From: Miltoncostaea marina
Lineage (GTDB): Bacteria; Actinomycetota; Thermoleophilia; Miltoncostaeales; Miltoncostaeaceae
Reading direction: 5' to 3'
DNA: 64,000 nucleotides
Assembly (NCBI RefSeq): GCF_018141525.1
Contig: NZ_CP064655.1
Location: forward strand, 1,240,001 to 1,304,000
The position numbers and the translations under genes were made by a program. This document shows positions 1-64,000 of this stretch, piece after piece (the first letter of the stretch is position 1; the number at the start of each line of letters is the position of its first letter). Under the pieces are notes generated by a model. That model did not search any database. It worked only from the letters and a program-made list of their open reading frames with translations, and was not told where the DNA came from.

Positions 1-240
1 GTGGGGCGTCCCCGTGCCCACGGCGCTCCTGCTCGGCGGCGCGGCGGCCGGCCTGCTGCTGGCGCTCGCGGCGCGCATCGTGAACGGCGCGTCGGCGCGC
101 CGGCGCGGGCGGGCGGCGGGCGCGCGGTGCGCCGGCGCGTGGCGACTGTGGCCGAGGCGCTCGTGGTGGCCCCGGCCGAGGCGGAGCTCGCGGCGCACGA
201 GCGGCTGGCGCGCGCGGCGGCGCGGGCGGCCGGCCGGTGA
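1..240 (+). CDS. C-terminal fragment of a membrane-anchored (probably GTPase-type) protein, apparently frameshifted
   Basis: This is the cut-off 3' end of a gene that begins before the window. Read from base 2, it gives a hydrophobic stretch, VPTALLLGGAAAGLLLALAA, followed by a basic ARRRGRAAG linker. The matching tail, VAEALVVAPAEAELAAHERL, is open only in the frame starting at base 1 and ends at 240. The two halves therefore sit in different frames, with the switch at about 105-130 in a GGGCGGGCGGCGGGCG run. The layout (hydrophobic pair, basic linker, helix with VVAPAEAEL) reminds me of the C-terminus of actinobacterial dynamin-like or HSR1-type GTPases, but the G domain lies outside the window. 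The stop overlaps the GTG of rtcB, which suggests translational coupling. It could be a single-base consensus error or a decayed gene. Confidence 0.4.
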   Translation: MGRPRAHGAPARRRGGRPAAGARGAHRERRVGAPARAGGGRAVRRRVATVAEALVVAPAEAELAAHERLARAAARAAGR

Positions 241-1670
241 TCGTCCCCGAGCGCATCGGCGAGGTGCTCTGGGAGATCCCCGCGTCGGCGCGGGCGGGCA
301 TGCGGGTGCCGGCGCGGGTGCTGGCCGACGCCGGGATCATGGAGGCGATCGCCGCCGACCGCTCCCTGGACCAGCTCGCCAACGTGGCGACCCTGCCCGG
401 CATCGTCGGCCCGGCGCTGGCGATGCCCGACATCCACGAGGGCTACGGCTTCCCGGTGGGGACGGTCGCCGCGACCGACGCCCGCGAGGGCGTCGTGTCG
501 CCCGGCGGCGTCGGCTACGACATCAACTGCGGCGTGCGGCTGCTGGCGCTGGGCGTCGGGCGCGCCGAGCTGGGCGCCGCGGTCGGCCCGCTGATGGACG
601 AGATCGCCCGCTCGGTGCCGACCGGCACCGGCCGCGGCGGCGCGGTGGCGCTCGGCCGGGAGGAGCTCGAGCGCGTGCTCGCCCGGGGGTCGCCGGCCGT
701 CGTGCGCGACCTGGGCCTCGGTGACGAGCGCGATCTCGCCCACACCGAGTCGGGCGGCCGGCTGGACGGCGCCGACCCCGCGGCCGTCTCCGAGCGCGCG
801 AGGACCCGGGGCGCCGGTCAGCTCGGCAGCCTCGGCGCCGGCAACCACTTCCTCGAGCTGCAGGTGGTGGAGCGGGTGCTCGACCCGGCGGGCGCGGCGG
901 CGATGGGCCTGCGCGAGGGCGAGGTGACGGCGCTCATCCACAGCGGCTCGCGCGGCCTCGGGCACCAGGTCTGCACCGACGCGGTGCGCCGCATGGAGCC
1001 GCTGATCGCCGGGTGGGGGATCCGCCTGCCCGACCGCCAGCTCGCCTGCGCGCCCGCCGGCTCCCCCGAGGGGCGCGAGTACCTGGCGGCGATGGCGTGC
1101 GCCGCGAACTTCGCCTGGTCGAACCGGCAGGTGCTGGCGCACCGGGTGCGCGAGGCCGTTCGGCGGGTGCTCGGCGACGCGGCGGCCGCCGGCGTGCGCC
1201 AGGTCTACGACGTCGCCCACAACATCGCCAAGCCCGAGGAGCACGGCGGACGGCGCGTGCTGGTGCACCGCAAGGGCGCCACCCGCGCCTTCGGCCCGGG
1301 CCGGGCCGGCGAGCTGCCGGAGGACTTCGCGGCGATCGGCCAGCCGGTGTTCGTGCCGGGCTCCATGGGCACGGGCTCGTGGGTGCTGCGCGGGCTGGAC
1401 GGCGGCGAGGAGCGGTCGCTGGCGAGCGCCTGCCACGGCGCCGGCAGGCTCATGTCGCGCGGCGCCGCCCGCCGCCGCATCGGCGGGCGCGAGCTGCGCC
1501 GCGAGCTCGAGGCGGCGGGCATCGCGGTGCGCTGCGCGTCGGCGAAGGGGCTCGCCGAGGAGGCGCCCTTCGCCTACAAGGACGTCGACCGCGTGGTGGC
1601 GGTCGTCGAGCGGGCGGGGATCGCGGCGCGGGTCGCGCGGCTGCGCCCGATCGGCGTGCTCAAGGGCTGA
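237..1670 (+). CDS. rtcB: RNA-splicing/repair ligase RtcB
   Basis: RtcB joins RNA ends carrying 2',3'-cyclic phosphate or 3'-phosphate to 5'-OH ends, using GTP and Mn2+, in tRNA splicing or RNA repair. The 477-residue product has the family signatures: GVGYDINCG with metal-ligand Asp95 and Cys98, GNHFLE with His204, HSGSRGLGHQ with His235, the GSMGTGSWV loop, ACHGAGR with the His (about 400) that is guanylylated in characterised RtcB, and a YKDVDRVV C-terminus. Length is normal. The GTG start at 237 overlaps the preceding TGA and gives the expected N-terminus. The archease gene lies convergently just 6 bp downstream, and RNase Z follows it, forming an RNA-processing cluster. Confidence is high because all metal and nucleotide motifs are present. 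Confidence 0.97.
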   Translation: MIVPERIGEVLWEIPASARAGMRVPARVLADAGIMEAIAADRSLDQLANVATLPGIVGPALAMPDIHEGYGFPVGTVAATDAREGVVSPGGVGYDINCGVRLLALGVGRAELGAAVGPLMDEIARSVPTGTGRGGAVALGREELERVLARGSPAVVRDLGLGDERDLAHTESGGRLDGADPAAVSERARTRGAGQLGSLGAGNHFLELQVVERVLDPAGAAAMGLREGEVTALIHSGSRGLGHQVCTDAVRRMEPLIAGWGIRLPDRQLACAPAGSPEGREYLAAMACAANFAWSNRQVLAHRVREAVRRVLGDAAAAGVRQVYDVAHNIAKPEEHGGRRVLVHRKGATRAFGPGRAGELPEDFAAIGQPVFVPGSMGTGSWVLRGLDGGEERSLASACHGAGRLMSRGAARRRIGGRELRRELEAAGIAVRCASAKGLAEEAPFAYKDVDRVVAVVERAGIAARVARLRPIGVLKG

Positions 1671-1676
1671 CCCGGC

Positions 1677-2075
1677 TCACACGTCGAGCAGCACGGCCGC
1701 CCGCCAGCCGCCGGCCGGCTCGCGCTCCAGGGAGAGGCCGTGGTAGGTGGCGGCCTTCACGACGGGGCGGGCGTCCGGGTCGCGGCGGCCCAGCAGCGCG
1801 CCCTCCAGCCGGCCGCCCTCCAGCCGGGCGACCTCCAGGCCGTCGGCCACGAAGCCCTCCGTCTCGGCGAGGAAGACGGCCTCGTTGAGCAGCTCGGCGA
1901 GCAGCGTGTCGGCGCCCGAGGCCGACAGCGCCACGGGCCGCCGCCCGCGCGGGCCCCCGCCGCCCTCGGTGAGCTCGGCCGCGAGGCCGCCGAGCGCCTC
2001 CGCGTAGACGCCCGCCAGCGTCGGGCTGCGCACCCGCATCTCCATCTCGCCGGTGTGCTCGACGAGCTCGACCAC
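1677..2075 (-). CDS. Archease, activator of RtcB
   Basis: Archease is a small metal-binding protein that speeds RtcB guanylylation and turnover. The 132-residue product starts with ELVEHTGEMEMRV (family form: EHTAD), has an ALGGLAAELTE helix, a LLAELLNEAVFLAET segment, and ends with VKAATYHGLSLE and a final VLLDV, whose Asp is a metal ligand in the family. The usual HTAD Asp is Glu here (HTGE). The GTG at 2075 was chosen because conserved sequence starts immediately after it; an in-frame ATG at 2126 would add 17 poorly conserved residues. It is convergent with rtcB (6 bp apart) and divergent from RNase Z. Co-location with its only known partner makes the call firm. Confidence 0.9.
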   Translation of the reverse strand: MVELVEHTGEMEMRVRSPTLAGVYAEALGGLAAELTEGGGGPRGRRPVALSASGADTLLAELLNEAVFLAETEGFVADGLEVARLEGGRLEGALLGRRDPDARPVVKAATYHGLSLEREPAGGWRAAVLLDV

Positions 2076-2136
2076 CCCGGGATCGTCGCACGCCGGCTTG
2101 CGCCCGCGCCGGGGCGGGCCCACCATTGCCGGGCCC

Positions 2137-3156
2137 GTGTCCCGCCCGTCATCCACGCCCGGCCCCCCGCGCGGCGCGGCGCTGCCCGCGCTCGACGTGG
2201 TCTTCCTCGGGACCGGCGCGCGCTCGCCGACGCCGCTGCGCGCCGTGGCCGCGACCGTCGTCATCCGCGGCGGCGAGCGGCTGCTGGTCGACTGCGGCGA
2301 GGGCACGCAGCGGCAGCTGATGCGCTCGGTCGCCGGGCTGCGGCGGCTGACCACGATCCTGATCACCCACGGCCACGGCGATCACGTGCTCGGCCTGCCG
2401 GGGCTGCTGGCGACGCTCTCCGACGCCCGGCGCGAGCCGCTCGCGGTGCTCGGGCCGCCCGGCCTGCGCGCGCTGATCGACGGTTTCCGCGTCCACTTCG
2501 GGCGCCTCGCGTTCCCGATGGAGGTGCGCGAGATGCTCCCCGGCGAGGAGCACGCCGGCGACGGCTACCGCCTCGTCGCGGTGGCGACCCGCCACGGCGT
2601 GCCGTCCCTGGCGTGGGCGCTGGCCGAGGACCCGCTGCCGGGCCACCTGATCGACGACCGCCTGGCGGAGCTCGGGGTGCCGGCCGGCCCCGCACGGGCG
2701 GCGCTCGCCCGGGGGGAGGAGGTCGTGCTCCCCGGCGGCCGGCGGGTGACGCCGTCCGAGGTGACCGGGGCGCGGCGCCCGGGGCGGCGGCTGGTGCTCT
2801 CGGGCGACACCCGTCCCTCGGCCGACGTCGAGGCCGCCGCCGCGGGCGCCGACCTGCTGGTCCACGAGGCGACCTTCCTGGAGCGCGACCGCGAGCTCGC
2901 CGCGCGCTCCGGCCACTCGACCGCCTCGCAGGCGGGCGCGCTCGCGGCCCGTGCGGGCGTGCGCATGCTCGCGCTGGTGCACCGCTCGTCCCGGTACGGC
3001 GCCGGCGAGGTGCTCGCCGAGGCGCGGCGCGCGTTCCCGGCGGCCGTGGTGCCCGAGGACCTCGACCGCATCAGCGTGCCGTCCCCCGAGCGCGGCGCGC
3101 CGCGGCTGGTGCCGGGCGGCGGGCGGACGCGGGAAACCCGCGACCGCGATCCGTGA
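2137..3156 (+). CDS. rnz: Ribonuclease Z (tRNA 3' processing endonuclease)
   Basis: RNase Z is a metallo-beta-lactamase-fold nuclease that removes 3' trailers from pre-tRNAs. Conserved sequence starts at about 2191 with LDVVFLGTGARSPTP. It is followed by LLVDCGEGTQRQL, the zinc motif HGHGDH in ITHGHGDHVLG (about residues 76-86), LSGDTRPS, VHEATF, and a late SGHSTASQAG with the ligand His. The exosite region is short, as in the bacterial short form. The start is uncertain: GTG 2137 is the first good in-frame codon after the divergent archease start; GTG 2197 would begin inside the first conserved strand. Its place beside rtcB and archease suggests a locus for maturing or repairing tRNA. This genome still encodes a tRNA-Arg without CCA (43288), consistent with a need for RNase Z. 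Confidence 0.93.
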   Translation: MSRPSSTPGPPRGAALPALDVVFLGTGARSPTPLRAVAATVVIRGGERLLVDCGEGTQRQLMRSVAGLRRLTTILITHGHGDHVLGLPGLLATLSDARREPLAVLGPPGLRALIDGFRVHFGRLAFPMEVREMLPGEEHAGDGYRLVAVATRHGVPSLAWALAEDPLPGHLIDDRLAELGVPAGPARAALARGEEVVLPGGRRVTPSEVTGARRPGRRLVLSGDTRPSADVEAAAAGADLLVHEATFLERDRELAARSGHSTASQAGALAARAGVRMLALVHRSSRYGAGEVLAEARRAFPAAVVPEDLDRISVPSPERGAPRLVPGGGRTRETRDRDP

Positions 3157-3263
3157 CGGCCCGGAAGCACGGCCTCGGCGCCGCGGCGATCATGGGCCGG
3201 GCAGACGTACTCGTCCCTTGGATGACGATCTGCCGGCCCCGCCCGCGGGAGGGCGCGTGGGCC

Positions 3264-3296
3264 CTCAGGCCGCCGGCGGGCATCCGGCGGCCTGAG
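3264..3296. terminator. Strong hairpin between rnz and the HU-like gene
   Basis: A perfect 13-bp inverted repeat (CTCAGGCCGCCGG at 3264-3276, loop CGGGCAT, then CCGGCGGCCTGAG to 3296). There is no clear T-run. It probably ends rnz transcription. It also lies only 29 bp before the next start, so a 5' UTR role cannot be excluded. Confidence 0.6.
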
Positions 3297-3325
3297 TCAT
3301 CCCCGGGCGCGGCGAGGGGGTATCC

Positions 3326-3547
3326 GTGGACATCGACGACCTGGTGCGGCGCACGGCCTGGCGGGCGGGCGCGAGCGAGGAGCTGGCCGATCGCCTCATC
3401 GAGACGTTCCTGCTCGAGCTGGGCGAGTCGATCGGCCGCGGGGAGCTCGTCGACCTGGGTCCGTTCGGGGCGTTCATCGGCGCGGCGTACCGGCCCGGCG
3501 CGGCCGCCGCCCCGGCCGGCGCGGACCGCCGCGGGCGGCGCGCGTAG
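3326..3547 (+). CDS. Truncated HU/IHF-like DNA-binding protein (mini-HU)
   Basis: The 73-residue product resembles the N-terminal helical half of HU/IHF: DIDDLVRRTAWRAGASEELA aligns with the usual helix 1-turn-helix 2 start, then LIETFLLELGESIGRGELVD corresponds to helix 2, and LGPFGAF matches the V-G-F-G-T-F turn. The beta-arm with the DNA-intercalating proline and the C-terminal helix are missing; instead it ends in a Pro/Ala/Arg tail, PGAAAAPAGADRRGRRA. A GTG start preceded by GAGGGGG is used. It stands alone between two hairpins. It might be a dimerisation-only HU partner or a diverged nucleoid protein. The fold call is by eye from residue pattern. Confidence 0.6.
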   Translation: MDIDDLVRRTAWRAGASEELADRLIETFLLELGESIGRGELVDLGPFGAFIGAAYRPGAAAAPAGADRRGRRA

Positions 3548-3570
3548 GCCCCCGCCGCGCGGCGGGGGCC
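3547..3570. terminator. Bidirectional hairpin between convergent genes
   Basis: GGCCCCCGCCG and CGGCGGGGGCC form an almost perfect stem directly after the HU-like stop. It lies between that gene and the convergent OsmC gene, where it could end transcription from both sides. Confidence 0.65.
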
Positions 3571-3580
3571 GACGCGCGGG

Positions 3581-4102
3581 TCAGGCGCCGGGCGGCGACT
3601 CGACCACGACGTCCACGGTGACCGGCTCCCGGTTGGCCACCAGGTCGAGCACCGGGCAGTGCCGGTCCACGACGCGGGCCAGCTCCTCGTACCGCTCGCG
3701 CGGCTCCGGGCCCACCAGCACGATCCGCTCGCGCACGGCCGTCGGGCCGGGTCGGACGTCGTCGCGCACGCCGAGGAAGCCCGCCAGGTCGATGTCGCCC
3801 TCCAGCTCGAAGCGCACGTCGTCGAGGCGCAGGCCCAGGCGCGCCGCCCACACGCGGTAGGTGATCGCCTGGCAGGCGCCGAACGCGGCCAGGACCATCT
3901 CGACCGGGTTGGGCCCGAGGTCGGTGCCGGCCAGCTCGGCCGGCTCGTCGAAGTCCACCCGGTGATCGCGCGCGCGGGCCTCGCAGTGCAGGCCCTCACG
4001 CGTGCGCCCGTCCACGGCGATGGTCAGCCGCCCCTGCGCCGGGTCGGCGGCGATCGCGTCGACCAGCTGCTCGAGTGTCGTCGGCTCCGATGCGGTGCTC
4101 AT
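3581..4102 (-). CDS. OsmC/Ohr family peroxide-detoxifying protein
   Basis: OsmC-type proteins reduce organic hydroperoxides with two reactive cysteines. The 173-residue product has both family sites: GPNPVEMVLAAFGACQAITY, with Cys in the central helix, and VVDRHCPVLDL later. The OsmC core is recognisable between them (LGLRLDDVRFELEGDIDL). The N-terminus adds about 25 residues before the core, starting at an ATG (MSTASEP). It is divergent from the sulfite/nitrite reductase with about 185 bp between starts. The closest subfamily is probably the OsmC-like rather than the Ohr branch, but peroxide preference cannot be read from sequence. Confidence 0.88.
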   Translation of the reverse strand: MSTASEPTTLEQLVDAIAADPAQGRLTIAVDGRTREGLHCEARARDHRVDFDEPAELAGTDLGPNPVEMVLAAFGACQAITYRVWAARLGLRLDDVRFELEGDIDLAGFLGVRDDVRPGPTAVRERIVLVGPEPRERYEELARVVDRHCPVLDLVANREPVTVDVVVESPPGA

Positions 4103-4226
4103 GGCGCCCTCCCGGTCGCGGTTGCGACCCCAGCGTCCCGCCGCGGCGCGCCGCCCGCCCACCGGGACGCACCCGCCGCCGATGCGGATTCACCGCAGCG
4201 GGGTCGCGCGCCGGAGGACGGTCCCG

Positions 4227-4268
4227 TATAGTCGCCACCGGGAAAGGCGTAATTACCCGAGTGATTAC
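4227..4268 (+). promoter_or_regulatory. Candidate promoter and operator of the sulfite/nitrite reductase gene
   Basis: A TATAGT -10 box at 4227-4232 is followed by a 5-10-5 inverted repeat, GTAAT (4249-4253) and ATTAC (4264-4268). The same bases also form a direct repeat of ATTACC with a 12-bp period. It sits 18-38 bp before the ATG, where a repressor would block transcription. No matching regulator gene is nearby. Confidence 0.45.
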
Positions 4269-4286
4269 CGGATTTCGGGAGGCGGG

Positions 4287-5936
4287 ATGTCGCGGCGCGC
4301 AGGCGGGCAGTGGGCACTGGGGTACCGGGAGCCGCTCAACGGCAACGAGCGGATGAAGCGCGACGACGACGGGCTCAACGTCCGCGAGCGGATCATCTCG
4401 AAGTACTCGAAGGAGGGCTTCGACTCGATCTGGCCCGACGACCTGCGCGGCCGCTTCCGCTGGTGGGGCCTCTACACCCAGCGGCGCGCCGGCGCCGAGG
4501 GCGACGTGGAGGACCTCGAGGACTCGCACTTCATGCTGCGCGTGCGCATCCCGGGCGGGCGCCTGGAGGCCGGTCAGCTGCGGGCGGTGGGCCGCGTGGC
4601 CCAGCGCTACGGCCGCGACTTCGCCGACGTCACCGACCGCCAGAACGTCCAGTTCCACTGGATCCGGATCGAGGACGTGCCGGCCATCTGGGAGGAGCTC
4701 GAGGCCGTCGGCCTCAACAGCGCCCAGGCCTGCGGCGACGTGCCGCGCAACGTCATCGGCTGCGCCCTCGCCGGGGTGGCGGCCGACGAGCTGATCGACG
4801 CGACGTCCTACATCGAGGAGATCGAGCGCCGCTTCCTGCTCGACCCCCAGTTCTCGAACCTGCCGCGCAAGTTCAAGACCTCCGTCTCGGGCTGCGCCCA
4901 CCACTGCGGCCAGCACGAGATCAACGACATCTCGTTCGTGGCCGTGGAGCACGGGGGGCGGGTGGGCTTCGACCTCTGGGTGGGCGGCGGCCTCGGGCCG
5001 GCGCCGCGCCTGGCGCAGCGGCTCGGCGCCTTCGTGCCGCCCGAGCGGGTGGCCGAGGTCTGGGGCGGCGTCTGCGGCGTCTTCCGCGACTACGGCTACC
5101 GGCGCTCCCGCAACTACGCGCGGCTCAAGTTCCTCATCGGCGACTGGGGCCCGGAGCGCTTCCGCGAGGTGCTGGAGCGCGAGTACCTCACGGCGCCGCT
5201 CGAGGACGGTCCCGCGCCGGCGCCCTCGCCGGCCGCCCAGAACGACCACGTCGGCGTGGTGCCGCAGGCGGACGGCCGGGTGTACGTGGGCGCCGCGCCG
5301 CGCGCCGGCCGCACCTCGGGCAGCGAGCTGGTCCGGGTGGCCGACCTGGCGGACCGCTTCGGCTCCGGCCGGGTGCGCCTGACCACCCAGCAGAAGCTCG
5401 TGGTGCTCGACGTGGAGCCCGACCGGGCCGACGCCCTCGTGGCGGCCCTCGAGCAGATGGACCTCCAGGCCCGCCCGTCGCTGCTGCGGCGGGGCACCAT
5501 GGCCTGCACCGGCAGCGAGTTCTGCAAGCTCGCCGTGGTCGAGACCAAGAACCGCGCCGACGCGCTGGTGCGCGAGCTGGAGCGGCGCCTGCCCGACCTC
5601 GAGGAGCCGATCCGCATCAACATGAACGGCTGCCCCAACTCGTGCGCCCGCTTCCAGCTCGCCGACATCGGCCTGCTCGGCTCCCGGGTGCCCGGCGCCG
5701 ACGGCGAGCGGGTGGAGGGCTTCCAGGTGCACCTCGGCGGCCACCTGGGCCCCGACCCCTCGTTCGCCCGCCGGGTGAAGGGCGTGCGGGTGGCCTCGGC
5801 GGAGCTCGAGGACTACCTCGAGGGCCTGCTGCGCCGCTTCCTGGAGACGCGCGCCGAGGACGAGCCCTTCCACGCCTGGGCCGCCCGCGCCGAGGACCAG
5901 TGGCTGCAGCCCCAGGTGGGCGCGCTCAGCGCATGA
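4287..5936 (+). CDS. Ferredoxin-dependent assimilatory sulfite/nitrite reductase (NirA/SirA type)
   Basis: A 549-residue enzyme of the one-polypeptide siroheme/[4Fe-4S] reductase family, which makes a six-electron reduction of sulfite to sulfide or nitrite to ammonia. Two pseudo-repeats are visible: VTDRQNVQFHWIRIEDVP in the first half and VRLTTQQKLVVLDV in the second. The cluster/siroheme ligands are Cys407 and Cys413 (ACTGSEFCKLAVVE) and Cys449 and Cys453 (NGCPNSC). Start ATG 4287 follows a GGGAGGCGGG ribosome site. The stop overlaps the ATG of a zinc-ribbon mini-protein. Sequence alone does not separate sulfite from nitrite use. The presence of MetY (21810), which needs sulfide, slightly favours sulfite, but the genes are 16 kb apart. 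Confidence 0.9.
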   Translation: MSRRAGGQWALGYREPLNGNERMKRDDDGLNVRERIISKYSKEGFDSIWPDDLRGRFRWWGLYTQRRAGAEGDVEDLEDSHFMLRVRIPGGRLEAGQLRAVGRVAQRYGRDFADVTDRQNVQFHWIRIEDVPAIWEELEAVGLNSAQACGDVPRNVIGCALAGVAADELIDATSYIEEIERRFLLDPQFSNLPRKFKTSVSGCAHHCGQHEINDISFVAVEHGGRVGFDLWVGGGLGPAPRLAQRLGAFVPPERVAEVWGGVCGVFRDYGYRRSRNYARLKFLIGDWGPERFREVLEREYLTAPLEDGPAPAPSPAAQNDHVGVVPQADGRVYVGAAPRAGRTSGSELVRVADLADRFGSGRVRLTTQQKLVVLDVEPDRADALVAALEQMDLQARPSLLRRGTMACTGSEFCKLAVVETKNRADALVRELERRLPDLEEPIRINMNGCPNSCARFQLADIGLLGSRVPGADGERVEGFQVHLGGHLGPDPSFARRVKGVRVASAELEDYLEGLLRRFLETRAEDEPFHAWAARAEDQWLQPQVGALSA

Positions 5937-6097
5937 GCACGGGCGGGGGCACCGGCACGCGGGCGCAGCCCTTCATGTGCCCGTACTGCGGCGAGGAGGA
6001 CCTGCGCCCGGCCGACCCGCCGGCCACCCACTGGTGCCCGGCGTGCGACCGGCGGTTCGCGCTGCGGTTCCTGGGCGTCGGCCGGGGGGCGGAATAG
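5933..6097 (+). CDS. Small zinc-ribbon protein coupled to the siroheme reductase
   Basis: A 54-residue protein whose ATG overlaps the reductase stop (ATGA), so it is probably translationally coupled. It has two CxxC knuckles, MCPYCGEED and HWCPACDRRF, that would bind one zinc, and ends FLGVGRGAE. Small zinc-ribbon or ferredoxin-like partners are often found beside siroheme reductases, so a role in assembly or electron delivery is possible, but it has no iron-sulfur ferredoxin motif. Function is unknown. Confidence 0.75.
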   Translation: MSTGGGTGTRAQPFMCPYCGEEDLRPADPPATHWCPACDRRFALRFLGVGRGAE

Positions 6098-6128
6098 GGT
6101 CGACCCGCACCCCGGTGGAGGCTCGTCC

Positions 6129-7202
6129 ATGAAGCGACTCGTCTTCTGCTGCGACGGCACCTGGAGCAGGCCCGACCAGGCGTCGCCCACCAACGTCACG
6201 AGGTTCCACGCCGCGATCCCCCTGCGCGGCGCGGACGGCGTCGAGCAGGTGCCGGGCTACGGGAAGGGCGTCGGCACCTCGCTCGGCGACCGCCTGCGCG
6301 GCGGCGCGTTCGGCTACGGCCTGACGCGCAACGTCAAGGCGGCGTACCGGTTCGTGGTGGAGCACTTCGAGCCCGGCGACGAGATCTTCCTCGTCGGCTT
6401 CAGCCGCGGTGCGTACACCGCCCGCAGCACCGCCGGGCTCATCCGCAACAGCGGCGTGCTGCGCCGGGAGCACGCCGGGCGCCTCGACGAGGCGTACGAG
6501 CTGTACCGCAGCCGCGAGCGCCACCCGCGCGGCGAGGAGGCCCAGCGCTTCCGCGACGCCCACTCGCACGAGACGCGCATCCGCTTCATCGGCGTCTGGG
6601 ACACGGTCGGCGCGCTCGGCATCCCGCTCAACGGCCTGCGCCTGATCCACCGGCTCAACCGGCGCTGGCAGTTCCACGACACGAAGCTCAGCACCACGGT
6701 CGACCGCGCCCACCAGGCGCTCGCCATCGACGAGGAGCGGGGCCCGTTCGTGCCGACGATGTGGGACCGCCAGCCCGGCGCGGGCGACCAGGTGCTCGAG
6801 CAGGTCTGGTTCGCCGGCGACCACTCGGACGTCGGCGGCGGCCACGGCGACCGCGCGCTCGCCGACATCGCCCTGCTGTGGATGGCCGACCGCGCGGCCG
6901 CGGCGGGCCTCACCTTCCTGCCCGACGCGTTCACGGCCCTGCGCCCGGGCGCGGACGGGCTCGTCCACCGCTCCCGGCGGGGCTTCTTCGCGCTGGTGCG
7001 CCCCCACGTGCGCCGGCCGGGGCGCGAGCCCCTGCCCGGCGCGGGCGACCCCGCGCCGGGCCAGTCGGTCGCCTCGAGCGCGCGCGACCGGATCGCCGCC
7101 GGGGGCTACGGCTCCACGGATCTGCGCGCGTTCCTCGACGGGGGCGGCGCCGTCACGCCGGTGCGCCTGGCCGCGGGCCCGCCGCCGGCGGGGCCGGTAT
7201 GA
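6129..7202 (+). CDS. DUF2235 alpha/beta-hydrolase (Tle1-like catalytic domain)
   Basis: The 357-residue product opens with KRLVFCCDGTW, the DUF2235 hallmark, and has the nucleophile elbow GFSRGAY (GxSxG) about 95 residues in, a conserved IGVWDTVGALG and HQALAIDEER, and WFAGDHSDVGGG with the likely catalytic Asp/His. DUF2235 is shared with the Tle1 phospholipase effectors of type VI secretion, but here there is no VgrG, immunity-like or secretion gene, and no signal peptide. A housekeeping lipase/esterase role in the cytoplasm is more likely. Start is ATG 6129 after GGTGGAGG. The last 50 bp overlap the convergent MoaD-like gene. Confidence 0.88.
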   Translation: MKRLVFCCDGTWSRPDQASPTNVTRFHAAIPLRGADGVEQVPGYGKGVGTSLGDRLRGGAFGYGLTRNVKAAYRFVVEHFEPGDEIFLVGFSRGAYTARSTAGLIRNSGVLRREHAGRLDEAYELYRSRERHPRGEEAQRFRDAHSHETRIRFIGVWDTVGALGIPLNGLRLIHRLNRRWQFHDTKLSTTVDRAHQALAIDEERGPFVPTMWDRQPGAGDQVLEQVWFAGDHSDVGGGHGDRALADIALLWMADRAAAAGLTFLPDAFTALRPGADGLVHRSRRGFFALVRPHVRRPGREPLPGAGDPAPGQSVASSARDRIAAGGYGSTDLRAFLDGGGAVTPVRLAAGPPPAGPV

Positions 7203-7413
7203 CCGCGACCTCGTCGCCGTCGGCCAGGCGGCGGGCGCCGTCGGCGGGCCGCCCGCCGACGAGCGCCACGTGGCCGACGACCGCGCCCGGCCCGGCCTCG
7301 CGGGCGAGGGCGGCGACCAGCTCGGCCACGCGCGCGCCCTCGGGCAGGCGCAGCCGGCGGCGCGGTCCCAGCCGGCCAGCCAGCGGCCCCTCCAGGCGCA
7401 CGTCGACCCGCAC
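7153..7413 (-). CDS. MoaD/ThiS-like ubiquitin-fold protein lacking the terminal Gly-Gly
   Basis: An 86-residue beta-grasp protein. VDVRLEGPLAGRLGPRRRL, LPEGARVAELVAAL and ARRLADGDEVAVIPA follow the ThiS/MoaD pattern (first strand pair, helix, then DGDEVxxxPP). Family members end in Gly-Gly for thiocarboxylation; this one continues with PPAAGPRPGAPA, so it lacks the usual functional tail. It may be a non-conjugating member or need processing. Its 3' end overlaps the convergent DUF2235 gene by 50 bp. The gene starts within the short spacer before the BON-domain gene, which runs divergently from it. Confidence 0.6.
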   Translation of the reverse strand: MRVDVRLEGPLAGRLGPRRRLRLPEGARVAELVAALAREAGPGAVVGHVALVGGRPADGARRLADGDEVAVIPAPPAAGPRPGAPA

Positions 7414-7480
7414 GGGGTTTGTCTACCAGGCGCGAGCGGGGAGAGGACTGAGGGATCCGACCGTGGAGGTGTCCGTGCCC

Positions 7481-7858
7481 GTGTCCCGACGACTGATCTC
7501 CGCCCTCGCCGCCCTCGCCGCCCTCGCGGCCCTCGCGGCCGCGGCCGTGGCGCTGCTGCTGCGCCGCCGCGCGCGCGCCGACCGGGGGCGGCTCGAATGG
7601 GAGGGCCCCGGCGAGGGCGCGACGGAGGGCGTCGGCGGCACCGGCGACGACGCGCGCCTGCTCGCCCGGGTGGAGACCGAGCTCTTCCGCGACCCCGCGC
7701 TGCCGAAGGGCGACATCGTGCTCGACGCCGTGGGCGGCGTCGTGACCCTCCGCGGCCAGGTGGCGCCCGAGCTGGTGGAGGACGTCGCCGTGCGCGTCGG
7801 CGCGGTCGAGGGCGTCGTGCGGGTCGAGAACCTGCTCCACGCGGCCGCCGGGGAGTAG
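7481..7858 (+). CDS. Membrane-anchored BON-domain protein
   Basis: A 125-residue protein with an N-terminal hydrophobic helix (LISALAALAALAALAAAAVA) then an Arg-rich stop-transfer, RRRARADR. A BON domain follows, starting at DDARLLARVETELFRD and running through GDIVLDAVGGVVTLRGQV to VRVENLLHA. BON domains bind membranes or lipids and are common in osmotic-stress proteins. Four in-frame GTG codons cluster at 7463-7481. I chose 7481 because GGAGGT at 7465-7470 lies 10 bases before it; 7475 is also possible. It is followed after 10 bp by an SRPBCC protein. Confidence 0.75.
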   Translation: MSRRLISALAALAALAALAAAAVALLLRRRARADRGRLEWEGPGEGATEGVGGTGDDARLLARVETELFRDPALPKGDIVLDAVGGVVTLRGQVAPELVEDVAVRVGAVEGVVRVENLLHAAAGE

Positions 7859-7868
7859 CGCCCTGTCG

Positions 7869-8303
7869 GTGCTGCGGGTCGTGGGCGAGCTGCCGCTGCC
7901 CGTGGCGCCCGAGCGCGCCTGGAGCGTCTGGTCGCGGGTGGAGGACTGGCCGCGCTGGGACTGGATGGGCTCCGCCGACGCGCGCTGGCTGTCGGGGGAG
8001 CCCTGGACCGTCGGCGCCCGGCTGCGGGTGGGCCACCGCCCCCGGACCTTCGACGCGACGCTCGTGGTGGCCGACCCGCCGCGCGAGGTGGCGTGGGAGG
8101 CGGGCGCGCTCGGCATCCGGGGGCGCCACGCCTTCCGCTTCCTGCCGCGCGAGGGCGGATGCGTGATCCAGACCGCCGAGACGTTCACGGGCCGGGGGGC
8201 ACGCCTGCTGCGCCCGCTCGTGCGCTGGTTCTGGGGCCGGCAGCTGCGCGCCTTCCGCCGCCACCTCGAGCGGGTGGAGGCCGGGGGGCGCCCTAGCGCC
8301 TGA
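7869..8303 (+). CDS. SRPBCC (START/polyketide-cyclase fold) protein
   Basis: A 144-residue SRPBCC protein. It begins with the standard VVGELPLPVAPERAWSVWSR (first strand and helix), then VEDWPRWDWM, the ligand-cavity strands RLRVGHRPRTFDATLVVA and FRFLPREGGCVIQTAETF, and the long C-terminal helix RPLVRWFWGRQLRAFRRHLE. SRPBCC proteins bind hydrophobic ligands; substrate is not predictable. GTG start, 10 bp after the BON gene, so the two are probably co-transcribed. The last 11 bp overlap the convergent CBS-GTPase gene. Confidence 0.8.
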   Translation: MLRVVGELPLPVAPERAWSVWSRVEDWPRWDWMGSADARWLSGEPWTVGARLRVGHRPRTFDATLVVADPPREVAWEAGALGIRGRHAFRFLPREGGCVIQTAETFTGRGARLLRPLVRWFWGRQLRAFRRHLERVEAGGRPSA

Positions 8304-9198
8304 GGGCGAGCGCCTCCAGCCAGCGGGCCCAGCCGTCCACGCCCCGGTCGTCGCGGCCGGCGGCGACGGGGAAGACCTCCATGCCCGCGCACCGCGCGCG
8401 CAGCGGCTCGAGCGCCCGGGCCACCTCGACGTCGTCGGCCTCGTCCATGCGGGTGACCACCAGCGCCTGGACGTCGGTGAGCGCCTCGGCGCGCAGCTCC
8501 CCCAGCCGGCCGGCGGGCATCACCGCCACCTGGGCGTCCTCGCCGATGGGCGGCGACTCCTCGAGCGTGCCGTCGCGGTCCTCCACCAGGATCAGCTGGG
8601 CGTCGCCGAGCCGCTCCACCGCGCGGGCCAGGCCCGCGCGCCAGTGCGCGTGCGGGTCCTCCACGACGGGCGCGCCCATCAGGCGCCGCGGCGCGCCGCC
8701 GGCCTCGTCGGCGGACGGTACGGAGGCGTTGGCCTGGACGACCGCCGTCGCCACCCGCGGCAGGCGCGACAGGGCCTGGATGAGCAGCGTGGTCTTGCCC
8801 GCGCCCGCCGGGCCGGCCAGGCGCACGATGACCGGCCGCCGATGGCGCCGCCCGATGCCCCGGTCGAGCGCCGCGCGGAGGATCGCCACGGCGTCGGCGC
8901 GGGTCACGACGCCCGCCGGCGCCCCCTCGTCCCAGACCACCGCGATCTCGGCCTCGCCCATCAGCGCCTCCATGACGGCGGCCGCGTCGTCGTCGCCCTG
9001 CGCCCGGTGCACGCGCTCGGGCCCGAGCAGCACGTGCTCGCCGCCGGGCCCGGGCGTCCAGACGCCGACCACGTCCCCGTCCTCGACCACCGGCAGGTGG
9101 CGCACGTCGGCCGCCGCCATCAGGCGGGCGATCTCGCCGGCGGGCTCGTCGCGGCGCACGACGACCGGCCGGGCGCTCATGATGTCGCGGATCCTCAT
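8293..9198 (-). CDS. CBS-pair domain fused to a HypB/UreG-like P-loop GTPase
   Basis: A 301-residue protein with two parts. Residues 1-125 form a CBS pair, starting RIRDIMSARPVVVRRDEPAG with a second half ending APAGVVTRADAVAIL; CBS pairs sense adenine nucleotides. Residues 145-301 are a G3E-type P-loop NTPase: LAGPAGAGKTTLL (Walker A), LILVEDRDGT in the place of the HypB ENVG strand, and VVTRMDEADD where NKxD is expected (Lys to Arg). HypB/UreG relatives insert metals, but no hydrogenase or urease gene is present. The ATG overlaps the stop of the trehalose synthase (ATGA), so the two products are made together. A regulatory or chaperone role for TreT is a guess. Confidence 0.75.
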   Translation of the reverse strand: MRIRDIMSARPVVVRRDEPAGEIARLMAAADVRHLPVVEDGDVVGVWTPGPGGEHVLLGPERVHRAQGDDDAAAVMEALMGEAEIAVVWDEGAPAGVVTRADAVAILRAALDRGIGRRHRRPVIVRLAGPAGAGKTTLLIQALSRLPRVATAVVQANASVPSADEAGGAPRRLMGAPVVEDPHAHWRAGLARAVERLGDAQLILVEDRDGTLEESPPIGEDAQVAVMPAGRLGELRAEALTDVQALVVTRMDEADDVEVARALEPLRARCAGMEVFPVAAGRDDRGVDGWARWLEALALRR

Positions 9199-10709
9199 GC
9201 GGCCTCCGGCGGCGTCGCGGACGAACGGACGGCGGCCAGGCGGTCCTCGACCAGCCGCCCGAGAAGGATGGCGTAGTCGGCGAGCTGGCGCAGGTTGAGC
9301 GACTCGCGGCGCGCCCGCTCGTGCGCCGCGCGGCCCAGCGCGGCCGCCCGGGCCGGGTCGGCGAGCAGCCCGGCCACGGCGCCGGCGAACGCCCCCAGGT
9401 CGCGCGGGTCGTCCACCAGCACCCCGTCGAGGCCGTCGGTGATCTGGTCGCGGATGCCGCCCACGGCGCTCGCCACCACGGGCCGGCCCTTGCACATCGC
9501 CTCGGTCACCGTCAGCCCGAAGCCCTCGCGCAGGCTCTTCTGCACCACGACCGCCGCGTGGCGCTGGAGCGCGTTGACGATCGCGGCGTTCTCGTCGCCG
9601 TCCTCCATCGGCAGGGCGGCCACGTGCACCCGCCGGCGCAGCCGCGCCGGCAGCGCGCGCCACGCGGCGAGCAGCGCGTCCATCACGGCGGGGCCGTCCG
9701 GGTCGTCGGCGACGCTCGCGATCGCCGGCCCGGCCAGCACGAGGTCGGCGTCCCCGGCGGCGTCGCCCATGCGGGCGAACCCCTCCATCACCCCGAGGTG
9801 GTCCTTCAGGCGGTCCCAGCGCGACACCTGCACCACCAGCGGGCGGCCGGGCGGCGGCGGGCCGCCCTCGCGGACGACGTCCGCCCGCCGGCACACCCGC
9901 AGCGGCGATCCGTCGTCGCGGCGGCCGACCGGCGCGGTGGCGCGCCCAGGGCCCGCGAGGAGGCCGGCGGCGGCCAGCACCGCCGGCACGGCGGCGTCGT
10001 CCATTGGCGCGTTCTTCGCCGTGAAGGGGTCGATCGAGGGCCGCATCACGTGAACGCGCGCCGGGTCCACGCCGGGCGGCGCGTCGGCGGCGCGCGAGAC
10101 GATCACCGCGTCGGCCGCCGCGACGTAGGGCAGCAGGAAGCGCCAGCCGCGCGCGGCCTCCGGGTCGCCGGGGTCGTCGCAGCCGATGTGCGAGCGCCAC
10201 ACCACGATGGCGCGCAGACGGCGGGCGGCGGGGGCGAGGCCGGCGGTCTGCGGGTCGTGCAGCAGCACCACGTCGCCGGGCGCCACGAGCCCGGCGAGCG
10301 CCGCCGCGTTCTCGGCGAGGACCCCCTCGTACACCTCGCGCTCGGCGGCGCCGAGCGGCCCGCCGTCGCCCGGGTCGCCGTGGAGCAGGTGGTGCAGGCG
10401 CTTCGTGACCTCGAAGAAGGCGGGCGTCCCCTCGATCACCAGCCAGCGCGCGTCGGCGCCGGCGCCGCGGGCGTAGCCGACCAGCGGCCGCATCATCTCG
10501 GCCACCCCGCCGCCGCGGGCGGAGGAGCTGACCGTCCAGATGACGCGCCCGCGCAGGCGCCGGGCGCCGCCGCGCACCGCGCCCTCGTACCGCGCCTGGT
10601 CGGCGTCGTCCAGCAGGCCGGCGAAGCGCTCCAGCAGGTGCACGGGCGCGGGCTCCTCGCGCGGTCGCAGCCGCGAGGCGCCGGGCGGCGGTGGGCGCTC
10701 GAGCCGCAC
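9195..10709 (-). CDS. treT: Trehalose synthase TreT-like glycosyltransferase (GT4)
   Basis: A 504-residue GT4 enzyme similar to TreT, which makes trehalose from a nucleotide-glucose and glucose. Family marks are GRVIWTVSSSARGGGVAEMM, HDPQTAGLAPAARR, WRSHIGCDD, PSIDPFTAKN, VVQVSRWDRLKDHLGVMEGF, and the EX7E-like donor loop SLREGFGLTVTEAMCKGRPV. The N-terminal Rossmann domain holds the acceptor and the C-terminal one the nucleotide sugar. It is the first gene of a two-gene unit with the CBS-GTPase. Trehalose is a common osmoprotectant, consistent with the stress proteins around it. A trehalose phosphorylase of the same subfamily is the main alternative. Confidence 0.85.
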   Translation of the reverse strand: MRLERPPPPGASRLRPREEPAPVHLLERFAGLLDDADQARYEGAVRGGARRLRGRVIWTVSSSARGGGVAEMMRPLVGYARGAGADARWLVIEGTPAFFEVTKRLHHLLHGDPGDGGPLGAAEREVYEGVLAENAAALAGLVAPGDVVLLHDPQTAGLAPAARRLRAIVVWRSHIGCDDPGDPEAARGWRFLLPYVAAADAVIVSRAADAPPGVDPARVHVMRPSIDPFTAKNAPMDDAAVPAVLAAAGLLAGPGRATAPVGRRDDGSPLRVCRRADVVREGGPPPPGRPLVVQVSRWDRLKDHLGVMEGFARMGDAAGDADLVLAGPAIASVADDPDGPAVMDALLAAWRALPARLRRRVHVAALPMEDGDENAAIVNALQRHAAVVVQKSLREGFGLTVTEAMCKGRPVVASAVGGIRDQITDGLDGVLVDDPRDLGAFAGAVAGLLADPARAAALGRAAHERARRESLNLRQLADYAILLGRLVEDRLAAVRSSATPPEAA

Positions 10710-10762
10710 GGCCCGATCGTACGCCCCTCGCGCGCGGGGCGGCCGGATGAGATGGTGGCCCG

Positions 10763-13198
10763 GTGAGCCGGACGGACGCGCAGTCCCTGCTCCTGATGGA
10801 CGGCCGCACCGTGGCCGTGCGCCCGGCCGCCCCGGGCGACGAGGAGCGGATCGCCGCCCTCTTCGAGGGCCTCTCGCCGCTCTCGCGCGCGATGCGCTTC
10901 GGCGCGATGCGCCAGGGGCTCACGTCCGAGGAGGCGCGGGCCATGGCCACCGCCGGCGCCGGCGGCGTCGCCCTGCTCGTGCTGTCGGGCGCGGAGTTCG
11001 ACCGGCCGGTCGCGCTCGCGCGCTACGACCGCCGCCCGGGCGCGCCCGAGGCCGAGCTCGCGATGGCCGTCGCCGACGCCTGGCAGGGGCGCGGCGTCGG
11101 CACCGCGCTGCTCGAGCGCCTGCTGCGCCAGGCGCACGCGGACGGCGTGGACGCGCTCTGGGCGCTCGTCCGCCCGGACAACCGCCGCATGCTCAACATG
11201 CTGCGCGACCTCGGCTGCGACCTGGAGCGCGAGCACCGCTCGGGCGAGGTGACCCTGCGGCTGCCCACCTCGGTCGACGACGACCTCGAGGAGGCGTCGA
11301 TCGGCCGCTTCGCGCGCGCGGCCGCCGCCTCGCTCGAGCCCATGATGCGGCCGCGGTCCATCGCCGTGGTCGGCGACCCCGCCGGGCCCGGCTCCCCGGC
11401 GGCGGCGCTGGTGGAGGCGCTCGTCGCGAGCGGCTTCGCCGGCCCGGTCACGTCGGTCGGCCCCGGCGCGGGGGGGGTGGCCGGCGCGCCGGCGGCGCCC
11501 TCGCTGGCGGCCCTGCCCGCGCCGGTCGACCTCGTGGTGGCCGCGGTGCCGGCGGGCGACGCGCCGGCCGTGGCCCGCCAGGCCGTCGGCCGCGGGGCGC
11601 GGGCCATGATCGTCACGTCGGCCGGGTTCGCCGAGGCCGGCGCGGAGGGCGCGGCCCTCGAGGCCGAGCTGCTGCGCGTGGTGCGCACCGGCGGCATGCG
11701 CATGATCGGCCCCAACTGCCTGGGGGTGTCCAGCACCGCCCCGCCCTTCGAGGCGAGCCTGGCGCCGAGCTCGCCCCGTCCCGGCCACATCGCCATCGCC
11801 TCGCAGAGCGGCGGCGTCAACGTGGCCGCGCTCGCCTACTACGCCCGCCGCGGGGTGGGCCTGTCGGCGCTGGTGAGCCTCGGCAACAAGGCGGACGTGT
11901 CCTCCAACGACATGCTCGCCTGGTGGGAGGGCGACGAGCGCACCCGGGTGGTGCTGCTCTACATGGAGGGCTTCGGCAACCCGCGCCGCTTCGCCCGCCT
12001 GGCGCGCCGGGTGAGCCGCACCACGCCGATCGTGGCGCTGAAGGCCGGCCGCGGGCCGGCCGGCCGGCGGGGGACCGGATCGCACACCGCCGCCCTGGCG
12101 GCGGCCGAGGCGCCCTCCGACGCGCTCTTCGACCTGGCCGGCGTGGTGCGCGTGACCACCGCCCGCGAGCTGCTCGAGGCGGGCGAGCTGCTGGCCGCGC
12201 AGCCGCTGCCGGCGGGCAACCGGGTCGCCGTGCTGACCAACGCGGGCGGCCACGGGGTGCTGGCGGTCGACGCCTGCGAGACGAACGGCCTGGTCGTGCC
12301 GCCGCTGTCGCCGCGGCTCGCCGCGGCCCTCGCCCGCGCCGCGCCCGGCATCGCGGGCGCATCCAACCCGGTCGACCTGGGCGCCGGCGCCGCGCCGCGC
12401 GAGCTGGCCGAGGCCGGCCGCCTGCTGCGCGACTCGGGCGAGGCGGACGCGCTGGTGGTCGTGGTGGCGCCGGTCCGCGGCCGCGACCAGGCGGCCGCGA
12501 TGCGCGCCGTCCAGGAGCTCGCAGACGGGTCGCTGCCGATCGTCGGCTGCGCCGGCGGGGAGGAGCCGGGCGCGGTCGCGCCCGACGCGGCGCGTCCGGT
12601 GCCGTGGTTCGCCCTGCCCGAGAGCGCCGCCCGGGCGCTCGGCAACGCCGCCCGCGCCGCCGCCGCGGCGCGCCGCCCGGCCGACCCCACGCGCCGGCCG
12701 GAGGGCCTCGACCGCGCGGCCGCGCGCGCCGTGCTGGGGCGCACGCCGCCGGGCGGGCAGCTGCCCGACGACGACGTGGCGGAGATGCTCGCCGCGTACG
12801 GCATCGCGGTCGGCGCCGCCGGCGCGCCGCGCGAGGCGGGCGTCGACCTGATGGTCGGCGCGGCGGGCGACCCGGTGTTCGGCCCGCTCGTGCTCGCCGG
12901 CATCGGGGGCGTCGAGGCCGGCCTGTGGCGCGACCGGGGCGTGGCGCTCGCGCCGGTCGGGCCGGTCACCGCGGCCGAGCTGTGGGGCGGGCTGCGCGGC
13001 GCCGAGCTGCTCGATGGCGGGCGGGACGCGCCGGGCGCCGACCGGCAGGCGCTGGCCGACCTCGTCGCCCGGGTCGGGTGGCTGGCGGCCGACCAGCCGC
13101 TGCTGGGCGAGCTGGAGTGCGACCCGGTGCGGGCGCCGGCCGGCGGGCGGGCGGTGGTGCTGCGCGCGCGGGCCGCCCGCGCGCCCGAGTCAGGCTGA
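10763..13198 (+). CDS. GNAT acetyltransferase fused to an acyl-CoA-synthetase-like (NDP-forming) protein with a shortened ATP-grasp region
   Basis: An 811-residue fusion. Residues 1-175 are a GNAT domain (VADAWQGRGVGTALLERLL is the acetyl-CoA loop). About 190-310 is a CoA-binding Rossmann domain (SIAVVGDPAGPGSPAAALVE), and about 325-640 the succinyl-CoA-ligase-like part, with IASQSGGVN, SLGNKADVSSND and GTGSHTAALA, where the His is the phosphohistidine in ADP-forming acetyl-CoA synthetases. The order matches the Pat/AcuA-type fused family. The C-terminal ATP-grasp is odd: after MLAAYGIAVGAAGAPREAG the sequence jumps straight to VDLMVGAAGDPVFGPLVLAG, omitting the subdomain with the ATP-binding Lys. 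It may therefore act only as an acetyltransferase. GTG start. Confidence 0.82.
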   Translation: MSRTDAQSLLLMDGRTVAVRPAAPGDEERIAALFEGLSPLSRAMRFGAMRQGLTSEEARAMATAGAGGVALLVLSGAEFDRPVALARYDRRPGAPEAELAMAVADAWQGRGVGTALLERLLRQAHADGVDALWALVRPDNRRMLNMLRDLGCDLEREHRSGEVTLRLPTSVDDDLEEASIGRFARAAAASLEPMMRPRSIAVVGDPAGPGSPAAALVEALVASGFAGPVTSVGPGAGGVAGAPAAPSLAALPAPVDLVVAAVPAGDAPAVARQAVGRGARAMIVTSAGFAEAGAEGAALEAELLRVVRTGGMRMIGPNCLGVSSTAPPFEASLAPSSPRPGHIAIASQSGGVNVAALAYYARRGVGLSALVSLGNKADVSSNDMLAWWEGDERTRVVLLYMEGFGNPRRFARLARRVSRTTPIVALKAGRGPAGRRGTGSHTAALAAAEAPSDALFDLAGVVRVTTARELLEAGELLAAQPLPAGNRVAVLTNAGGHGVLAVDACETNGLVVPPLSPRLAAALARAAPGIAGASNPVDLGAGAAPRELAEAGRLLRDSGEADALVVVVAPVRGRDQAAAMRAVQELADGSLPIVGCAGGEEPGAVAPDAARPVPWFALPESAARALGNAARAAAAARRPADPTRRPEGLDRAAARAVLGRTPPGGQLPDDDVAEMLAAYGIAVGAAGAPREAGVDLMVGAAGDPVFGPLVLAGIGGVEAGLWRDRGVALAPVGPVTAAELWGGLRGAELLDGGRDAPGADRQALADLVARVGWLAADQPLLGELECDPVRAPAGGRAVVLRARAARAPESG

Positions 13199-14092
13199 GC
13201 CGGCCCCGGGGCGCTCGCCCGGCACGATCAGCACCGGCCGGTGCGCGCCGTGCAGCAGGCCCATCGCCACGCTGCCGAGCAGGATCCGGCGGGCCGGCGA
13301 GCGACCGCGCGAGCCGACCGCGATCACCGCGGCGCCGCGCGCGTCGGCGAGGGCGGCGACGGCCTCGACCACGTCGCCAGCGCCCGGCGCCCGGCCGCCC
13401 TCGTCGCCGAGCAGGACGGTCTCCAGGCGGGCCGGGCCGGGCGGCGCCACGTCGGGCGGACCGGCCGGAGCGCCGGGGTCGCGCACGCTCGCCGCGACGA
13501 GCTCGCGGGGCGCGAGCAGCTCCGCCGCCGTCGCGAGGGCCCGCCGGGCGCCGTCCGAGCCGTCCCAGGCAACCACCACCGGCCCGTCGCCGCAGGCGGC
13601 CCGCACGTCGCTCGTCATCGGGTGGGGCACCACCAGCACCGGGCGGGTGCTGTGGTGCACCAGCAGGTCGGAGACGCTGCCCAGCACGGCGGCGGCGCCG
13701 CCGAGGCCCCGCGCGCCGACGACCGCCGCCGCGACCTCGTGGTCGCCGGCGAGGCGGGCGAGGGTGAGCCCCTCGCCGCCGTAGGAGCGGTGCACGAGCG
13801 GCGTCGCCTCCCAGCCGGCGGCGCGCGCGAGCGCGACGCCCGAGGCCGCGATGCGCTCGGCCTCGTCGGCGCCCTCGCGCTCGATGAGCGCCTGCAGCTC
13901 GTCGAGGGTGGCGGCCCGCCGCCACAGCACCCGCCGCAGCTCGGGGCTCGCGAACGGCGGCACCCACAGGTGCACGACCAGGGCGGAGCGGCCCGGCAGC
14001 AGGCGGGCGCCCGCGTCGATCGCGCCGGCCGCCGCGGGCGAGCCGTCGTAGCCGACGAGCAGGTCCGCCCGTGTGCGCCCGTCCGGAATCAC
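13190..14092 (-). CDS. Tandem universal stress protein (two UspA domains)
   Basis: A 300-residue protein with two UspA domains. Domain 1 starts ADLLVGYDGSPAAAGAIDAG and ends VGARGLGGAAAVLGSVSDLL...PVLVVP, with the ATP-loop G-x2-G-x9-G-S. Domain 2 runs from VVVAWDGSDGARRALATA to AVGSRGRSPARRILLGSVAM...PVLIVP. Both loops look intact, so ATP binding is likely. Tandem USPs in actinobacteria respond to hypoxia or nitrosative stress. The GTG at 14092 gives the expected start. It is convergent with the GNAT-fusion gene (9 bp overlap). The upstream TetR gene is divergent and only 58 bp away, so its product could bind the shared spacer. Confidence 0.9.
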   Translation of the reverse strand: MIPDGRTRADLLVGYDGSPAAAGAIDAGARLLPGRSALVVHLWVPPFASPELRRVLWRRAATLDELQALIEREGADEAERIAASGVALARAAGWEATPLVHRSYGGEGLTLARLAGDHEVAAAVVGARGLGGAAAVLGSVSDLLVHHSTRPVLVVPHPMTSDVRAACGDGPVVVAWDGSDGARRALATAAELLAPRELVAASVRDPGAPAGPPDVAPPGPARLETVLLGDEGGRAPGAGDVVEAVAALADARGAAVIAVGSRGRSPARRILLGSVAMGLLHGAHRPVLIVPGERPGAGSA

Positions 14093-14150
14093 CGGCGCAG
14101 TATGCCGGATGCACCCGGTCGCCCCACGGGCCGCGCGAGGTTGGCGCGGC

Positions 14151-14813
14151 ATGGCGGGCCCTCCGACGTCGCCCGGCGCGCCGCGCCGCCGCCGGCCCCT
14201 CACCCGGGCCGAGATCCTCGGGGCGGCGCTGGCGCTCATCGACGAGCGCGGCCTCCACGCCCTGTCGATGCGCGCGCTCGGGGCGCGGCCGGGGGTGGAG
14301 GCGATGGCGCTCTCCCGTCACGTGGCCGGCACGCGCGGCGTGCTCGAGGGGGTGGTCGACATGCTGCTCGCCGAGCCCGGCGCCGGGCCTCGGCCGAGCG
14401 GCGGGTGGCGCGAGGTGCTCGCCGGCCGCGCGCGCGGCTGCCGGCGGCTCCTGCGCGCGCACCCGCGGGCCGTCGCGCTGCTGTCGGGGCGCCCCGAGCG
14501 CTCCGACGTGGCGGCGCGCGAGGCGAGCGAGTGGCTGCTGCGGCACCTCTGCGCGTGCGCGTTCGGCGAGGATGACGCGGTCCGCGCGGTGCGCCTCGTC
14601 AACCGCTGCGTGATGGGCGTCTCGCTGGACGAGCGGCCCGCCGGCGACGACGAGCGCGGGGGAGGGGCTGCCCGACGAGGGCGTACCCGCCGCTGCGCGC
14701 GCTGCTCGCCGACATGGCGCGACCCGGCCGCGGCGACGAGGGGCTCTTCGAGCCCGGCATCGAGGCTGCTGGACGGCCTCGAGCGCCGGCTGGGGGCCCT
14801 CGCCGCCCGCTGA
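14151..14813 (+). CDS. TetR-family regulator with an apparently frameshifted C-terminus
   Basis: The N-terminal DNA-binding domain is clear: PLTRAEILGAALALIDERGL, then LSMRALGARPGVEAMALSRHV in place of the usual helix-turn-helix. The ligand domain continues to VSLDERPAGDDERGG. After that the open frame gives Arg/Cys-rich nonsense, while the expected end of a TetR_C domain is present in other frames: GLPDEG in one, YPPLRALLADMARPGRGDEG in the next, and LLDGLERRLGALAAR back in the original. Each step needs one extra base to be ignored (near 14658-14667, 14680-14683 and 14763-14766), together restoring frame. Either three consensus insertions or true decay explains this. Divergent from the USP gene, its likely target. 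Confidence 0.6.
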   Translation: MAGPPTSPGAPRRRRPLTRAEILGAALALIDERGLHALSMRALGARPGVEAMALSRHVAGTRGVLEGVVDMLLAEPGAGPRPSGGWREVLAGRARGCRRLLRAHPRAVALLSGRPERSDVAAREASEWLLRHLCACAFGEDDAVRAVRLVNRCVMGVSLDERPAGDDERGGGAARRGRTRRCARCSPTWRDPAAATRGSSSPASRLLDGLERRLGALAAR

Positions 14814-15168
14814 GCGGAGCGCCCGTGGCGCCGGCCGTGCGGCCGGGGCGGGCGCGCGGGCCTCGGGGCGCCCCCCGGCGCCGGCCGCGTCAGCGGCAGG
14901 GGCGCCCGGCGGTCCGGGCCGACCGACCGGCGGGCCCCGGGCGGGCACGGCGCCGACACACTTGCCCGCGCAACCTTTACGCCGTATACTGAACGCACCG
15001 TAAGGAGTCCGTCGCACACCGGGCTCCGCGCCGGAGGACCGACACCCCCTCCGGCGACGGCGGCGTGGACACGACACCCCCCGCGCGATCCCGGCCGTGC
15101 CGCGGGCCACCGCTTCCCCCGGTCCGCGGCACGGCGGGACACCCCATTCGCGAGGAGCCCAGGAGCGC
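14814..15168. other. Intergenic region, no gene seen
   Basis: About 355 bp without a convincing coding frame. The first 130 bp are G/C-rich with several short inverted repeats (for example CGCCGGCC and GGCCGGGG blocks), probably the end of the TetR transcript. The last 200 bp hold the promoter described separately and a long 5' leader for the CxxCxGxG protein. Confidence 0.6.
14962..14990 (+). promoter_or_regulatory. Sigma-70-type promoter with flanking inverted repeat
   Basis: TTGCCC at 14962-14967 and TATACT at 14985-14990 are 17 bp apart, one of the best -35/-10 pairs in the window. CCTTTACG just before the -10 and CGTAAGG just after it form an imperfect inverted repeat that could be an operator. 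It would drive the mini-protein at 15169 with a leader of about 170 nt. Confidence 0.55.
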
Positions 15169-15420
15169 ATGCCGACGGTCGTCGAGGCCCGGACCATCCC
15201 GGTCCGCTACGAGAGCTGGCAGGAGTGGCGGGCCACCGTCCGCGAGGCGGCGGCCCGGCGGGCGGAGCCGGTCGCCCGGGTGCCCACCGAGTTCTGCGCG
15301 CTCTGCTGGGGCGCGGGCCGGGTGCTGGGGGCCGCGCCCAACGGCGAGGGCCTCGTGCCCGTGCCGTGCGGCTGGTGCGGCGGCGCCGGCCGTCTCCCGG
15401 TCGCCCCGCCCGGCCCCTGA
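15169..15420 (+). CDS. Small CxxCxGxG zinc-finger protein
   Basis: An 83-residue protein with an ATG start preceded by AGGAG. Residues 1-45 are polar and helical (IPVRYESWQEWRATVREAAA). The second half has two DnaJ-type zinc knuckles, CALCWGAGRV and CGWCGGAGRL, separated by a short loop, enough for one zinc. There is no J domain, so it is not DnaJ. Similar small CxxCxGxG proteins may be zinc-dependent chaperone adaptors or RNA-binding proteins. It has its own strong promoter and stands alone. Function not known. Confidence 0.7.
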   Translation: MPTVVEARTIPVRYESWQEWRATVREAAARRAEPVARVPTEFCALCWGAGRVLGAAPNGEGLVPVPCGWCGGAGRLPVAPPGP

Positions 15421-15510
15421 GCCGGGGCCGCGCGCCGAGCGGGCGCGTGGCCGCCGCAGGAGCCGCGCCGGGCTCGCACGCGATCGACGCGTGGCGCGTG
15501 CGACGATCGG

Positions 15511-15551
15511 CGCACGGGTCCAGGGGGTTGCCGGACCGTTGAGAACCGCAA
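15511..15551 (+). repeat. Copy A of a 41-bp imperfect direct repeat
   Basis: It matches 15875-15915 at 34 of 41 positions. The shared core is CCAGGGGGTT, then one variable base, then CCGGACCG; both copies end ACCGCAA. An inverted repeat lies just upstream of each copy. Confidence 0.7.
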
Positions 15552-15846
15552 CCGCAACCGCGACCGCGACGGCCGGCGCGCGCGGGCGCGACGGCGCCGG
15601 CCGTGCTCCGCCGCCCCGGCGCACCGCCCGCGGATTGAGCGCGGGCTCGCCGGGGACCGGGCGGGGATTCGCGGCCAGCCCGGGAGCCGGCGGGTCTGCG
15701 AGATGCACGGCGCGCGCCGCTGACGAGCGCGGGCGGTCGCGCCGGGCGGCGTGAGGACGCCGCGCGGCGGGCGTCCGCACGACCGCGCTCGCGGGCTCGC
15801 TGATCGAGCCGCGGGCGCCGTGGACGTCGCACCCGCCGTCTGTGCG

Positions 15847-15871
15847 ATTGGCGCATGCGGCGCGCGCCAAT
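15847..15871. repeat. Perfect 8-bp inverted repeat before repeat copy B
   Basis: ATTGGCGC (15847-15854) and GCGCCAAT (15864-15871) are separated by 9 bases. It could be an operator or an RNA hairpin. It ends 4 bp before copy B of the direct repeat. Confidence 0.6.
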
Positions 15872-15874
15872 TGA

Positions 15875-15915
15875 CGCATCGGCCCAGGGGGTTACCGGAC
15901 CGCTGAATACCGCAA
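15875..15915 (+). repeat. Copy B of the 41-bp imperfect direct repeat
   Basis: Second copy, 364 bp after copy A and about 240 bp before the peroxidase start. Differences from A are at repeat positions 5, 6, 9, 20, 29, 33 and 34. Confidence 0.7.
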
Positions 15916-16151
15916 GCGGGGACCCCGCCGGCCGTCGCGGCGGGCCGCCGGGGCGTCCCGGGGCCGGGGAGACGCCAGAGGCCGCCGCGGCGCGAGGGGT
16001 CGATCCCCGGCCAGGGTGATTTACCGCTGCACCCGGACGGATGGACGATCGGGACGGGACCGTGTCGTCTCGGACGCCCGCGACCGTGCCGGCCGCCGGC
16101 GCCCCCACGCGAGATCGCCGACCGCAATCGAGACCGAGCCAGGGGGAAGCC

Positions 16152-17753
16152 ATGTCGACCACCGAGCAGCCGGGGTCGCAGACCGAGCAGATCCATGCGC
16201 CGCGGACCACCGAGCAGCTGATCGCCAGGGCGACCGCTCCCCGCGACATGGGCGACACCCGCCGGTCCGCCCGCGGTCATGGGTACGAGATGCGGGGCCT
16301 GTCGTACGTGCCGGAGTCGCGCCTCCACGAGGGCCGCTTCGGCCGCATGTTCCGCCTCCCGCCGTTCATCCCGACGGACGAGCAGATCTCCGCGATCGAG
16401 GAGGTGATGCAGGAGCCGGCGCAGTTCGACCCCTCGCTCGACAACGGCGAGATCCCGGCCGGCTACACCTACCTCGGCCAGTTCATCGACCACGACCTCA
16501 CGTTCGACACGGCGTCGAGCCTCGAGCGACAGAACGACCCCGACGCCCTCACCAACTTCCGCAGCCCCCGGTTCGACCTGGACTCGGTCTACGGACGGGG
16601 GCCGGTCGACGACCCGTTCCTCTACGACAAGGGCAGCGGCGGCGCGGCGCTGCTCATCGGGAGCAACGGGCGGGAGGACGACCTGCCGCGCAACGCGCAG
16701 GACACCGCCCTGATCGGCGACCCGCGCAACGACGAGAACATCTTCGTCAGCCAGCTGCAGCTCACGATGCTGAAGTTCCACAACGCCGTGCTCGCGATGG
16801 TGCGCGGCGACGCCTCCGTGAAGCGCGGCAGCGAGACCGACTTCGAGGCGGCGCAGCGGATCGTGCGCTGGCACTACCAGTGGATCGTCGTGCACGACTT
16901 CCTGCGGCGGACGGTCGGCCAGGCGATGCTCGACGACGTGCTGGACCGCAGCGGGCCGGTCCCGACGGTCAGGCGCCGGTTCTACGACTGGCGCAACGGC
17001 CCGTTCATGCCGGTCGAGTTCTCGGTGGCGGCCTACCGGTTCGGGCACTCGCAGATCCGCGGCAGGTACCAGCTGAACACGCTCGTCGGCCCGCTGCCGA
17101 CCTTCAAAGCCGGTCCGGTGGGCGTGGACCCGCTCGGCCACTTCGGCGGCTTCCGCAGGCTGCCGGCCTTCTGGACGATCGAGTGGCCGCGGTTCTTCGA
17201 CGTCCCCTTCGAGGGCCCCGAGCCGCCGGAGTTCGACGTCCAGCGCACCCGGCTCATCGACACGCGGCTGGCCGGCCCCCTGCGGACGCTGCCCGACGAG
17301 ATCGGCGGCAACGTGCCCTCGCTCGCGCTGCGGAACCTGACGCGCGGCGCGCGGCTGCTGCTGCCGTCGGGGCAGGACGTCGCCTACCGGATGGGCGTGC
17401 GGCCGGTCTCGGAGTCCGACCTGGGCCTGCCGGCCGGCGGTCCGGCTCCGCTCTGGTACTACATCCTGCGGGAGGCCGAGGTGCAGGCGGGCGGCAGGCA
17501 CCTGGGCGAGGTGGGGGGCCGCATCGTGGCCGAGGTCTTCCTCGGCCTGCTGGAGGCCGACCCGTCGTCGTATCTGCGCAACCAGCCGGACTGGACGCCG
17601 TTCCTGCGCTCGGAGACCCCAGGCGACTTCGCGATGCCGGACCTGCTCCGGTTCGCGGGGCACGGTCTCGGGGTCACGAACGTCCCGAACGGCGGCGGGG
17701 CGGAGGCGCCCGCCGGGCGGCCGGCCGCACCGGCGCCGCCGCCCGGCGGCTGA
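16152..17753 (+). CDS. Animal-type haem peroxidase (peroxidase-cyclooxygenase superfamily)
   Basis: A 533-residue protein of the bacterial branch of animal-type haem peroxidases, which use H2O2 to oxidise halides or organic compounds. Key sites: GYTYLGQFIDHDLTFD with the distal His and covalent-haem Asp region, DPRNDENIFVSQLQLTMLKF (conserved Arg-x-x-Glu), and VAAYRFGHSQIRGRY with the proximal His. No signal peptide is visible, so it is probably cytoplasmic or released by another route. The ATG at 16152 follows AGGGGGAAG. The 20 residues before the stop are Pro/Ala/Gly-rich. It stands alone between a repeat-rich leader and a strong terminator. Confidence 0.88.
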   Translation: MSTTEQPGSQTEQIHAPRTTEQLIARATAPRDMGDTRRSARGHGYEMRGLSYVPESRLHEGRFGRMFRLPPFIPTDEQISAIEEVMQEPAQFDPSLDNGEIPAGYTYLGQFIDHDLTFDTASSLERQNDPDALTNFRSPRFDLDSVYGRGPVDDPFLYDKGSGGAALLIGSNGREDDLPRNAQDTALIGDPRNDENIFVSQLQLTMLKFHNAVLAMVRGDASVKRGSETDFEAAQRIVRWHYQWIVVHDFLRRTVGQAMLDDVLDRSGPVPTVRRRFYDWRNGPFMPVEFSVAAYRFGHSQIRGRYQLNTLVGPLPTFKAGPVGVDPLGHFGGFRRLPAFWTIEWPRFFDVPFEGPEPPEFDVQRTRLIDTRLAGPLRTLPDEIGGNVPSLALRNLTRGARLLLPSGQDVAYRMGVRPVSESDLGLPAGGPAPLWYYILREAEVQAGGRHLGEVGGRIVAEVFLGLLEADPSSYLRNQPDWTPFLRSETPGDFAMPDLLRFAGHGLGVTNVPNGGGAEAPAGRPAAPAPPPGG

Positions 17754-17761
17754 CGCCACCT

Positions 17762-17792
17762 GCCCGGGCCGCTCGCGGGGGGCGGCCCGGGC
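17762..17792. terminator. Terminator hairpin after the peroxidase gene
   Basis: GCCCGGGCCGC (17762-17772) and GCGGCCCGGGC (17782-17792) form a perfect 11-bp stem with a 9-base loop. It lies between the peroxidase stop and the convergent lipoprotein stop. Confidence 0.65.
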
Positions 17793-17810
17793 CTCCGGGC
17801 CACCCCCCGC

Positions 17811-19112
17811 CTAGCGGCGCAGGCGGACGGGCACCGGCCGGGCGCGGGCGCTGATCGTGCGCCCGGGGGCCACCCGCACGGTGCGCACGACCCACGGCCG
17901 GTCGGCGTAGCGGCCGTGGCGCATGGGCCCGATGCCGCTCCACACGACCACCCGGTACCGGCCCGGGCGCAGGCGCACGAGCCGCCGGTCGGCCCGCGGG
18001 AAGAGCGACGCGACCTTCGCGCGGCCGCGGAAGACCTGGACGTTGTAGTAGCGGGCGCGCCGGTCGCGGGGCCAGTCGAGCCGTACCGCGCGCGTCTTGC
18101 GGCGGGCGGCGGGGAGCGGGTCGACCACCTCGGCCACGGCGATGCGGGTGGTCATGCTGCGCGCACCGCCGCCGGGGGCGGTCGCCCGCAGGGTGACGCC
18201 GTGGACCGCCGCCCGGGCGCCGGCGGGCACGCCCACCGTCACCGTCACCGCGTGCTCCTGGCCGGGGGAGGAGGCGACGGTCGCGGGGTTCGTCGCCGTC
18301 GCTGCGCCACGCAGGCTCGTGGAGGCGGAGAACGCCAGCTGCGTGCGGCCGCCGCGGCCGCCGTGGCGCACGCGGAACGGCACCGCGACGAAGCGGCCGG
18401 CCCGCACCGGCAGGCGGGCGGTCTCGGGCACCACCGCGACGTCCTGCACGCCGGCCGCGAGGTCGCGCCGCAGCGCGGACAGCGAGGGCGCGTCGACGCA
18501 GATCGTGACCGCGTCGCCCTCCGCCTGCGGACGGTCGGCCGCCGCGCCGCAGGCCACCGGGCGCCCGGCCGGCGCCGCCGCGGTCACCGACCGCACCCCC
18601 ACGACCGGCCGGTACGCGAACGGGCCGGCGAAGGGCTGGCCGGCGGCGGCCTGCAGGCCGAAGTCGGCCTCCACCCTGAGCCCGCCGGCGAGCGCGGCGG
18701 CCGCGAAGGCCGTGGGCGCGGACACGTAGCCCACCCAGCGGCTGCCGGCGGGCGCGGGCACGAGGCGCTGCAGCTCTGCCGCGTACCCCGCGGCCCCGGT
18801 GAACGTCAGCCCCTGCGCCACGGGGGCGGCCGGCGCGCGGGCGCCCGCGGGCACCCGGTAGCCCAGCAGCACCTGGCCCGGCGTGCCCTCGGGGACCGTC
18901 GGGCCGTCGCGGGCGCCGCAGCCCTCCGCGCCGTCGGCGCAGATCGTGAGGGCCACGCGCACGTCGCCGATGCCGCCCGGCTGCGAGGCGCCCACGTCGC
19001 GCACGGCGACGCAGCCGCCCGCGAGCAGGGTCGCGGCGGCGGCCAGCGCGGCGCTCGCCGCGCGCGTGGGAGGACGGGGAGGCCGGTGCACGCGCGCGTC
19101 ATCGTCGCCCAT
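17811..19112 (-). CDS. Secreted lipoprotein of unknown function
   Basis: A 433-residue protein with an Arg/Pro-rich n-region, a hydrophobic AASAALAAAATLLAGGC segment and a lipobox Cys at about residue 35, so it is probably lipid-anchored on the outer face of the membrane. The mature part has repeated beta-rich blocks (YRVPAGARAPAAPVAQGLTF, VGYVSAPTAFAAAALAGGL, VTVTVGVPAGARAAVHGVTL) and ends with a fibronectin-like segment (YYNVQVFRGRAKVASLFP...YRVVVWSGIG). Such C-terminal domains in this group bind surface polymers or have structural roles. Divergent from the MFS gene with a 96-bp spacer. I do not recognise a named family. Confidence 0.7.
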   Translation of the reverse strand: MGDDDARVHRPPRPPTRAASAALAAAATLLAGGCVAVRDVGASQPGGIGDVRVALTICADGAEGCGARDGPTVPEGTPGQVLLGYRVPAGARAPAAPVAQGLTFTGAAGYAAELQRLVPAPAGSRWVGYVSAPTAFAAAALAGGLRVEADFGLQAAAGQPFAGPFAYRPVVGVRSVTAAAPAGRPVACGAAADRPQAEGDAVTICVDAPSLSALRRDLAAGVQDVAVVPETARLPVRAGRFVAVPFRVRHGGRGGRTQLAFSASTSLRGAATATNPATVASSPGQEHAVTVTVGVPAGARAAVHGVTLRATAPGGGARSMTTRIAVAEVVDPLPAARRKTRAVRLDWPRDRRARYYNVQVFRGRAKVASLFPRADRRLVRLRPGRYRVVVWSGIGPMRHGRYADRPWVVRTVRVAPGRTISARARPVPVRLRR

Positions 19113-19208
19113 GCGCGGCCGGGATGAACCCCCCCGGTCGGTCAGGAAACGTCCAGGGGGCGCGCGGGCCGCGGCCGCTGCCAGACTGCCCCCGACCCGG
19201 GAGGCGCG

Positions 19209-21083
19209 ATGGCGGCTGCGAGGTGGCTGGAGGGGCGTGCCGGCGCGGCGCTGCTCGCGGCGGCCGTGGCGCTCGCGTTCGCCGACAGCTCGATCGTGAT
19301 GCTCGGCCTGCCGGAGATCTACGGCGAGCTCGAGGCCTCGATCCCCGGCGTCTCGCTCGTGATCACGGCCTACAACCTCGTGGTGGCGGTCGCGGCCTTC
19401 GCGGTGCTCCCGCTGGTGCGGCGCGCGCGCCCCGCGCCGGTCGCCGCGGCCGGCCTGGCGGTGTTCCTGGCGGCCTCGCTCGCGTGCGGGCTGGTCGACG
19501 CGCTCGAGCCGCTCGTCGCGCTGCGTGCGGTGCAGGGGCTCGGCGGAGCGCTCCTGCTGGCCGCGTCGCTGCCGCTCATCGGGGCGCTCGCCGGCTCGGC
19601 CGCGTCGGGGCGGGCGATCTGGGGGCTCGCGGGGACGCTCGGCGCCGTGCTGGGGCCGGCCGCCGGCGGCCTGCTCACCGAGCTCTTCGACTGGCGGGCG
19701 ATCTTCATCGCCCAGGCGCCGGTCGCGCTGGCCGCGCTCGCCCCGCTGGCCGCACCGCGCCTGCGCGCGCTGGGCCCGGAGCCCGCCGGCCCGGGCGGGC
19801 GGGCGCCGCTGTGGCCGAACGTCGGCCTCGTGTTCGCGTTCGGCGCCCTCGTGGGCGCCCTGTTCCTCGCGGTGCTGATGATCGTGACCGTCTGGGGCCT
19901 CGGGCCGCTGCCGGGCGCGCTCGTGGTGAGCGTGCTGCCGGTGGCGGCGGTCGCGGTGCACCCGCTCGTCGGCCGCGCCGGGGTGGGGCAGGGCGCCGCG
20001 GCGGGCGCGGTGCTGCTGGCGGCCGGCCTCGTCGCGCTGGCGTTCCCCCCCGCCGTCTCGGCCGCCTGGGCCGCGGCCGCGCTCGCCGTCTGCGGGGCCG
20101 GGTTCGGGCTGCTCGTGCCGCCGCTGACGGCGGCCTCGGTCGGCGGCGCGGCGGCGGGCGCGGTGGCCGGGGCCGTCTCGGTGGGCGCCCGCCACGTCGG
20201 CCTCGTGGCCGCGCTCGCGGTCATCGCGCCGGTGCTCGCCGTGCAGCTCGACGACGCCGGCGACCGGGCCACGCTCAACGCCACCGGGGTGATCCTCGAC
20301 GCGCGGCTGCCGCTGCAGCAGAAGGTGCCGGTGTCGCTCGACCTCGCCCAGGAGTTCGAGCGCACGCCGCGCGGGGCGGTCCCCGACCTCGGCCGGGTCT
20401 TCGACGAGGCCGGGGCGGCGGACGACGACGACGTGCGGGGGGCGCGCGACCGGCTGGTCGGCGCCATCGAGGAGGCCCTCACGCGCGGCTTCCGCTGGGG
20501 CTACCTGGTGGCGGCGCTGTTCGCCCTGCTCGCCGTGGTGCCGGTCGCCCTGTGGTCGCGCGAGCGGGGCCGCGCGCCGCCCCGGCGCCCGCATCCGGCG
20601 GTCGCGGCCCTGCTGGTCGCCGCCGCCGCGCTCGTGGCCGGCGGCGTCGCGGGCGGCGGGGCGGACCTCGGGGCCGACTCGACGGCCGACCCGTGCGCGC
20701 CGCGGGCGCGCCAGGGGGGCGGCTTCGACGCCGCGGTGCAGGGCGTCATCCTCGACGGCCTGGCCGGCGGCGCGTGCGAGCTCGGCGTGACGCGCGAGCA
20801 GCTCGTGCTGTCGTTCGCGCCCGACGTGGGCATCGACCGCGTGCCGACCGACCCGTCCACCGTGGAGCGGGCGGTGCGCGCCGGGCTCGTGCGCTCGATC
20901 GACGACGCCGAGGAGCGCGGGTCGCTGCCCGGCGTCGTCGCCGACCTGCTGCGCGCCATGGCCCGCCGGGCGCCGGTGGAGGAGCTCATCCGCGGGGGCG
21001 GGGAGGTGGGCGACCTGGCCGGGCGCGTCCGGGACCTCGACGCCGGCGACGTCCTGGACGCGCTCGGCGGCCTCCTGCCGTAG
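19209..21083 (+). CDS. MFS transporter with an additional C-terminal domain
   Basis: A 624-residue protein. Residues 1-430 are an MFS transporter of the 14-helix drug-efflux type: ALAFADSSIVMLGLPEIYGE (the D motif of helix 1), then ALRAVQGLGGALLLAASLP and GLAGTLGAVLGPAAGGLLTE (motif C). A loop with LQQKVPVSLDLAQEFE follows, another helix pair (YLVAALFALLAVVPVALW and VAALLVAAAALVAGGVAGGG), and then a soluble 150-residue tail (CAPRARQGGGFDAAVQGVIL ... GSLPGVVADLLRAM) that is not part of known MFS. The tail might gate or scaffold the pump. ATG after GGGAGGCGCG. Substrate unknown. Confidence 0.85.
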   Translation: MAAARWLEGRAGAALLAAAVALAFADSSIVMLGLPEIYGELEASIPGVSLVITAYNLVVAVAAFAVLPLVRRARPAPVAAAGLAVFLAASLACGLVDALEPLVALRAVQGLGGALLLAASLPLIGALAGSAASGRAIWGLAGTLGAVLGPAAGGLLTELFDWRAIFIAQAPVALAALAPLAAPRLRALGPEPAGPGGRAPLWPNVGLVFAFGALVGALFLAVLMIVTVWGLGPLPGALVVSVLPVAAVAVHPLVGRAGVGQGAAAGAVLLAAGLVALAFPPAVSAAWAAAALAVCGAGFGLLVPPLTAASVGGAAAGAVAGAVSVGARHVGLVAALAVIAPVLAVQLDDAGDRATLNATGVILDARLPLQQKVPVSLDLAQEFERTPRGAVPDLGRVFDEAGAADDDDVRGARDRLVGAIEEALTRGFRWGYLVAALFALLAVVPVALWSRERGRAPPRRPHPAVAALLVAAAALVAGGVAGGGADLGADSTADPCAPRARQGGGFDAAVQGVILDGLAGGACELGVTREQLVLSFAPDVGIDRVPTDPSTVERAVRAGLVRSIDDAEERGSLPGVVADLLRAMARRAPVEELIRGGGEVGDLAGRVRDLDAGDVLDALGGLLP

Positions 21084-21098
21084 CCGGGCCCGCGCCGG

Positions 21099-21683
21099 CT
21101 ACGGCATGCGGCCGCGGTGGCGGCCGGGGCCGGGCGGGCCGCCGTCCACGATCCGCCCCGCCATCCCGGCGGCGCGGTCGCCCTCCACGCCCGCCTCGGT
21201 CAGCGCCTCGCGGACGGCGGCCACGACCGCCGCGCGCGCCACCCCCTCCGCCGCCGCCACCTCGGCGAGCGTGTCGCCGCCGCGCAGCCGCTCGCGCAGC
21301 GCGTCCTGCTCCAGCCCGAGCGCCCCCGCGGCCGCCTCCAGCACGCCGGCGCGCGCGCCGGCGTGCTCGCCGTGACCCGGTCCCCGGCCGTCCGGCCAGG
21401 GCATGCCGAGGCCGTCCTCCGCCCGCTCGCGCATGCGATCGGCCTGCTGCTCGGTGAGGCGCCCCTCGGCGACGGCCTCGTCCAGCCGCCGCTCCATCAG
21501 GTCGCGCATCGCGCCGGTCACGTCGTCCGCCGTGATCGACGTCCCGGCGCGCTCGTTGATCGCCGCGGCCAGGTCCGACGCGGCGTCGCCGCCCGCGCCG
21601 CCCGCCGCCGCCCCGGCGGCCACGCCGGCCGTCGCCACCACCCCCGCGACCGCGGCCGCGATCGTCCTCCGGCTCATCGCCAT
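21099..21683 (-). CDS. Secreted alpha-helical protein
   Basis: A 194-residue protein with a clear Sec signal (RRTIAAAVAGVVATAGVAAG) and an all-helical mature part. It has the repeat-like LMERRLDEAVAEGRLTEQQA and ALGLEQDALRERLRGGDTLA, the latter of the type LGxxxDxLxxxLxxGxxLAEVA that recurs in actinobacterial secreted proteins. It ends in a Gly/Pro/Arg tail. Convergent with the MFS gene (15 bp between stops). Function unknown. Confidence 0.7.
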   Translation of the reverse strand: MAMSRRTIAAAVAGVVATAGVAAGAAAGGAGGDAASDLAAAINERAGTSITADDVTGAMRDLMERRLDEAVAEGRLTEQQADRMRERAEDGLGMPWPDGRGPGHGEHAGARAGVLEAAAGALGLEQDALRERLRGGDTLAEVAAAEGVARAAVVAAVREALTEAGVEGDRAAGMAGRIVDGGPPGPGRHRGRMP

Positions 21684-21809
21684 GACGCCTCCCCTGTGGG
21701 CTCACCTGACCCCGGCGAGGCTAGGCGGGCCCCCTGTGAGCGGGATCGGTGCCGGATGGGAGACCGCTGGGGGCGCCCGCCGGGCGGGCGGGGCGCCCCC
21801 GGCGCGGCC

Positions 21810-23102
21810 TCAGGAGGCGGCCGCCTCCAGCGCCTGGGTGATGTCGGCCAGGATGTCGTCGATGTGCTCGATGCCCACCGACAGGCGCACCATGTCCTGG
21901 CTGACCCCCGCCAGCTCCAGCTCGGCGTCGTCGAGCTGGGAGTGGGTGGTGGTCGCGGGGTGGATCGCCAGCGACTTCGCGTCGCCGATGTTGGCCAGGT
22001 GGCTGAACATCTGCAGCGACTCGATGAACTTCTGGCCGGCCTCGCGGCCGCCCTCGATGCCGAACGTCACGAGCGCGCCGTAGCCGCCGTTCAGCACCCG
22101 CGTCGCCACCTCGTGGTACTGCGAGGAGGGCAGGCCCGGGTAGCCGACCCACTTGACCCGGGTGTGCCGGTCGAGGAACTCGGCGACCGCCAGCGCGTTC
22201 TCGCTGTGGCGCTCGATGCGCAGCGGCAGCGTCTCGACCCCCTGCAGGAACAGGAAGGCGTTGAACGGCGACAGCGCGGCGCCCGTGTTGCGCAGCAGCA
22301 CGGTGCGCACGCGGCCGATGTAGGCGGCCGGGCCGAGCGCGTCGGACCACACCACGCCGTGGTACGAGGGGTCGGGCTTCGTGAGGCCGGGGTAGCGGTC
22401 GGCGTGCGCGGTCCAGTCGAACTTGCCGCTGTCCACGATGATGCCGCCGATCGAGGTGCCGTGGCCGCCGATGAACTTGGTCAGCGAGTGGATCACGACG
22501 TCGGCGCCGTGGTCGAACGCGCGGCACAGCACGGGCGTCGGCACCGTGTTGTCGAGCACGAGCGGCAGGCCCTCGGCGTGGGCGGCCTCCGACCAGGCGT
22601 CGATGTCGACCACGTTCAGGCGCGGGTTGCCGATCGTCTCGGCGAACACCAGGCGCGTCTTGTCGTCGACGCGCGAGGCGAGCTCCTCCGGCGAGTCGGG
22701 GTCGATGAAGCGCACCTCGATGCCGTACTGCGGGAGCGTGTGGGCGAACAGGTTGTAGGTGCCCCCGTAGAGCGTCGAGATGGCGACGATGTTGTCGCCG
22801 GCGCGGCACACGTTGAGGACCGCGTACGTGACCGCCGCCTGGCCCGACGCCGTGACGCACCCGGCGACGCCGCCCTCCAGCGCGGCGACGCGCTGCTCGA
22901 GGACGTCCCACGTCGGGTTCATGATGCGGGTGTAGATGTTGCCCGGCACCCGCAGCCCGAAGAGGTCGGCCGCGTGCTGGGTGTCGTCGAAGACGTACGA
23001 CGTGGTCTGGTAGATCGGGACGGCGCGGGACTTGGTCGTCGGGTCGACGTCCTGGCCGCCGTGGAGCGAGACGGTCTCCGGGCGCTGGGGTGCGGTGCTC
23101 AT
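21810..23102 (-). CDS. metY: O-acetylhomoserine aminocarboxypropyltransferase (MetY)
   Basis: A PLP enzyme of the Cys/Met metabolism family that combines O-acetylhomoserine with sulfide to give homocysteine. The 430-residue product has the full set: YQTTSYVFDDTQHAADLFGL, YTRIMNPTWDVLEQRVAALE, ATSGQ-type ASGQAAVTYAVLN, YGGTYNLFAHTL, LVLDNTVPTPVLCR, and the PLP lysine in VIHSLTKFIGGHGTSIGG. The last 60 residues (HPATTTHSQL, VRLSVGIEHIDDILADITQA) fit MetY rather than MetB. ATG 23102 follows AAGGAG. It needs sulfide, which the reductase at 4287 could supply. Confidence 0.95.
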   Translation of the reverse strand: MSTAPQRPETVSLHGGQDVDPTTKSRAVPIYQTTSYVFDDTQHAADLFGLRVPGNIYTRIMNPTWDVLEQRVAALEGGVAGCVTASGQAAVTYAVLNVCRAGDNIVAISTLYGGTYNLFAHTLPQYGIEVRFIDPDSPEELASRVDDKTRLVFAETIGNPRLNVVDIDAWSEAAHAEGLPLVLDNTVPTPVLCRAFDHGADVVIHSLTKFIGGHGTSIGGIIVDSGKFDWTAHADRYPGLTKPDPSYHGVVWSDALGPAAYIGRVRTVLLRNTGAALSPFNAFLFLQGVETLPLRIERHSENALAVAEFLDRHTRVKWVGYPGLPSSQYHEVATRVLNGGYGALVTFGIEGGREAGQKFIESLQMFSHLANIGDAKSLAIHPATTTHSQLDDAELELAGVSQDMVRLSVGIEHIDDILADITQALEAAAS

Positions 23103-23153
23103 CGAGCTCCTTCTTCCGGGAAAAGTCGTGAAATCCGGTGGGAATCGAGCCAT

Positions 23154-23183
23154 ACGCTATGCGCGCGGCCCGGCACGGTCAAA
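23154..23183 (-). promoter_or_regulatory. Candidate promoter of metY
   Basis: On the minus strand TTGACC (23183-23178) is followed after 18 bp by TAGCGT (23159-23154), giving a leader of about 45 nt. No SAM riboswitch-like fold is evident. Confidence 0.4.
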
Positions 23184-23281
23184 GGCAGCATGCAGGAAGG
23201 AGCGCGCCGCCGTGCGTCGAACAGGTGTTCGTCAGGGCGGCGAGCTAGGATCGCCGTCCACTGTCCGACGGAGGCATGGGG

Positions 23282-23575
23282 ATGCGTACAGGCGGGAGCG
23301 GTGCCGACGAGCGGCGGCTGCGGGCGGTGGGCGACCCCCCGGCGGCCGACCGCGAGGCGATCACCCGGGCCATCGAGGCGTGCGCCGGCCGGCCGGCGGG
23401 CGTGCCCGTCGCCGGGCTGCGGGCCGCGGTGGCCGAGCACCTGGCCGTCGCCCGCGAGGCCGTGCCGGCCGACGCGGTGACCGCGGCGCTCGGGCTGCTG
23501 ATCGCGACCAACCGGGTCGACGAGTCGGGCGGGCGGCTGGTGGCCGTGCCGCAGGAGGCGCGCCGGGCCGGATGA
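23282..23575 (+). CDS. Small helical protein of unknown function
   Basis: A 97-residue protein with short helices (REAITRAIEACAGRPAGVPV, GLRAAVAEHLAVAREAVPAD, AVTAALGLLIATNRVDESGG) arranged like a winged-helix fold, with a final LVAVPQEARRAG. The ATG at 23282 was preferred over 23276 because GGAGG lies at a proper distance. It is 33 bp upstream of typA and may be co-transcribed with it. No family recognised. Confidence 0.5.
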   Translation: MRTGGSGADERRLRAVGDPPAADREAITRAIEACAGRPAGVPVAGLRAAVAEHLAVAREAVPADAVTAALGLLIATNRVDESGGRLVAVPQEARRAG

Positions 23576-23608
23576 CGCCCGCGGGCGCCCGCCGTCTACA
23601 GTGACGGG

Positions 23609-25444
23609 ATGCCCACACGAGACGACCTCCGCAACGTGGCCATCGTGGCCCACGTCGACCACGGCAAGACGACCCTGGTCGACGCGATGCTCTGGCAGTC
23701 GGGGGCCTTCCGCGCCAACCAGGACGTCGCCGAGCGGGTGATGGACTCGACGGACCTGGAGCGTGAGAAGGGCATCACGATCCTCGCCAAGAACACCGCG
23801 GTCCGCCACGGCGGCCTGAAGATCAACATCATCGACACGCCGGGGCACGCCGACTTCGGCGGCGAGGTGGAGCGCGGGCTGCACATGGTCGACGGCGTGC
23901 TGCTGCTGGTCGACGCCTCCGAGGGGCCGCTGCCGCAGACCCGCTTCGTGCTGCGCAAGGCGCTGGCCGCGCGCCTGCCGGTGGTGCTGGTGGTGAACAA
24001 GATCGACCGCCCCGACGCGCGGGTGGCCGAGGTGGTCGACGAGGTCTACGAGCTGTTCCTCGACCTCGACGCGGACGAGTCGCAGATCGACTTCCCGATC
24101 GTCTACTGCGTGGCCCGCGACGGGCAGGCCTCGCTCACCCCCGACGAGCGCGGGGAGGACCTCGAGCCGCTCTTCGACGTGCTGCGCACGCACATCCCGC
24201 CGCCGTCCCACACCGAGGGCGCGCCGCTGCAGGCGCTCGTCACCAACCTGGCCGCCTCCAGCTACGTCGGCCGCCTGGCGATCTGCCGGGTGCACGAGGG
24301 CGAGATCCGCGCCGGCCAGCCGGTGGCCTGGTGCCGGGCCGACGGCAGCATCGTGGCGGCGAAGGTCTCCGAGCTCTACGTGACGGAGGCGCTCGAGCGC
24401 GTGCCGGCCGAGTCGGCGGGCCCCGGCGAGATCGTCGCCGTCGCCGGCCTGCCCGAGGTCACGATCGGCGAGACGCTCGCCGACCCCGACGACCCGCGGC
24501 CGCTCCCCGTGATCGCGGTCGACGAGCCGAGCCTGTCGCTCACGATCGGCATCAACACCTCGCCGCTCGCCGGCCGCGACGGCACCCGCCTGACCGCGCG
24601 CCAGGTGCTCGACCGCCTGGAGCAGGAGCTCGTGGGCAACGTCTCCCTGCGGGTGCTGCCCACCGAGCGCCCGGACGCCTGGGAGGTGCAGGGCCGCGGC
24701 GAGCTGCAGCTGGCGGTGCTCGTGGAGACGATGCGGCGCGAGGGCTTCGAGCTGACCGTCGGCAAGCCGCGCGTGCTGACCCGCGAGATCGACGGCGTGC
24801 TGCACGAGCCGCTCGAGCGCGCCTCGATCGACGTGCCCGAGGAGTTCCTTGGCGTGGTCACGCAGCTGCTCGCCCTGCGCAAGGGGCGGCTCGAGCAGAT
24901 CGTCAACCACGGCACCGGCTGGGCGCGGATGGAGTACCTGCTGCCCGCCCGCGGGCTGGTGGGGGTGCGCACCGAGTTGCTCACCGAGACGCGTGGCACC
25001 GGCCTGCTGCACCACGTGTTCGACCGCTGGGAACCGTGGATGGGGGAGATCCGCTCCCGCCCGCGGGGCAGCCTGGTGGCCGACCGCGCCGGCGCCACCA
25101 CCAGCTTCGCCCTGTTCGGGCTCCAGGAGCGCGGCACCCTGTTCGTCGGCCCCGGCGAGGACGTGTACGAAGGGGTGATCATCGGGGAGAACAGCCGTGG
25201 GGAGGACCTCGACGTCAACCCCACCAAGGAGAAGAAGCTCACCAACATGCGCTCCTCGACCGCGGACGAGCTCGTCCGCCTGGTGCCGCCGCGCCGCATC
25301 TCGCTGGACCAGGCGCTGGAGTTCGTGCGCGAGGACGAGTGCGTGGAGGTGACGCCGGACGCGGTCCGGCTGCGCAAGGTGGAGCTCTCGGGCACGGCCC
25401 GCGCCAAGCTCGCCAAGCGCGGGGCCGGCGCGGCGCCCAGGTAG
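23609..25444 (+). CDS. typA: Ribosome-associated translational GTPase TypA/BipA
   Basis: An EF-G-like GTPase that binds the ribosome under stress. The 611-residue product has the G motifs AHVDHGKTT (G1), EKGITI (G2), IDTPGHADF (G3) and NKID (G4), followed by domains II, III and V, and the BipA-specific C-terminal domain ([20 protein letters not shown] ... [20 protein letters not shown]). The C-terminal loop KEKKLTNMR fits BipA. Length and motifs are normal. It is a standalone gene after a small unknown protein; a flavodoxin-like gene follows 19 bp downstream. Confidence 0.96.
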
Positions 25445-25463
25445 CCGAACGGAGGAGACGGGC

Positions 25464-26084
25464 ATGACGAGCGCACCGCTGCGGGCACTGGTGGTCAACT
25501 GCACCCTCAAGCCGTCGCCGGCGACCTCGAACACCGAGGCGCTCGCCGCCGTCGTCGCGGACGCGCTGCGCGGCCACGGGGTGGACGTCGACGGCGTGCG
25601 CGCCGCAGACCACGACATCCGCCCGGGGGTCTCCTCGGACGAGGGCGACGGCGACGCGTGGCCCGCGATCCGCGAGCGGGTGCTGGCCGCCGACATCCTC
25701 GTGATCGCGACGCCCACCTGGCTCGGTCAGCCCTCGAGCGTCTGCAAGCGGGTGCTCGAGCGCATGGACGCGATGATCTCCGAGACCGGCGACGACGGCC
25801 GGCCGGTGGCATACGACCGGGTGGCCGGGGTGGTCGTGACGGGCAACGAGGACGGCGCCCACAACGTCATCTCCGACGTCGCCGGCGCGCTCATCGACAT
25901 CGGCTACACGATCCCCGCCCAGGCGTGGACGTACTGGAACCGCGGCCCGGGGCCCGGCCCGAGCTACCTCGAGACCGACGAGGGCCACGAGTGGTCGCAC
26001 ACGACGGGCCGCACCGCGGCGGCGAACCTCGTGGCGGTCGCCCGGGCGCTGCGGGCCGCGCCGCTTCCGCCCCCGCTGTCGTAG
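25464..26084 (+). CDS. NAD(P)H-dependent FMN-type flavoprotein (flavodoxin fold)
   Basis: A 206-residue flavodoxin-like protein. It starts LRALVVNCTLKPSPATSNTE, where the FMN-phosphate loop is expected, and has the family's ADILVIATPTWLGQPSSVCK loop, VVVTGNEDGAHNVISDVAGA and a C-terminal helix. This fits the NADPH-dependent FMN reductase/WrbA-like group. ATG after GGAGGAG, 19 bp after typA, so an operon is possible. Substrate not predicted; quinone or nitro-compound reduction is typical. Confidence 0.82.
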   Translation: MTSAPLRALVVNCTLKPSPATSNTEALAAVVADALRGHGVDVDGVRAADHDIRPGVSSDEGDGDAWPAIRERVLAADILVIATPTWLGQPSSVCKRVLERMDAMISETGDDGRPVAYDRVAGVVVTGNEDGAHNVISDVAGALIDIGYTIPAQAWTYWNRGPGPGPSYLETDEGHEWSHTTGRTAAANLVAVARALRAAPLPPPLS

Positions 26085-26088
26085 GCGG

Positions 26089-26118
26089 GCCCCGCCGCCC
26101 GGTCACGGGCGGCGGGGC
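26089..26118. terminator. Terminator between convergent genes
   Basis: GCCCCGCCGCCC and GGGCGGCGGGGC form a perfect 12-bp stem with loop GGTCAC. It lies between the flavodoxin-like stop and the convergent membrane-protein stop. Confidence 0.7.
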
Positions 26119-26125
26119 GGGCCGG

Positions 26126-26611
26126 TCAGCGCGGGTCGAGGTCGGTCGAGGGGGAGCTCGGCGAGCCGGGCCCCTCGGGCCCGCGGCCGGTCGTGTGCTC
26201 CACCTCGCGCTCCACGCGGCCGTCCTCGCGCTCGAGGGTCAGCAGCGCGGCGACCATCGCCGCCACGATCGCGACGGCGACCGCCATCACGAGGGCGTAC
26301 CCCACGGTGTGCCAGACGCCCTCGCCCTGCACGCCGATGCCGCGGCCCTCCTCGCGGGGCCCCGGGATGAGGCTGAAGATGATCCCGAGGACCGCGCCGG
26401 CCGCGGCGCCGATGGCGCCCCACCGGAAGATCGTCGTCCAGACGGTCCTCGTGACGCCCCGGCGCGCGCTGGGGTCGGGCGACCCGCCGAGCTCGCGCGC
26501 GACGGCCTCGTCCTCGCCGGCCAGGCGGGCGATCGTCTCCTCGCGCGTCTCGACGTCGGGGGTGGCCGGCATGTCCGGCTGCACGCTGCGGGTCTCGGGC
26601 CGCTGCTCCAT
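26126..26611 (-). CDS. Two-helix membrane protein of unknown function
   Basis: A 161-residue protein with a charged N-terminal half (ETREETIARLAGEDEAVARE), two membrane helices (FRWGAIGAAAGAVLGIIFSL and VGYALVMAVAVAIVAAMVAA), and a polar tail with EREVEHTTGRGPEGPGSP. Start: a GTG (26614) and an ATG (26611) are adjacent; AGGAGG upstream fits the ATG. It faces the flavodoxin gene across a terminator. It may act in envelope stress; no family recognised. Confidence 0.65.
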   Translation of the reverse strand: MEQRPETRSVQPDMPATPDVETREETIARLAGEDEAVARELGGSPDPSARRGVTRTVWTTIFRWGAIGAAAGAVLGIIFSLIPGPREEGRGIGVQGEGVWHTVGYALVMAVAVAIVAAMVAALLTLEREDGRVEREVEHTTGRGPEGPGSPSSPSTDLDPR

Positions 26612-26783
26612 CACGCCTCCTGATCGCTCGATGCCGGAGGACTACCCCCGGCCTCGGCGGTGGAAACGGCGGCGTTCGGGGCCCGAATGCACGCAGGTGC
26701 GTTTACGGGCCGTCGGCGGTGGGAACCCGACGGCCGCGGGGTGATGAGCGGTCGTCGCCGCCGCGGGAAAGGGCACTCACACG

Positions 26784-26823
26784 GGACCGCCGGGCACGCA
26801 CCCCCTTGGGTGCCCGGCGGTCC
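26784..26823 (-). terminator. Strong terminator hairpin after the coiled-coil gene
   Basis: GGACCGCCGGGCAC (26784-26797) and GTGCCCGGCGGTCC (26810-26823) form a perfect 14-bp stem with a 12-base loop, starting right after the TAA of the coiled-coil gene. Confidence 0.75.
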
Positions 26824-27788
26824 TTACCGTTCCGGGGCCCCGGCCTCCGCCGCGCGGGCTGCCGCGTCGAGCGCCGCGGCCGCCTCGCGGGCCGCCCCCT
26901 CGGCCGCGCTCGCCTCGGTCTCCGCCGCGGCCGCGGCCGCTCCCAGGGCGGCGCCGTGCTCCTCGAGCCGGCCGAGGCGCGCGCGCAGCTCGCGCGCCTC
27001 GGCCGCGACCCGGTCGCGCTCCCGTGCCGCCTCCCTGACCCGCGCGCGGGCGGCGTCGAGCGCCTCGGCCGCGGCCCGCGCGCGCTCCTGCGCCGCCGCG
27101 AGCGCCACGCGGGCGGCCTCCCGCTCCCGCTCCCGCTCGGCCCGCTCCCGCGCCGCGGCCTCCCGCTCGGCCCGCTCCCGCTCCGCGGCCTCCCGCTCCG
27201 CGGCCTCCCGCTCAGCGGCCTCCCGCTCGGCCCGCTCCCGCTCCGCCGCCTCCCGTCCGGCCCGCTCCGCGGCCCCGCGCTCCGCGGCGCGGCGGGTGCG
27301 GGCGGCGGCCAGGTCGTCCGGCGGCGCGGCGGGGCCGGCCGGGGCCCCGGCGACCAGGCCGCCGCCCGGCTCCGGCACGGGGTCGCGCGCCAGCCGCCCG
27401 CGCCGCAGGTCGTCGGGCGTGGCGCGCGCCGCGAAGCGCAGCGCCGCGCGCGTCGCCGGGTCGGGGGCGAGCGCCGCCGCCGCCGCGGCCTCGGCCTCCT
27501 CGGCGGCGCGCAGCTCGCCGCCGCCGCCGCCGCCGCGAGCATCGCCCGCTGCACCCGCGCGAGCTCCGCGCCGGCGGCGACGAGCCGCGCCACCGCGGCC
27601 GGCTGCTCCCGCGCCGTGCGGTTGAGCGCGTCGGCGAGCTTGCTGGGCCGTCGCAGCGCGCGCACCCGCTCCGCGCCGTCGCGATCGCCGACCGCGCGCA
27701 GCTCCCGCGCCAGCGCGTCCCGGGCGGCCGTGAAGCCGCCCGCACCGGCCGCGTAGAGCGCGTCGATGCGCCCCTCGAGGTCGTCCAC
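26824..27788 (-). pseudogene. Frameshifted coiled-coil protein of actinobacterial type
   Basis: Two open frames on the minus strand make one protein. The N-terminal part (from 27788) reads DDLEGRIDALYAAGAGGFTA ... ALRRPSKLADALNRTAREQP ... ELARVQRAML, an N-terminus known from a family of actinobacterial coiled-coil proteins. The C-terminal part (frame of 27378) continues ELRAAEEAEAAAAAALAPDP ... DDLRRGRLARDPVPEPGGG, then a long heptad block of AEREAAERERAERE repeats and a helical tail to the stop at 26824. The frames join inside a GCG tract (about 27517-27540), where one base appears to be missing. Read through, the product would be about 320 residues. Slippage in a GCG tract should change length by threes, so a single-base loss or consensus error is more likely. 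Confidence 0.6.
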
Positions 27789-27799
27789 GGCCCCGCCCC

Positions 27800-28291
27800 T
27801 CAGGCGGTCGCGACCTCCGTGCAGGCGCGCTCCCCCTCGGCGGCGCCCGGCAGGCGGCCGAGCAGCTCGACGAGGGTCCCGAGCTCCTGCGCCGTGAACC
27901 GCTCGCCGAACAGGGCCACCAGCGCGGCGAGGTGCACCTCGGTGGCGGCCGAGAGCGCGGCGCGGCCCTCGGGGGTGATCGCCGCGTAGGTCACCCGCGC
28001 GTCGGACTCGCAGGCCTCCTTGCGCACGAGGCCGGCCGACTGCAGGCCGTCGAGCAGGCGCGTGATGCCGGAGGGGGTCAGGCCGACGGCCTGGGCGAGG
28101 TCGACGCGGCGCATGCGCGCCTCGGGCTCCTCGGCGAGCCGGCGCAGCACCTCGAAGTCGGTGACCGTCAGGCCGCTCGCGCGCTGGAGCTCCGCGTTGA
28201 AGCTGCGCGTCATGGCGGCGTGGGAGCCCATCAGGCGGCCCCAGGCCGCGATGGCGCTCATCTCTTGTGGACTCAATACTTGACTTCGCAA
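27800..28291 (-). CDS. MarR-family transcriptional regulator
   Basis: A MarR-type winged-helix dimer. The 163-residue product has RASGLTVTDFEVLRRLAEEP (helix 2), VDLAQAVGLTPSGITRLLDG (recognition helix), LVRKEACESDARVTYAAITP (wing) and dimer helices. MarR proteins bind short palindromes and leave DNA on ligand binding or Cys oxidation; one Cys (ACESD) lies in the wing. The start is uncertain: TTG 28291 has AGGGG 7 bases upstream; ATG 28261 is the alternative. It is divergent from yceI. The shared spacer holds a 16-bp near-palindrome that recurs 22 kb away in front of the LLM monooxygenase, which makes this regulator the likely controller of both. Confidence 0.88.
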   Translation of the reverse strand: MRSQVLSPQEMSAIAAWGRLMGSHAAMTRSFNAELQRASGLTVTDFEVLRRLAEEPEARMRRVDLAQAVGLTPSGITRLLDGLQSAGLVRKEACESDARVTYAAITPEGRAALSAATEVHLAALVALFGERFTAQELGTLVELLGRLPGAAEGERACTEVATA

Positions 28292-28302
28292 GGTCTGACC
28301 CC

Positions 28303-28323
28303 TACCTTTGATTGCGCACTCAA
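28303..28323 (+). promoter_or_regulatory. Promoter and MarR-type operator upstream of the YceI gene
   Basis: A -10-like TACCTT (28303-28308) runs into TTGATTGCGCACTCAA (28308-28323), which is palindromic except at one base pair. The same layout (TATACT sharing its last T with TTGATTGCGCAAGCAA) occurs at 50457-50477 on the minus strand. A repressor bound here would block polymerase. Confidence 0.65.
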
Positions 28324-28350
28324 CGATAACTGAACCGGAGGACGAATTCC

Positions 28351-28908
28351 ATGAGCACGACCGCGCAGCAGGCCGCCACGGCCGTTCCGACCGGTGTCTG
28401 GCAGGCGGACCCCGTCCACTCGGCGTTCGAATTCTCGGTGAAGCACATGGTCGTGGCCACCTTCCGCGGCTCCCTCCCGGACTTCGAGGCCACCCTGACG
28501 GGCGCCGAGGACGGCACGGCGACCCTCGAGGCCGTCGGCCGCGTCGCCAGCATCGTCACCCAGGACGAGAACCTGACCGGCCACCTCCAGTCGCCCGACT
28601 TCTTCGACGCCCAGCGCCACCCCGAGGCGACGTACCGGGGCACCGAGGTCGTCCGCGACGGCGACGCGCTGACCGTGCGCGGCGAGCTGACCCTGAAGGG
28701 CGTCACCCGGCCGCTGGAGCTGCGCGGCACGATCGCCGGCCCGGTCGTGGGCCTCGGCGACGCCGAGGTGATCGCCGTGGAGCTCGAGGGGCAGATCGAC
28801 CGCACCGAGTACGGCCTCAACTGGAACGCGCCCCTGCCGGGCGGCGGCTTCGTGCTGTCGAACACCGTGACGATGACCGCGCGCCTCGAGATGCGCCGCG
28901 CGCAGTAG
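28351..28908 (+). CDS. yceI: YceI-family lipocalin-like isoprenoid-binding protein
   Basis: YceI proteins are lipocalin-like barrels that bind polyisoprenoids and are induced by stress or flavin-related compounds. The 185-residue product shows the family signature GVWQADPVHSAFEFSVKHMV, then VATFRGSLPDFEATLTG, LQSPDFFDAQRHPEATYRGT, LTLKGVTRPLELRGTIAG and the C-terminal TEYGLNWNAPLPGGGFVLSN. There is no signal peptide, so it is probably cytoplasmic. ATG after GGAGGACG. It is followed 10 bp on by an FMN reductase and is divergent from marR; the operator is in the leader. Confidence 0.93.
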   Translation: MSTTAQQAATAVPTGVWQADPVHSAFEFSVKHMVVATFRGSLPDFEATLTGAEDGTATLEAVGRVASIVTQDENLTGHLQSPDFFDAQRHPEATYRGTEVVRDGDALTVRGELTLKGVTRPLELRGTIAGPVVGLGDAEVIAVELEGQIDRTEYGLNWNAPLPGGGFVLSNTVTMTARLEMRRAQ

Positions 28909-28918
28909 GGGGCGGGCA

Positions 28919-29473
28919 GTGACGATCCTCGGCATCTCGGGGAGCCTGCGCGAGGGCTCCCACAACAGCCGTCTGCTGGCGGCCGCGGCACGCGAGCTGC
29001 CGGACGGCGTGGAGCTCCGCGTGTTCACGGGGCTCCGCGACGTCCCGCCCTACGACCAGGACGACGACACCGGCGACCCGCCCGCCGCCGTGGCCCGGCT
29101 GCGGCGCGAGCTCGCGGAGGCCGACGGCCTGCTCGTGGCGACGCCGGAGTACAACTCGTCGATCCCGGGGCAGCTCAAGAACGCGCTCGACTGGGCGTCG
29201 CGGCCCAAGGACGAGTCCGTGCTGCGGTTCCTGCCGGCCGCCGTCGTGAGCGCCAGCACGGGCTCCTTCGGCGCCATCTGGGCCCAGATGGAGCTGCGCA
29301 AGGTGCTGGGGGCGTCGGGTGCCCGCACGGTGGAGGGCGAGGTCGCCCTCCCGCACGCCGACCGCCAGTTCGATGCGGAGGGCCGCCTCGTGGACGACGC
29401 GATGCGCGAGCGGCTGCGGGACCTCGTCGGCCGGCTGGTCGACGAGGCGGTGCGGGACCGGGTGGCCGCCTGA
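28919..29473 (+). CDS. NADPH-dependent FMN reductase
   Basis: A 184-residue flavin reductase. It begins TILGISGSLREGSHNSRLLA, the loop that holds the FMN phosphate, and has GLLVATPEYNSSIPGQLKNA with the conserved PEYN-SIP-LKNA-DWASRP pattern, and PAAVVSASTGSFGAIWAQME. It reduces FMN, quinones or chromate in related enzymes. GTG start 10 bp after yceI, so co-transcribed and probably under the MarR operator. Its partner could be the LLM monooxygenase at 49247, which carries the same operator. Confidence 0.92.
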   Translation: MTILGISGSLREGSHNSRLLAAAARELPDGVELRVFTGLRDVPPYDQDDDTGDPPAAVARLRRELAEADGLLVATPEYNSSIPGQLKNALDWASRPKDESVLRFLPAAVVSASTGSFGAIWAQMELRKVLGASGARTVEGEVALPHADRQFDAEGRLVDDAMRERLRDLVGRLVDEAVRDRVAA

Positions 29474-29512
29474 GCGGCCGCCCGGCGCGGGGGTGAGGAC
29501 CCGGGCGGCCGC
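29474..29512. terminator. Terminator between the FMN reductase and the exonuclease gene
   Basis: GCGGCCGCCCGG (29474-29485) and CCGGGCGGCCGC (29501-29512) make a perfect 12-bp stem with a 15-base loop between the two convergent stops. Confidence 0.7.
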
Positions 29513-30400
29513 CTACGCGGCCGCCCGGGTCTCGGCGAGCTCGGTCGCGCGGCGCACGAGCTCGGGCGCCTCGAGCGCCGCCGCCACCTCGGCGAAGCCG
29601 GGGCGGGGGCCCGTCCAGCGCAGCGCCCCGACGCCCTCGTCGAGCACCTCGGGGGCGTCGAGGCGCAGCGTGGCCAGCTCCCGGAACAGCATCGCCAGCT
29701 CGCGTCCCTCGGCCAGCGCGGCCGCGAGCCGCGCTGCGCCGCGCACGGTCACGTCCCAGTCGGCGGGGTCCGGCGGGATCGCGTCGATGCGGCCGTGGCG
29801 CGCGAGCACCGCGGCGGCGCTGCGCGCGCCCCACCCGGGCAGCCCCGGGAAGCCGTCGGCCGCGTCGCCCACCAGGGCCAGGTAGTCGGGGATGGAGGCC
29901 GGCGGCACGCCGAACCGCTCCAGCACCCCCGCCTCGTCGCGCACCGCGCCCGAGCGCCGGTCGAGCTGCACCACGCGGTCCCCGCGCACCGACTGCGCGA
30001 GGTCCTTGTCGGGCGTGCAGATCACCACCTGGCGCACCGACGGGTCGGCGGCGGCCCGGTCGGCGCCCGTCGCCAGCGCGTCGTCGGCCTCCATGGGGAC
30101 CATGCCCCAGACCGTCACCCCGAGCGCGCCCAGCGCGGCCTCGAGCGGCTCGAACTGCGCGCGCAGCGACGGCTCGATGCCGGCGCCGGTCTTGTAGCCG
30201 GGCCAGAGGTCGTTCCGGAACGACTCGATGACCGTGTCGGTGGCCACCGCCACGTGGGTGGCGCCGCCGGCCAGCAGGTCCAGCACGGAGCGCACGACGC
30301 CCCGGGTGGCGGCCGTGCGCGAGCGCTCGGCCACCTCGCGCGGGAGCGCCATGTGGTGGCGGAACAGCTCGTAGGTCCCGTCGACGAGGTGGACGCGCAC
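29513..30400 (-). CDS. 5'-3' exonuclease (PolA N-terminal/flap-endonuclease type)
   Basis: A 295-residue free-standing flap/5' nuclease. Metal-binding Asp sites are in VRVHLVDGTYELFRHH, VAVATDTVIESFRNDLWPGY, MEADDALATGADRAA, ICTPDKDLAQ and YLALVGDAADGFPGLPGWG, the last being the helix-hairpin-helix DNA clamp. Such proteins trim RNA primers and flaps, supplementing Pol I. The GTG at 30400 gives a start at the first conserved strand. Divergent from the enoyl-CoA hydratase gene, 70 bp apart. No polymerase domain follows, as expected for this short family. Confidence 0.9.
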   Translation of the reverse strand: MRVHLVDGTYELFRHHMALPREVAERSRTAATRGVVRSVLDLLAGGATHVAVATDTVIESFRNDLWPGYKTGAGIEPSLRAQFEPLEAALGALGVTVWGMVPMEADDALATGADRAAADPSVRQVVICTPDKDLAQSVRGDRVVQLDRRSGAVRDEAGVLERFGVPPASIPDYLALVGDAADGFPGLPGWGARSAAAVLARHGRIDAIPPDPADWDVTVRGAARLAAALAEGRELAMLFRELATLRLDAPEVLDEGVGALRWTGPRPGFAEVAAALEAPELVRRATELAETRAAA

Positions 30401-30470
30401 CGGACCATCATGCCGACCCGGGCCGCCGGGGCGGTAGGCTCGGCTCGACGGCCGCATCCCCGGGGGGCGC

Positions 30471-31265
30471 ATGTCCGAGGCGACCATCGACCACGGCCCG
30501 GTCACCGAGGCGCGCGACGGCGCGCTCGTGACCCTGGTGCTCGCGCGCCCCGAGCGCCGCAACCCGCTCGCCCTCACGACCATGGAGCTGCTGACCGCGG
30601 CCTTGCGGCGCGCGGGCGACGACCCCGCGGTGCGGGCGGTGGTGATCGGCGCGGAGGGGCCGGTCTTCTCGGCGGGGCACGACCTGCGCGAGGTGGCGGC
30701 GGCCGGCCCCGAGGGCCACGAGCGCATCTTCGCGGCCTGCGCGGAGCTGATGATGACCGTGCACCGTCTGCCCGTGCCCGTGATCGCGCGCGTGCAGGGC
30801 CTCGCGACGGCCGCCGGCTGCCAGCTCGTGGCCGCCTGCGACCTGGCCGTGGCCTCGGAGACGGCGAGCTTCGCGACCCCCGGCGTGCGCATCGGCCTCT
30901 TCTGCTCCACCCCGCAGGTGGAGGTCGTGCGCGCGGTGGGCCACACCCGGGCGATGGAGATGCTCCTCACCGGCGAGCCGATCGACGCGGCCACCGCCCT
31001 GGCCTGGGGACTCGTCAACCGGGTCGTGCCGGCGCCGGGGCTGGAGGCGGCCGCGGCCGCGCTCGCCCGGCGCGTCGCCGAGGCCGGCCGTGCCACGGTC
31101 GCCTCCGGCAAGCGCGCCGTGGCGGACACCATCGACCTGCCGCTGGACGAGGCCTACCGCCACGCGAGCCGGGTGATGGCCCGCGACGCGGGGGCGCCCG
31201 AGGCGCGGGAGGGGATCGACGCCTTCCTCGGCAAGCGCGCGCCCGTGTGGCCGGGACCGGCCTGA
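30471..31265 (+). CDS. Enoyl-CoA hydratase/isomerase family protein
   Basis: A 264-residue crotonase-fold protein of the ECHDC3-like group. Oxyanion-hole segments are in EGPVFSAGHDLREVAAAG and VQGLATAAGCQLVAACDLAV. The usual catalytic Glu positions are not obvious: the loop reads ASETASFATPGVRIGLFCST, so hydratase activity is unproven and hydrolysis or isomerisation is possible. ATG with a weak ribosome site. It stands alone; fatty-acid or amino-acid degradation is likely. Confidence 0.88.
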   Translation: MSEATIDHGPVTEARDGALVTLVLARPERRNPLALTTMELLTAALRRAGDDPAVRAVVIGAEGPVFSAGHDLREVAAAGPEGHERIFAACAELMMTVHRLPVPVIARVQGLATAAGCQLVAACDLAVASETASFATPGVRIGLFCSTPQVEVVRAVGHTRAMEMLLTGEPIDAATALAWGLVNRVVPAPGLEAAAAALARRVAEAGRATVASGKRAVADTIDLPLDEAYRHASRVMARDAGAPEAREGIDAFLGKRAPVWPGPA

Positions 31266-31384
31266 GGCGGGCGCGCGGGCGTTCAGGCCGCGTGCAGGTG
31301 TGACGCCCGGCGGCACGAAGCTGTTCCGGGCGATCTGCGAGCATGTCTGGACGGTCGGGGAGCGCGACGGCGCCTGGGGCGGAG

Positions 31385-31408
31385 TACAATCTCCCTTACA
31401 CGATAAGG
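31385..31408 (+). promoter_or_regulatory. Promoter -10 and palindrome upstream of the TetR gene
   Basis: TACAAT (31385-31390) is followed after 3 bp by CCTTA-CACGA-TAAGG (31394-31408), a perfect 5-bp inverted repeat. It ends 8 bp before the ATG, as expected for TetR autoregulation. No good -35 is visible. Confidence 0.5.
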
Positions 31409-31416
31409 CGGAGTGA

Positions 31417-32085
31417 ATGTCCTCAGCTGCTGCACGCACGGGGGTGACCACCATCGAGAGCGACCAGTCCGGGCACGAGGCACCCAAGCGCAAGCGAGGG
31501 CGTCCCCGCGACCCCGGTGCAGACCGCCGCATCCTCGACGCCGCGCGCGCCGTCGCGGCCGAGGTCGGCATCCAGGGCGCCTCGATGTCGGCCATCGCCG
31601 ACCGGTCGGGGGTCGGCAAGCCGACCATCTACCTGCGCTGGCCGCACCGCCGGGCGCTCATGGTCGCGGCCGTGGCCGACCTGCGGGCCGAGGTTGCGCC
31701 GGTCGACACGGGCTCGGTCCGCGACGACCTCGTGAGCAGCCTGCTCGAGGACCGGGACGTGCTCGTGAGCGGCCCCGACGCGCGCTTCCTGCGCTCCGTG
31801 CTCTTCGAGAGCGCGAGCGACGAGGAGCTGGCGCAGGAGCTCGACGACAGCATCCTCGCCCCGCGCCGCCGGCGCCTGATCGGCATCCTCGAGCGCGCGG
31901 CGACCGGCGGCCAGATCCGCGGGGGCATCGACCCGGACGGCCTCGCCGACCTGCTCACCGGCCCGCTGCTGAGCGCGATGGTCGTCGGCGGCGGCGGGGT
32001 GGACGACGACGCGCTGGCGCGCCACGTCGCCGTGATGGTCGAGGGCATCGGCGCCGGCGACCGCGCGAGGGCCCCGCGCCGCTGA
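31417..32085 (+). CDS. TetR-family transcriptional regulator
   Basis: A 222-residue TetR protein. A basic AT-hook-like KRKRGRPRDP precedes the N-terminal domain (RRILDAARAVAAEVGIQGAS, MSAIADRSGVGKPTIYLRWP, the classic helix-turn-helix). The C-terminal ligand domain is intact and ends GIGAGDRARAPRR. The AcrR-like HRRALMVAAV helix is normal. ATG with GGCGGAGTG upstream; a palindrome lies in the leader. The small membrane protein that follows overlaps the stop and is probably co-regulated. Confidence 0.9.
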   Translation: MSSAAARTGVTTIESDQSGHEAPKRKRGRPRDPGADRRILDAARAVAAEVGIQGASMSAIADRSGVGKPTIYLRWPHRRALMVAAVADLRAEVAPVDTGSVRDDLVSSLLEDRDVLVSGPDARFLRSVLFESASDEELAQELDDSILAPRRRRLIGILERAATGGQIRGGIDPDGLADLLTGPLLSAMVVGGGGVDDDALARHVAVMVEGIGAGDRARAPRR

Positions 32086-32537
32086 CGGGCGGGGACCGCC
32101 GTCGCGCCGCCGCGCGCGGCGCCCTGGCCGGGGCGGCCGCGGCGGGCGCCTGGGCGGCGGTCGAGCCGCTCGCGGCCCGCGTCGCCGGCACCGGCTACAC
32201 CGACGTGCGCCTGCTGGGCCGCATGGTCGGCGAGCGCTGGTGGGCGCCGGCCGGCACTGCGATCCACATCGCCAACGGCGCCGCCTTCGGCGCCCTGTTC
32301 GCCGCCGCGGGCGCCCGCGGCCCCCGGCTCGGCCTGGCCTGGGCGGCGGCGGAGTCGGTGGTCACCTGGCCCGGCATGGCGCTGCTCGACCGGGTGCACC
32401 CCGACCGGCGCTCGGGCCGCTGGCCGCGCCTGCTCACCAGCCGGCGCCTCATGGCGCAGGAGCTGGCGGTGCACCTGTTGTTCGGCGCCGTGCTGGGGCT
32501 GCTCGTCCCCCGCGAGGAGCCCGGGGCGGAGGGCTAG
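32082..32537 (+). CDS. Small membrane protein coupled to TetR
   Basis: A predicted 151-residue protein with several hydrophobic helices (ALAGAAAAGAWAAVEPLAAR, AIHIANGAAFGALFAAAGAR, LAWAAAESVVTWPGMALL, AVHLLFGAVLGLLVP). The only in-frame start near its beginning is a CTG that overlaps the TetR TGA (CTGA), so either a rare start codon or a later start is used. It lies just after tetR, a pattern seen for regulator-target pairs. It might be the regulated membrane protein. Family not recognised. Confidence 0.55.
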   Translation: MTGGDRRRAAARGALAGAAAAGAWAAVEPLAARVAGTGYTDVRLLGRMVGERWWAPAGTAIHIANGAAFGALFAAAGARGPRLGLAWAAAESVVTWPGMALLDRVHPDRRSGRWPRLLTSRRLMAQELAVHLLFGAVLGLLVPREEPGAEG

Positions 32538-33205
32538 GCCGAGGGCGTCGCCCCGCGCAGCACCGAGGCGCCGGAGTGCGCCGGGTCGCCGTCGGGCGGC
32601 TCCAGCGAGACGTCGATGTAGCTGAAGGACGAGGGATCGGCCGGCAGCGGCACGGAGACCTCCGTCGCGCCGGACGGCGGCACGCGGAACGCCCCCAGCG
32701 AGACCATGCGGCCGTCGTCGCCCAGCAGCCAGAGCTCGTAGAAGCCGTCGCCCGACGGCCGCAGGCCCGACACGGCGAGCCGCATGCCGGCGTCGCCGCC
32801 GGTCATGCGCACCTCGCCGTGGGCGCCCGGCGCGGCGTCGCCGAAGCGGTCGAGCGCGATCGCGGGGCCGTCGCCCGGCTCGTCGCCGTCGCCGCCGCCC
32901 GTGACGAGCGCGCCCACGCCGACCCCCACGGCGAGGGCCGCCACGGCGGCGGCGACGGCCACGAGCGGGCGCACGCCGCGGGCCGGCCGGGCGGGCGCGG
33001 CGGCCGGCAGGGCCGGAGGCGGCGGCACCGGCCCGGGGGCCCACGCCTCCGCCGGCAGCGCCTCGAGGCCGGCCACGACCGCCCGCATGCGCTCGACCTC
33101 GGCGCGCAGGCCGGGGTCGCGCGCCATGCGCGCCTCCAGCCGCCCGCGGTCCTCGGCGGCCATCTCGCCCAGCAGGTAGTCGGTGATCTCGGCGTCGCGG
33201 CTCAC
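32534..33205 (-). CDS. Anti-sigma factor (RskA-like, membrane-spanning)
   Basis: A 223-residue protein with a short cytoplasmic helical domain (MSRDAEITDYLLGEMAAEDR, RLEARMARDPGLRAEVERM), a Pro/Ala linker, one membrane helix (LVAVAAAVAALAVGVGVGAL) and an extracytoplasmic beta domain resembling the anti-sigma-K C-terminal domain (DGFYELWLLGDDGRMVSLGA, PSSFSYIDVSLEPPDG). The GTG overlaps the sigma stop (GTGA). It presumably holds the sigma factor at the membrane until a signal triggers proteolysis. No HCC zinc motif. Confidence 0.88.
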   Translation of the reverse strand: MSRDAEITDYLLGEMAAEDRGRLEARMARDPGLRAEVERMRAVVAGLEALPAEAWAPGPVPPPPALPAAAPARPARGVRPLVAVAAAVAALAVGVGVGALVTGGGDGDEPGDGPAIALDRFGDAAPGAHGEVRMTGGDAGMRLAVSGLRPSGDGFYELWLLGDDGRMVSLGAFRVPPSGATEVSVPLPADPSSFSYIDVSLEPPDGDPAHSGASVLRGATPSA

Positions 33206-33828
33206 GTGGCGTCCTCCATCATGTCGCGCAGCCGCCGCAGGCCGCGCGTCATGTGCGTCTTCACGGTGCCGAGCGGCAGCCCCAGCCGCGCGGCGATCTC
33301 GCTCTGGCTCGCGCCCTCGTGGAAGCGCATGCGCAGCACCTGCGCCTCGGCGGCGGGCAGCCGCGCCACCAGCACCGCCATGCCCCAGCGCTCCACCGCC
33401 AGCTCCGGGGCGTCGGCGGGGTCCTCCCGGTCGCGCAGCACCGCGCCCTCGGGCGCGAGCGGGTCGAGCGGCTCGGGGACGCGCTTGCGCAGGTGGTCGA
33501 TCGCCCGGCTGCGGGCGATCATCATGATCCAGGTGCCGAGCGACGCCCGCGCCGGGTCGAACGACTCGCCGCGCCGCCACACCTCGAGGAAGACCTCCTG
33601 GTGCACGTCCTCGGCGCTCGCCTCGTCGCGCAGGGCGCGCCGCAGGAAGCCGAGCACCGTCGCGCCGTAGGCGACGTGCACCCGCTCAAGGGCGGCCGGG
33701 TCCCGGCGGCGCAGGCCCGTCACGAGGCGCCGGTCGTCCGGCGGAGCGGCGCCCGGGCGGCGCAGGCGCCCGATCACCGGGCGGCCCGCCGGGGGTGCGG
33801 AGAGGGCGATGGCGTCTGCGGGCTGCAC
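33202..33828 (-). CDS. ECF-type RNA polymerase sigma factor (SigK/RskA pair)
   Basis: A 208-residue sigma-70 family factor with region 2 (ATVLGFLRRALRDEASAEDV, QEVFLEVWRRGESFDPARAS, GTWIMMIARSRAIDHLRKRV) and region 4 (LPAAEAQVLRMRFHEGASQS, EIAARLGLPLGTVKTHMTRG). It overlaps its anti-sigma gene by 4 bp. The GTG at 33828 is preceded by an ECF-like promoter only 7 bp away, so the mRNA may be leaderless and self-activated. Divergent from a secreted protein that could belong to its regulon. Confidence 0.92.
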   Translation of the reverse strand: MQPADAIALSAPPAGRPVIGRLRRPGAAPPDDRRLVTGLRRRDPAALERVHVAYGATVLGFLRRALRDEASAEDVHQEVFLEVWRRGESFDPARASLGTWIMMIARSRAIDHLRKRVPEPLDPLAPEGAVLRDREDPADAPELAVERWGMAVLVARLPAAEAQVLRMRFHEGASQSEIAARLGLPLGTVKTHMTRGLRRLRDMMEDAT

Positions 33829-33835
33829 ATCGGTA

Positions 33836-33864
33836 CGTACGGGCGACCGCCGCCCGCCGGATGA
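33836..33864 (-). promoter_or_regulatory. ECF-like autopromoter of the sigma factor operon
   Basis: On the minus strand TCATCC (33864-33859) and CGTACG (33841-33836) are 17 bp apart, resembling a class of ECF promoters. The -10 ends 7 bp from the GTG, giving a probable leaderless transcript. Confidence 0.45.
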
Positions 33865-33927
33865 CGAATCCGATCGCCGCGTCCGGCTCGGACGGCCTCG
33901 TGGACACCATCCACGGGAGGAGACGCT

Positions 33928-34989
33928 GTGACCACCGCACGCACCCGCCGCACCGCCGGCGCATCGCTCGTCGCCATCGCCGCCGGGGCGGCGCTCGCCG
34001 CCGGGCCGGCCGCCGGCGCGACCGCCGGCCTGGCCGGCGGCTCGACCGCGCTCCACCTCGACCGCGGGACCGCGGCGGCGCTGTCAGCCGCGGGGATCGG
34101 CCTGGCGCCGCTGGGCCCGGCCGCGGCCGACGGCGCCCGCGTGACGTTCCCCGTCAGCGGCGGCGCGATCGACCCGGCCACCGCCGCCGGCCGCATCGCA
34201 CACCGCGGCGGCCTGGCCTTCTCACACGGCGGCACGACCGTGCTGGTGCGCGACTTCGTCGTGCGCACGGACCGCCGCTCGCCGGTGCTGATCGCGCGGG
34301 CGGGCGCGGCGCGCCTGCCGCTGCTCGACCTCGACACCTCCGACGCCCGCGTGCTGCGGCGCGGCGCCGGCGGCGCGGGCACCTGGGTGGTCCGGGTCGA
34401 GGCCACGCTGCGTCCCGAGGCCGCCCGCGCCCTCAACGCGGCGTTCGGCACCCACCTGCCGGCGGGGCTGCGCATGGGCCGGATCGACGTGCGCACCAGC
34501 CCCGCGCAGCTGCTCCTGCGCGGCGGCGCCACGACGCTCGCCCTGGACCCCGGCACGGCGGCGGCCCTCGCCTCGCTCGGGGTGGCGCCCTCGGCCGTCG
34601 CGCCGGGCCGGGCGGCGGCCGGCGGGCTCGCCTTCCCGGTCACGGGCGGCCGGGTGGCCGCGGGGTCGTTCGCCGGCACCATCGACCACTCCGGCGGCAT
34701 CGCGCTGACGGCCGGCGCCACGCGGGTGGAGCTCACCCGCTTCCGCATCGCCGTCTCGGGCAGCCCGACGCTCACGGCCCGGGTGGGCGACGGCGACGCG
34801 CGGGTGGCCCTGACGGTGGACCTCGGCGCCGCCCGGACGGGCGTGAGCCGGCGCACGGCGGTCGTGCGCGGGGCGCGCGTGTCGCTGTCGGCCGGCGCGG
34901 CCGCGGCGCTCAACCAGGCGTTCGGCACCACCGCGCTCACGGCGGGCACGCCGCTCGGCGTGGCGGACGTGCGCGCCCGTGTGCGGTAG
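33928..34989 (+). CDS. Secreted protein of two repeated beta-rich domains
   Basis: A 353-residue protein with a Sec signal (AGASLVAIAAGAALAAGPAA) and two copies of a module of about 150 residues. In each copy TALHLDRGTAAALSAAGIG / TTLALDPGTAAALASLGVA is followed by VTFPVSGGAIDPATAAGRIA / LAFPVTGGRVAAGSFAGTID, an H-x-GGL/I strand, and VRDFVVRTDRRSPVL / LTRFRIAVSGSPTL. It resembles HtaA-like/surface domains common in Thermoleophilia. The last Cys-free, Arg-poor tail ends RARVR. GTG start with GGAGGAG. It is divergent from the sigma operon, suggesting control by that sigma factor. Confidence 0.7.
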   Translation: MTTARTRRTAGASLVAIAAGAALAAGPAAGATAGLAGGSTALHLDRGTAAALSAAGIGLAPLGPAAADGARVTFPVSGGAIDPATAAGRIAHRGGLAFSHGGTTVLVRDFVVRTDRRSPVLIARAGAARLPLLDLDTSDARVLRRGAGGAGTWVVRVEATLRPEAARALNAAFGTHLPAGLRMGRIDVRTSPAQLLLRGGATTLALDPGTAAALASLGVAPSAVAPGRAAAGGLAFPVTGGRVAAGSFAGTIDHSGGIALTAGATRVELTRFRIAVSGSPTLTARVGDGDARVALTVDLGAARTGVSRRTAVVRGARVSLSAGAAAALNQAFGTTALTAGTPLGVADVRARVR

Positions 34990-35002
34990 CCGCCACGGGG
35001 GC

Positions 35003-35707
35003 TCAGGCCGGGGCCCCGGGGCGCGACGCGAGCGCCGCCTCGAGGGCCTCCGTCAGGATCCGCACGTGCGACCACACGGCGGCCGCCTCCCGCACGCGCT
35101 CGGCGTCGGGCTCGGGGGCCGCCGTGGCCACCTGGTCGGCGCCGGGCGCCGGGGCGGGGCCCCACGCCCGGCGAGCCTCCTCCTCGACCGCGCGACGGCG
35201 GTCCTCGCGGCCGCGCACCAGGCCGCCCACCCGCCGGGAGAACGCCGGCGCCGCCTCGGCCCAGCCGGGCGCCCCCTCGGACGCGACGGCGAGCGCCTCT
35301 GCGAGCAGCCGGCCGTGCGCGGTGAGCCCCGCGGCGCGGCGGTCGGCCTCCGGGTCTCCCGAGGCGCCCCGGCGCTCCGACGCGGCGGCCTCCTCGAGCG
35401 CGAGCGCCTCGAGCCGCTCCCGGTGGCCGGCCATCCACCGCTCCATCCGCTCGGCCAGCCCGGGGGTGGCGCCGGCCCAGGTCTCGTCGAGTGCGTGGGC
35501 CATGTGGCGCATCCAGGCCCGCGCGCTCGCCTCGCGGGCGCGGTCGATGCGGCCCCGGCGGTCGGGCAGGGTGCCGCCCTCGGCCATGAGGAACTCCTCG
35601 TGCATCGCCCGCGAGCCCTCCTGGGCCATGGCGGCGTCGAGGGCCGGCCGGTTGGCGGCCATCCAGTCGACCAGCCGCTGGGCGAGCCCCTCCGGCGGCG
35701 CGCTCAC
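35003..35707 (-). CDS. Alpha-helical cytoplasmic protein, last gene of the PPK2 operon
   Basis: A 234-residue, Ala/Arg/Glu-rich, all-helical protein (GLAQRLVDWMAANRPALDAA, AWMRHMAHALDETWAGATPG, AERMERWMAGHRERLEALAL). Trp and Met recur at helix faces. The GTG overlaps the stop of the SDR gene (GTGA), so it is translationally coupled as third gene of ppk2-SDR-this. Function unknown; nothing indicates membrane or DNA binding. Confidence 0.65.
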   Translation of the reverse strand: MSAPPEGLAQRLVDWMAANRPALDAAMAQEGSRAMHEEFLMAEGGTLPDRRGRIDRAREASARAWMRHMAHALDETWAGATPGLAERMERWMAGHRERLEALALEEAAASERRGASGDPEADRRAAGLTAHGRLLAEALAVASEGAPGWAEAAPAFSRRVGGLVRGREDRRRAVEEEARRAWGPAPAPGADQVATAAPEPDAERVREAAAVWSHVRILTEALEAALASRPGAPA

Positions 35708-37176
35708 GCCGCGACCCCGGCCGGCGCGTGCGCGGCGGCGGCCCGGGCGATCCCGCGCACCATGCCGCAGAAGACGAACCCGTGGAACGGCCAGACGGCG
35801 TACCAGTAGAGCCGGCCCAGGATGCCCGCAGGATCGAAGACGGCCGTCTGGTGGATGCGCGAGCCGCCCGGCGCCGGCTCCACCTCCCACTGCAGCCAGG
35901 CGCGCCCGGGGACGCGCATCTCGGCCGCCAGCCGCAGCAGGCGGTCCTCCTCGATCGCCTCGACGCGCCAGGCGTCGACCGTGTCGCCGGGCAGCAGCCG
36001 CTCGGGGTCGCGCCGGCCGCGGCGGATGCCCGCCCCGCCGAACGGCAGGTCGAGCAGGCCGCGCAGCCGCCAGAGCGCGTCGGCGTAGTACCAGCCGGTC
36101 GCGCCGCCGATGCGCCTGATGGCGGCGAAGGCCGCCGCGGGCGGCGCGTCGGCGACGGCGACCCGGGAGTCGACCAGCCGCGAGCCGATCGCCGACCCGC
36201 CGTAGCGGCGCGGCCGCGGACCGGACGAGCGCGCGTCCGACCACCGCGTGGCCGCGAAGCCCGCGTCCTCGGCGGCGAGGGCGCGGCCGATCGACCGCCG
36301 CAGGTCGCGGGGGCGCACGTCGAACAGCTCGCGCGCCGGCCCCGGGTCGCGGACGACGGTGGGGTTGCGCAGGCCGCCGATCAGCTCACGGCCCACGCGC
36401 GCGTAGACCGGGGTCACCAGGCCGAGCCAGAGGCTCGACAGCCGCGGGGTGAGCACGGGCACCGGGATCATCAGCCTCCGCAGCCCGCGCTGGCGGGCGT
36501 ACTCGCGCATCAGGTCGCCGTAGGAGACCCGGTCGGGCCCGCCGATCTCCACCACCCGGCCGCGCTCCAGCGGCACGTCGAGCGCCCCGACCAGGTAGTC
36601 GAGCACGTCGTCGATCGCGATCGGCTGGGTGGGCGTGGACACCCAGCGCGGCGTGACCATGACGGGCAGGCGGTCGACCAGCGCGCGGATCATCTCGTAG
36701 GACAGGCTGCCCGAGCCGATGATGATGCCGGCGCGCAGCTCGAGGACGGGCACGCCCGCCGCGCCCAGCGCGCGGCCCACCTCCTGGCGGCTGGCGAGGT
36801 GCTCGGACAGCCGGCCGCCGTGCCCCAGCCCGCCGAGGTAGACGATGCGGCGCACGCCCGCCGCGCCGGCGGCGGCGCCGAACGCCTCGGCCGCGCGGCG
36901 GTCGGCCTCGCGCCAGCCGGGGCCGCCGGCCATCGAGTGGACGAGGTAGAGGGCCACGTCCACGCCCGCCATGGCGGCGCTCAGCGAGGCCGGGTCGCCG
37001 ACGTCGCCCGCCACGACCTCGGTCCCGGCGCCCACGCGCGGCCGCAGCCGCGCCGGGTCGCGCGCCAGGCAGCTCACGCGCTCGCCGCGGGCCTCGAGGC
37101 GGGGGAGCAGGCGGCCGCCGACGTAGCCCGTGGCGCCGGTCAGCAGGATCAGCCGGCGCTCCGCGTCGCCGCTCAC
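35704..37176 (-). CDS. SDR-type NAD(P)-binding epimerase-like protein with C-terminal DUF2867
   Basis: A 490-residue fusion. Residues 1-300 are an extended/atypical SDR: LILLTGATGYVGGRLLPRLE (nucleotide loop GATGYVG), AGVRRIVYLGGLGH, LELRAGIIIGSGSLSYEMIR. Residues about 335-480 fit DUF2867, starting IGSRLVDSRVAVADAPPAAA and ending with RAWLQWEVEPAPGGSRIHQT and GRLYWYAVWPFHGFVFCGMV. Such fusions are common in actinobacteria; substrate unknown. The GTG overlaps the PPK2 stop (GTGA). Hypothesis: it modifies an isoprenoid or quinone-like compound. Confidence 0.85.
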   Translation of the reverse strand: MSGDAERRLILLTGATGYVGGRLLPRLEARGERVSCLARDPARLRPRVGAGTEVVAGDVGDPASLSAAMAGVDVALYLVHSMAGGPGWREADRRAAEAFGAAAGAAGVRRIVYLGGLGHGGRLSEHLASRQEVGRALGAAGVPVLELRAGIIIGSGSLSYEMIRALVDRLPVMVTPRWVSTPTQPIAIDDVLDYLVGALDVPLERGRVVEIGGPDRVSYGDLMREYARQRGLRRLMIPVPVLTPRLSSLWLGLVTPVYARVGRELIGGLRNPTVVRDPGPARELFDVRPRDLRRSIGRALAAEDAGFAATRWSDARSSGPRPRRYGGSAIGSRLVDSRVAVADAPPAAAFAAIRRIGGATGWYYADALWRLRGLLDLPFGGAGIRRGRRDPERLLPGDTVDAWRVEAIEEDRLLRLAAEMRVPGRAWLQWEVEPAPGGSRIHQTAVFDPAGILGRLYWYAVWPFHGFVFCGMVRGIARAAAAHAPAGVAA

Positions 37177-37949
37177 CAGCGCTCCGGGACCCGGGCGACG
37201 CTCGCCGGCGGGTCGCTGGCGCGCTGGGCGCGCTCGAGGGGCGGCAGCTCCATCGGGGCGGCGGCGCGGCGCTGGGGGACGCGCTCCAGGATGTGCTGCA
37301 TGCAGTTGAGCCGCGCCCGCCGCTGGTCGTCGGCGTCGACCACGAACCAGGGCGCCTCGGGGATGTCCGTGCGCAGCAGCATCTCGTCGCGCGCGGCCGA
37401 GTACTCCTCGTAGCGCGCGCGGGCCTCGGCGTCGACGGGGGAGAGCTTCCAGCGCTTGACCGGGTCCTCCAGGCGCTCGCGGAAGCGCCGCTCCTGCTGC
37501 TCGGGGCTCACCTCGAGCCAGTACTTGAGCAGGATCAGGCCCGATCCCACCAGCATCCGCTCGAGGTCGGGCACCGTGCGCAGGAACTCCTCCGTCTCCT
37601 GTGGGGTGCAGTAGCCCATCACCCGCTCGACGCCGGCGCGGTTGTACCAGGAGCGGTCGAACAGGGCCAGCTCGCCGCGCGCGGGAAGCCGCTCCACGTA
37701 GCGCTGGAAGTACCACTGGCCGGCCTCGCGCTCGGTGGGCACGGCCAGCGCCACCACGTCGTAGGCGCGCGGGTTGAGCTCGGCGGTGATGCGCGTGATC
37801 GTGCCGCCCTTCCCGGCCGTGTCGCGCCCCTCGAAGATGATCGCCACCCGCATGCCCTCGTGGCGGATCGCCTCCTGCATCTCGACGAGCTCGCGCTGCA
37901 GGCGCTCCAGCTCCGCCTCGTAGACGCTCGACTTCAGCTTCGACCCCAT
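37173..37949 (-). CDS. ppk2: Polyphosphate kinase 2 (PPK2)
   Basis: PPK2 transfers phosphate between polyphosphate and nucleotides, mainly making GTP or ATP from the diphosphate. The 258-residue product has Walker A GRDTAGKGG (41-49), the lid-region arginines, Walker B LFDRSWYNRAGVE (Asp98), and LLKYWLEVSPEQQERRF. One-domain, class I size. ATG 37949. First gene of a coupled operon with an SDR and a helical protein; divergent from the AI-2E transporter gene, 101 bp apart. Confidence 0.95.
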   Translation of the reverse strand: MGSKLKSSVYEAELERLQRELVEMQEAIRHEGMRVAIIFEGRDTAGKGGTITRITAELNPRAYDVVALAVPTEREAGQWYFQRYVERLPARGELALFDRSWYNRAGVERVMGYCTPQETEEFLRTVPDLERMLVGSGLILLKYWLEVSPEQQERRFRERLEDPVKRWKLSPVDAEARARYEEYSAARDEMLLRTDIPEAPWFVVDADDQRRARLNCMQHILERVPQRRAAAPMELPPLERAQRASDPPASVARVPERW

Positions 37950-38050
37950 CCGCGCCCCTCGCCTCGGTTGCCCGACGCAGTTTCCCCCGCCGGGCGCCTC
38001 CCGCACCATCCGGGCCAGGAGTCCCGGCCCGCACCGAGAACAGGGGCCGG

Positions 38051-39121
38051 GTGACCAACGACGGACCCTCGACCCGCGCCATCCTCCGGGTCGTGGCCGT
38101 GCTGGCCGCCGTGATGGCGCTGGCGTGGCTGCTGTGGGTGTCGCGCGGGGTGCTGACCTGGGTGGCGATCGCGGCCTTCCTGGCCGTGGCGATCGACCCA
38201 CCGGTCGCGATGCTGCAGAACCGCCTGCGCATGCGGCGCGCGCCGGCGATCTTCATCGTCTACCTCGGCATCACGGCGCTCATGGCGGGCGTCGTGTTCC
38301 TGCTCGTGCCGCCGCTCATCGACGCCGGCCAGCAGGCGACCGAGGAGGTGCCGAACTACGTCGAGCGCCTGTCGGAGTCGCAGCTCGTGCGCGACCTGGA
38401 CGAGGAGTACGACATCCTCGCCCGCATCGAGGAGGAGGCCACCCAGGCGCTCGAGGGCATCGCGGGCCCCGACACCGCCGTCGACTTCGCCACCCGCGTC
38501 TTCAACGGGCTCGTCGCGCTCGTCTCGATCGCGGTCATCTGCTTCCTCATCAGCCTCTACGGCCCCCGCGCCCGCGCGTGGGCGATGGAGCAGGCGCGCC
38601 CGCCCCTGCGCGACCGCCTGGAGCGGGTCGCAAGCCGCATCTACCGGGTGATCGCCGGCTACGTGGTGGGCGTGTTCCTCGTCGCCATGACGGGCGGCCT
38701 CGCCGTGTGGACCTTCCTGTCGGCGGTCGACGTGCCGTTCGCGCCGCTGTTGGCCTTCTGGGCGGGGCTGGCGTCGCTCGTGCCGCTCGTGGGGGCGACC
38801 GTCGGCGGCGTCCCCTACATCGTCGTGGCCTTCTTCCAGGGGTGGCCGATCGGCGTGGCGGCGATCGTGTTCCTGATCGTCTACCAGCAGATCGAGAACA
38901 ACCTGTTCCAGCCGGTCATCCACCGCTTCACGGTCCACCTGAACCCGCTCTGGATCATCCTGGGCGTGCTCATCGGCGGCACCGTGCTCGGCATCGTGGG
39001 CGCCCTGCTGGCCATCCCGATCGCCGGCATCGTCCAGGTGCTCGTGCAGGAGTGGTGGGCGGCCCGACACGAGACGACGCCGCCGCCCATGGCGGCGCGC
39101 GATGCCACGGTCGAGGGCTGA
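38051..39121 (+). CDS. AI-2E/TerC-like family transporter (PerM type)
   Basis: A 356-residue membrane protein of the AI-2 exporter-like (PerM/YhhQ) family with eight helices, starting ILRVVAVLAAVMALAWLLWV and including LTWVAIAAFLAVAIDPPVAM, GGLAVWTFLSAVDVPFAPLL, GLASLVPLVGATVGGVPYIV and LWIILGVLIGGTVLGIVGAL. The family marker VGGVPYIVVAFFQGW and YQQIENNLFQPVIH is intact. Family members export autoinducer-2 or act as Na+/H+ antiporters; substrate is not determined. GTG start; mutS2 follows 15 bp on. Confidence 0.92.
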   Translation: MTNDGPSTRAILRVVAVLAAVMALAWLLWVSRGVLTWVAIAAFLAVAIDPPVAMLQNRLRMRRAPAIFIVYLGITALMAGVVFLLVPPLIDAGQQATEEVPNYVERLSESQLVRDLDEEYDILARIEEEATQALEGIAGPDTAVDFATRVFNGLVALVSIAVICFLISLYGPRARAWAMEQARPPLRDRLERVASRIYRVIAGYVVGVFLVAMTGGLAVWTFLSAVDVPFAPLLAFWAGLASLVPLVGATVGGVPYIVVAFFQGWPIGVAAIVFLIVYQQIENNLFQPVIHRFTVHLNPLWIILGVLIGGTVLGIVGALLAIPIAGIVQVLVQEWWAARHETTPPPMAARDATVEG

Positions 39122-39136
39122 CCGCGGCCTCCTAGT

Positions 39137-41572
39137 ATGCGGGGGGTGGACCCCCGGAGCGCCGAGCTGCTCGAGCTCCCCGCCGTGCGCGAGCGCCTGG
39201 CGGGCCTCACGGCGTTCGCCGGCGGGCGCGCGCTCGCCCTCGGCCTGACGCCCTCGGACGACGCCCGCGAGGTGGCCCGGCGGGTGGCCGAGACCGAGGA
39301 GGCGGTCGCCCTGCGCGACCTGGGCGTGGGCGGCCCGGGCGGGGCGTCCGACATCCGCGACGCGGTGGCGCAGGCAGCGCGCGGCGCGGCGCTCGACGCG
39401 CCGGCCCTGCTGGAGGTGCTCGTCACCGTGCGGGTGTGGCTGGAGCTGGCCGAGGCGCTCGCCGGGCACCGCGACGCGGCCCCCGGGCTCGCGGAGATCG
39501 TGACGCTGCCCGATGCGGGCGCCGCCCGCCGCATCGAGGCGGCGCTCGACCGCGCGATCGACCCCCGCGGCGGCCTGCTCGACTCGGCGTCGGCCGAGCT
39601 GGCCTCGGTGCGGCGCCGGCTGGCCGGCGCGCGCAGGGCGGCGGCCGACCTGCTCCGCGACCTCGCCGTGCGGCTGCGGCCGCACCTCCAGGAGTCGTTC
39701 ACCACCCTGCGCGGCGGCCGCCCGGTGCTCGCCGTCAAGGCGTCCGCGCGCTCGGCGGTGCCGGGCATCGTGCACGACAGCTCCGGCTCGGGCGAGACGC
39801 TCTTCATCGAGCCGATGGCGCTCGTGGAGGCCAACAACCTGGCCCGCCAGCTCGCGGCCCAGGAGGCCGCCGAGGAGGAGCGCGTCCTGCGCGTGCTCTC
39901 GCGGGCGGTGGGGGAGGAGCGGGCGACGCTCGACCACCTGACCGAGGCGCTCGCGCGCCTCGACCTGGCGCTGGCGGGCGCGGCCCTCTCGCGCGCCTGG
40001 GAGGGCTGCCGCGTGGAGCCGGCCGCCGAGGTCGACCTGCGCGCCGCCCGCCACCCGCTGCTGGAGCCGTCCCGCGCCGTGCCGATCGACCTGCCGCTCG
40101 CGGGCGTGCGCGCGCTCGTGGTCTCCGGTCCCAACACCGGCGGCAAGACCGTCGCGCTGAAGACCCTCGGCCTGCTGGCGATGCTGCACCAGTGCGGCCT
40201 GCGCGTGCCGGCGGCGAGCGCGCGGATGCCGGTCTTCGACCGCGTGCTGGCCGACATCGGCGACGACCAGTCGATCGCCGAGAGCCTGTCGACCTTCTCC
40301 GCCCACGTGAAGCGGCTGATCGCCGTGATGGCCGCCGCGGGCCCGCGCTCGCTGGTGCTGCTCGACGAGCCCGCCGCCGGCACCGACCCCGACGAGGGCG
40401 CGCGCCTGGCGCAGGCGGTGGTCGAGCGGCTCGTGGAGCAGGGCGCGCTGGTGCTGGCGACGACCCACCACCCCGAGATGAAGGCGTGGGCGAGCGCCGC
40501 CCCGCGCGCGGCGAACGCCGCCGTGGGGCTCGACGCGCGCACGCTGCGGCCGCTCTACCAGCTGCAGATCGGCGAGCCGGGCGCCTCGCACGCGCTCGGC
40601 ATCGCGGAGGGGCTCGGCCTCGACCCGGCCGTGGTCGAGGCCGCCCGCGCGGCGGGCCCGCCCGAGCGCCGCGCGCTCGAGGCCCTGCTGGCCGAGGCGT
40701 CGGCCGCCCGGGCGGCCGCCGACGAGGAGCTCGAGGCCGCCCGGGCCGCCCGGGCGGCGGCCGAGGCGGCCGAGGCCGCGGCGCTGGAGCGCGCCCGCGA
40801 GCTGGAGCGGCGGGTCGCGTCGGTCCGCGAGGGCGCCGAGGCCGAGCGCGCGGCCGCCCGCGAGCGGGCCGAGCGGGAGCTGGCGGGGCTCACGCGCGAG
40901 CTCGCCGACCTGCGCGCGTCCATCTCCGCCGCCCGCAGGGAGGAGGCCGCCCGCGCCGGCGAGGCCCGCGCGCCGGCGGCCCCGGCCGCCTCGCCGCGGG
41001 CGCGGGAGCGCGACCGGCGCCTGCACGCCGCCTCGCGCGCGGCGGCCCGCGCCCGCGAGGCGCTCGCGCCGCCCGCGCCCGCCGAGCCGGCGATCCGCGT
41101 GCCGGTCGCGGTGGGCGACCACGTGGTCGACCCCCTCATGGGCTTCCGCGGCCGGGTGGTGGCGATCGACGGCGACCGGGCCGAGGTGCAGGGCGGCGCC
41201 GCGCGCATGCGCCTGCCGCTCGCGCGCCTCGAGCACGACCGGCGCGCCGCCCGCGACGCCGAGCGCGAGTCGCGGCGCGCCGCCGAGCCCGCGCCGTCGC
41301 CCGTCGTGCCGGGCGCGGCGCCGTCCCTGGAGGTCGACCTGCGCGGCCGGCGCGCCGACGACGCGCGCGACACGGTGCGCGAGCGCATGGACGCGGCCGC
41401 GATGGCGGGCCTACCGCTCGTGCGCGTGATCCACGGCCACGGCACGGGGGCCCTGCGCCAGGTGGTGCGCGAGGAGCTGGCGCGCCACCCGCTCGTGGCG
41501 CGCGCCGAGCCGGCCCCGCCCGAGGAGGGCGGGGACGGCGCGACGATCGCCTACTTCACCGACGAGGCGTAG
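39137..41572 (+). CDS. mutS2: Endonuclease MutS2 / ribosome-splitting ATPase RqcU
   Basis: A MutS2 protein of 811 residues. The ABC-type ATPase shows Walker A GPNTGGKT (near residue 333), VFDRVLADIGDDQSIAESLS, and LVLLDEPAAGTDPDEGARLA. A long coiled coil (EALLAEASAARAAADEELEA and following) and a C-terminal Smr nuclease domain (VDLRGRRADDARDTVRERMD, HGHGTGALRQVVREE) complete it. MutS2/RqcU dissociates stalled ribosomes or suppresses recombination. ATG at 39137; 15 bp after the transporter gene. All domains present and normal. Confidence 0.95.
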   Translation: MRGVDPRSAELLELPAVRERLAGLTAFAGGRALALGLTPSDDAREVARRVAETEEAVALRDLGVGGPGGASDIRDAVAQAARGAALDAPALLEVLVTVRVWLELAEALAGHRDAAPGLAEIVTLPDAGAARRIEAALDRAIDPRGGLLDSASAELASVRRRLAGARRAAADLLRDLAVRLRPHLQESFTTLRGGRPVLAVKASARSAVPGIVHDSSGSGETLFIEPMALVEANNLARQLAAQEAAEEERVLRVLSRAVGEERATLDHLTEALARLDLALAGAALSRAWEGCRVEPAAEVDLRAARHPLLEPSRAVPIDLPLAGVRALVVSGPNTGGKTVALKTLGLLAMLHQCGLRVPAASARMPVFDRVLADIGDDQSIAESLSTFSAHVKRLIAVMAAAGPRSLVLLDEPAAGTDPDEGARLAQAVVERLVEQGALVLATTHHPEMKAWASAAPRAANAAVGLDARTLRPLYQLQIGEPGASHALGIAEGLGLDPAVVEAARAAGPPERRALEALLAEASAARAAADEELEAARAARAAAEAAEAAALERARELERRVASVREGAEAERAAARERAERELAGLTRELADLRASISAARREEAARAGEARAPAAPAASPRARERDRRLHAASRAAARAREALAPPAPAEPAIRVPVAVGDHVVDPLMGFRGRVVAIDGDRAEVQGGAARMRLPLARLEHDRRAARDAERESRRAAEPAPSPVVPGAAPSLEVDLRGRRADDARDTVRERMDAAAMAGLPLVRVIHGHGTGALRQVVREELARHPLVARAEPAPPEEGGDGATIAYFTDEA

Positions 41573-41593
41573 GCCCCGGCGGACCGGCGGGTG

Positions 41594-41953
41594 CTACGGG
41601 AGCTGGAGCTCCCCGATGTTGCGGAGCACGTTGACCGTGGGGGCCATCGTGCGGAACGCGTCGTCCTTCTGGAGGACGCCCACCGTGGAGACCGGCGTCT
41701 CCTGCATGCGGGCCAGCATGGACGCGGCGTCCCGCGAGCGCGGGACGGCCTTGTAGGTGGAGACGAGGATGTGGTCGTAGCCACCCTCCTTGGCCGCCTC
41801 CAGGGGCTTCGGCCAGGTGGGGTCGCAGACGTCCACCTCCCAGCCTGCCTCCTTGAGCTTCTCGACGGCGGCCTCGGTGCCGGGGAAGCGGACCTTCCCC
41901 TCCTTGTTGAGGACCTCGTCGGTGGGAACGGTGACGAGCAGTAGTTTCGGCAT
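41594..41953 (-). CDS. Small alpha/beta protein of unknown function
   Basis: A 119-residue protein, PKLLLVTVPTDEVLNKEGKV, then AAVEKLKEAGWEVDVCDPTW, LEAAKEGGYDHILVSTYKAV, and TPVSTVGVLQKDDAFRTMAP. Alternating strands and helices suggest a receiver- or flavodoxin-like Rossmann fold, but no phospho-Asp motif or flavin loop is evident. ATG at 41953. Codon use is slightly less G/C-biased than neighbours. It is divergent from the nitroreductase gene, 224 bp apart; the two may share control. Family not recognised. Confidence 0.6.
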   Translation of the reverse strand: MPKLLLVTVPTDEVLNKEGKVRFPGTEAAVEKLKEAGWEVDVCDPTWPKPLEAAKEGGYDHILVSTYKAVPRSRDAASMLARMQETPVSTVGVLQKDDAFRTMAPTVNVLRNIGELQLP

Positions 41954-42177
41954 GAGGCGGGAGACTACCGACCGCGGCGTCCCTCTGCCGGGGCCGGGCG
42001 CCCCTCGCGGGCGTCCGCGGCCTGCGGGTCTTGGAGGGCGAAACGCGGTGTGCCCGAGCCGCTCGCAACTGTCGCCACGAGCGGGACCGCACGTGTAGAT
42101 TGGCCTCGCCGTGGCCGGGTCCGTGTGCAGCCCGCCACGTCGTGCACGAGCCAAGACCGAAACCCCAGGGGGGCCAG

Positions 42178-43188
42178 ATGTCCGTAAGCGCAGCCGATAT
42201 CCCCGACAAGAGCTTTCTCCAGACCGTCGGGGACCGTCGGAGCATCCGGTACTACGACCCGGAGCGGAAGGTCGAGGACTGGAAGATCCAGACGATGCTC
42301 CAGGCCGGGCGGATGGCCTCCTGCCAGGGGAACATCAACGCGACCGAGGCGATCGTCGTCGAGAAGGAGACCTGTGATCTCTGGGACGAGATCGAGGAGT
42401 GCGTCTCCGGCTTCAACGTCCAGATCATCAACCAGAGCTCGCACCTGATCTTCTGGCTGACGAACCTGAACGCGTGGTACGGCCGCGCCAACGACGGCCT
42501 CTCGACGCTCGCCCTCTCCGGCGCGCTCACCAAGTACCACGGCTGGAACTACGAGTTCACGATGACGCAGACCGTGCCGCGTCTGATGAGCTTCCCGACC
42601 GAGCGCACCGAGAACCTGCTCCGCTTCGAGAGCGGCCTCGCCGTGTGCCAGGCGATGCTCACCGGCGTCTCGCTCGACGTCGGCAGCATCCTCATCGCCT
42701 TCGGCCGCAAGCCGGGCGGCATCGAGAAGGCCTTCGGCCTCCCGCCGCACTACAAGTTCACCTGGGGCCACGCGGTGGGCTACCCGCTCGAGGACGCGAA
42801 GGGCGGCGGCCAGCGCCCCCGCCTCAAGTTCGAGAAGCTGTTCCACAAGGACGCCCACGGCACCCCGTACATGCCGGACCCCCAGCTCATGGAGGCCCTG
42901 AAGGAGAAGGGCATGATCCAGGAGCAGGCGCCGACCTCGGGCCGCATGGACGAGATCGAGCAGCTCGCCTCCCGCTTCTCGCGTGAGCCGGGCGTCGTCT
43001 CGTGGCCGGAGAAGGAGGTCCGCCGCCTGATGAACGACGACGACTGGGACTTCGGCCCGAACATCAAGAAGCGCGCCGAGGAGGTCCTCGCGCAGGGCAA
43101 CCTGCCGGACTACCCCGAGGAGATGCGCGAGACGTTCACCAAGCTCATGGAGGAGCACGGGATCGACGCGAGCAAGTACCTGAGCTAG
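42178..43188 (+). CDS. Nitroreductase-family flavoprotein with a long C-terminal extension
   Basis: A 336-residue nitroreductase-fold protein. It has the FMN-binding start KSFLQTVGDRRSIRYYDPER, the MLQAGRMASCQGNINATEAI motif, LLRFESGLAVCQAMLTGVSL and AFGLPPHYKFTWGHAVGYPL. About 110 residues after the core (LKFEKLFHKDAHGTPYMPDP to EEHGIDASKYLS) are unusual for the family and charged. It reduces nitro groups, quinones or flavins in relatives. ATG at 42178 after GGGGGGCCAG. Codon use is less G/C-extreme than the rest, which could mark highly expressed or acquired DNA. Confidence 0.85.
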   Translation: MSVSAADIPDKSFLQTVGDRRSIRYYDPERKVEDWKIQTMLQAGRMASCQGNINATEAIVVEKETCDLWDEIEECVSGFNVQIINQSSHLIFWLTNLNAWYGRANDGLSTLALSGALTKYHGWNYEFTMTQTVPRLMSFPTERTENLLRFESGLAVCQAMLTGVSLDVGSILIAFGRKPGGIEKAFGLPPHYKFTWGHAVGYPLEDAKGGGQRPRLKFEKLFHKDAHGTPYMPDPQLMEALKEKGMIQEQAPTSGRMDEIEQLASRFSREPGVVSWPEKEVRRLMNDDDWDFGPNIKKRAEEVLAQGNLPDYPEEMRETFTKLMEEHGIDASKYLS

Positions 43189-43214
43189 CCCGACCCGGCT
43201 CGGACGCGTCACCC

Positions 43215-43249
43215 GCGGCCCCCGTCCTCGCACCGAGGGCGGGGGCCGC
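43215..43249 (+). terminator. Terminator after the nitroreductase gene
   Basis: GCGGCCCCCG (43215-43224) and CGGGGGCCGC (43240-43249) form a 10-bp stem; inner CCTCG/CGAGG extends it. It lies 26 bp after the stop and before the tRNA. Confidence 0.7.
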
Positions 43250-43287
43250 GCCCGTTCCGGGCCGGCGCGCTAGCGTGCGGCCCGCGA

Positions 43288-43361
43288 GCGCCCGTAGCTC
43301 AGCTGGATAGAGCGACGGCCTTCTAAGCCGTGGGTCGCAGGTTCGAATCCTGCCGGGCGCG
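43288..43361 (+). tRNA. tRNA-Arg (anticodon UCU)
   Basis: A complete cloverleaf. The acceptor stem GCGCCCG pairs with CGGGCGC (43354-43360), the D arm is GCTC-AGCTGGATA-GAGC, the anticodon stem ACGGC/GCCGT carries loop CTTCTAA (anticodon TCT, reading AGA), and the T arm is GCAGG-TTCGAAT-CCTGC. Discriminator G at 43361. CCA is not encoded. AGA is a rare codon in so G/C-rich a genome, so this is a minor tRNA. Confidence 0.97.
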
Positions 43362-43597
43362 CCTCGGAGAGCGTCGCGAACGCGGGGCGTTTCCGTGCCC
43401 GCTGCGGCGTCGCGATCCCGTATGTGAAGGCGTCCGACGACGTTGCGTGGAGCTCTCGCGGCGTCTGGGCCGTTGCTGGAGACGTTGCGGGGGTGGGTGC
43501 TGGCGCCGGGCCGAGTGGGCCGACGACGGCGCTCCCGGGCGGGAACCGGCGGTCATCGTCCGGCCGCCCGACGCCGGCTCTGGTGCCGCGGATCCCC

Positions 43598-45184
43598 TCA
43601 CCGGCGCCGCGGCATGACGCCGTTCGCACCGAGCGCGAACACCAGCAGGCCGGCGAGCACGGCGGCGCCGACGCCGTACCGCAGGCCGTCGTCTGACTGT
43701 CCGACGTGGAGCACCCGGTCCCATGCGACGTGCAGCCGGCCACCGGGCAGTCCGGCCACGGGGGCGTCAGGGTCGCCGACATGGAGCTCGAGCGCCCGGT
43801 CGCCCTCGCCGTCGCCGTGCGCGCTCAACTGGATCGGGACCCGGCTCGCCACGAGGCGACCGCCGGTGCGGACCTCCCCGAGGGCGAACACGGCCACGTC
43901 CGCCTGCATCTCGGGCAGGTCACCGGAGCCGATCCCCGTGCGGCCGTGCTGCCAGACGTCGAGCCCCACCCCGCGCCAGGTCGTGTGCCGACCGCGTGGC
44001 TCGTTCACGAGCGCGGTGCTCGCGCGCACCTCGAACGCCTGGCCGGCCGGGTGCTCGATCGTGGCCTCCAGGAGGACGTCGTCGTGAGGCGGCTGCGGTG
44101 TCGTCCTGCGCCGGGAGTCCTCGACGCGCGCGCTGAGCGAGCTCTCGCTCGACGCCATCGGGCCACCGTCTCGCGGCGGGACCTCGATGGAGGCGGGCCC
44201 GGCGGCCTCGAGCGAGGCTGATCCGCTGGCGTCCGAGGCGGCCGGCAAGGCGATGAGCAGAGGAACGACGAGGACCAGCGGCAGCCCGGCGGCGGCCCGG
44301 AGGCCGGCGCGCGCACGTGGTCCACCGGCGGTGCTCGGTTGGCGCGCGCCGCGGAACAGGCGGGTCGCGGCGGTGAGCACCAGCGCCATGGCGGCCACGT
44401 AGACGGGCACGCTGATGAGCCACAGCTCGCGATAGCTGAGCCATTCCACCGTCGATGACGGCGGTGCCTCGTCGAGCAGGCGAAGCGGCGTATCGGGCAG
44501 CCCTGTCGGTCCGAGGTAATCGCCATAGGCAGCCCAGGCCAGCGCCAGGACGACGGCGCCCGAGAGCGCCCCCACCAGGTCGCGTCCCGCAAGGCTCCAC
44601 CACATGAGGATGATCGGGACCGTGATGGCGAACCGCATCACGAACCAGGTGACGCCCGGGAAGTCGCCGAGCGCGAGTGCCGCCCCGCCTCCGGCGAGCA
44701 CCAGGACGGCGATCGCCGTGATGAGCGCCGCGAGCGCGTCGCGCGCCGGGGGGCCGGTGTCCGCCGCGACAGGGCGTCGCCGCCGGAGCCACAGGGCGGT
44801 CAGGTAGCCCAGGTAGTACACGCTGAAATGGATCGGCAGGCCGGTGAGCCAGGTGTGCTCGAAGTCGAGCCAATGCGGTGAGGCGGGAAGGCCGATGGGG
44901 GCGAAGGACCAGTAATAGACGGTGAGGACGAGCGTCTGCGCGGCCGCGAGGATCGCCCCCCGGCCGGCTCCCAGACCGAGCCAGGCGGTGCCAAGGCCGA
45001 AGACGGTCGCGATCAGGAGCGTGTCCGTGATCCAGTAGCTCCAGTAGGGATCGTTCTCCCAGGCGAGTCCATGGCCGAGGGCCGCATCGATGAACATCGC
45101 GAACACGGCCGCCGGGATGGCGAACTTCGCGACCTCCCGAAGCGTCCAGGAGCGCGGCGTCTCCTCGCTGCCCGCTTCCGTCAT
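43598..45184 (-). CDS. Multi-spanning membrane protein with extracytoplasmic C-terminal domain
   Basis: A 528-residue protein. About nine helices occupy residues 15-320 (FAIPAAVFAMFIDAALGHGL, TDTLLIATVFGLGTAWLGLG, HFSVYYLGYLTALWLRRRR, ALAALITAIAVLVLAGGGAA, ISVPVYVAAMALVLTAATRL, AAAGLPLVLVVPLLIALPAA). Then follows a soluble domain (VLLEATIEHPAGQAFEVRAS, TTWRGVGLDVWQHGRTGIGS, RVPIQLSAHGDGEGDRALEL) and a last helix near YGVGAAVLAGLLVFALGANG. ATG 45184 was chosen for GGAG 6 bases upstream; ATG 45196 and 45211 are also in frame. Codon use is less biased than in the rest of the window. No family recognised. Confidence 0.7.
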   Translation of the reverse strand: MTEAGSEETPRSWTLREVAKFAIPAAVFAMFIDAALGHGLAWENDPYWSYWITDTLLIATVFGLGTAWLGLGAGRGAILAAAQTLVLTVYYWSFAPIGLPASPHWLDFEHTWLTGLPIHFSVYYLGYLTALWLRRRRPVAADTGPPARDALAALITAIAVLVLAGGGAALALGDFPGVTWFVMRFAITVPIILMWWSLAGRDLVGALSGAVVLALAWAAYGDYLGPTGLPDTPLRLLDEAPPSSTVEWLSYRELWLISVPVYVAAMALVLTAATRLFRGARQPSTAGGPRARAGLRAAAGLPLVLVVPLLIALPAASDASGSASLEAAGPASIEVPPRDGGPMASSESSLSARVEDSRRRTTPQPPHDDVLLEATIEHPAGQAFEVRASTALVNEPRGRHTTWRGVGLDVWQHGRTGIGSGDLPEMQADVAVFALGEVRTGGRLVASRVPIQLSAHGDGEGDRALELHVGDPDAPVAGLPGGRLHVAWDRVLHVGQSDDGLRYGVGAAVLAGLLVFALGANGVMPRRR

Positions 45185-46247
45185 CTCGTTCTCCATCCCT
45201 CGGCGTGGCATCGTGGCTACATACGGCGATCCAACAGCGGTGCGGCCGGCCGGTCGATGTTCGTTTACCTTCCATTGACGGAAATGCGCCGCATGTTGAC
45301 GAGCTGTTTGCAGCCCACCGTCGGATCGAGGGCCGACGCGATGCGCGTCGGCGTGCTCGAGGGGGCCGCTCCTCGGGCCGCCGCCACGGTCCGCTCGGCT
45401 CGGAGGGGCGCCGCCGGACATGGTCGGCGCGGGCTCCGAGGTCGGGCCCGGGAGGATGCTGCCGCACACCCACGCCGCTCTTCGGGGCCCTCGACCGGCG
45501 GCCCCGTACACCCGCGCGGGCTGTCGAGGTGTTCCGGATGGCGGGGGTCGGCTCGCGGCGTGGTCGGATGCTCGGCCTTCGCTGGCGGACCTGGACTTCG
45601 CGGTGCGCACGGTCGCGGTCGCCCGCGCCGTCGAGCGGGGGCGCGGGCGCGGCGGCGCCCCGCCGCGGCGGAGCGTCACGGCGCCGACGAGCGGCAGGCC
45701 CCGCCGGGTGGCCCCCTCGCGGAGGCTCGGGACGCGCGTGGCGGGCTGGTACGCCGGGAGCGTCATCGCGAGCGGGTCCTCAGGGACCGGCGACGTCCGG
45801 CTCGGCCGCGATGGCGGCCGATGGACGGGACCACGTGCGCGGAAGCGCGAACCCGGTGACGGCGCTCGCCGGCGAGTTCCAGGCACCGGCCGCTCGCCGG
45901 TCCGTCGCGCCCAGGGCAGCGGCGGTCAGGACGCTGTGGGCCTGGCTCCATGCACGGTCGAGGGGGGCGACGAGGACCCCCTCGACGAGCCCACGACCCT
46001 GCTCGCGGCACGGATGAGCTGATGCCCTCTCGCCTCGGCGCGCGCGGGGTGGGGGCTCGCCTGGCCGACGACGACCGACGGCGCGTGGCCGTCAGGTCTC
46101 GCGCGGCGAGGTCCGTGGCGAGGCTTCGGGCGACCGCGCTCCGAAGCGCCGATCTCCGGGTGCTTCACTTCGCGCTGGACCATCCGGGCGCGCCTGCAGC
46201 GGCCGCATCGCGCGTGGGGCACGGGCCCGGCCGCTAGCGTCCGACCC
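45185..46247. other. 1-kb region without a convincing gene
   Basis: Open frames exist on both strands but their products are Arg/Pro/Gly-rich with no family features, and none has a good ribosome site. The first 130 bp are the least G/C-rich DNA here and probably hold the promoter of the membrane protein: TTCC-ATTGAC-GGAA (45270-45283) and ATGCG-C-CGCAT (45284-45294) are adjacent inverted repeats. The rest may be degraded coding sequence. No copy of the tRNA 3' end is present. Confidence 0.55.
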
Positions 46248-46658
46248 ATGGGCAGCGGCCGGCTCTCGCGTCACGCCGTCAGCGCCTCGGTCGTGGCGGG
46301 CGGCGCCGCCGGCGCGCTCCTGCGGTTCGGCCTCGACCAGGCGCTGCCGGTCCGGCCGGGCGGCTGGCCGTGGGCGACCTTCACCGCCAACCTGGTGGGC
46401 GCCGCGCTGCTCGGCTACGTGGCGACGCGCCTCCTGGAGCGGCTGCCGCCGAGCCCCCGCATGCGGCCGCTGCTCGGCACCGGGCTGTGCGGCGCGCTGA
46501 CGACGTTCTCCTCGCTGCAGGTCGAGGCGATCGGGCTCGCCCGCGACGGCCACCCGGGGCTCGCGGCGACCTACGTCGGCACGTCGATCGGGGGCGGCCT
46601 GCTGTGCGTGGTCCTGGCCGGCGCGCTCGTGCGCCGCGCGCGGCTGGGGGCGGCCTGA
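46248..46658 (+). CDS. crcB: Fluoride channel FluC/CrcB, first subunit
   Basis: A 136-residue fluoride channel subunit with four helices, [20 protein letters not shown] (with the start-Arg), [20 protein letters not shown] (the conserved Asn), [20 protein letters not shown] (Phe box TTFSS with the central Na+ site), and [20 protein letters not shown]. FluC dimers export F-. ATG at 46248. The second subunit follows 5 bp later, so the channel is probably a heterodimer, as in other actinobacteria with paired genes. Confidence 0.93.
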
Positions 46659-46663
46659 CCACG

Positions 46664-47023
46664 GTGCTGCAGGCCCTCGGCGTCGCGGGCCTCGGCGGCC
46701 TGGCCGCACTCGCACGCTTCCTGCTCGACGGCGCGGTGTCGCGGCGGCTCGGCGGCGACCTGCCGTGGGGCACGCTCGCGGTCAACGCGGTCGGCGCGTT
46801 CCTGGCGGGCCTGCTGGCGGGGGCCGCGCCCGGCGAGACCTGGCGGGTGCTGGTCGCCGTGGCGGCGCTCGGCTCGTTCAGCACCTTCTCGACCTGGATG
46901 CTCGAGACCCAGCGCCTGGCCGAGGAGGGCCGGCCGGTGCTGGCGGCGGCCAACCTCGTGCTGCCGCTGGCCGCCGGCATCGCCCTGGCGGGGGCGGGCT
47001 GGGCGATCGGCGCCCGGCTGTGA
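46664..47023 (+). CDS. crcB: Fluoride channel FluC/CrcB, second subunit
   Basis: A 119-residue subunit with LGVAGLGGLAALARFLLDGA, WGTLAVNAVGAFLAGLLAGA, ALGSFSTFSTWMLETQRLAE (Phe box FSTFS), and AAANLVLPLAAGIALAGAGW. GTG 46664 gives a normal N-terminus; a CTG overlapping the upstream TGA (46655) is less likely. It overlaps the next gene's GTG by 4 bp. With the first subunit it should form the dual-topology fluoride exit pore. Confidence 0.92.
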   Translation: MLQALGVAGLGGLAALARFLLDGAVSRRLGGDLPWGTLAVNAVGAFLAGLLAGAAPGETWRVLVAVAALGSFSTFSTWMLETQRLAEEGRPVLAAANLVLPLAAGIALAGAGWAIGARL

Positions 47024-48099
47024 GCGCCGAAGGCCTCAAGCTGGTGGTGCACTTCGGCGAGAGCGACCGGGCGGGCGGGCGCCTGCTCGCCGACGCCCTG
47101 ATGGACCTGTGCGGGCGCCACGGGGTGCTCGCGTCGGTGCTGATGCGCGGGGTCGAGGGGTTCGGCGTCAAGCACCGGCTGCGCACCGACCGGCTGCTGA
47201 CCCTCTCCGACGACCTGCCGCTCGTCGCGGTGGCGGTGGACGTCGCGGAGCGGATCGAGCGGCTGGTCCCCGAGGTCGCCGCGATCGTGGGGCACGGGCT
47301 GGTCACCCTCGAGCGCGTCGTCGTGGCGGACCCGCGGCAGGGCGGCGACCTCGGCGCGCCCGGCGACGCGGACGTCAAGCTCGTCGTCTACTGCGGGCGG
47401 TCGGAGCGGCGCGACGGCCGCACGGCGCTCCGCGCCGCGCTCGCGACGCTGCGCGAGGCGGGGGTGCCCGGCGCCACGGCCCTCGCGGGGCTCGACGGCA
47501 CCATCGCCCGCGAGCGCCACCGGGCGCGCTTCCTCGCCCGCAACGCGCGGGTGCCGGCGATGGTGCTGAGCGTCGGCCCCCCGGAGCGCTACGCCGAGCT
47601 GCTGCCCCGCCTGGGCGACGCGCTGCCCGGGCCCCACGTCGTGACCGTGGAGCGCGTGCGCGTGGTGCGGCACGACGGGCGGGTCACCGGCGAGCCGCCC
47701 GCCGTGCCGGCGCGCGACGCGCGGGGACTGGCCATGTGGCAGCGGGTCTCGGTGCTCGCCGGCGAGTGGGAGCGCTGGGACGGCGCGCCCCTGCACGCCC
47801 AGCTCGTCCGCCGGCTGCGCGAGGCCGGGGCCGCCGGCGCCACCGTGCTGCGGGGCGTGGCGGGGCACTCCGCCGGGCGTCCCGCCCACGGCGACCGGCT
47901 GCTCGCCGTGCGGCGGCGCACGCCGGTGCTCGTGACCTTCATCGACACGGTGCCGGAGATCGCGCGGCTCTGGCCGCTCGTGGCGCGGGCGACGGCGACG
48001 ACCGGCCTCGTCACGTGCGAGGTCGTGCCCGCCGCGCGCGCGGCGGGGCCCGCCGGGGTCAGCGGGGGGCTCGCGCTGGCGGATCCGCGCGGCGGCTGA
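47020..48099 (+). CDS. Triple-DUF190 protein of the fluoride operon
   Basis: A 359-residue protein made of three DUF190 units of about 110 residues: LKLVVHFGESDRAGGRLLAD..., VKLVVYCGRSERRDGRTALR..., and WQRVSVLAGEWERWDGAPLH... Each has the conserved leading strand, the ALMDLCGRHGVLASVLMRGV-like helix and strand, and a VLVTFIDTVPEI-like end. DUF190 proteins (PII-like ferredoxin fold) are usually single-domain and sit beside crcB. A covalent trimer could mimic a PII trimer in one chain. GTG overlaps the crcB stop. Role probably regulatory for fluoride export. Confidence 0.85.
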   Translation: MSAEGLKLVVHFGESDRAGGRLLADALMDLCGRHGVLASVLMRGVEGFGVKHRLRTDRLLTLSDDLPLVAVAVDVAERIERLVPEVAAIVGHGLVTLERVVVADPRQGGDLGAPGDADVKLVVYCGRSERRDGRTALRAALATLREAGVPGATALAGLDGTIARERHRARFLARNARVPAMVLSVGPPERYAELLPRLGDALPGPHVVTVERVRVVRHDGRVTGEPPAVPARDARGLAMWQRVSVLAGEWERWDGAPLHAQLVRRLREAGAAGATVLRGVAGHSAGRPAHGDRLLAVRRRTPVLVTFIDTVPEIARLWPLVARATATTGLVTCEVVPAARAAGPAGVSGGLALADPRGG

Positions 48100-48208
48100 A
48101 GCGCGGGCGCGGGCGCGCGCCGGGCGGGCCGATCCGCCTGCCGGGCGTCGCGGCCATCATGTACCAGCGAGGATGGGCCTGACGCGTCGACGATCGGGGG
48201 ACCTGGGC

Positions 48209-48514
48209 ATGTCTGCACCGGAGATCACGGACGACCGGGAGCGCTCCCGGCTCGAGCTGCGCGTGGACGGCGAGCTCGCCGGCTGGCTCGACTACCGCCC
48301 CACCGGCCAGGTGGTCATCATCGCCCACACGGAGGTGCTCCCGGGGCACGAGGGCGCGGGGCTCGGCGGGCTGCTCGTGCGGCGCGCCCTCGACGACGCC
48401 CGGGCCGCCGGGGCGGGCGCCGTCGCGACGTGCCCGTTCGCCGCCGCCTACATCGACCGGCACCCGGAGCTCGGGGAGTACCTCGCGCCGTGGGCGCGCC
48501 GCTCCGGCCGCTGA
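48209..48514 (+). CDS. YjdJ-type GNAT-like N-acetyltransferase
   Basis: A 101-residue minimal GNAT of the Gcn5-related YjdJ group: SRLELRVDGELAGWLDYRPT, VVIIAHTEVLPGHEGAGLGG with the acetyl-CoA loop GHEGAGLGG, LLVRRALDDARAAG, and VATCPFAAAYIDRHPELGEY. The P-F-A-x-x-Y-I-x-R-HPE-Y motif is characteristic. ATG 48209; ATG 48173 would add 12 residues. Substrate unknown. Confidence 0.88.
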   Translation: MSAPEITDDRERSRLELRVDGELAGWLDYRPTGQVVIIAHTEVLPGHEGAGLGGLLVRRALDDARAAGAGAVATCPFAAAYIDRHPELGEYLAPWARRSGR

Positions 48515-48542
48515 CCCGCCCGCCGGCCCGCCGCCCGCCCCG

Positions 48543-49244
48543 TCAGGACGCCCCGGCCTCCCGGGGCGGCAGCCGGCCGCCGGCGGCGAGGCGCATGAGG
48601 GGGGAGTCGAAGTCGACGTCGGCCGCCGTGCGCTCGGCGCGGGCCGCGTCGCCCGCGAAGCGGTGGTCGTGGCCCGACCAGGTGCGGTCCGCCACGGCCC
48701 GCGCGACCCCGGCGCCGACGACGACCGCCAGCTCGGCCGCCGCCCGCTGGATGCGCCTGCCGAGCTCGGCCGAGCCCCAGTCCTCGGGCGCGGCGTAGAC
48801 CGAGGTCGGCAGCGTGAGCGCCCGCATGTAGGCGAACAGCGGCCGCATGTGGTCGTCGACCACGAGCGAGTGGCGCGGGGAGCCGCCCGTCGCGGCCAGC
48901 AGCACGGGCGTGGCGATGAGGAGGTCCTCGTCGAGCACGTCGACGAACGACTTGAGCAGCCCGCTGACGCCGGCCTTGTAGACGGGCGTCGCCACGATGA
49001 GCCCGTCGGCGGCCGCCAGCCGGTCGATGGCCTCCTGCACCGCCTGGCCGGGGAAGCCGGCGACGAGGGCGCGGGCCGTGTCGGCCGCCAGCGGCCCCAG
49101 CTCGACGACGCTCACGGTCGCCGGGGTCCCCGCCTCGGCGAGCAGGTCGAGGCCCGCCTGGGCGATGCGGTCGGCGAGCGCGCGCGTGGAGGACGGGGTG
49201 CCCGTGCCGGCGCTGACGACGACGAGGCGCGTGGGCCCGGCCAT
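48543..49244 (-). CDS. FMN reductase, partner of the LLM monooxygenase
   Basis: A 233-residue NADPH:FMN reductase of the CE1759/SsuE-like group. RLVVVSAGTGTPSSTRALAD forms the phosphate loop, and GLIVATPVYKAGVSGLLKSF, LLAATGGSPRHSLVVDDHMR and LFAYMRALTLPTSVYAA are the family's other landmarks. ATG 49244; it follows the LLM gene by 2 bp, so the two form an operon. It supplies reduced FMN to the monooxygenase. A typical two-component system. Confidence 0.92.
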   Translation of the reverse strand: MAGPTRLVVVSAGTGTPSSTRALADRIAQAGLDLLAEAGTPATVSVVELGPLAADTARALVAGFPGQAVQEAIDRLAAADGLIVATPVYKAGVSGLLKSFVDVLDEDLLIATPVLLAATGGSPRHSLVVDDHMRPLFAYMRALTLPTSVYAAPEDWGSAELGRRIQRAAAELAVVVGAGVARAVADRTWSGHDHRFAGDAARAERTAADVDFDSPLMRLAAGGRLPPREAGAS

Positions 49245-49246
49245 GC

Positions 49247-50437
49247 TCAGCGCACCAGCGGGCGGTCGGCGAGGACGCCCGGGTCGGTGTCCAGGTAGGG
49301 CGACGTGCCGGTGAGGTTGTCGCCGCGGTTCGGGTTGGGGCGCGCCTGACGGGGCTCCGCGTCGCCGTAGGTCGCGCGCACGAGGCTCGCGTGCGTCGGC
49401 GCGTCCGGCACGCCGGGGGCCCGGCGGGCGGCCATCTCCCTGCGCAGCACCGGCACCACCTCGGTGCCGAGCAGCTCGACCTGCTCGAGCGCCATCTCCA
49501 CGGGCAGGCCGGCGTGGTCGACGATCCACAGCTGGCGCTGGTAGTCGCCGAAGCCCTCCTGGAAGCCGAGCGTCTTCTCGATCACCTCCTGCGGGCTGCC
49601 CACCGAGAGCGGGGTCGCACGCATGAACTCCTCCAGGTCGTAGCTCGCCCCGTAGAGCGGCGAGCCCTCGAAGTAGGGGCGGAAGGTGCGGACGGCGTCC
49701 TGCGAGCGCCGGGCGATGAACGCCTGGCCGCCGAGCCCCACGATCGCCTGCTCGGGCGTGCCGTGGCCGTGGTGGGCGAAGCGCTGCCGGTAGAACTCCA
49801 CGAGCGGCTTGAAGTGCAGGTTGGGCGCGAGGATGTTGTTGGCGAAGTAGCCGTTGCCGTAGTAGGCGGCCTGCTCGGCGATCTCCGGGGTGCGGATGGC
49901 GCCGTGCCACACGAAGGGCGGCACGCCGTCGAGTGGCCGGGGGATCGAGGTGAATCCCTGCAGCGGCGTCCGAAAGGCGCCCTCCCAGTCCACCACGTCC
50001 TCGCGCCACAGCCGGTGGAGCAGGTTGTAGTGCTCCAGCGCCAGCTCGACGCCCCGGCGGATGTCCTGGCCGAACCACGGGTAGACCGGCACGGTGTTGC
50101 CGCGGCCCAGCATCAGGTCGACGCGGCCCTTCGCCAGGTGCTGGAGCATCGCGTAGTCCTCGGCGACCTTCACCGGGTCGTTCGTGGTGATGAGGGTCAC
50201 CGCGGTGGAGAGGACGATCCGCTCCGTGACGGCGGCGATGTGCGCGAGCAGCGTGGTCGGCGACGACGAGAAGAACGGCGGGTTGTGGTGCTCGCCGATC
50301 GCGAACACGTCGAGCCCCACCTCGTCGGCGCGCTTCGCGATCCGCACGATCGCGTCGATGCGCTCGGCCTCGCTCGGCGTCCTGCCGGTGACCGCGTCCT
50401 TCGTGATGTCGCTGACCGAGAAGATCCCGAACTGCAT
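49247..50437 (-). CDS. LLM-class flavin-dependent monooxygenase
   Basis: A 396-residue luciferase-like monooxygenase: FGIFSVSDITKDAVTGRTPS, DVFAIGEHHNPPFFSSSPTT, RIVLSTAVTLITTNDPVKVA, GRVDLMLGRGNTVPVYPWFG and PFVWHGAIRTPEIAEQAAYY are typical. It uses FMNH2 supplied by the reductase gene 2 bp downstream. The C-terminal 50 residues (HASLVRATYGDAEPRQARPN) are unusual for the family. ATG 50437. The promoter region carries a near-palindrome that matches the MarR site at 28308 and abuts the -10 box, so its expression is probably controlled by that MarR. Substrate not predicted. Confidence 0.93.
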   Translation of the reverse strand: MQFGIFSVSDITKDAVTGRTPSEAERIDAIVRIAKRADEVGLDVFAIGEHHNPPFFSSSPTTLLAHIAAVTERIVLSTAVTLITTNDPVKVAEDYAMLQHLAKGRVDLMLGRGNTVPVYPWFGQDIRRGVELALEHYNLLHRLWREDVVDWEGAFRTPLQGFTSIPRPLDGVPPFVWHGAIRTPEIAEQAAYYGNGYFANNILAPNLHFKPLVEFYRQRFAHHGHGTPEQAIVGLGGQAFIARRSQDAVRTFRPYFEGSPLYGASYDLEEFMRATPLSVGSPQEVIEKTLGFQEGFGDYQRQLWIVDHAGLPVEMALEQVELLGTEVVPVLRREMAARRAPGVPDAPTHASLVRATYGDAEPRQARPNPNRGDNLTGTSPYLDTDPGVLADRPLVR

Positions 50438-50456
50438 CGCCCACCGCCCTCGTCTG

Positions 50457-50477
50457 TTGCTTGCGCAATCAAGTATA
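50457..50477 (-). promoter_or_regulatory. Promoter and MarR-type operator of the LLM/FMN-reductase operon
   Basis: On the minus strand the -10 TATACT (50477-50472) shares its last T with TTGATTGCGCAAGCAA (50472-50457), 14 of 16 bases identical to the site at 28308-28323. Spacing relative to the -10 is the same. Confidence 0.65.
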
Positions 50478-50578
50478 GCGGGCCCCGTCCGCCGTGTGAC
50501 CGCCGCCGCCGCCCGTCGCAATTCGCCGGGTGGACGCTCCCGCGCCGGATCCTGGACCCCGGGTCCTCCGGCCCGACG

Positions 50579-51127
50579 ATGCGCGGTCGCGCCGTGGGGG
50601 GTGCGGCCGCCGCGATCGCGCTGGCCCTCGTGATGCTCGCGGCCGCCTGGCTCGGCGCCACCGCGGAAGGGGGGGCGCAGGCGGCGGTCGCATCCGGCCC
50701 CGTGACCGCGCGCCCGGTCCACGAGCCGGCCGTCGCCGGGCCGCCCGTGGTGCTCGAGATCACCCGCGCGAAGGTGATCTCCCGCGTCGACGCCCTCGCG
50801 TCGCCGTCCGGCGATCCGGGCCCGGGCGCGGGCGCGTTCGCCGCCCGACCGCAACTCGTCCGGGACCTCGACTGCGACAACGTGTCCGCGCGGGGACGCT
50901 CGGTGGCTCGGAGCCGCACCGCTTCCACGGCCACGGCGACGGGATCGCCCGCGAGCCCTGACGGGGCGCTCGCGACGCACGCGTCATCCGCGTGCGCGGG
51001 CGGGGGGCGCTGCCGCCGCGGATCGAGCCCGGTCGCGCGCGAGCCGACGGGCGGCGCCGGCGCCCCCCGCGGGCGCCGGCGCCCTACCCCCACCAGACGA
51101 CGGTGCCGACCTCGGCCACGTCGCTGA
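50579..51127 (+). CDS. Possible secreted protein (weak support)
   Basis: An open frame of 182 codons that begins with a credible signal sequence or anchor (GGAAAAIALALVMLAAAWLG), then a Pro/Val-rich segment (SGPVTARPVHEPAVAGPPVV, EITRAKVISRVDALA). Further on it becomes Ser/Thr/Arg-rich and overlaps the convergent small gene at 51084. The 3' half does not look protein-like, so a frameshift or an earlier stop is possible. No ribosome site of quality. I keep it because the N-terminus is plausible; the rest is doubtful. Confidence 0.3.
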   Translation: MRGRAVGGAAAAIALALVMLAAAWLGATAEGGAQAAVASGPVTARPVHEPAVAGPPVVLEITRAKVISRVDALASPSGDPGPGAGAFAARPQLVRDLDCDNVSARGRSVARSRTASTATATGSPASPDGALATHASSACAGGGRCRRGSSPVAREPTGGAGAPRGRRRPTPTRRRCRPRPRR

Positions 51128-51287
51128 GGGGAACGACCGCCACGAGGCCGCCGAAGTCGACGACGCAGCTGGTGAGGCCGACCCGCATCACGGTCCCCGT
51201 GTCGCCCTCCTGCAGCGAGAGGATGCTGTCGGGCGCCATGCGCCGTCGGCGCAGCAACTCGACGAGATCTCCGGGCTCGAGCGACAT
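51084..51287 (-). CDS. Small beta-barrel-like protein of unknown function
   Basis: A 67-residue protein with SLEPGDLVELLRRRRMAPDS, ILSLQEGDTGTVMRVGLTSC and VVDFGGLVAVVPLSDVAEVG: repeated strands of SH3/KOW type. ATG start with AAAGGAAG upstream. Stands alone between the doubtful secreted protein and the reductase-like gene. No family name. Confidence 0.55.
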   Translation of the reverse strand: MSLEPGDLVELLRRRRMAPDSILSLQEGDTGTVMRVGLTSCVVDFGGLVAVVPLSDVAEVGTVVWWG

Positions 51288-51427
51288 GGGGCTTCCTTTC
51301 CGGGACGTGCTCTCATGTTTCCCACCCGCCGGCGTCTCAGTCCATGCGATTCCGCCGGAAGCTGCACCCGGACGCGCCGCGGGGGCGCTACGGTTGGCCG
51401 CGTGGGCGACCTCGACACGGTGAGCCG

Positions 51428-52579
51428 GTGAGCGGGCGCGTCGACGTCGTGGTCGTGGGGGCCGGGCCGGCCGGGTCGTCGGCGGCGCTGCGCCTGGCGC
51501 GCGCCGGCGCGCGCGTGGTGGTGCTGGACCGCCAGCGCTTCCCCCGCGACAAGCCCTGCGGCGGCGGGCTGACCATCCGCGCCACCCGGGTGCTGCCGGT
51601 CGACGTCTCGCCGGTGGTGGAGGACGCGATCGACCGGCTCGACCTGCGGCTGCGCTTCGACCGGGTCACGCGCCACGCCTTCGAGCGGCCGATCGCGCTC
51701 ATGACCCAGCGCAGGCGGCTCGACGCCTACCTCCTCGAGCGCGCGGGGGGCGCGGGGGCCGACGTGCGCGACGGCGTGCGGGTGCGCGACGTGGAGCTGG
51801 GGCCCGCCGGGGCGGTGGTGGCGCTCGACGGCGGCGAGCGGCTGACCGCGTCGGTCGTGCTCGGGGCCGACGGCGCCAACGGGATCAGCGCGCGCGCCCT
51901 CGGGCTCGGCGCCGACCGCCTGCACGGGGTGGCGCTGGAGGGCAACGCGCCGATGACGCCCGAGCGGGAGGCGCTGCACCGCTCGCGCGTCACGCTCGAG
52001 ATGGCGACCGTGCCCGGCGGGTACGGCTGGGTCTTCCCGAAGGCGGACCACGTCAACGTGGGCGTCGGCGGCTGGGCGTCGGAGGGGCCGCGGCTGCGCG
52101 AGCACCTGGCGCGGCTCTGCGCCGCGCACGGCGTCGACCCGTCGGAGCTCACCGCCGTGCGGGGGCACCGGCTGCCGCTGCGCCGGCGCTGGGGCGGCAT
52201 CGCCCGCGGGCGGGCCGCGGTGGTGGGCGACGCGGCCGGGCTCATCGACCCGCTGTCGGGCGACGGGATGTTCGAGGCCTTCATCTCGTCGGAGATCGCC
52301 GCCGCCTGCGCGCTCGACGTGCTCGCCGGGCGGGCGGCCGACATGGCGCCCTACGCCGGCCGCCTGCGCCGCACCATGGCCGGCCACGCGGCGACCGCCT
52401 GGGCGGCGCGCGCGGCGCTCGAGCGGGCGCCCGGGATCACGTGGCGCGTGATGCGCGCCGACGTTTCGCGCCGCTTCCTCGCCGGCCGGCTGTCGAGCCG
52501 CCCGCACGAGCACGGGCTGCTCCTGGCGGGGGGGCTCGAGCGGGCCGCCCGCCGCGTGCTGGGGGCCGGCGCGACCTGA
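51428..52579 (+). CDS. Geranylgeranyl-reductase family FAD-dependent oxidoreductase
   Basis: A 383-residue flavoprotein: VDVVVVGAGPAGSSAALRLA is the FAD loop (GxGxxG), then FPRDKPCGGGLTIRA, the family's PCGG motif, VVLGADGANG, and the second FAD region VGDAAGLIDPLSGDGMFEAF. It reduces double bonds in isoprenoid chains of lipids, quinones or carotenoid precursors. GTG at 51428 was chosen because the conserved core starts right after it. It stands alone, 64 bp before the response-regulator-like gene. Substrate unknown. Confidence 0.92.
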   Translation: MSGRVDVVVVGAGPAGSSAALRLARAGARVVVLDRQRFPRDKPCGGGLTIRATRVLPVDVSPVVEDAIDRLDLRLRFDRVTRHAFERPIALMTQRRRLDAYLLERAGGAGADVRDGVRVRDVELGPAGAVVALDGGERLTASVVLGADGANGISARALGLGADRLHGVALEGNAPMTPEREALHRSRVTLEMATVPGGYGWVFPKADHVNVGVGGWASEGPRLREHLARLCAAHGVDPSELTAVRGHRLPLRRRWGGIARGRAAVVGDAAGLIDPLSGDGMFEAFISSEIAAACALDVLAGRAADMAPYAGRLRRTMAGHAATAWAARAALERAPGITWRVMRADVSRRFLAGRLSSRPHEHGLLLAGGLERAARRVLGAGAT

Positions 52580-52643
52580 CGGTCGTCCCCCGCGCCGTCA
52601 CGGCGCGGTTGGCCGCCCGGCCGGCGGGTACCTCTGCCCGGCG

Positions 52644-53333
52644 ATGGCGAGGCGCGTGATGGTGGTGGACGATCGGGCGGGAGCGCGGCGGTCGCTGCGC
52701 CGCCTGCTGCAGCGGTCGGGGTTCCGCGTCGACGAGGCGTGCGGTCCCCGCGCCGTGGCGCTGGGCCTGGCGGTCGCGCCCCCGGACGCGGTGGTGCTCG
52801 ACGCCGGCACGCGGGGCGCCGGCGGCCGCTCGGCGCTCGAGCGCATCCGCGAGCTGGGGGACGTGCCCGTGCTGGTGGTGGCCTCGCGGCCCGAGCTGCT
52901 CGGCCGCGTGGCCGGCCCCGGCGACGCCGACGACCACCTCGCGCGCCCGTTCCGCCCGGCGGAGCTGCTGGACCGGCTCGAGGCGATCATCCAGCGGCCG
53001 TCGGAGGGGCTGCTGCCGGGCGGCCGCTACGCCGACGGCTGGCTGGAGCTCGACCTGCGCGCCGGCCGGGCGCTCGCCGGCGGGCGACCCGCGCCGGTCG
53101 GCCGGGCCGGCCTGCGGCTGCTGGCCGCGCTGGCCGCGCGCGCGGGCGACCCCGTCCCGGCCGGCCTGCTGGCCGCCGCGGCCTGGCCGTGGGCGCCCCG
53201 CGGCCCCGCGGCGCGCCTGCGCATCCAGCTCGCCTGCCTGCGGGCCGCGCTCGGGCCGGGGCCGGGGGGCGGGTCGCCGATCGCCACGCTCGCCGGCGAC
53301 CGCTACCGGTACACGCCGCCCAACGCCACCTGA
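52644..53333 (+). CDS. OmpR-like response regulator with an atypical receiver domain
   Basis: A 229-residue protein. Residues 1-115 form a receiver: RVMVVDDRAGARRSLRRLLQ with the acidic pair (Asp9/10), DAVVLDAGTRG with the phospho-Asp (Asp53), and VPVLVVASRPE. The usual switch Lys is Arg (LARPFRPAELL). Residues 135-225 look like a winged helix (GRPAPVGRAGLRLLAALAAR, AAAWPWAPRGPAARLRIQLA, RYRYTPP). No histidine kinase is nearby, and the missing Lys suggests altered or no phosphorylation. ATG start. Confidence 0.75.
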   Translation: MARRVMVVDDRAGARRSLRRLLQRSGFRVDEACGPRAVALGLAVAPPDAVVLDAGTRGAGGRSALERIRELGDVPVLVVASRPELLGRVAGPGDADDHLARPFRPAELLDRLEAIIQRPSEGLLPGGRYADGWLELDLRAGRALAGGRPAPVGRAGLRLLAALAARAGDPVPAGLLAAAAWPWAPRGPAARLRIQLACLRAALGPGPGGGSPIATLAGDRYRYTPPNAT

Positions 53334-53395
53334 ACGCCGCCCGGCGGGGCGCCGCCCGCTGGTCCGCGGGGCCCGTGCGGCCCTAGAGTTGCGCG

Positions 53396-55294
53396 GTGCC
53401 GCGGCGCCGCCGTCAGGAGCAGGGGCTGGAGCGCGTGCTCGGGGCGCCGGCGCTGTTCGCGACGGCCTACGGCAACGTGGGCTCGTCGATCTACTACGCG
53501 CTCGGCGTCACCGCCGCCTTCGCGCTGGGCCTCACGCCGCTCGTCTTCGTGCTGGCCGGCCTCATCTTCGCCGCCACGGCCGCCACCTACGCCGAGGGCA
53601 CCGTCCGCTTCCCCGAGGCCGGCGGATCGGCCAGCTTCGCCCGCCACGCCTTCGACGAGGTCGTCTCGTTCGGGGCGGGCTGGGCGCAGATGCTCAACTA
53701 CGTCATCACGGTCGCCATCTCGGCGTTCTTCGTGCCCCACTACCTGTCGATCTTCTGGGAGCCCCTCAGGGAGAACCCGTGGGACGTGGCGGTGGGCGCG
53801 GTCGTGGTGGCCGTGCTCGTCGCGGTCAACATCGTGGGCGTCAAGGAGGCCGCGAAGCTCAACGTGCTGCTCGCGGTGGTCGACTTCGCCACCCAGGCGC
53901 TGCTCGTGCTGCTGGGCTTCGTGCTGATCTTCTCGCCGGGGATCCTGCTGGACAACGTCACGTGGGGGGTGGCCCCCACCTGGCAGAGCTTCCTGCTCGC
54001 GATCCCCGTGGCGATGATCGCCTACACGGGCATCGAGACGATCTCGAACCTCTCCGAGGAGGCCCGCGACCCGGCCCGCGACATCCCCCAGGCGATCCGC
54101 CTGGTGGCGGTGGCGGTCTACGCGATCTACTTCACCCTGCCGGCGATCGCCCTCTCGGCGATGCCGGTCAGCCTCGGCCCCGAGGGCCACACCACCGCCC
54201 TCGGCCTGCCGCCGGAGGAAGGCGGCTACGCGAACGACCCCGTGCTCGGGCTGGTGGACAACCTCGGCGTCGAGGGCGGCCTGCTGCGGGCCCTCGAGCT
54301 CTACGTGGGCCTGCTGGCGGCGACGATCCTGCTCATCGCCGCCAACGCGGGGGTGATCGGCGCCTCGCGCATCACGTACTCGATGGCCGGCTACCGGCAG
54401 CTCCCCGGGCCGTTCCGGCGCCTGCACCGGCGCTTCACCACGCCGTGGCTCGCCCTCGTCCTGTTCGCGGGCGTGGCACCCGTCCTCGCGCTGCTGCCGG
54501 GCCAGACGGACTTCCTCGGGACGATGTACTCGTTCGGCGCGATGCTCTCGTTCACGATCGCGCACGCCTCGATCGTGGCCCTGCGCGTGCGCCGGCGCGG
54601 CGAGGAGCTGGTCTACCGGTCGCGCCCCAACCTGCGCGTCGGCGGCGTCGACCTGCCGCTCTTCGCCGTGCTGGGCGGCCTGGCGACCGGCGCCGCCTGG
54701 CTCGTGGTCGTCGTGCAGGAGCCGCTCACCCGCTGGGCCGGGCTGCTCTGGCTCGCCGCAGGGTTCGCGCTCTACGCCGTCTACCGCCTGCGCGTCGCGC
54801 GCCTGCCGCTGCGCGAGACCCACCGCGCCCCGGCGCTCGTGCTCGGCGAGGCGCTCGAGGTGCAGTACCGCTCCATCGTGGTGCCGGTCGTGCGGTCGGC
54901 GGCGTCCGAGGAGGCGCTCGTGACCGCGGCCCGCCTGGCCGCCGAGCGGCGCTCGCGGGTGGCCGTGCTGCACGTGATCGAGGTGCCGATGGAGCTGCCG
55001 CTCGCGGCGCGCATGCCCGAGCGCGAGCGCGAGGCCAACGAGCTGCTCGACGACGCGCGGGCCCTCGTCGAGAGCCACGGCGTGCGCGCGGTCACGCGTC
55101 TCGAGCGCGCCCGCAGCGCCGGCGAGGCGATCGTGGCCGACGCGGCGGCCCGCGAGGCGCAGCTCGTGGTGATGGGCACCTCGCGCCGGCCGGCGGGGCG
55201 CCGGGCCCCGGCCTTCGGCCGCACCGTGCGCCACGTCGTGCGCCATGCCCCGTGCCGGGTGATCGTCGCGAGTCGCGCGGCGGTGGCCGCGTGA
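53396..55294 (+). CDS. APC-family permease with C-terminal universal stress domain (1)
   Basis: A 632-residue permease. Twelve helices in residues 15-470 follow the APC pattern: ALFATAYGNVGSSIYYALGV (conserved first helix with G-S-S), EGTVRFPEAGGSASFARHAF, VAMIAYTGIETISNLSEEAR (helix 6 with GIETI), and later ANAGVIGASRITYSMAG. A cytoplasmic USP domain follows (IVVPVVRSAASEEALVTAAR ... VMGTSRRPAG ... RTVRHVVRHAPC). GTG at 53396. Pairing with RCK proteins (57394, 57807) suggests regulated transport; APC-USP permeases include K+ importers of the KimA type, so potassium is possible but amino acids are the usual substrate. Confidence 0.92.
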   Translation: MPRRRRQEQGLERVLGAPALFATAYGNVGSSIYYALGVTAAFALGLTPLVFVLAGLIFAATAATYAEGTVRFPEAGGSASFARHAFDEVVSFGAGWAQMLNYVITVAISAFFVPHYLSIFWEPLRENPWDVAVGAVVVAVLVAVNIVGVKEAAKLNVLLAVVDFATQALLVLLGFVLIFSPGILLDNVTWGVAPTWQSFLLAIPVAMIAYTGIETISNLSEEARDPARDIPQAIRLVAVAVYAIYFTLPAIALSAMPVSLGPEGHTTALGLPPEEGGYANDPVLGLVDNLGVEGGLLRALELYVGLLAATILLIAANAGVIGASRITYSMAGYRQLPGPFRRLHRRFTTPWLALVLFAGVAPVLALLPGQTDFLGTMYSFGAMLSFTIAHASIVALRVRRRGEELVYRSRPNLRVGGVDLPLFAVLGGLATGAAWLVVVVQEPLTRWAGLLWLAAGFALYAVYRLRVARLPLRETHRAPALVLGEALEVQYRSIVVPVVRSAASEEALVTAARLAAERRSRVAVLHVIEVPMELPLAARMPEREREANELLDDARALVESHGVRAVTRLERARSAGEAIVADAAAREAQLVVMGTSRRPAGRRAPAFGRTVRHVVRHAPCRVIVASRAAVAA

Positions 55295-55476
55295 CCGGGG
55301 CGCCGGGCCGGCTGGCGGCGGTCCTGGCCGTCGCCCTCGTCGTGCTCGGCGCGGTGGTGGTCGCGCGCACCGTCGCCCTCGGCGTGGGCGGCGGGCTGGG
55401 CCTGCTGCTCGGCGGGCTGATGGTCGCCGCGGGCGCCATGCGGCTCTGGATGCTGCGGTCGTGGCGCCGCGGCTGA
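55291..55476 (+). CDS. Small two-helix membrane protein
   Basis: A 61-residue protein with helices LAAVLAVALVVLGAVVVA and LGVGGGLGLLLGGLMVAAGA, ending MLRSWRRG. The GTG overlaps the upstream TGA; its 3' end overlaps the next permease by 16 bp, so it sits between two related permeases and is probably translated with them. Possible small subunit. Confidence 0.7.
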   Translation: MTGAPGRLAAVLAVALVVLGAVVVARTVALGVGGGLGLLLGGLMVAAGAMRLWMLRSWRRG

Positions 55477-57386
55477 CCGCGCCCGAGCGCCGCCTGCGGG
55501 CGCGCTCGCTGGCGCTCGTGGCCTACGGCGAGATCGGCTCCTCGCTGATCTTCGCGCTCGGCATCGTGGCCATCTACGCCGTGGGCGCCACGCCCTGGGT
55601 GCTGCTCGCCGTGGGCGCGCTGGTGCTCGTCGTGACGCTCTCGTACGCCGAGGGCTCCACCGCCATGCCGGAGCCGGGCGGCGCGGCGACCTTCGTGCGA
55701 CGGGCGTTCAGCGACCCCGCCGGGTTCGTGACCGGCTGGATGCTCTTCCTCGACTACCTGGTGGTGATCGCGCTCACCGCCCTGTTCGTGCCGGGCTACC
55801 TGGGCACCGCGCTCGGCTGGGACGCGATCGTGGGCGGCCCCTGGGACGCGGTCGTGGGGATCGGGGTGATCGCGGCCCTCGCGGTGGCCCGCGTCTCGCG
55901 CCGGGTGCGGCTCTACGCGATCGCCGTCGTGGTGTCCGGCGTCGCCATCGTGGTGCAGGTGGTCATCGCCGTGCTCGGGTTCGCGGTGCTGTTCACCCCC
56001 GACGCGCTCGGCCAGGGCATGGATCTCGGCGGCAGCCCTTCCTGGCGGTCGATCGCCCTCGCCACGACGCTGGCGACGCTGGCCTACACGGGCCTCGAGA
56101 CGATCGTGAACTTCGCGGCGGAGGTGCGCGAGCCCGGCCGCACGATGCCCCGCAGCCTGTTCGTCGGCATCGGCGCGGTGGTGGTGCTGAACGTGGCCGT
56201 GGCCGTCGTCGGGGTCGTCGCGTACCCCACCCGGCCCGACGCCGACGCCCCCGACGGCGTCGCCACCGACCTCGGCGGCGCCTGGCTCGAGGCGCCGCTC
56301 GTCGGGGTGGCGCGCGCGATCGGCGACGAGCTGGCCGTCGGGGGCGACGCGCTGGTGTGGGTCGTCGGCGTCGCGAACGCGCTGATCCTCGTCACGGTGA
56401 TGGCCACGGCGATGGCGGGCGGCGAGCGCCTCGCCTACTCGATGGCGCGCTACGGGATGCTGCCGCACGCCTTCGCCCGGCCCGAGCGCGGCGCCTCGCC
56501 CCGGCCCGCGGCGACGCTGGCCGCGGCCGTCATCGCGCCGGCGCTCATCGTGCTCGCCGACGCCTCGGGCGACGGGGCGCGGTTCCTGGCCGGCGTCTAC
56601 AGCTTCGGCGTGCTCATCGCGATGACGGCGGCGCAGGCCGCCGTGGTGCGGCTGCGCGTGACCGAGCCGGGCCTGGAGCGGCCGTTCCGGGTGCCGGGCG
56701 GGGTGCGGGTGGGCGGGGCGGCGATCCCGGTGCCGGCCGTCGCGGGCGCCGTCCTCACCTTCGCCCTGTGGATCGGCTCGCTGTTCACCCACGGCGGCGC
56801 GGCCGTCGCCGGGCCGCTGTGGTTGGTCGCCGGTGCGGCGCTCTACGCGGCGTCCCGGCGCCGCGCCGGGCGGGCGCTGCTCGGCCGCGCGACCCCGGCG
56901 GTGCCCGACCTGGTGCCGGAGGAGCCGCGCGCCGGCGGCGTGCGCACCGTGCTGGTGCCGCTGAAGCTCGACGGCGTGGGGGAGGAGGTGCTCGCCACGG
57001 CCATCCGCCTGGCGGAGGAGGCCGGCGCGCGTGTGCGGGTGCTCCACGTGCTGCAGGTGCCGCTGGCCCGGCCGCTCGACGCGCCGCTGGAGCCCGGCGA
57101 GGAGGAGCGCGCCCGCGTCGAGGTGGCGGACGCGCGCGAGATCGCCGCCGAGCACGGCATCGAGGTGGACGCCCGCGTCGTGCGCGCGCGGTCGCTGTCG
57201 GCGGCCATCCTCGAGGAGGCCGCGGCGACCGGGGCGGACCTCGTGGTGCTGGGCTCCTCGGGCCGGTGGCGCCGCCAGTCGCGCCTGGTGAGCCCGACCG
57301 TCGAGGAGGTGCTGCGCCGCGCGCCGTGCGAGGTGATGGTCGTCACCCATCCCGGGGACGTCACGGGCGGCGGCGACGCGCAATGA
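55461..57386 (+). CDS. APC-family permease with C-terminal universal stress domain (2)
   Basis: A 641-residue relative of the first permease: ALVAYGEIGSSLIFALGIVA, EGSTAMPEPGGAATFVRRAF, ATLAYTGLETIVNFAAEVRE, then NALILVTVMATAMAGGERLA. A USP domain (VRTVLVPLKLDGVGEEVLAT ... VVLGSSGRWRRQSRLVSPTV) completes the C-terminus. GTG at 55461 overlaps the small membrane protein. The trkA-like gene follows by 7 bp. Both permeases probably respond to the same signal through the RCK proteins. Confidence 0.92.
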   Translation: MAPRLTAPERRLRARSLALVAYGEIGSSLIFALGIVAIYAVGATPWVLLAVGALVLVVTLSYAEGSTAMPEPGGAATFVRRAFSDPAGFVTGWMLFLDYLVVIALTALFVPGYLGTALGWDAIVGGPWDAVVGIGVIAALAVARVSRRVRLYAIAVVVSGVAIVVQVVIAVLGFAVLFTPDALGQGMDLGGSPSWRSIALATTLATLAYTGLETIVNFAAEVREPGRTMPRSLFVGIGAVVVLNVAVAVVGVVAYPTRPDADAPDGVATDLGGAWLEAPLVGVARAIGDELAVGGDALVWVVGVANALILVTVMATAMAGGERLAYSMARYGMLPHAFARPERGASPRPAATLAAAVIAPALIVLADASGDGARFLAGVYSFGVLIAMTAAQAAVVRLRVTEPGLERPFRVPGGVRVGGAAIPVPAVAGAVLTFALWIGSLFTHGGAAVAGPLWLVAGAALYAASRRRAGRALLGRATPAVPDLVPEEPRAGGVRTVLVPLKLDGVGEEVLATAIRLAEEAGARVRVLHVLQVPLARPLDAPLEPGEEERARVEVADAREIAAEHGIEVDARVVRARSLSAAILEEAAATGADLVVLGSSGRWRRQSRLVSPTVEEVLRRAPCEVMVVTHPGDVTGGGDAQ

Positions 57387-57393
57387 TGCGCTC

Positions 57394-57807
57394 ATGAGGG
57401 CCATCGTCATCGGGTGCGGCCGGGTCGGATCGGCGCTCGCGCGCACGCTGGCCGGCGAGGGCTGGCAGGTCACGGTGGTCGAGCAGGACGAGGACGCGCT
57501 GTCGCGCCTCGGCGAGGACTGGCGCGCGCCGGTGGTCATCGGCCACGGGATGGACGCGGAGCTGCTCGAGGAGGCCGGCGTCGGCGACGCGCAGGTGCTG
57601 ATCGCGGCCACCGACGGCGACAACACCAACCTGGTGATCGCGCAGGTGGCGGTGCGCCGCTTCGGCGTCCGGCACGTGGCGGCGCGCATCCAGGACCCCG
57701 CCCGAGCCGAGGCCTTCGCCGGGCGGGGGTTCGAGATCATCTCGCCGGTCAGGATGGCCGTCGACGGGCTCGCGCGCTGGGCCCTCGCGGCGAAGGAGGC
57801 GGCCTGA
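57394..57807 (+). CDS. TrkA-N/RCK domain protein (CeoB-like)
   Basis: A 137-residue TrkA-N domain: RAIVIGCGRVGSALARTLAG with GxGxxG, VTVVEQDEDALSRL (Glu binds the ribose), VIGHGMDAELLEEAGVGDAQ and AATDGDNTNLVIAQVAVRRF. RCK domains bind NAD(H) or nucleotides and gate cation transport. Overlaps the next RCK gene by 1 bp (TGATG), as in the mycobacterial ceoB-ceoC pair that adjoins an APC-type gene. Confidence 0.92.
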   Translation: MRAIVIGCGRVGSALARTLAGEGWQVTVVEQDEDALSRLGEDWRAPVVIGHGMDAELLEEAGVGDAQVLIAATDGDNTNLVIAQVAVRRFGVRHVAARIQDPARAEAFAGRGFEIISPVRMAVDGLARWALAAKEAA

Positions 57808-58469
57808 TGTTCGCGATCGTGGTGGGCGGCGGGAAGATCGGCGCCAACGTGACCCGCTCCCTGGCGGACCAGGGCCGCGAGGTGGTGGTGGTCGAGCAGC
57901 GGCCCGAGCGGGCCGCCGCGCTCGCGGAGGAGTTCGGCCACCGGGTCATCCAGGGCGACGGCACCGAGCTCTACGTGCTGGAGCGGGCCGGGATCACCCG
58001 CCCGCCCGAGATCGTGGCCGCCGTCACCGGCGACGACGAGGACAACATCGTCATCGCCCAGCTGGCGCGGGAGCGCTACGGCGTGCAGAAGGTGATCGGC
58101 CGGGTCAACGACCCGCGCAACCAGGAGCACTTCGACCTGCTGGGGGTGTCGCCGACGGTGTGCTCGACGGCGCGCATCCTCGCCCTGGTCGAGCACGAGG
58201 TGCCGCAGCACGACCTCGTGCACCTGCTCGAGCTGCGCAACGAGAACCTCGCGATCGTGGAGGTGGAGGTGGGGCCGTCGTGCCCCTGCGTCGGCGCGGC
58301 GATCGACCGGCTGGGGCTGCCGGACGGCAGCCGCCTGATCTCCGTGGTGCGCGACGGCACCGCCCAGATCGCCACCGACGGCACGGTGCTCCAGGCGGGC
58401 GACCAGGTGCTCGCGATCCTCGAGCCGGCGCGGGAGGGCGAGGTGCGGCGCATCCTCCTCGGCAGATGA
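57807..58469 (+). CDS. trkA: TrkA protein with RCK-N and RCK-C domains (CeoC-like)
   Basis: A 220-residue protein: MFAIVVGGGKIGANVTRSLA (nucleotide loop), VVVVEQRPERAAALAEEFGH, AAVTGDDEDNIVIAQLARER in RCK-N, then RCK-C (LVHLLELRNENLAIVEVEVG, VVRDGTAQIATDGTVLQAGD, VLAILEPAREGEVRRIL). Its ATG overlaps the previous stop. Together with the partner this forms a heteromeric gating ring for a cation transporter; here the partners are most likely the two APC permeases. Confidence 0.93.
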   Translation: MFAIVVGGGKIGANVTRSLADQGREVVVVEQRPERAAALAEEFGHRVIQGDGTELYVLERAGITRPPEIVAAVTGDDEDNIVIAQLARERYGVQKVIGRVNDPRNQEHFDLLGVSPTVCSTARILALVEHEVPQHDLVHLLELRNENLAIVEVEVGPSCPCVGAAIDRLGLPDGSRLISVVRDGTAQIATDGTVLQAGDQVLAILEPAREGEVRRILLGR

Positions 58470-58513
58470 GCGGCGGCGGATTGGCGCCGGGCCCGGGCGG
58501 GTATCGGCGCGGC

Positions 58514-58786
58514 ATGACGCCGCCGCCGCCGCCGGCCGACCGCGTGCTCCTGGTGCTGTCGCACTCGCCGGTGCGGCGCCTGCTACGCGACTGGCTCGGC
58601 GACGCCGGCGTGGACGTGCGCGAGGCGCCCGCCTGGGAGGTCGAGCGCGTCGTGTCCGCCGGCGAGGCCGACCTGCTCGTCACGAGCGCCGAGCTCGAGG
58701 GGGAGTGGGGCTGGTCGGAGGACCCCCGCATCGAGGTGCTGGTGCTGGCGGTCGACGCGGGCGACCGGGCGGCGGGCCGCCAGTAG
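58514..58786 (+). CDS. Small receiver-like protein
   Basis: A 90-residue protein: RVLLVLSHSPVRRLLRDWLG, VDVREAPAWEVERVVSAGEA, DLLVTSAELEGEWG and IEVLVLAVDAGDRAAG. The alternating pattern looks like half of a receiver, but there is no acidic pair at the N-terminal strand and no clear phospho-Asp. ATG 58514 was chosen; ATG 58466 overlaps the trkA stop (ATGA) and would add 16 residues. Function unknown. Confidence 0.55.
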   Translation: MTPPPPPADRVLLVLSHSPVRRLLRDWLGDAGVDVREAPAWEVERVVSAGEADLLVTSAELEGEWGWSEDPRIEVLVLAVDAGDRAAGRQ

Positions 58787-58846
58787 GGCGGCGCGGCCCC
58801 TGTAGGGTCGCGTGGTGATCGCGGCGGGGTCCACCGGGGCGGCGCG

Positions 58847-59815
58847 GTGAGCGCGGACGAGGCGGCGGCGCGGCGCGAAGCGGTGCTGGCCGCGCTCGTG
58901 GGCGCCGGGCCGGCGGGCGTGTCGGGCGAGGCGCTCGCCGAGCGGATGGGCTGCTCGCGGGCCGCCGTCCACCGCCACGTGGAGGCGCTGCGCGCCGCCG
59001 GGACCGCGGTCGAGGCCGGCCGCGGCGGGTACCGGCTGGCGGCCGGCGCCGACCCGGTCGTGCCGTCGCTGGTCGAGCCCCGGCTCGTCCCGCCGCTGGC
59101 CGGGCCGGTGCGGTGGGCGGCGGAGACCGGCTCCACCAACGACGACCTGACCGCCCTGGCGCGCGCCGGCGCGGCGGAGGGCACCGTGGTGGGCGCGGAC
59201 AGCCAGCGCGCCGGCCGCGGGCGCCGGGGGCGCAGCTGGCTCGCCGGCCCGGGCGACGCGCTGCTGGTCTCCGTGCTGCTGCGGCCGCCCGTCGCCCCCG
59301 TCGACGCCGGGCTGCTGCCGGTCGTGGTCGCGGTCGCGGTGGCCGAGGCGCTCGGGCCCGACGCGCGCATCGTGTGGCCCAACGACGTGCTGGTCGGCGG
59401 CCGCAAGGTCGCCGGCATCCTCTGCGAGTCGTCGGCCGACCAGGAGCGGGTGGCCTGGGCGGTCGCGGGCGTCGGGGTCAACGTACGCGCGGCGCCCGCC
59501 CTCGACGACGCGCGCTGGACGCCCGGCGCGCTCGCCGACGCCGGCCCCCCGCCCGCCCGCGCCGACCTGCTGGTGGCGCTGCTGGCGGCCCTGGGGCGGC
59601 GCTACCGCGAGTGGATCGACGCCGGTCCTGCGCCGCTCCTGCGCGCCTGCGCCGCGCGCGACGCGCTGGCCGGCGCCGTGGTCACGGTGAGCCTGCCCGG
59701 CGAGGAGGTCGCCGGCACCTGCGCGGGCACCGACGACCTCGGCCGGCTGCGCCTGCTCACCGCCGCCGGCGAGCGGCTGCTGGGCTCAGGCGAGGTGGTG
59801 CGGCTGCACCGCTAG
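58847..59815 (+). CDS. birA: Bifunctional biotin-protein ligase / biotin repressor BirA
   Basis: A 322-residue enzyme that attaches biotin to carboxylases. An N-terminal winged helix (EAVLAALVGAGPAGVSGEAL, ERMGCSRAAVHRHVEALRAA) indicates the DNA-binding class. The ligase core has TGSTNDDL, SQRAGRGRRGRSWLAGPGDA (biotin loop), IVWPNDVLVGGRKVAGILCE (catalytic Lys in KVAGIL), and a C-terminal SH3-like cap (GAVVTVSLPGEEVAGTCAGT). GTG start. Convergent with the ArsR gene (stops overlap). Confidence 0.95.
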   Translation: MSADEAAARREAVLAALVGAGPAGVSGEALAERMGCSRAAVHRHVEALRAAGTAVEAGRGGYRLAAGADPVVPSLVEPRLVPPLAGPVRWAAETGSTNDDLTALARAGAAEGTVVGADSQRAGRGRRGRSWLAGPGDALLVSVLLRPPVAPVDAGLLPVVVAVAVAEALGPDARIVWPNDVLVGGRKVAGILCESSADQERVAWAVAGVGVNVRAAPALDDARWTPGALADAGPPPARADLLVALLAALGRRYREWIDAGPAPLLRACAARDALAGAVVTVSLPGEEVAGTCAGTDDLGRLRLLTAAGERLLGSGEVVRLHR

Positions 59816-60138
59816 CGGCCGCCGCCCTCGACCGCGCCCTTGAGGCGGGCGAGGCGGGCGTCCCAGGCCGAGGCGGTCGCGCGCATCCAGCCGAGCGCCG
59901 GATCGAGGGCGCCGGGGCGCAGCCGGTAGCGCACCTCGCGGCCGGGCCCGGCGAGCCGGTCGACCAGCCCGGCGTCGTGGAGCGTCGCGAGGTGCTTGGC
60001 CACCGCCTGACGGGTGATCGGCAGCTCGCCCGCCAGCCGCGGCACGCTCGTGACGCCCTCGCGCAGCAGCGCGTCGATCATCCGCCGGCGCGTGGGGTCG
60101 GCCAGGGCGGCGAGCACGGGACCGAGCGGGTCCGTCAC
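59812..60138 (-). CDS. ArsR-family regulator paired with AHSA1
   Basis: A 108-residue ArsR winged helix, LGPVLAALADPTRRRMIDAL, EGVTSVPRLAGELPITRQAV and AKHLATLHDAGLVDRLAGPG. It lacks the ArsR metal-site cysteines, as in the subgroup paired with SRPBCC/AHSA1 proteins. Its GTG overlaps the stop of the AHSA1 gene upstream. Twin operators in the spacer to clpP fit autoregulation. Confidence 0.9.
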   Translation of the reverse strand: MTDPLGPVLAALADPTRRRMIDALLREGVTSVPRLAGELPITRQAVAKHLATLHDAGLVDRLAGPGREVRYRLRPGALDPALGWMRATASAWDARLARLKGAVEGGGR

Positions 60139-60437
60139 GCCGCGACGAGCGCGCAGGCCGCCGCGAGCCGCGCGAGCGGCACGGCCGGCGCCTCCTCGGC
60201 GACCACGACCCGGGCGCCGCCGGGCGCGGGGACGACGAGGAACTCGACGCGCGTCGCCTCGCCGTCGCCCTCCCACCACCACCACACGAGCCGCGACGGC
60301 GCGTCGGCCGACTCGACGAGGATCCGCCGCCCCGCGTCGTCGTCGCCGAGCCAGCGCTCGCGGCCCTCGTCCGTGGCGATCGTCTCCCAGACCTCCTCGG
60401 GGCTGGCCTCGATCTCGACCTCGCGCCGCACCGGCAT
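60135..60437 (-). CDS. SRPBCC/AHSA1-domain protein
   Basis: A 100-residue AHSA1/CalC-like SRPBCC protein: REVEIEASPEEVWETIATDE, GRERWLGDDDAGRRI, RLVWWWWEGDGEATRVEFLV, and GARVVVAEEAP. Four consecutive Trp are a notable detail of the ligand cavity. ATG 60437 after AGGGGGAGCG. First gene of the operon with ArsR, divergent from clpP across twin operators. Ligand unknown. Confidence 0.85.
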   Translation of the reverse strand: MPVRREVEIEASPEEVWETIATDEGRERWLGDDDAGRRILVESADAPSRLVWWWWEGDGEATRVEFLVVPAPGGARVVVAEEAPAVPLARLAAACALVAA

Positions 60438-60449
60438 CGCTCCCCCTAT

Positions 60450-60495
60450 GACAACCGACGTGTTGCTATCGTCGCGTGACAACCGCTGAGTTGTC
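60450..60495. promoter_or_regulatory. Twin ArsR-type operators between AHSA1/ArsR and clpP
   Basis: GACAAC-CGCTGA-GTTGTC (60478-60495) is a perfect 6-6-6 inverted repeat. A weaker copy, GACAAC-CGACGT-GTTG (60450-60465), lies 28 bp away on the same helical face within error. Both lie in the 71-bp spacer, so one ArsR dimer pair could control both directions. Confidence 0.65.
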
Positions 60496-60508
60496 GAAAG
60501 GATAGCCG

Positions 60509-61096
60509 ATGCAGCTCGTGCCCACCGTCGTCGAGCAGAGCCCCCGGGGCGAGCGCGCGTACGACATCTGCTCCCGCCTGCTCGGCCAGCGGATCGTGTT
60601 CCTCGGCTCGGCGGTCGATGAAGCCGTCGCCAACGGGATCGTGGCCCAGCTGCTGCACCTGGAGAGCGAGGACCCCGACGCCGACGTCTCGCTCTACGTC
60701 AACTCGCCCGGCGGCGTCGTCTCCGCGGGGCTGGCGATCTACGACACGATGCAGTTCATCCGCCCCGACGTGCGGACCATCTGCTTCGGCGTGGCGATGA
60801 GCATGGGCGCCGTGCTGCTGGCGGCGGGCGCGCCGGGCAAGCGCATGGCGCTGCCGAACGCCCGCATCCTCACCCACCAGCCGAGCGGCGGCTTCCAGGG
60901 CCAGGCCGCCGACATCGAGATCCACGCCCGCGAGACGCTCGCCGTCCGTCGCCGCCTGGACGAGATCGTGGCCCGCCACACCGGGCAGCCGCTCGAGCGG
61001 GTGGAGCGCGACATGGACCGCGACCGCTTCCTGACCGCCGGTCAGGCGCGCGACTACGGGATCGTGGACCGGGTGATCTCGGCGCGCGAGCCGTGA
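60509..61096 (+). CDS. clpP: ATP-dependent Clp protease proteolytic subunit
   Basis: A 195-residue ClpP peptidase. Catalytic triad Ser98 ([12 protein letters not shown]), His123 (ILTHQPSGG) and Asp172 (ERDMDRDRF); handle region [20 protein letters not shown]. It has the usual [20 protein letters not shown]. There is no ClpX or second clpP near, so it is probably an extra paralog. ATG after GAAAGGA. Its promoter lies over the ArsR operators, so it may be induced with the ArsR ligand. Confidence 0.93.
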
Positions 61097-61105
61097 GCCG
61101 CTACG

Positions 61106-62659
61106 GTGCCCGCCGTGCCCGTCCGCCCCCGCCGCATCGTGCCCCTCGCGCTCGCCTGCGCCCTCGCCGCCGCGGCGCCCGCCGCGGCCGAGGTGACGTT
61201 CACCTTCCAGGGGCGCGGGTTCGGCCACGGCGTGGGGATGAGCCAGTACGGCGCGCGCGGCGCGGCCCTCGCCGGCTGGGACGCCGAGCGGATCCTCGCC
61301 CACTACTACCGGGGCGCGGTCGTGGCGCCCACCGGCACGACCACCCTGCGGGTGCGGGTCGCCGAGAACGTGGCGGCCATCGCGCTGCGCTCCGACACCG
61401 CGATGTCGGTCGCCTTCGCGGGCGCGCCGGCGATCGCCGTGCCGGCCGGCGGCTACGGCGTGCGCCGGGCGGGCGCGGGGATCGCGCTGCACGACGCCGC
61501 CGGGCGCGAGGTCGCCCGGGGCGCCGGGCCGGTGACGGCGACCGCCTCGGGGGGCGGTGTGATCGCCATCGACGGGCGCCGCTACCGGGGCGCGTTCGCT
61601 GCCCACGTGGTCGGCGCGCGCCTCGACGGCGTCAACGTGGTCGACCTCGAGGACTACCTGGCCGGCGTGCTGCCGCGCGAGGTCCCCGCCTCGTGGGGGG
61701 ATGATGCGCCGGCCGCGCTCGACGCGCAGGCGATCGCGGCGCGCTCCTACGCGCTCGCGTCACGGCGCGCGGGCGGCCACTACGACCTGCACGCCGACGT
61801 GCGCAGCCAGGTCTACGGCGGCCGCGACGGCGAGGACGCCCGCACGACCGCGGCGGTGCGGCGCACCGCGGGGCGGGTGCTCCTCTACGGCGGCCGCGTC
61901 ATCGCGGCGTACTTCTCGTCGTCGTCGGGCGGCCGCACCGAGGCCAACGAGCACGTCTGGCCCGGCGAGCCGCTGCCGTACCTGCGGGCCGTCGACGACC
62001 CCTGGGACGCCGGCTCGCCCTACCATCGCGCCTGGCCCGACCCCGTGACGGTCGGCGCCGCCGAGCTCGGCCGGCGCTTCGCCGTCGGCGCGCCCGTCGA
62101 GGCGGTGCGGGTGCTCGAGCGGGGCGTCTCGCCGCGCGTGGTGCGCATCCGCCTCGACGGCGCGGGCGGGCGGTCGGTCGAGACCACCGGCGCGGCCGTG
62201 CGCGCGGAGCTGGGGCTGCGCAGCACGTGGTTCTGGGTCACCCGGCGGGGCGAGCCCGCCGCGCCCCGGCGCTCGGGCGGCCGGGTGAGCCTGACGGCGG
62301 CCCAACTGCGCATCAACCAGCGCATCTCGCAGGCGGCCGTGCGGCGCGTCAACGAGGTGACCGCCCACCTCGAGGGCCGCCCCGCGCCCGCGCGGGCCGC
62401 GGGCGCCGGGCGCGGGCGGGTGCGGCTGAGCGCCGGTCAGCTGCGCATCAACCAGCGCATCTCGCAGGCGGCCGTACGGCGCGTCAACGCGGCCCGGGCG
62501 CGCGTGGACGGGCGGCCGGCCCCGGCGCCCGGGCGGGCGGGCGCGCCGGGGCGCATCCGCCTCTCCGCGGCCCAGCTGCTGGTCAACCAGCGCATCTCCC
62601 AGGCCGCGGTGCGGCGCGTCAACGCGCTCCGCCGCGAGCTGGGGCTCGACCGGGGCTGA
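61106..62659 (+). CDS. SpoIID/LytB-domain secreted protein with three C-terminal INQRISQAAVRR repeats
   Basis: A 517-residue secreted protein. A signal sequence (IVPLALACALAAAAPAAA) leads to a SpoIID domain: GRGFGHGVGMSQYGARGAAL, RILAHYYRGA, LEDYLAGVLPREVPASW, ALDAQAIAARSYALASRR, and AYFSSSSGGRTEANEHVWPG. SpoIID is a lytic transglycosylase-like cell-wall domain. After about residue 395, three 45-residue repeats contain QLRINQRISQAAVRRVN in almost identical form. GTG 61106 was used; GTG 61115 is also possible. It starts 9 bp after clpP. Confidence 0.9.
   Translation: MPAVPVRPRRIVPLALACALAAAAPAAAEVTFTFQGRGFGHGVGMSQYGARGAALAGWDAERILAHYYRGAVVAPTGTTTLRVRVAENVAAIALRSDTAMSVAFAGAPAIAVPAGGYGVRRAGAGIALHDAAGREVARGAGPVTATASGGGVIAIDGRRYRGAFAAHVVGARLDGVNVVDLEDYLAGVLPREVPASWGDDAPAALDAQAIAARSYALASRRAGGHYDLHADVRSQVYGGRDGEDARTTAAVRRTAGRVLLYGGRVIAAYFSSSSGGRTEANEHVWPGEPLPYLRAVDDPWDAGSPYHRAWPDPVTVGAAELGRRFAVGAPVEAVRVLERGVSPRVVRIRLDGAGGRSVETTGAAVRAELGLRSTWFWVTRRGEPAAPRRSGGRVSLTAAQLRINQRISQAAVRRVNEVTAHLEGRPAPARAAGAGRGRVRLSAGQLRINQRISQAAVRRVNAARARVDGRPAPAPGRAGAPGRIRLSAAQLLVNQRISQAAVRRVNALRRELGLDRG
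62291..62659 (+). repeat. Three 135-bp in-frame tandem repeats within the SpoIID gene
   Basis: Starts at 62291, 62426 and 62561, exactly 135 bp (45 codons) apart. Each encodes L-S/T-A-A/G-Q-L-x-x-NQRISQAAVRRVN followed by a variable Pro/Ala-rich spacer. The conserved DNA core is about 63 bp. Confidence 0.85.
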
Positions 62660-62684
62660 TCCCCGGCGCGGCCGCGCCCGCGCG

Positions 62685-62825
62685 CTAGTGGTGGTGCGGC
62701 GCCCGGCAGCCCGCGTGGTGGCAGTGGCACTCCTGCGCGTCGGGGTTGGCGGCGCACCAGTCCGAGCAGTAGTCGCTGCTCTCGGCGGCCTCGCAGGTGC
62801 AGACGGTGTGCTGACAGGTGGCCAT
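62685..62825 (-). CDS. Bacterial metallothionein (46 residues)
   Basis: A short gene with ATG 62825, stop TAG 62687-62685, and AGGAGGGCC upstream. The product has eight Cys (4, 9, 11, 20, 24, 33, 35, 40) in CxxxxCxC, YCSDWCA and CHCHHAGC patterns, plus His at 6, 34, 36, 37 and a His3 tail. This matches the cyanobacterial SmtA/mycobacterial MymT-like metallothionein style (YCxxxCA, CxCxxxxC). It would bind about four Zn or Cd ions. Reading frame checked codon by codon. It is convergent with the SpoIID gene. Confidence 0.85.
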   Translation of the reverse strand: MATCQHTVCTCEAAESSDYCSDWCAANPDAQECHCHHAGCRAPHHH

Positions 62826-62938
62826 CGGCCCTCCTCTCGCGGTGGGCGGCCATCGTCGCCGTCCCGGGTCGACCGCGCAACATGTCAGGCTCGTCCGCGA
62901 CCCGGTCGCGTCGGCCGGCGTGGACCCAGGGGGTGGGC

Positions 62939-64000
62939 ATGGCGCTGGAGGGCGGCGGGGCGAGCGACCTCTACCTGACCGAGCTGCGGCTCTCGGACGA
63001 GGAGCGCGCGGTGCGCGACCGGGTGCGCCGCTTCTGCGACGAGGAGGTCCGCCCGGTCATCAACGGCTACTGGGAGCGGGCCGAGTTCCCGTTCCCGCTC
63101 GTCCCGAAGCTGGCCGCGCTCGGCGTCTGCGGCGGCACGTTCACGGGGCACGGCCTGCCGGGGCTCTCGCCCCTGGCGGCGGGCCTGGTCTCGATGGAGC
63201 TCGCGCGCGGGGACGGCAGCGTCAGCACCTTCCACGGCGTGCACTCCGGCCTCGCGATGACCGCGATCGCGCTGCTCGGCTCGGAGGAGCAGAAGGCGCG
63301 GTGGCTCGGGCCGATGGCGCGCCTCGAGCTGGTGGGCGCCTTCGCGCTCACCGAGCCCGACCACGGCTCCGACGCGGTCACGCTCGAGACGCGGGCGCGC
63401 CGGCTCGGCGCCGGCCACGTGATCGACGGGGAGAAGCGCTGGATCGGCAACGCGATGTTCGCCGACCTCATGGTGGTGTGGGCGCGCGACGCGCGAGGCG
63501 ACGTGGGCGCGTACGTGGTCGAGAAGGGCACCCCGGGCGTCGAGACCCGGCGCATCACCGGCAAGATCGCCAAGCGGGCCTCCTGGCAGGCCGACGTCCT
63601 GCTGCGCGACGTGCGCGTGCCCGAGGAGCACCGGCTCGCGGGGGCGCGCTCCTTCGACGACGCGGCGCGGGTGCTGGCCCACGCGCGGCCGGGCATCGCC
63701 TGGGGCGCGCTCGGGCACGCGGTCGCGGCCTACGAGTTCGCGGTGGAGTACACGCTCGGGCGCGAGCAGTTCGGCAAGCCGATCGCCGCCTACGGGCTCA
63801 CCCAGTTCCGCCTGGCCAAGATGCTCGGCGAGGTGACCGCGATGCGGCTGGTGTGCATGCGCCTGGCCGAGCTGCTCGGCGAGGGGCGCCTGACGCCGCC
63901 GATGGCCTCCCTGGCGAAGATGCACAACGCGGCCAAGGCGCGCGCGGTGGTCGCCGAGGCCCGCGACCTGCTCGGCGGCAACGGGATCCTGCTCGACAAC
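62939..64000 (+). CDS. Acyl-CoA dehydrogenase, glutaryl-CoA-dehydrogenase-like (partial, cut by window end)
   Basis: The first 354 residues of an FAD-dependent acyl-CoA dehydrogenase. ATG 62939 (GTGGGC upstream) leads to LYLTELRLSDEERAVRDRVR, VINGYWERAEFPFPLVPKLA, MELARGDGSVSTFHGVHSGL, FALTEPDHGSDAVTLETRAR (FAD/substrate loop), DGEKRWIGNAMFADLMVVWA, and GREQFGKPIAAYGLTQFRLA. The pattern resembles glutaryl-CoA dehydrogenase more than medium-chain enzymes. The C-terminal part with the catalytic Glu lies beyond the window. Likely role: lysine/tryptophan or fatty-acid degradation. Confidence 0.9.
   Translation, partial: MALEGGGASDLYLTELRLSDEERAVRDRVRRFCDEEVRPVINGYWERAEFPFPLVPKLAALGVCGGTFTGHGLPGLSPLAAGLVSMELARGDGSVSTFHGVHSGLAMTAIALLGSEEQKARWLGPMARLELVGAFALTEPDHGSDAVTLETRARRLGAGHVIDGEKRWIGNAMFADLMVVWARDARGDVGAYVVEKGTPGVETRRITGKIAKRASWQADVLLRDVRVPEEHRLAGARSFDDAARVLAHARPGIAWGALGHAVAAYEFAVEYTLGREQFGKPIAAYGLTQFRLAKMLGEVTAMRLVCMRLAELLGEGRLTPPMASLAKMHNAAKARAVVAEARDLLGGNGILLDN

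Follow-up and report, generated by a model that had tools for sequence, protein, structure and literature searches.

We report that Miltoncostaea marina encodes three DUF190 domains in one chain, overlapping the second of two tandem genes for FluC (CrcB) fluoride channels, and that this gene order recurs widely in the Actinomycetota. The three domains have diverged into three distinct types, and structure prediction makes a fused, single-body architecture of the chain highly probable. Our preferred reading, to which we give a probability of about 0.5, is that the protein (hereafter the triple) is a covalently fused PII-like pseudo-trimer, asymmetric in its domains, and serves as a cytosolic regulator of a FluC1/FluC2 heterodimer; its genetic linkage, a fluoride riboswitch in some relatives and the precedent of PII proteins point in this direction. 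The DUF190 family, its PII-like fold and the FluC pair are already known. Our searches of the open-access literature did not find DUF190 joined with FluC and, as far as they show, no one has described a conserved chain of three DUF190 domains with three types of loop that is tied to a FluC heterodimer.

The FluC-FluC-triple locus of M. marina

The window, a 64,000-nucleotide stretch of the M. marina genome (NZ_CP064655.1, positions 1,240,001 to 1,304,000), carries the three genes on its forward strand. FluC1 (46248..46658) has 136 amino acids and matches Pfam PF02537 with an E-value of 3.8e-26 and NF010812 with 144.2 bits against a cut-off of 128; FluC2 (46664..47023; 119 amino acids, GTG start) matches PF02537 at 3.3e-22 and NF010824 at 105.2 bits, with a cut-off of 99. 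The gene of the triple (47020..48099) also begins with GTG, and this start overlaps the FluC2 stop by 4 bp (GTGA). Its product of 359 residues matches PF02641 in three stretches (whole-protein E 2.2e-62): D1 (residues 7-102; 47038..47325; 1.2e-24, 88.1 bits), D2 (47377..47664; 2.5e-14, 54.9 bits) and D3 (47743..48027; 4.3e-20, 73.4 bits), all above the gathering score of 23.4 bits. Coordinates and Pfam matches thus confirm the initial annotation, which had seen tandem FluC genes and a 359-residue triple DUF190 coupled by overlap to the second of them.

The score of the triple against PF00543, the PII family of GlnB and GlnK, is 17.2 bits, below the 25-bit cut-off. No NCBIfam model matched the protein at E up to 0.01, and Pfam, searched at E up to 1, likewise gave no enzyme family for it. 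The genome consists of one contig of 3.37 Mb; throughout it, no DUF190 was found at E <= 0.001 beyond D1, D2 and D3, and there are two FluC matches, both at this locus. A small GNAT protein is encoded downstream of the triple gene.

Three differentiated domains

The three domains differ in their loops. The signature RGxxGFG...LSxDLP, taken from 40 single-domain members of the family, is present in D1, lost in D2 and partial in D3. The loop consensus reads rG.eGfGa.sriHT.r.LrLSeDLP in single DUF190 proteins (n=40), RG..gFG..h.lrtdr.LtlSEDlP in D1, llGVDGt..G.R..RArff.rN..VP in D2 and lRG.WGfhgdh.PHGDrl.ql.R.vP in D3; the D3 of the window deviates from its set at some loop positions (GVAGHSAGRPAHGD). 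This comparison covers 95 of the 98 non-redundant triples, from which L059, L086 and L185 were omitted as long-branch or split, as were DUF190-CBS chains and separate doubles. Mean identity within each set is 0.53 for D1, 0.54 for D2 and 0.53 for D3, against 0.25-0.27 between sets, and identity to single DUF190 proteins is 0.34, 0.29 and 0.32, respectively. D2 and D3 are as conserved as D1, which argues that they are specialised and not decaying. Among 68 aligned sequences the loop residues D159, G160, R166 and N175, together with G282 and R299, are invariant.

The initial annotation had called for a phylogeny of the triplicated DUF190. Our tree of 117 domains, drawn from 18 of 116 triples (18 each of D1, D2 and D3) plus single and double domains, places each position in a separate clade with SH-aLRT support of 98, 99 and 99. 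Each of D1, D2 and D3 falls on a single side of a branch, from which we conclude that the three-domain order has one origin and that the copies have held their positions. The tree is a quick one, built on 100 columns and containing several long branches, so we make no use of its deeper joins.

Predicted structure

An AlphaFold2 model of the triple built with 67 homologues reached a pLDDT of 92.0 and a pTM of 0.91, and a model of the Mycolicibacterium litorale homologue built on a 41-row alignment reached 88.1 and 0.89. High pTM implies that the domains take up a fixed mutual arrangement, and in both proteins it contradicts three unlinked domains, the outcome that the initial annotation had set against its own proposal when it named structure prediction as a check. 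The T-loop-like segment of D1 (residues 43-66; 47146..47217), delimited from the model and from loop conservation, contains residues 55-62, the sole segment of at least three residues in the window model with pLDDT below 50; its counterpart in D2 is modelled as an ordered hairpin. In the M. litorale model pLDDT falls below 50 at 51-63, again the D1 loop, and at 295-297 in D3.

At the level of the domain, Foldseek matches the fold to 2dcl and 1o51 (probability 1.00, TM by target 0.78-0.90), VIA gives Z of 7.2 and 6.9 for the same two structures, and phmmer matches the triple to 2dcl at 8.3e-14. PII, SbtB and CutA chains score lower (VIA Z about 4.6-5.4 over 81-106 residues), and with such middling values the PII-like superfamily fold is supported rather than proven. 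Whole-chain Foldseek and VIA rows (chlorite-dismutase-like, sulfur oxygenase, efflux-pump) were set aside for large rmsd, low Z or low TM. PII-type proteins are trimeric, with ligand sites between subunits; from them, and from the three chains of 2dcl, we infer that the body of the triple has pseudo-three-fold symmetry.

A FluC pair of predicted fixed and opposite orientation

Positive charge is distributed in opposite ways in the two channel proteins. Over 106 loci, a set that includes the window and duplicate records of the same genomes, the Arg+Lys bias averages +4.80 in FluC1 (2 to 8) and -4.88 in FluC2 (-8 to -1), compared with -0.11 (range -2 to 1) in 28 FluCs that lie beside one DUF190. 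The positive charges lie at the termini and in loop 2 of FluC1 and in loops 1 and 3 of FluC2. FluC1 is thus predicted to be N-in/C-in and FluC2 N-out/C-out, and the two genes probably encode a heterodimeric pair of fixed topology and opposite orientation.

In the same 106 loci (Ec2 numbering) the pore residue F80 is kept in all FluC1 and in 105 FluC2 proteins, and N41 in 105 FluC1 (with one gap) and all 106 FluC2. The second pore Phe, F83, is mostly replaced: FluC1 has Met in 78 cases, Leu in 19, Phe in 5 and Val in 4, and FluC2 has Trp in 105 of 106. The window conforms, with Leu in FluC1 (TTFSSL) and Trp in FluC2 (STFSTW). The pores of the triple lineage are therefore non-canonical. According to the accessible portion of a study of Ec2, F83M, F83L and F83W are inactive in that channel (eLife 2017, PMC5636608).

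Distribution of the triple

The triple is not a peculiarity of the window genome. In a survey of the class, DUF190 was present in 75 of 299 genomes, 38 of which have three or more matches and together yield 39 three-domain frames, two of them in one genome; in a survey of the phylum, matches came from 93 of 396 genomes and spanned an essentially full triple in 14. A scan of named genomes with two peptide patterns returned 73 loci (from which the sequence sets A3 and A4, of 67 and 40, were drawn), and every one of these except L257 is a triple or a cut or split triple. The named carriers include Solirubrobacterales, Pseudonocardiales, Mycobacterium, Mycolicibacterium, Trebonia, Skermania, Jatrophihabitans and others, among them Conexibacter sp. 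and Svornostia abyssi (both Thermoleophilia), and one MAG labelled Bauldia. Removal of 18 duplicates, where one genome was present in two collections, reduced 116 triples to 98 non-redundant ones.

One genus is especially rich in triples. We judge it to be Mycobacterium because one of its loci (L149) has a neighbouring gene that we take, from its motif, to be of PE_PGRS type, and because another (L151) clusters with Mycolicibacterium litorale in the D1, D2 and D3 clades of the domain tree. A near full-length triple is present in 59 of its 78 sampled genomes, three of the 59 having one internal stop; five others have a single DUF190 domain, G722 retains fragments and 13 have no match. Rv3071 of M. 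tuberculosis is a possible homologue, for which the literature search found no paper.

Elsewhere the phyla of L257 and of the 'Bauldia' MAG were surveyed. In the first (149 genomes, 46 with some match) no fused triple was found; one of these genomes, G817, has three DUF190 domains across two genes beside one FluC. In the second, where 60 of 249 genomes gave a match of some kind, the search found none besides that of the MAG itself, which is split between two frames; a binning error may lie behind the label of this MAG. The initial annotation had allowed that the triplication might prove ubiquitous and known: it is widespread in Actinomycetota, but we found no description of it in the literature searched.

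Linkage of the triple to FluC

Two FluC genes on the same strand lie within 1 kb upstream of 90 of the 98 non-redundant triples, a recurrence of the order FluC-FluC-triple that excludes a chance origin of the arrangement. A single FluC lies within that distance in four cases: the record of L190 starts at a contig end, the second FluC of L233 (Skermania) is on a different contig, the genome of L234 has another, complete FluC-FluC-triple locus, and the fourth is L072. The four with no FluC within 1 kb upstream (L146-L149) all belong to the mycobacterial genus. FluC2 and the triple overlap by 4 bp in 32 of 38 loci and show a 4-bp offset in 61 of 69, two sets that share genomes and in which starts were picked by script. 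Because the triple has a single origin, the linkage is mostly one inherited arrangement that has long been kept, and the 90 loci do not count as 90 separate proofs. Distances among FluCs correlate with those among D1-D2-D3 (r 0.56-0.70, 87 loci); this was calculated without species-tree control and we do not count it as evidence.

The mycobacterial genus shows that the linkage can be broken. Among 30 triples fetched from it, 18 lie beside FluCs and 12 have no FluC within 1.5 kb on each side. The D1 loop of the unlinked proteins is mostly GGFG(T/S)G and that of the linked ones (the 17 of 18 with an unbroken three-domain frame) is more varied, often FGPxH. Exactly two FluC matches occur in 27 of the 28 genomes of this genus that were checked, including all 12 with an unlinked triple, and two FluCs are kept in all ten checked genomes that are free of the triple (10 of 13 such). 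In G436 a D1 remnant follows the FluC pair and an intact triple is located elsewhere; in G722, a genome of 3.3 Mb, both FluC and the triple are broken. Retention of the FluC pair in ten triple-free genomes leads us to reject a dependence of the pair on the triple: the channel does not need it. The triple is thus dispensable for FluC, can change its place and may take on a new role; as a regulator or an adapter it would fit this picture more readily than as an essential subunit of the channel.

Other arrangements of DUF190 and FluC

The initial annotation had taken one-domain DUF190 proteins to be the norm near crcB. This holds in many lineages, but fused doubles, separate doubles and DUF190-CBS fusions also adjoin FluC. 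We observed the gene orders FluC-DUF190-FluC, FluC-FluC-DUF190 and FluC-FluC-DUF190-DUF190, as well as FluC with a DUF190 double and FluC with one DUF190 and a double. Such mixed orders reject a strict rule of one DUF190 for one FluC and three for two. Opposite charge bias is also seen in eight FluC-DUF190-FluC loci (+3.4/-3.5) and in six loci with two separate DUF190 genes (+2.5/-3.3); thus, channel asymmetry alone does not require a fused triple. Three loci (L094-L096) encode a DUF190 domain and four CBS domains in one chain, with FluC directly before it in L094 and L096. CBS domains commonly bind adenylates, and these chains beside FluC hint at adenylate sensing.

No fluoride riboswitch was found for the operon of the window: RF01734 gave no match in the window at its gathering score and none at E up to 1 in 45700-46300. 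It lies just upstream of FluC1, 65-116 nt from the FluC1 domain, in four of 46 distinct FluC-FluC-triple loci (L246, L073, L076 and L069), three of the four matches being barely above the gathering score (34.4-35.5 versus 34). These 46, for which upstream DNA was available, were counted from 48 scanned, L195 being from the same genome as L085 and L199 starting inside FluC1. RF01734 also occurs downstream of the triple in L063, L201 and L208, in L063 before a Na+/H+ exchanger gene, and upstream of FluC in five of 16 FluC-DUF190 loci, with 40.8-55.3 bits.

Discussion

The suggestion in the initial annotation that a covalent PII-like trimer might be a dedicated regulator of the fluoride channel stands in its architectural part: domain matches, a confident single-body model and conserved linkage give good support to a PII-like assembly of three differentiated, fused units beside a FluC pair. 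The regulatory part we retain at the even odds given above. A regulator of the kind we favour would be translated in step with the fixed-orientation FluC pair from one operon. A homotrimeric DUF190 or PII protein has three equal loops and the triple chain would offer three different ones. Its flexible D1 loop would probably be the part that contacts the channel or responds to a ligand with a change of shape, and D2 and D3, with their conserved loops, would serve as scaffold of the body and, at the domain interfaces, complete the ligand pockets. PII- and SbtB-type proteins bind adenine nucleotides; the ligand of the triple would be small and, as in those proteins and as hinted by the DUF190-CBS fusions beside FluC, most likely an adenine nucleotide. 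Its binding state would decide whether the D1 loop docks at the cytosolic side of the channel, which might, for example, be shut when energy or membrane potential drops and fluoride could re-enter.

A bolder form of the proposal, which we regard as unlikely, makes the triple a natural gate whose D1 loop would plug or open the cytosolic mouth upon nucleotide binding at specialised D1/D2/D3 interfaces, an asymmetric sensor matched to an asymmetric channel. The canonical second Phe is lost on both subunits (Met or Leu on one, Trp on the other), and the two pores would therefore be unequal. If the gate were real, a trimeric sensor would have been turned asymmetric to serve an asymmetric channel. 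Going by a 2024 review, it would also be the first case of a fluoride channel under natural control at the protein level; the review states, in the part of its text that was accessible, that natural protein-level regulation of such channels has not been identified.

The triple might instead be a nucleotide- or metabolite-sensing PII-like adapter with a main target other than the channel, aiding a general fluoride response (in metabolism or pH, for example) and relocated in some lineages. The twelve unlinked mycobacterial triples are unbroken, most with the GGFG(T/S)G loop, the ten triple-free genomes keep their FluC pair, and DUF190 genes adjoin genes other than FluC in Pelobacter and Caulobacter, judging from the accessible parts of two reports (PMC3543383, PMC4176598). 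We nevertheless think an adapter improbable in view of the FluC pair that accompanies 90 of the 98 triples, mostly with the 4-bp overlap, and of the twelve genomes with an unlinked triple that still have exactly two FluCs. The riboswitch upstream of some related operons would also suit a soluble effector of fluoride stress, a binder of Mg-fluoride or metal-fluoride, a scavenger or an enzyme, that protects targets in the cytosol without gating the channel, and the PHGD of D3 and the Arg-rich loop of D2 could, to judge by their residues, bind anions or metal. The domains match PII-type folds, however, and the enzyme searches came up empty, so an effector seems to us distinctly improbable. Least credible is a fusion that merely stabilises an ordinary DUF190 trimer, with D2 and D3 degenerate and no new regulatory asymmetry. 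Loss of the loop motif in D2, its partial loss in D3 and the rise of fused doubles in other lineages are in keeping with it, but D2 and D3 are not drifting: they are as well conserved within their sets as D1 and carry invariant loop residues.

A DUF190 protein beside FluC is a concrete candidate for natural regulation of fluoride channels. In its fused triple form it lends itself particularly well to testing, with a single gene, a defined stoichiometry and three loops that can be mutated separately. The triple is, moreover, a natural single-chain PII-like body with three distinct loops that is common in its class and in a mycobacterial genus. In the parts of the literature accessible to us, DUF190 appears otherwise as the label of an Arabidopsis gene and in a description of CutA1 as 'formerly DUF190'.

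Comparison with known systems

The triple belongs with the DUF190/COG1993/UPF0166 family (PF02641), represented by 2DCL (PH1503) and 1O51 (TM0021): all three of its domains pass the Pfam cut-off and share the domain-level fold. Those two structures are of single-domain chains, three of them in 2dcl, whereas the protein of the window holds three diverged copies in one chain. SbtB and CutA have the PII-like fold in common with the domains of the triple (VIA Z 4.6-5.0) and are likewise single-domain proteins. The accessible text of PMC10991534 describes SbtB as a regulator of the carbon-concentrating mechanism that binds adenyl nucleotides. Loci with a single FluC and a single DUF190 (for example L097-L112, L161 and L181) show the same gene partnership as the triple loci, some with a fluoride riboswitch, but have one charge-balanced FluC and one DUF190 domain.

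The FluC pair has its own precedents. La1/La2 is a pair of homologous genes with opposite positive-inside bias (eLife 2013, PMC3755343), and the M. tuberculosis pair Mt1/Mt2 has Met or Trp at the F83 position (PMC5636608). The window pair resembles both in consisting of two homologous genes, with the opposite bias of La1/La2 and a FluC1 and FluC2 lineage bearing the Met and Trp of Mt1/Mt2; the accessible text of the two papers mentions no cytosolic partner, whereas the window pair is tied to the triple DUF190.

A further parallel is PII/GlnK with the AmtB channel. The triple has in common with GlnK a PII-like fold and a gene directly linked to that of a membrane channel which its product could control. 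The two differ in form: GlnK assembles from three identical short chains and sits on a channel that is itself a homotrimer, whereas the triple is fused and differentiated, and the channel beside it would be an antiparallel dimer.

Discussion

The second pore phenylalanine, F83 in the channel Ec2, is replaced by tryptophan in the second FluC protein in all but one of the 106 FluC-FluC-triple loci that we examined (105/106), and in the first FluC protein of these loci it has mostly become methionine or leucine. Activity of Ec2 is described in one report as being abolished by these substitutions at that position (PMC5636608).

DUF190 proteins occur in several other arrangements among loci fetched from other genomes (L-numbers). 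Triples without an adjoining FluC gene were found in the mycobacterial genus (L278, L280, L281, L283-L286 and L289-L293), and the loop of their first domain differs, being mostly of the GGFGTGR type. A single FluC gene is followed by a fused double DUF190 protein in L113 (2699-3412), L114 (4388-5101) and L330-L332, from family f6 of the class Thermoleophilia and from the phylum of L257; L330 has two DUF190 genes, one separate and one encoding a fused double. In family f23 (L153-L160) FluC genes precede two diverged DUF190 domains, encoded separately in most loci and fused in L156, a pair that may form a two-gene hetero-trimer. Four CBS domains are joined to DUF190 in L094, L095 and L096, and in two of these loci, L094 and L096, the gene for the fusion comes immediately behind one for FluC; this fusion is possibly an adenylate-sensing form of the DUF190 partner of FluC.

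In the window, the neighbours at 48543-50980 (- strand) are a two-component flavin oxygenase pair, an adjoining luciferase-like monooxygenase (PF00296, 2e-65) and NADPH-dependent FMN reductase (PF03358, 8.9e-27). The long open reading frame at 43598-45886 (- strand) contains hydrophobic stretches and perhaps encodes a membrane protein; it had no Pfam match at E-values up to 0.001. In L063, the region 3' of the triple gene (6496-8229) carries genes for a DUF1232 protein and, after a fluoride riboswitch, a Na+/H+ exchanger, and looks like a fluoride-resistance island.
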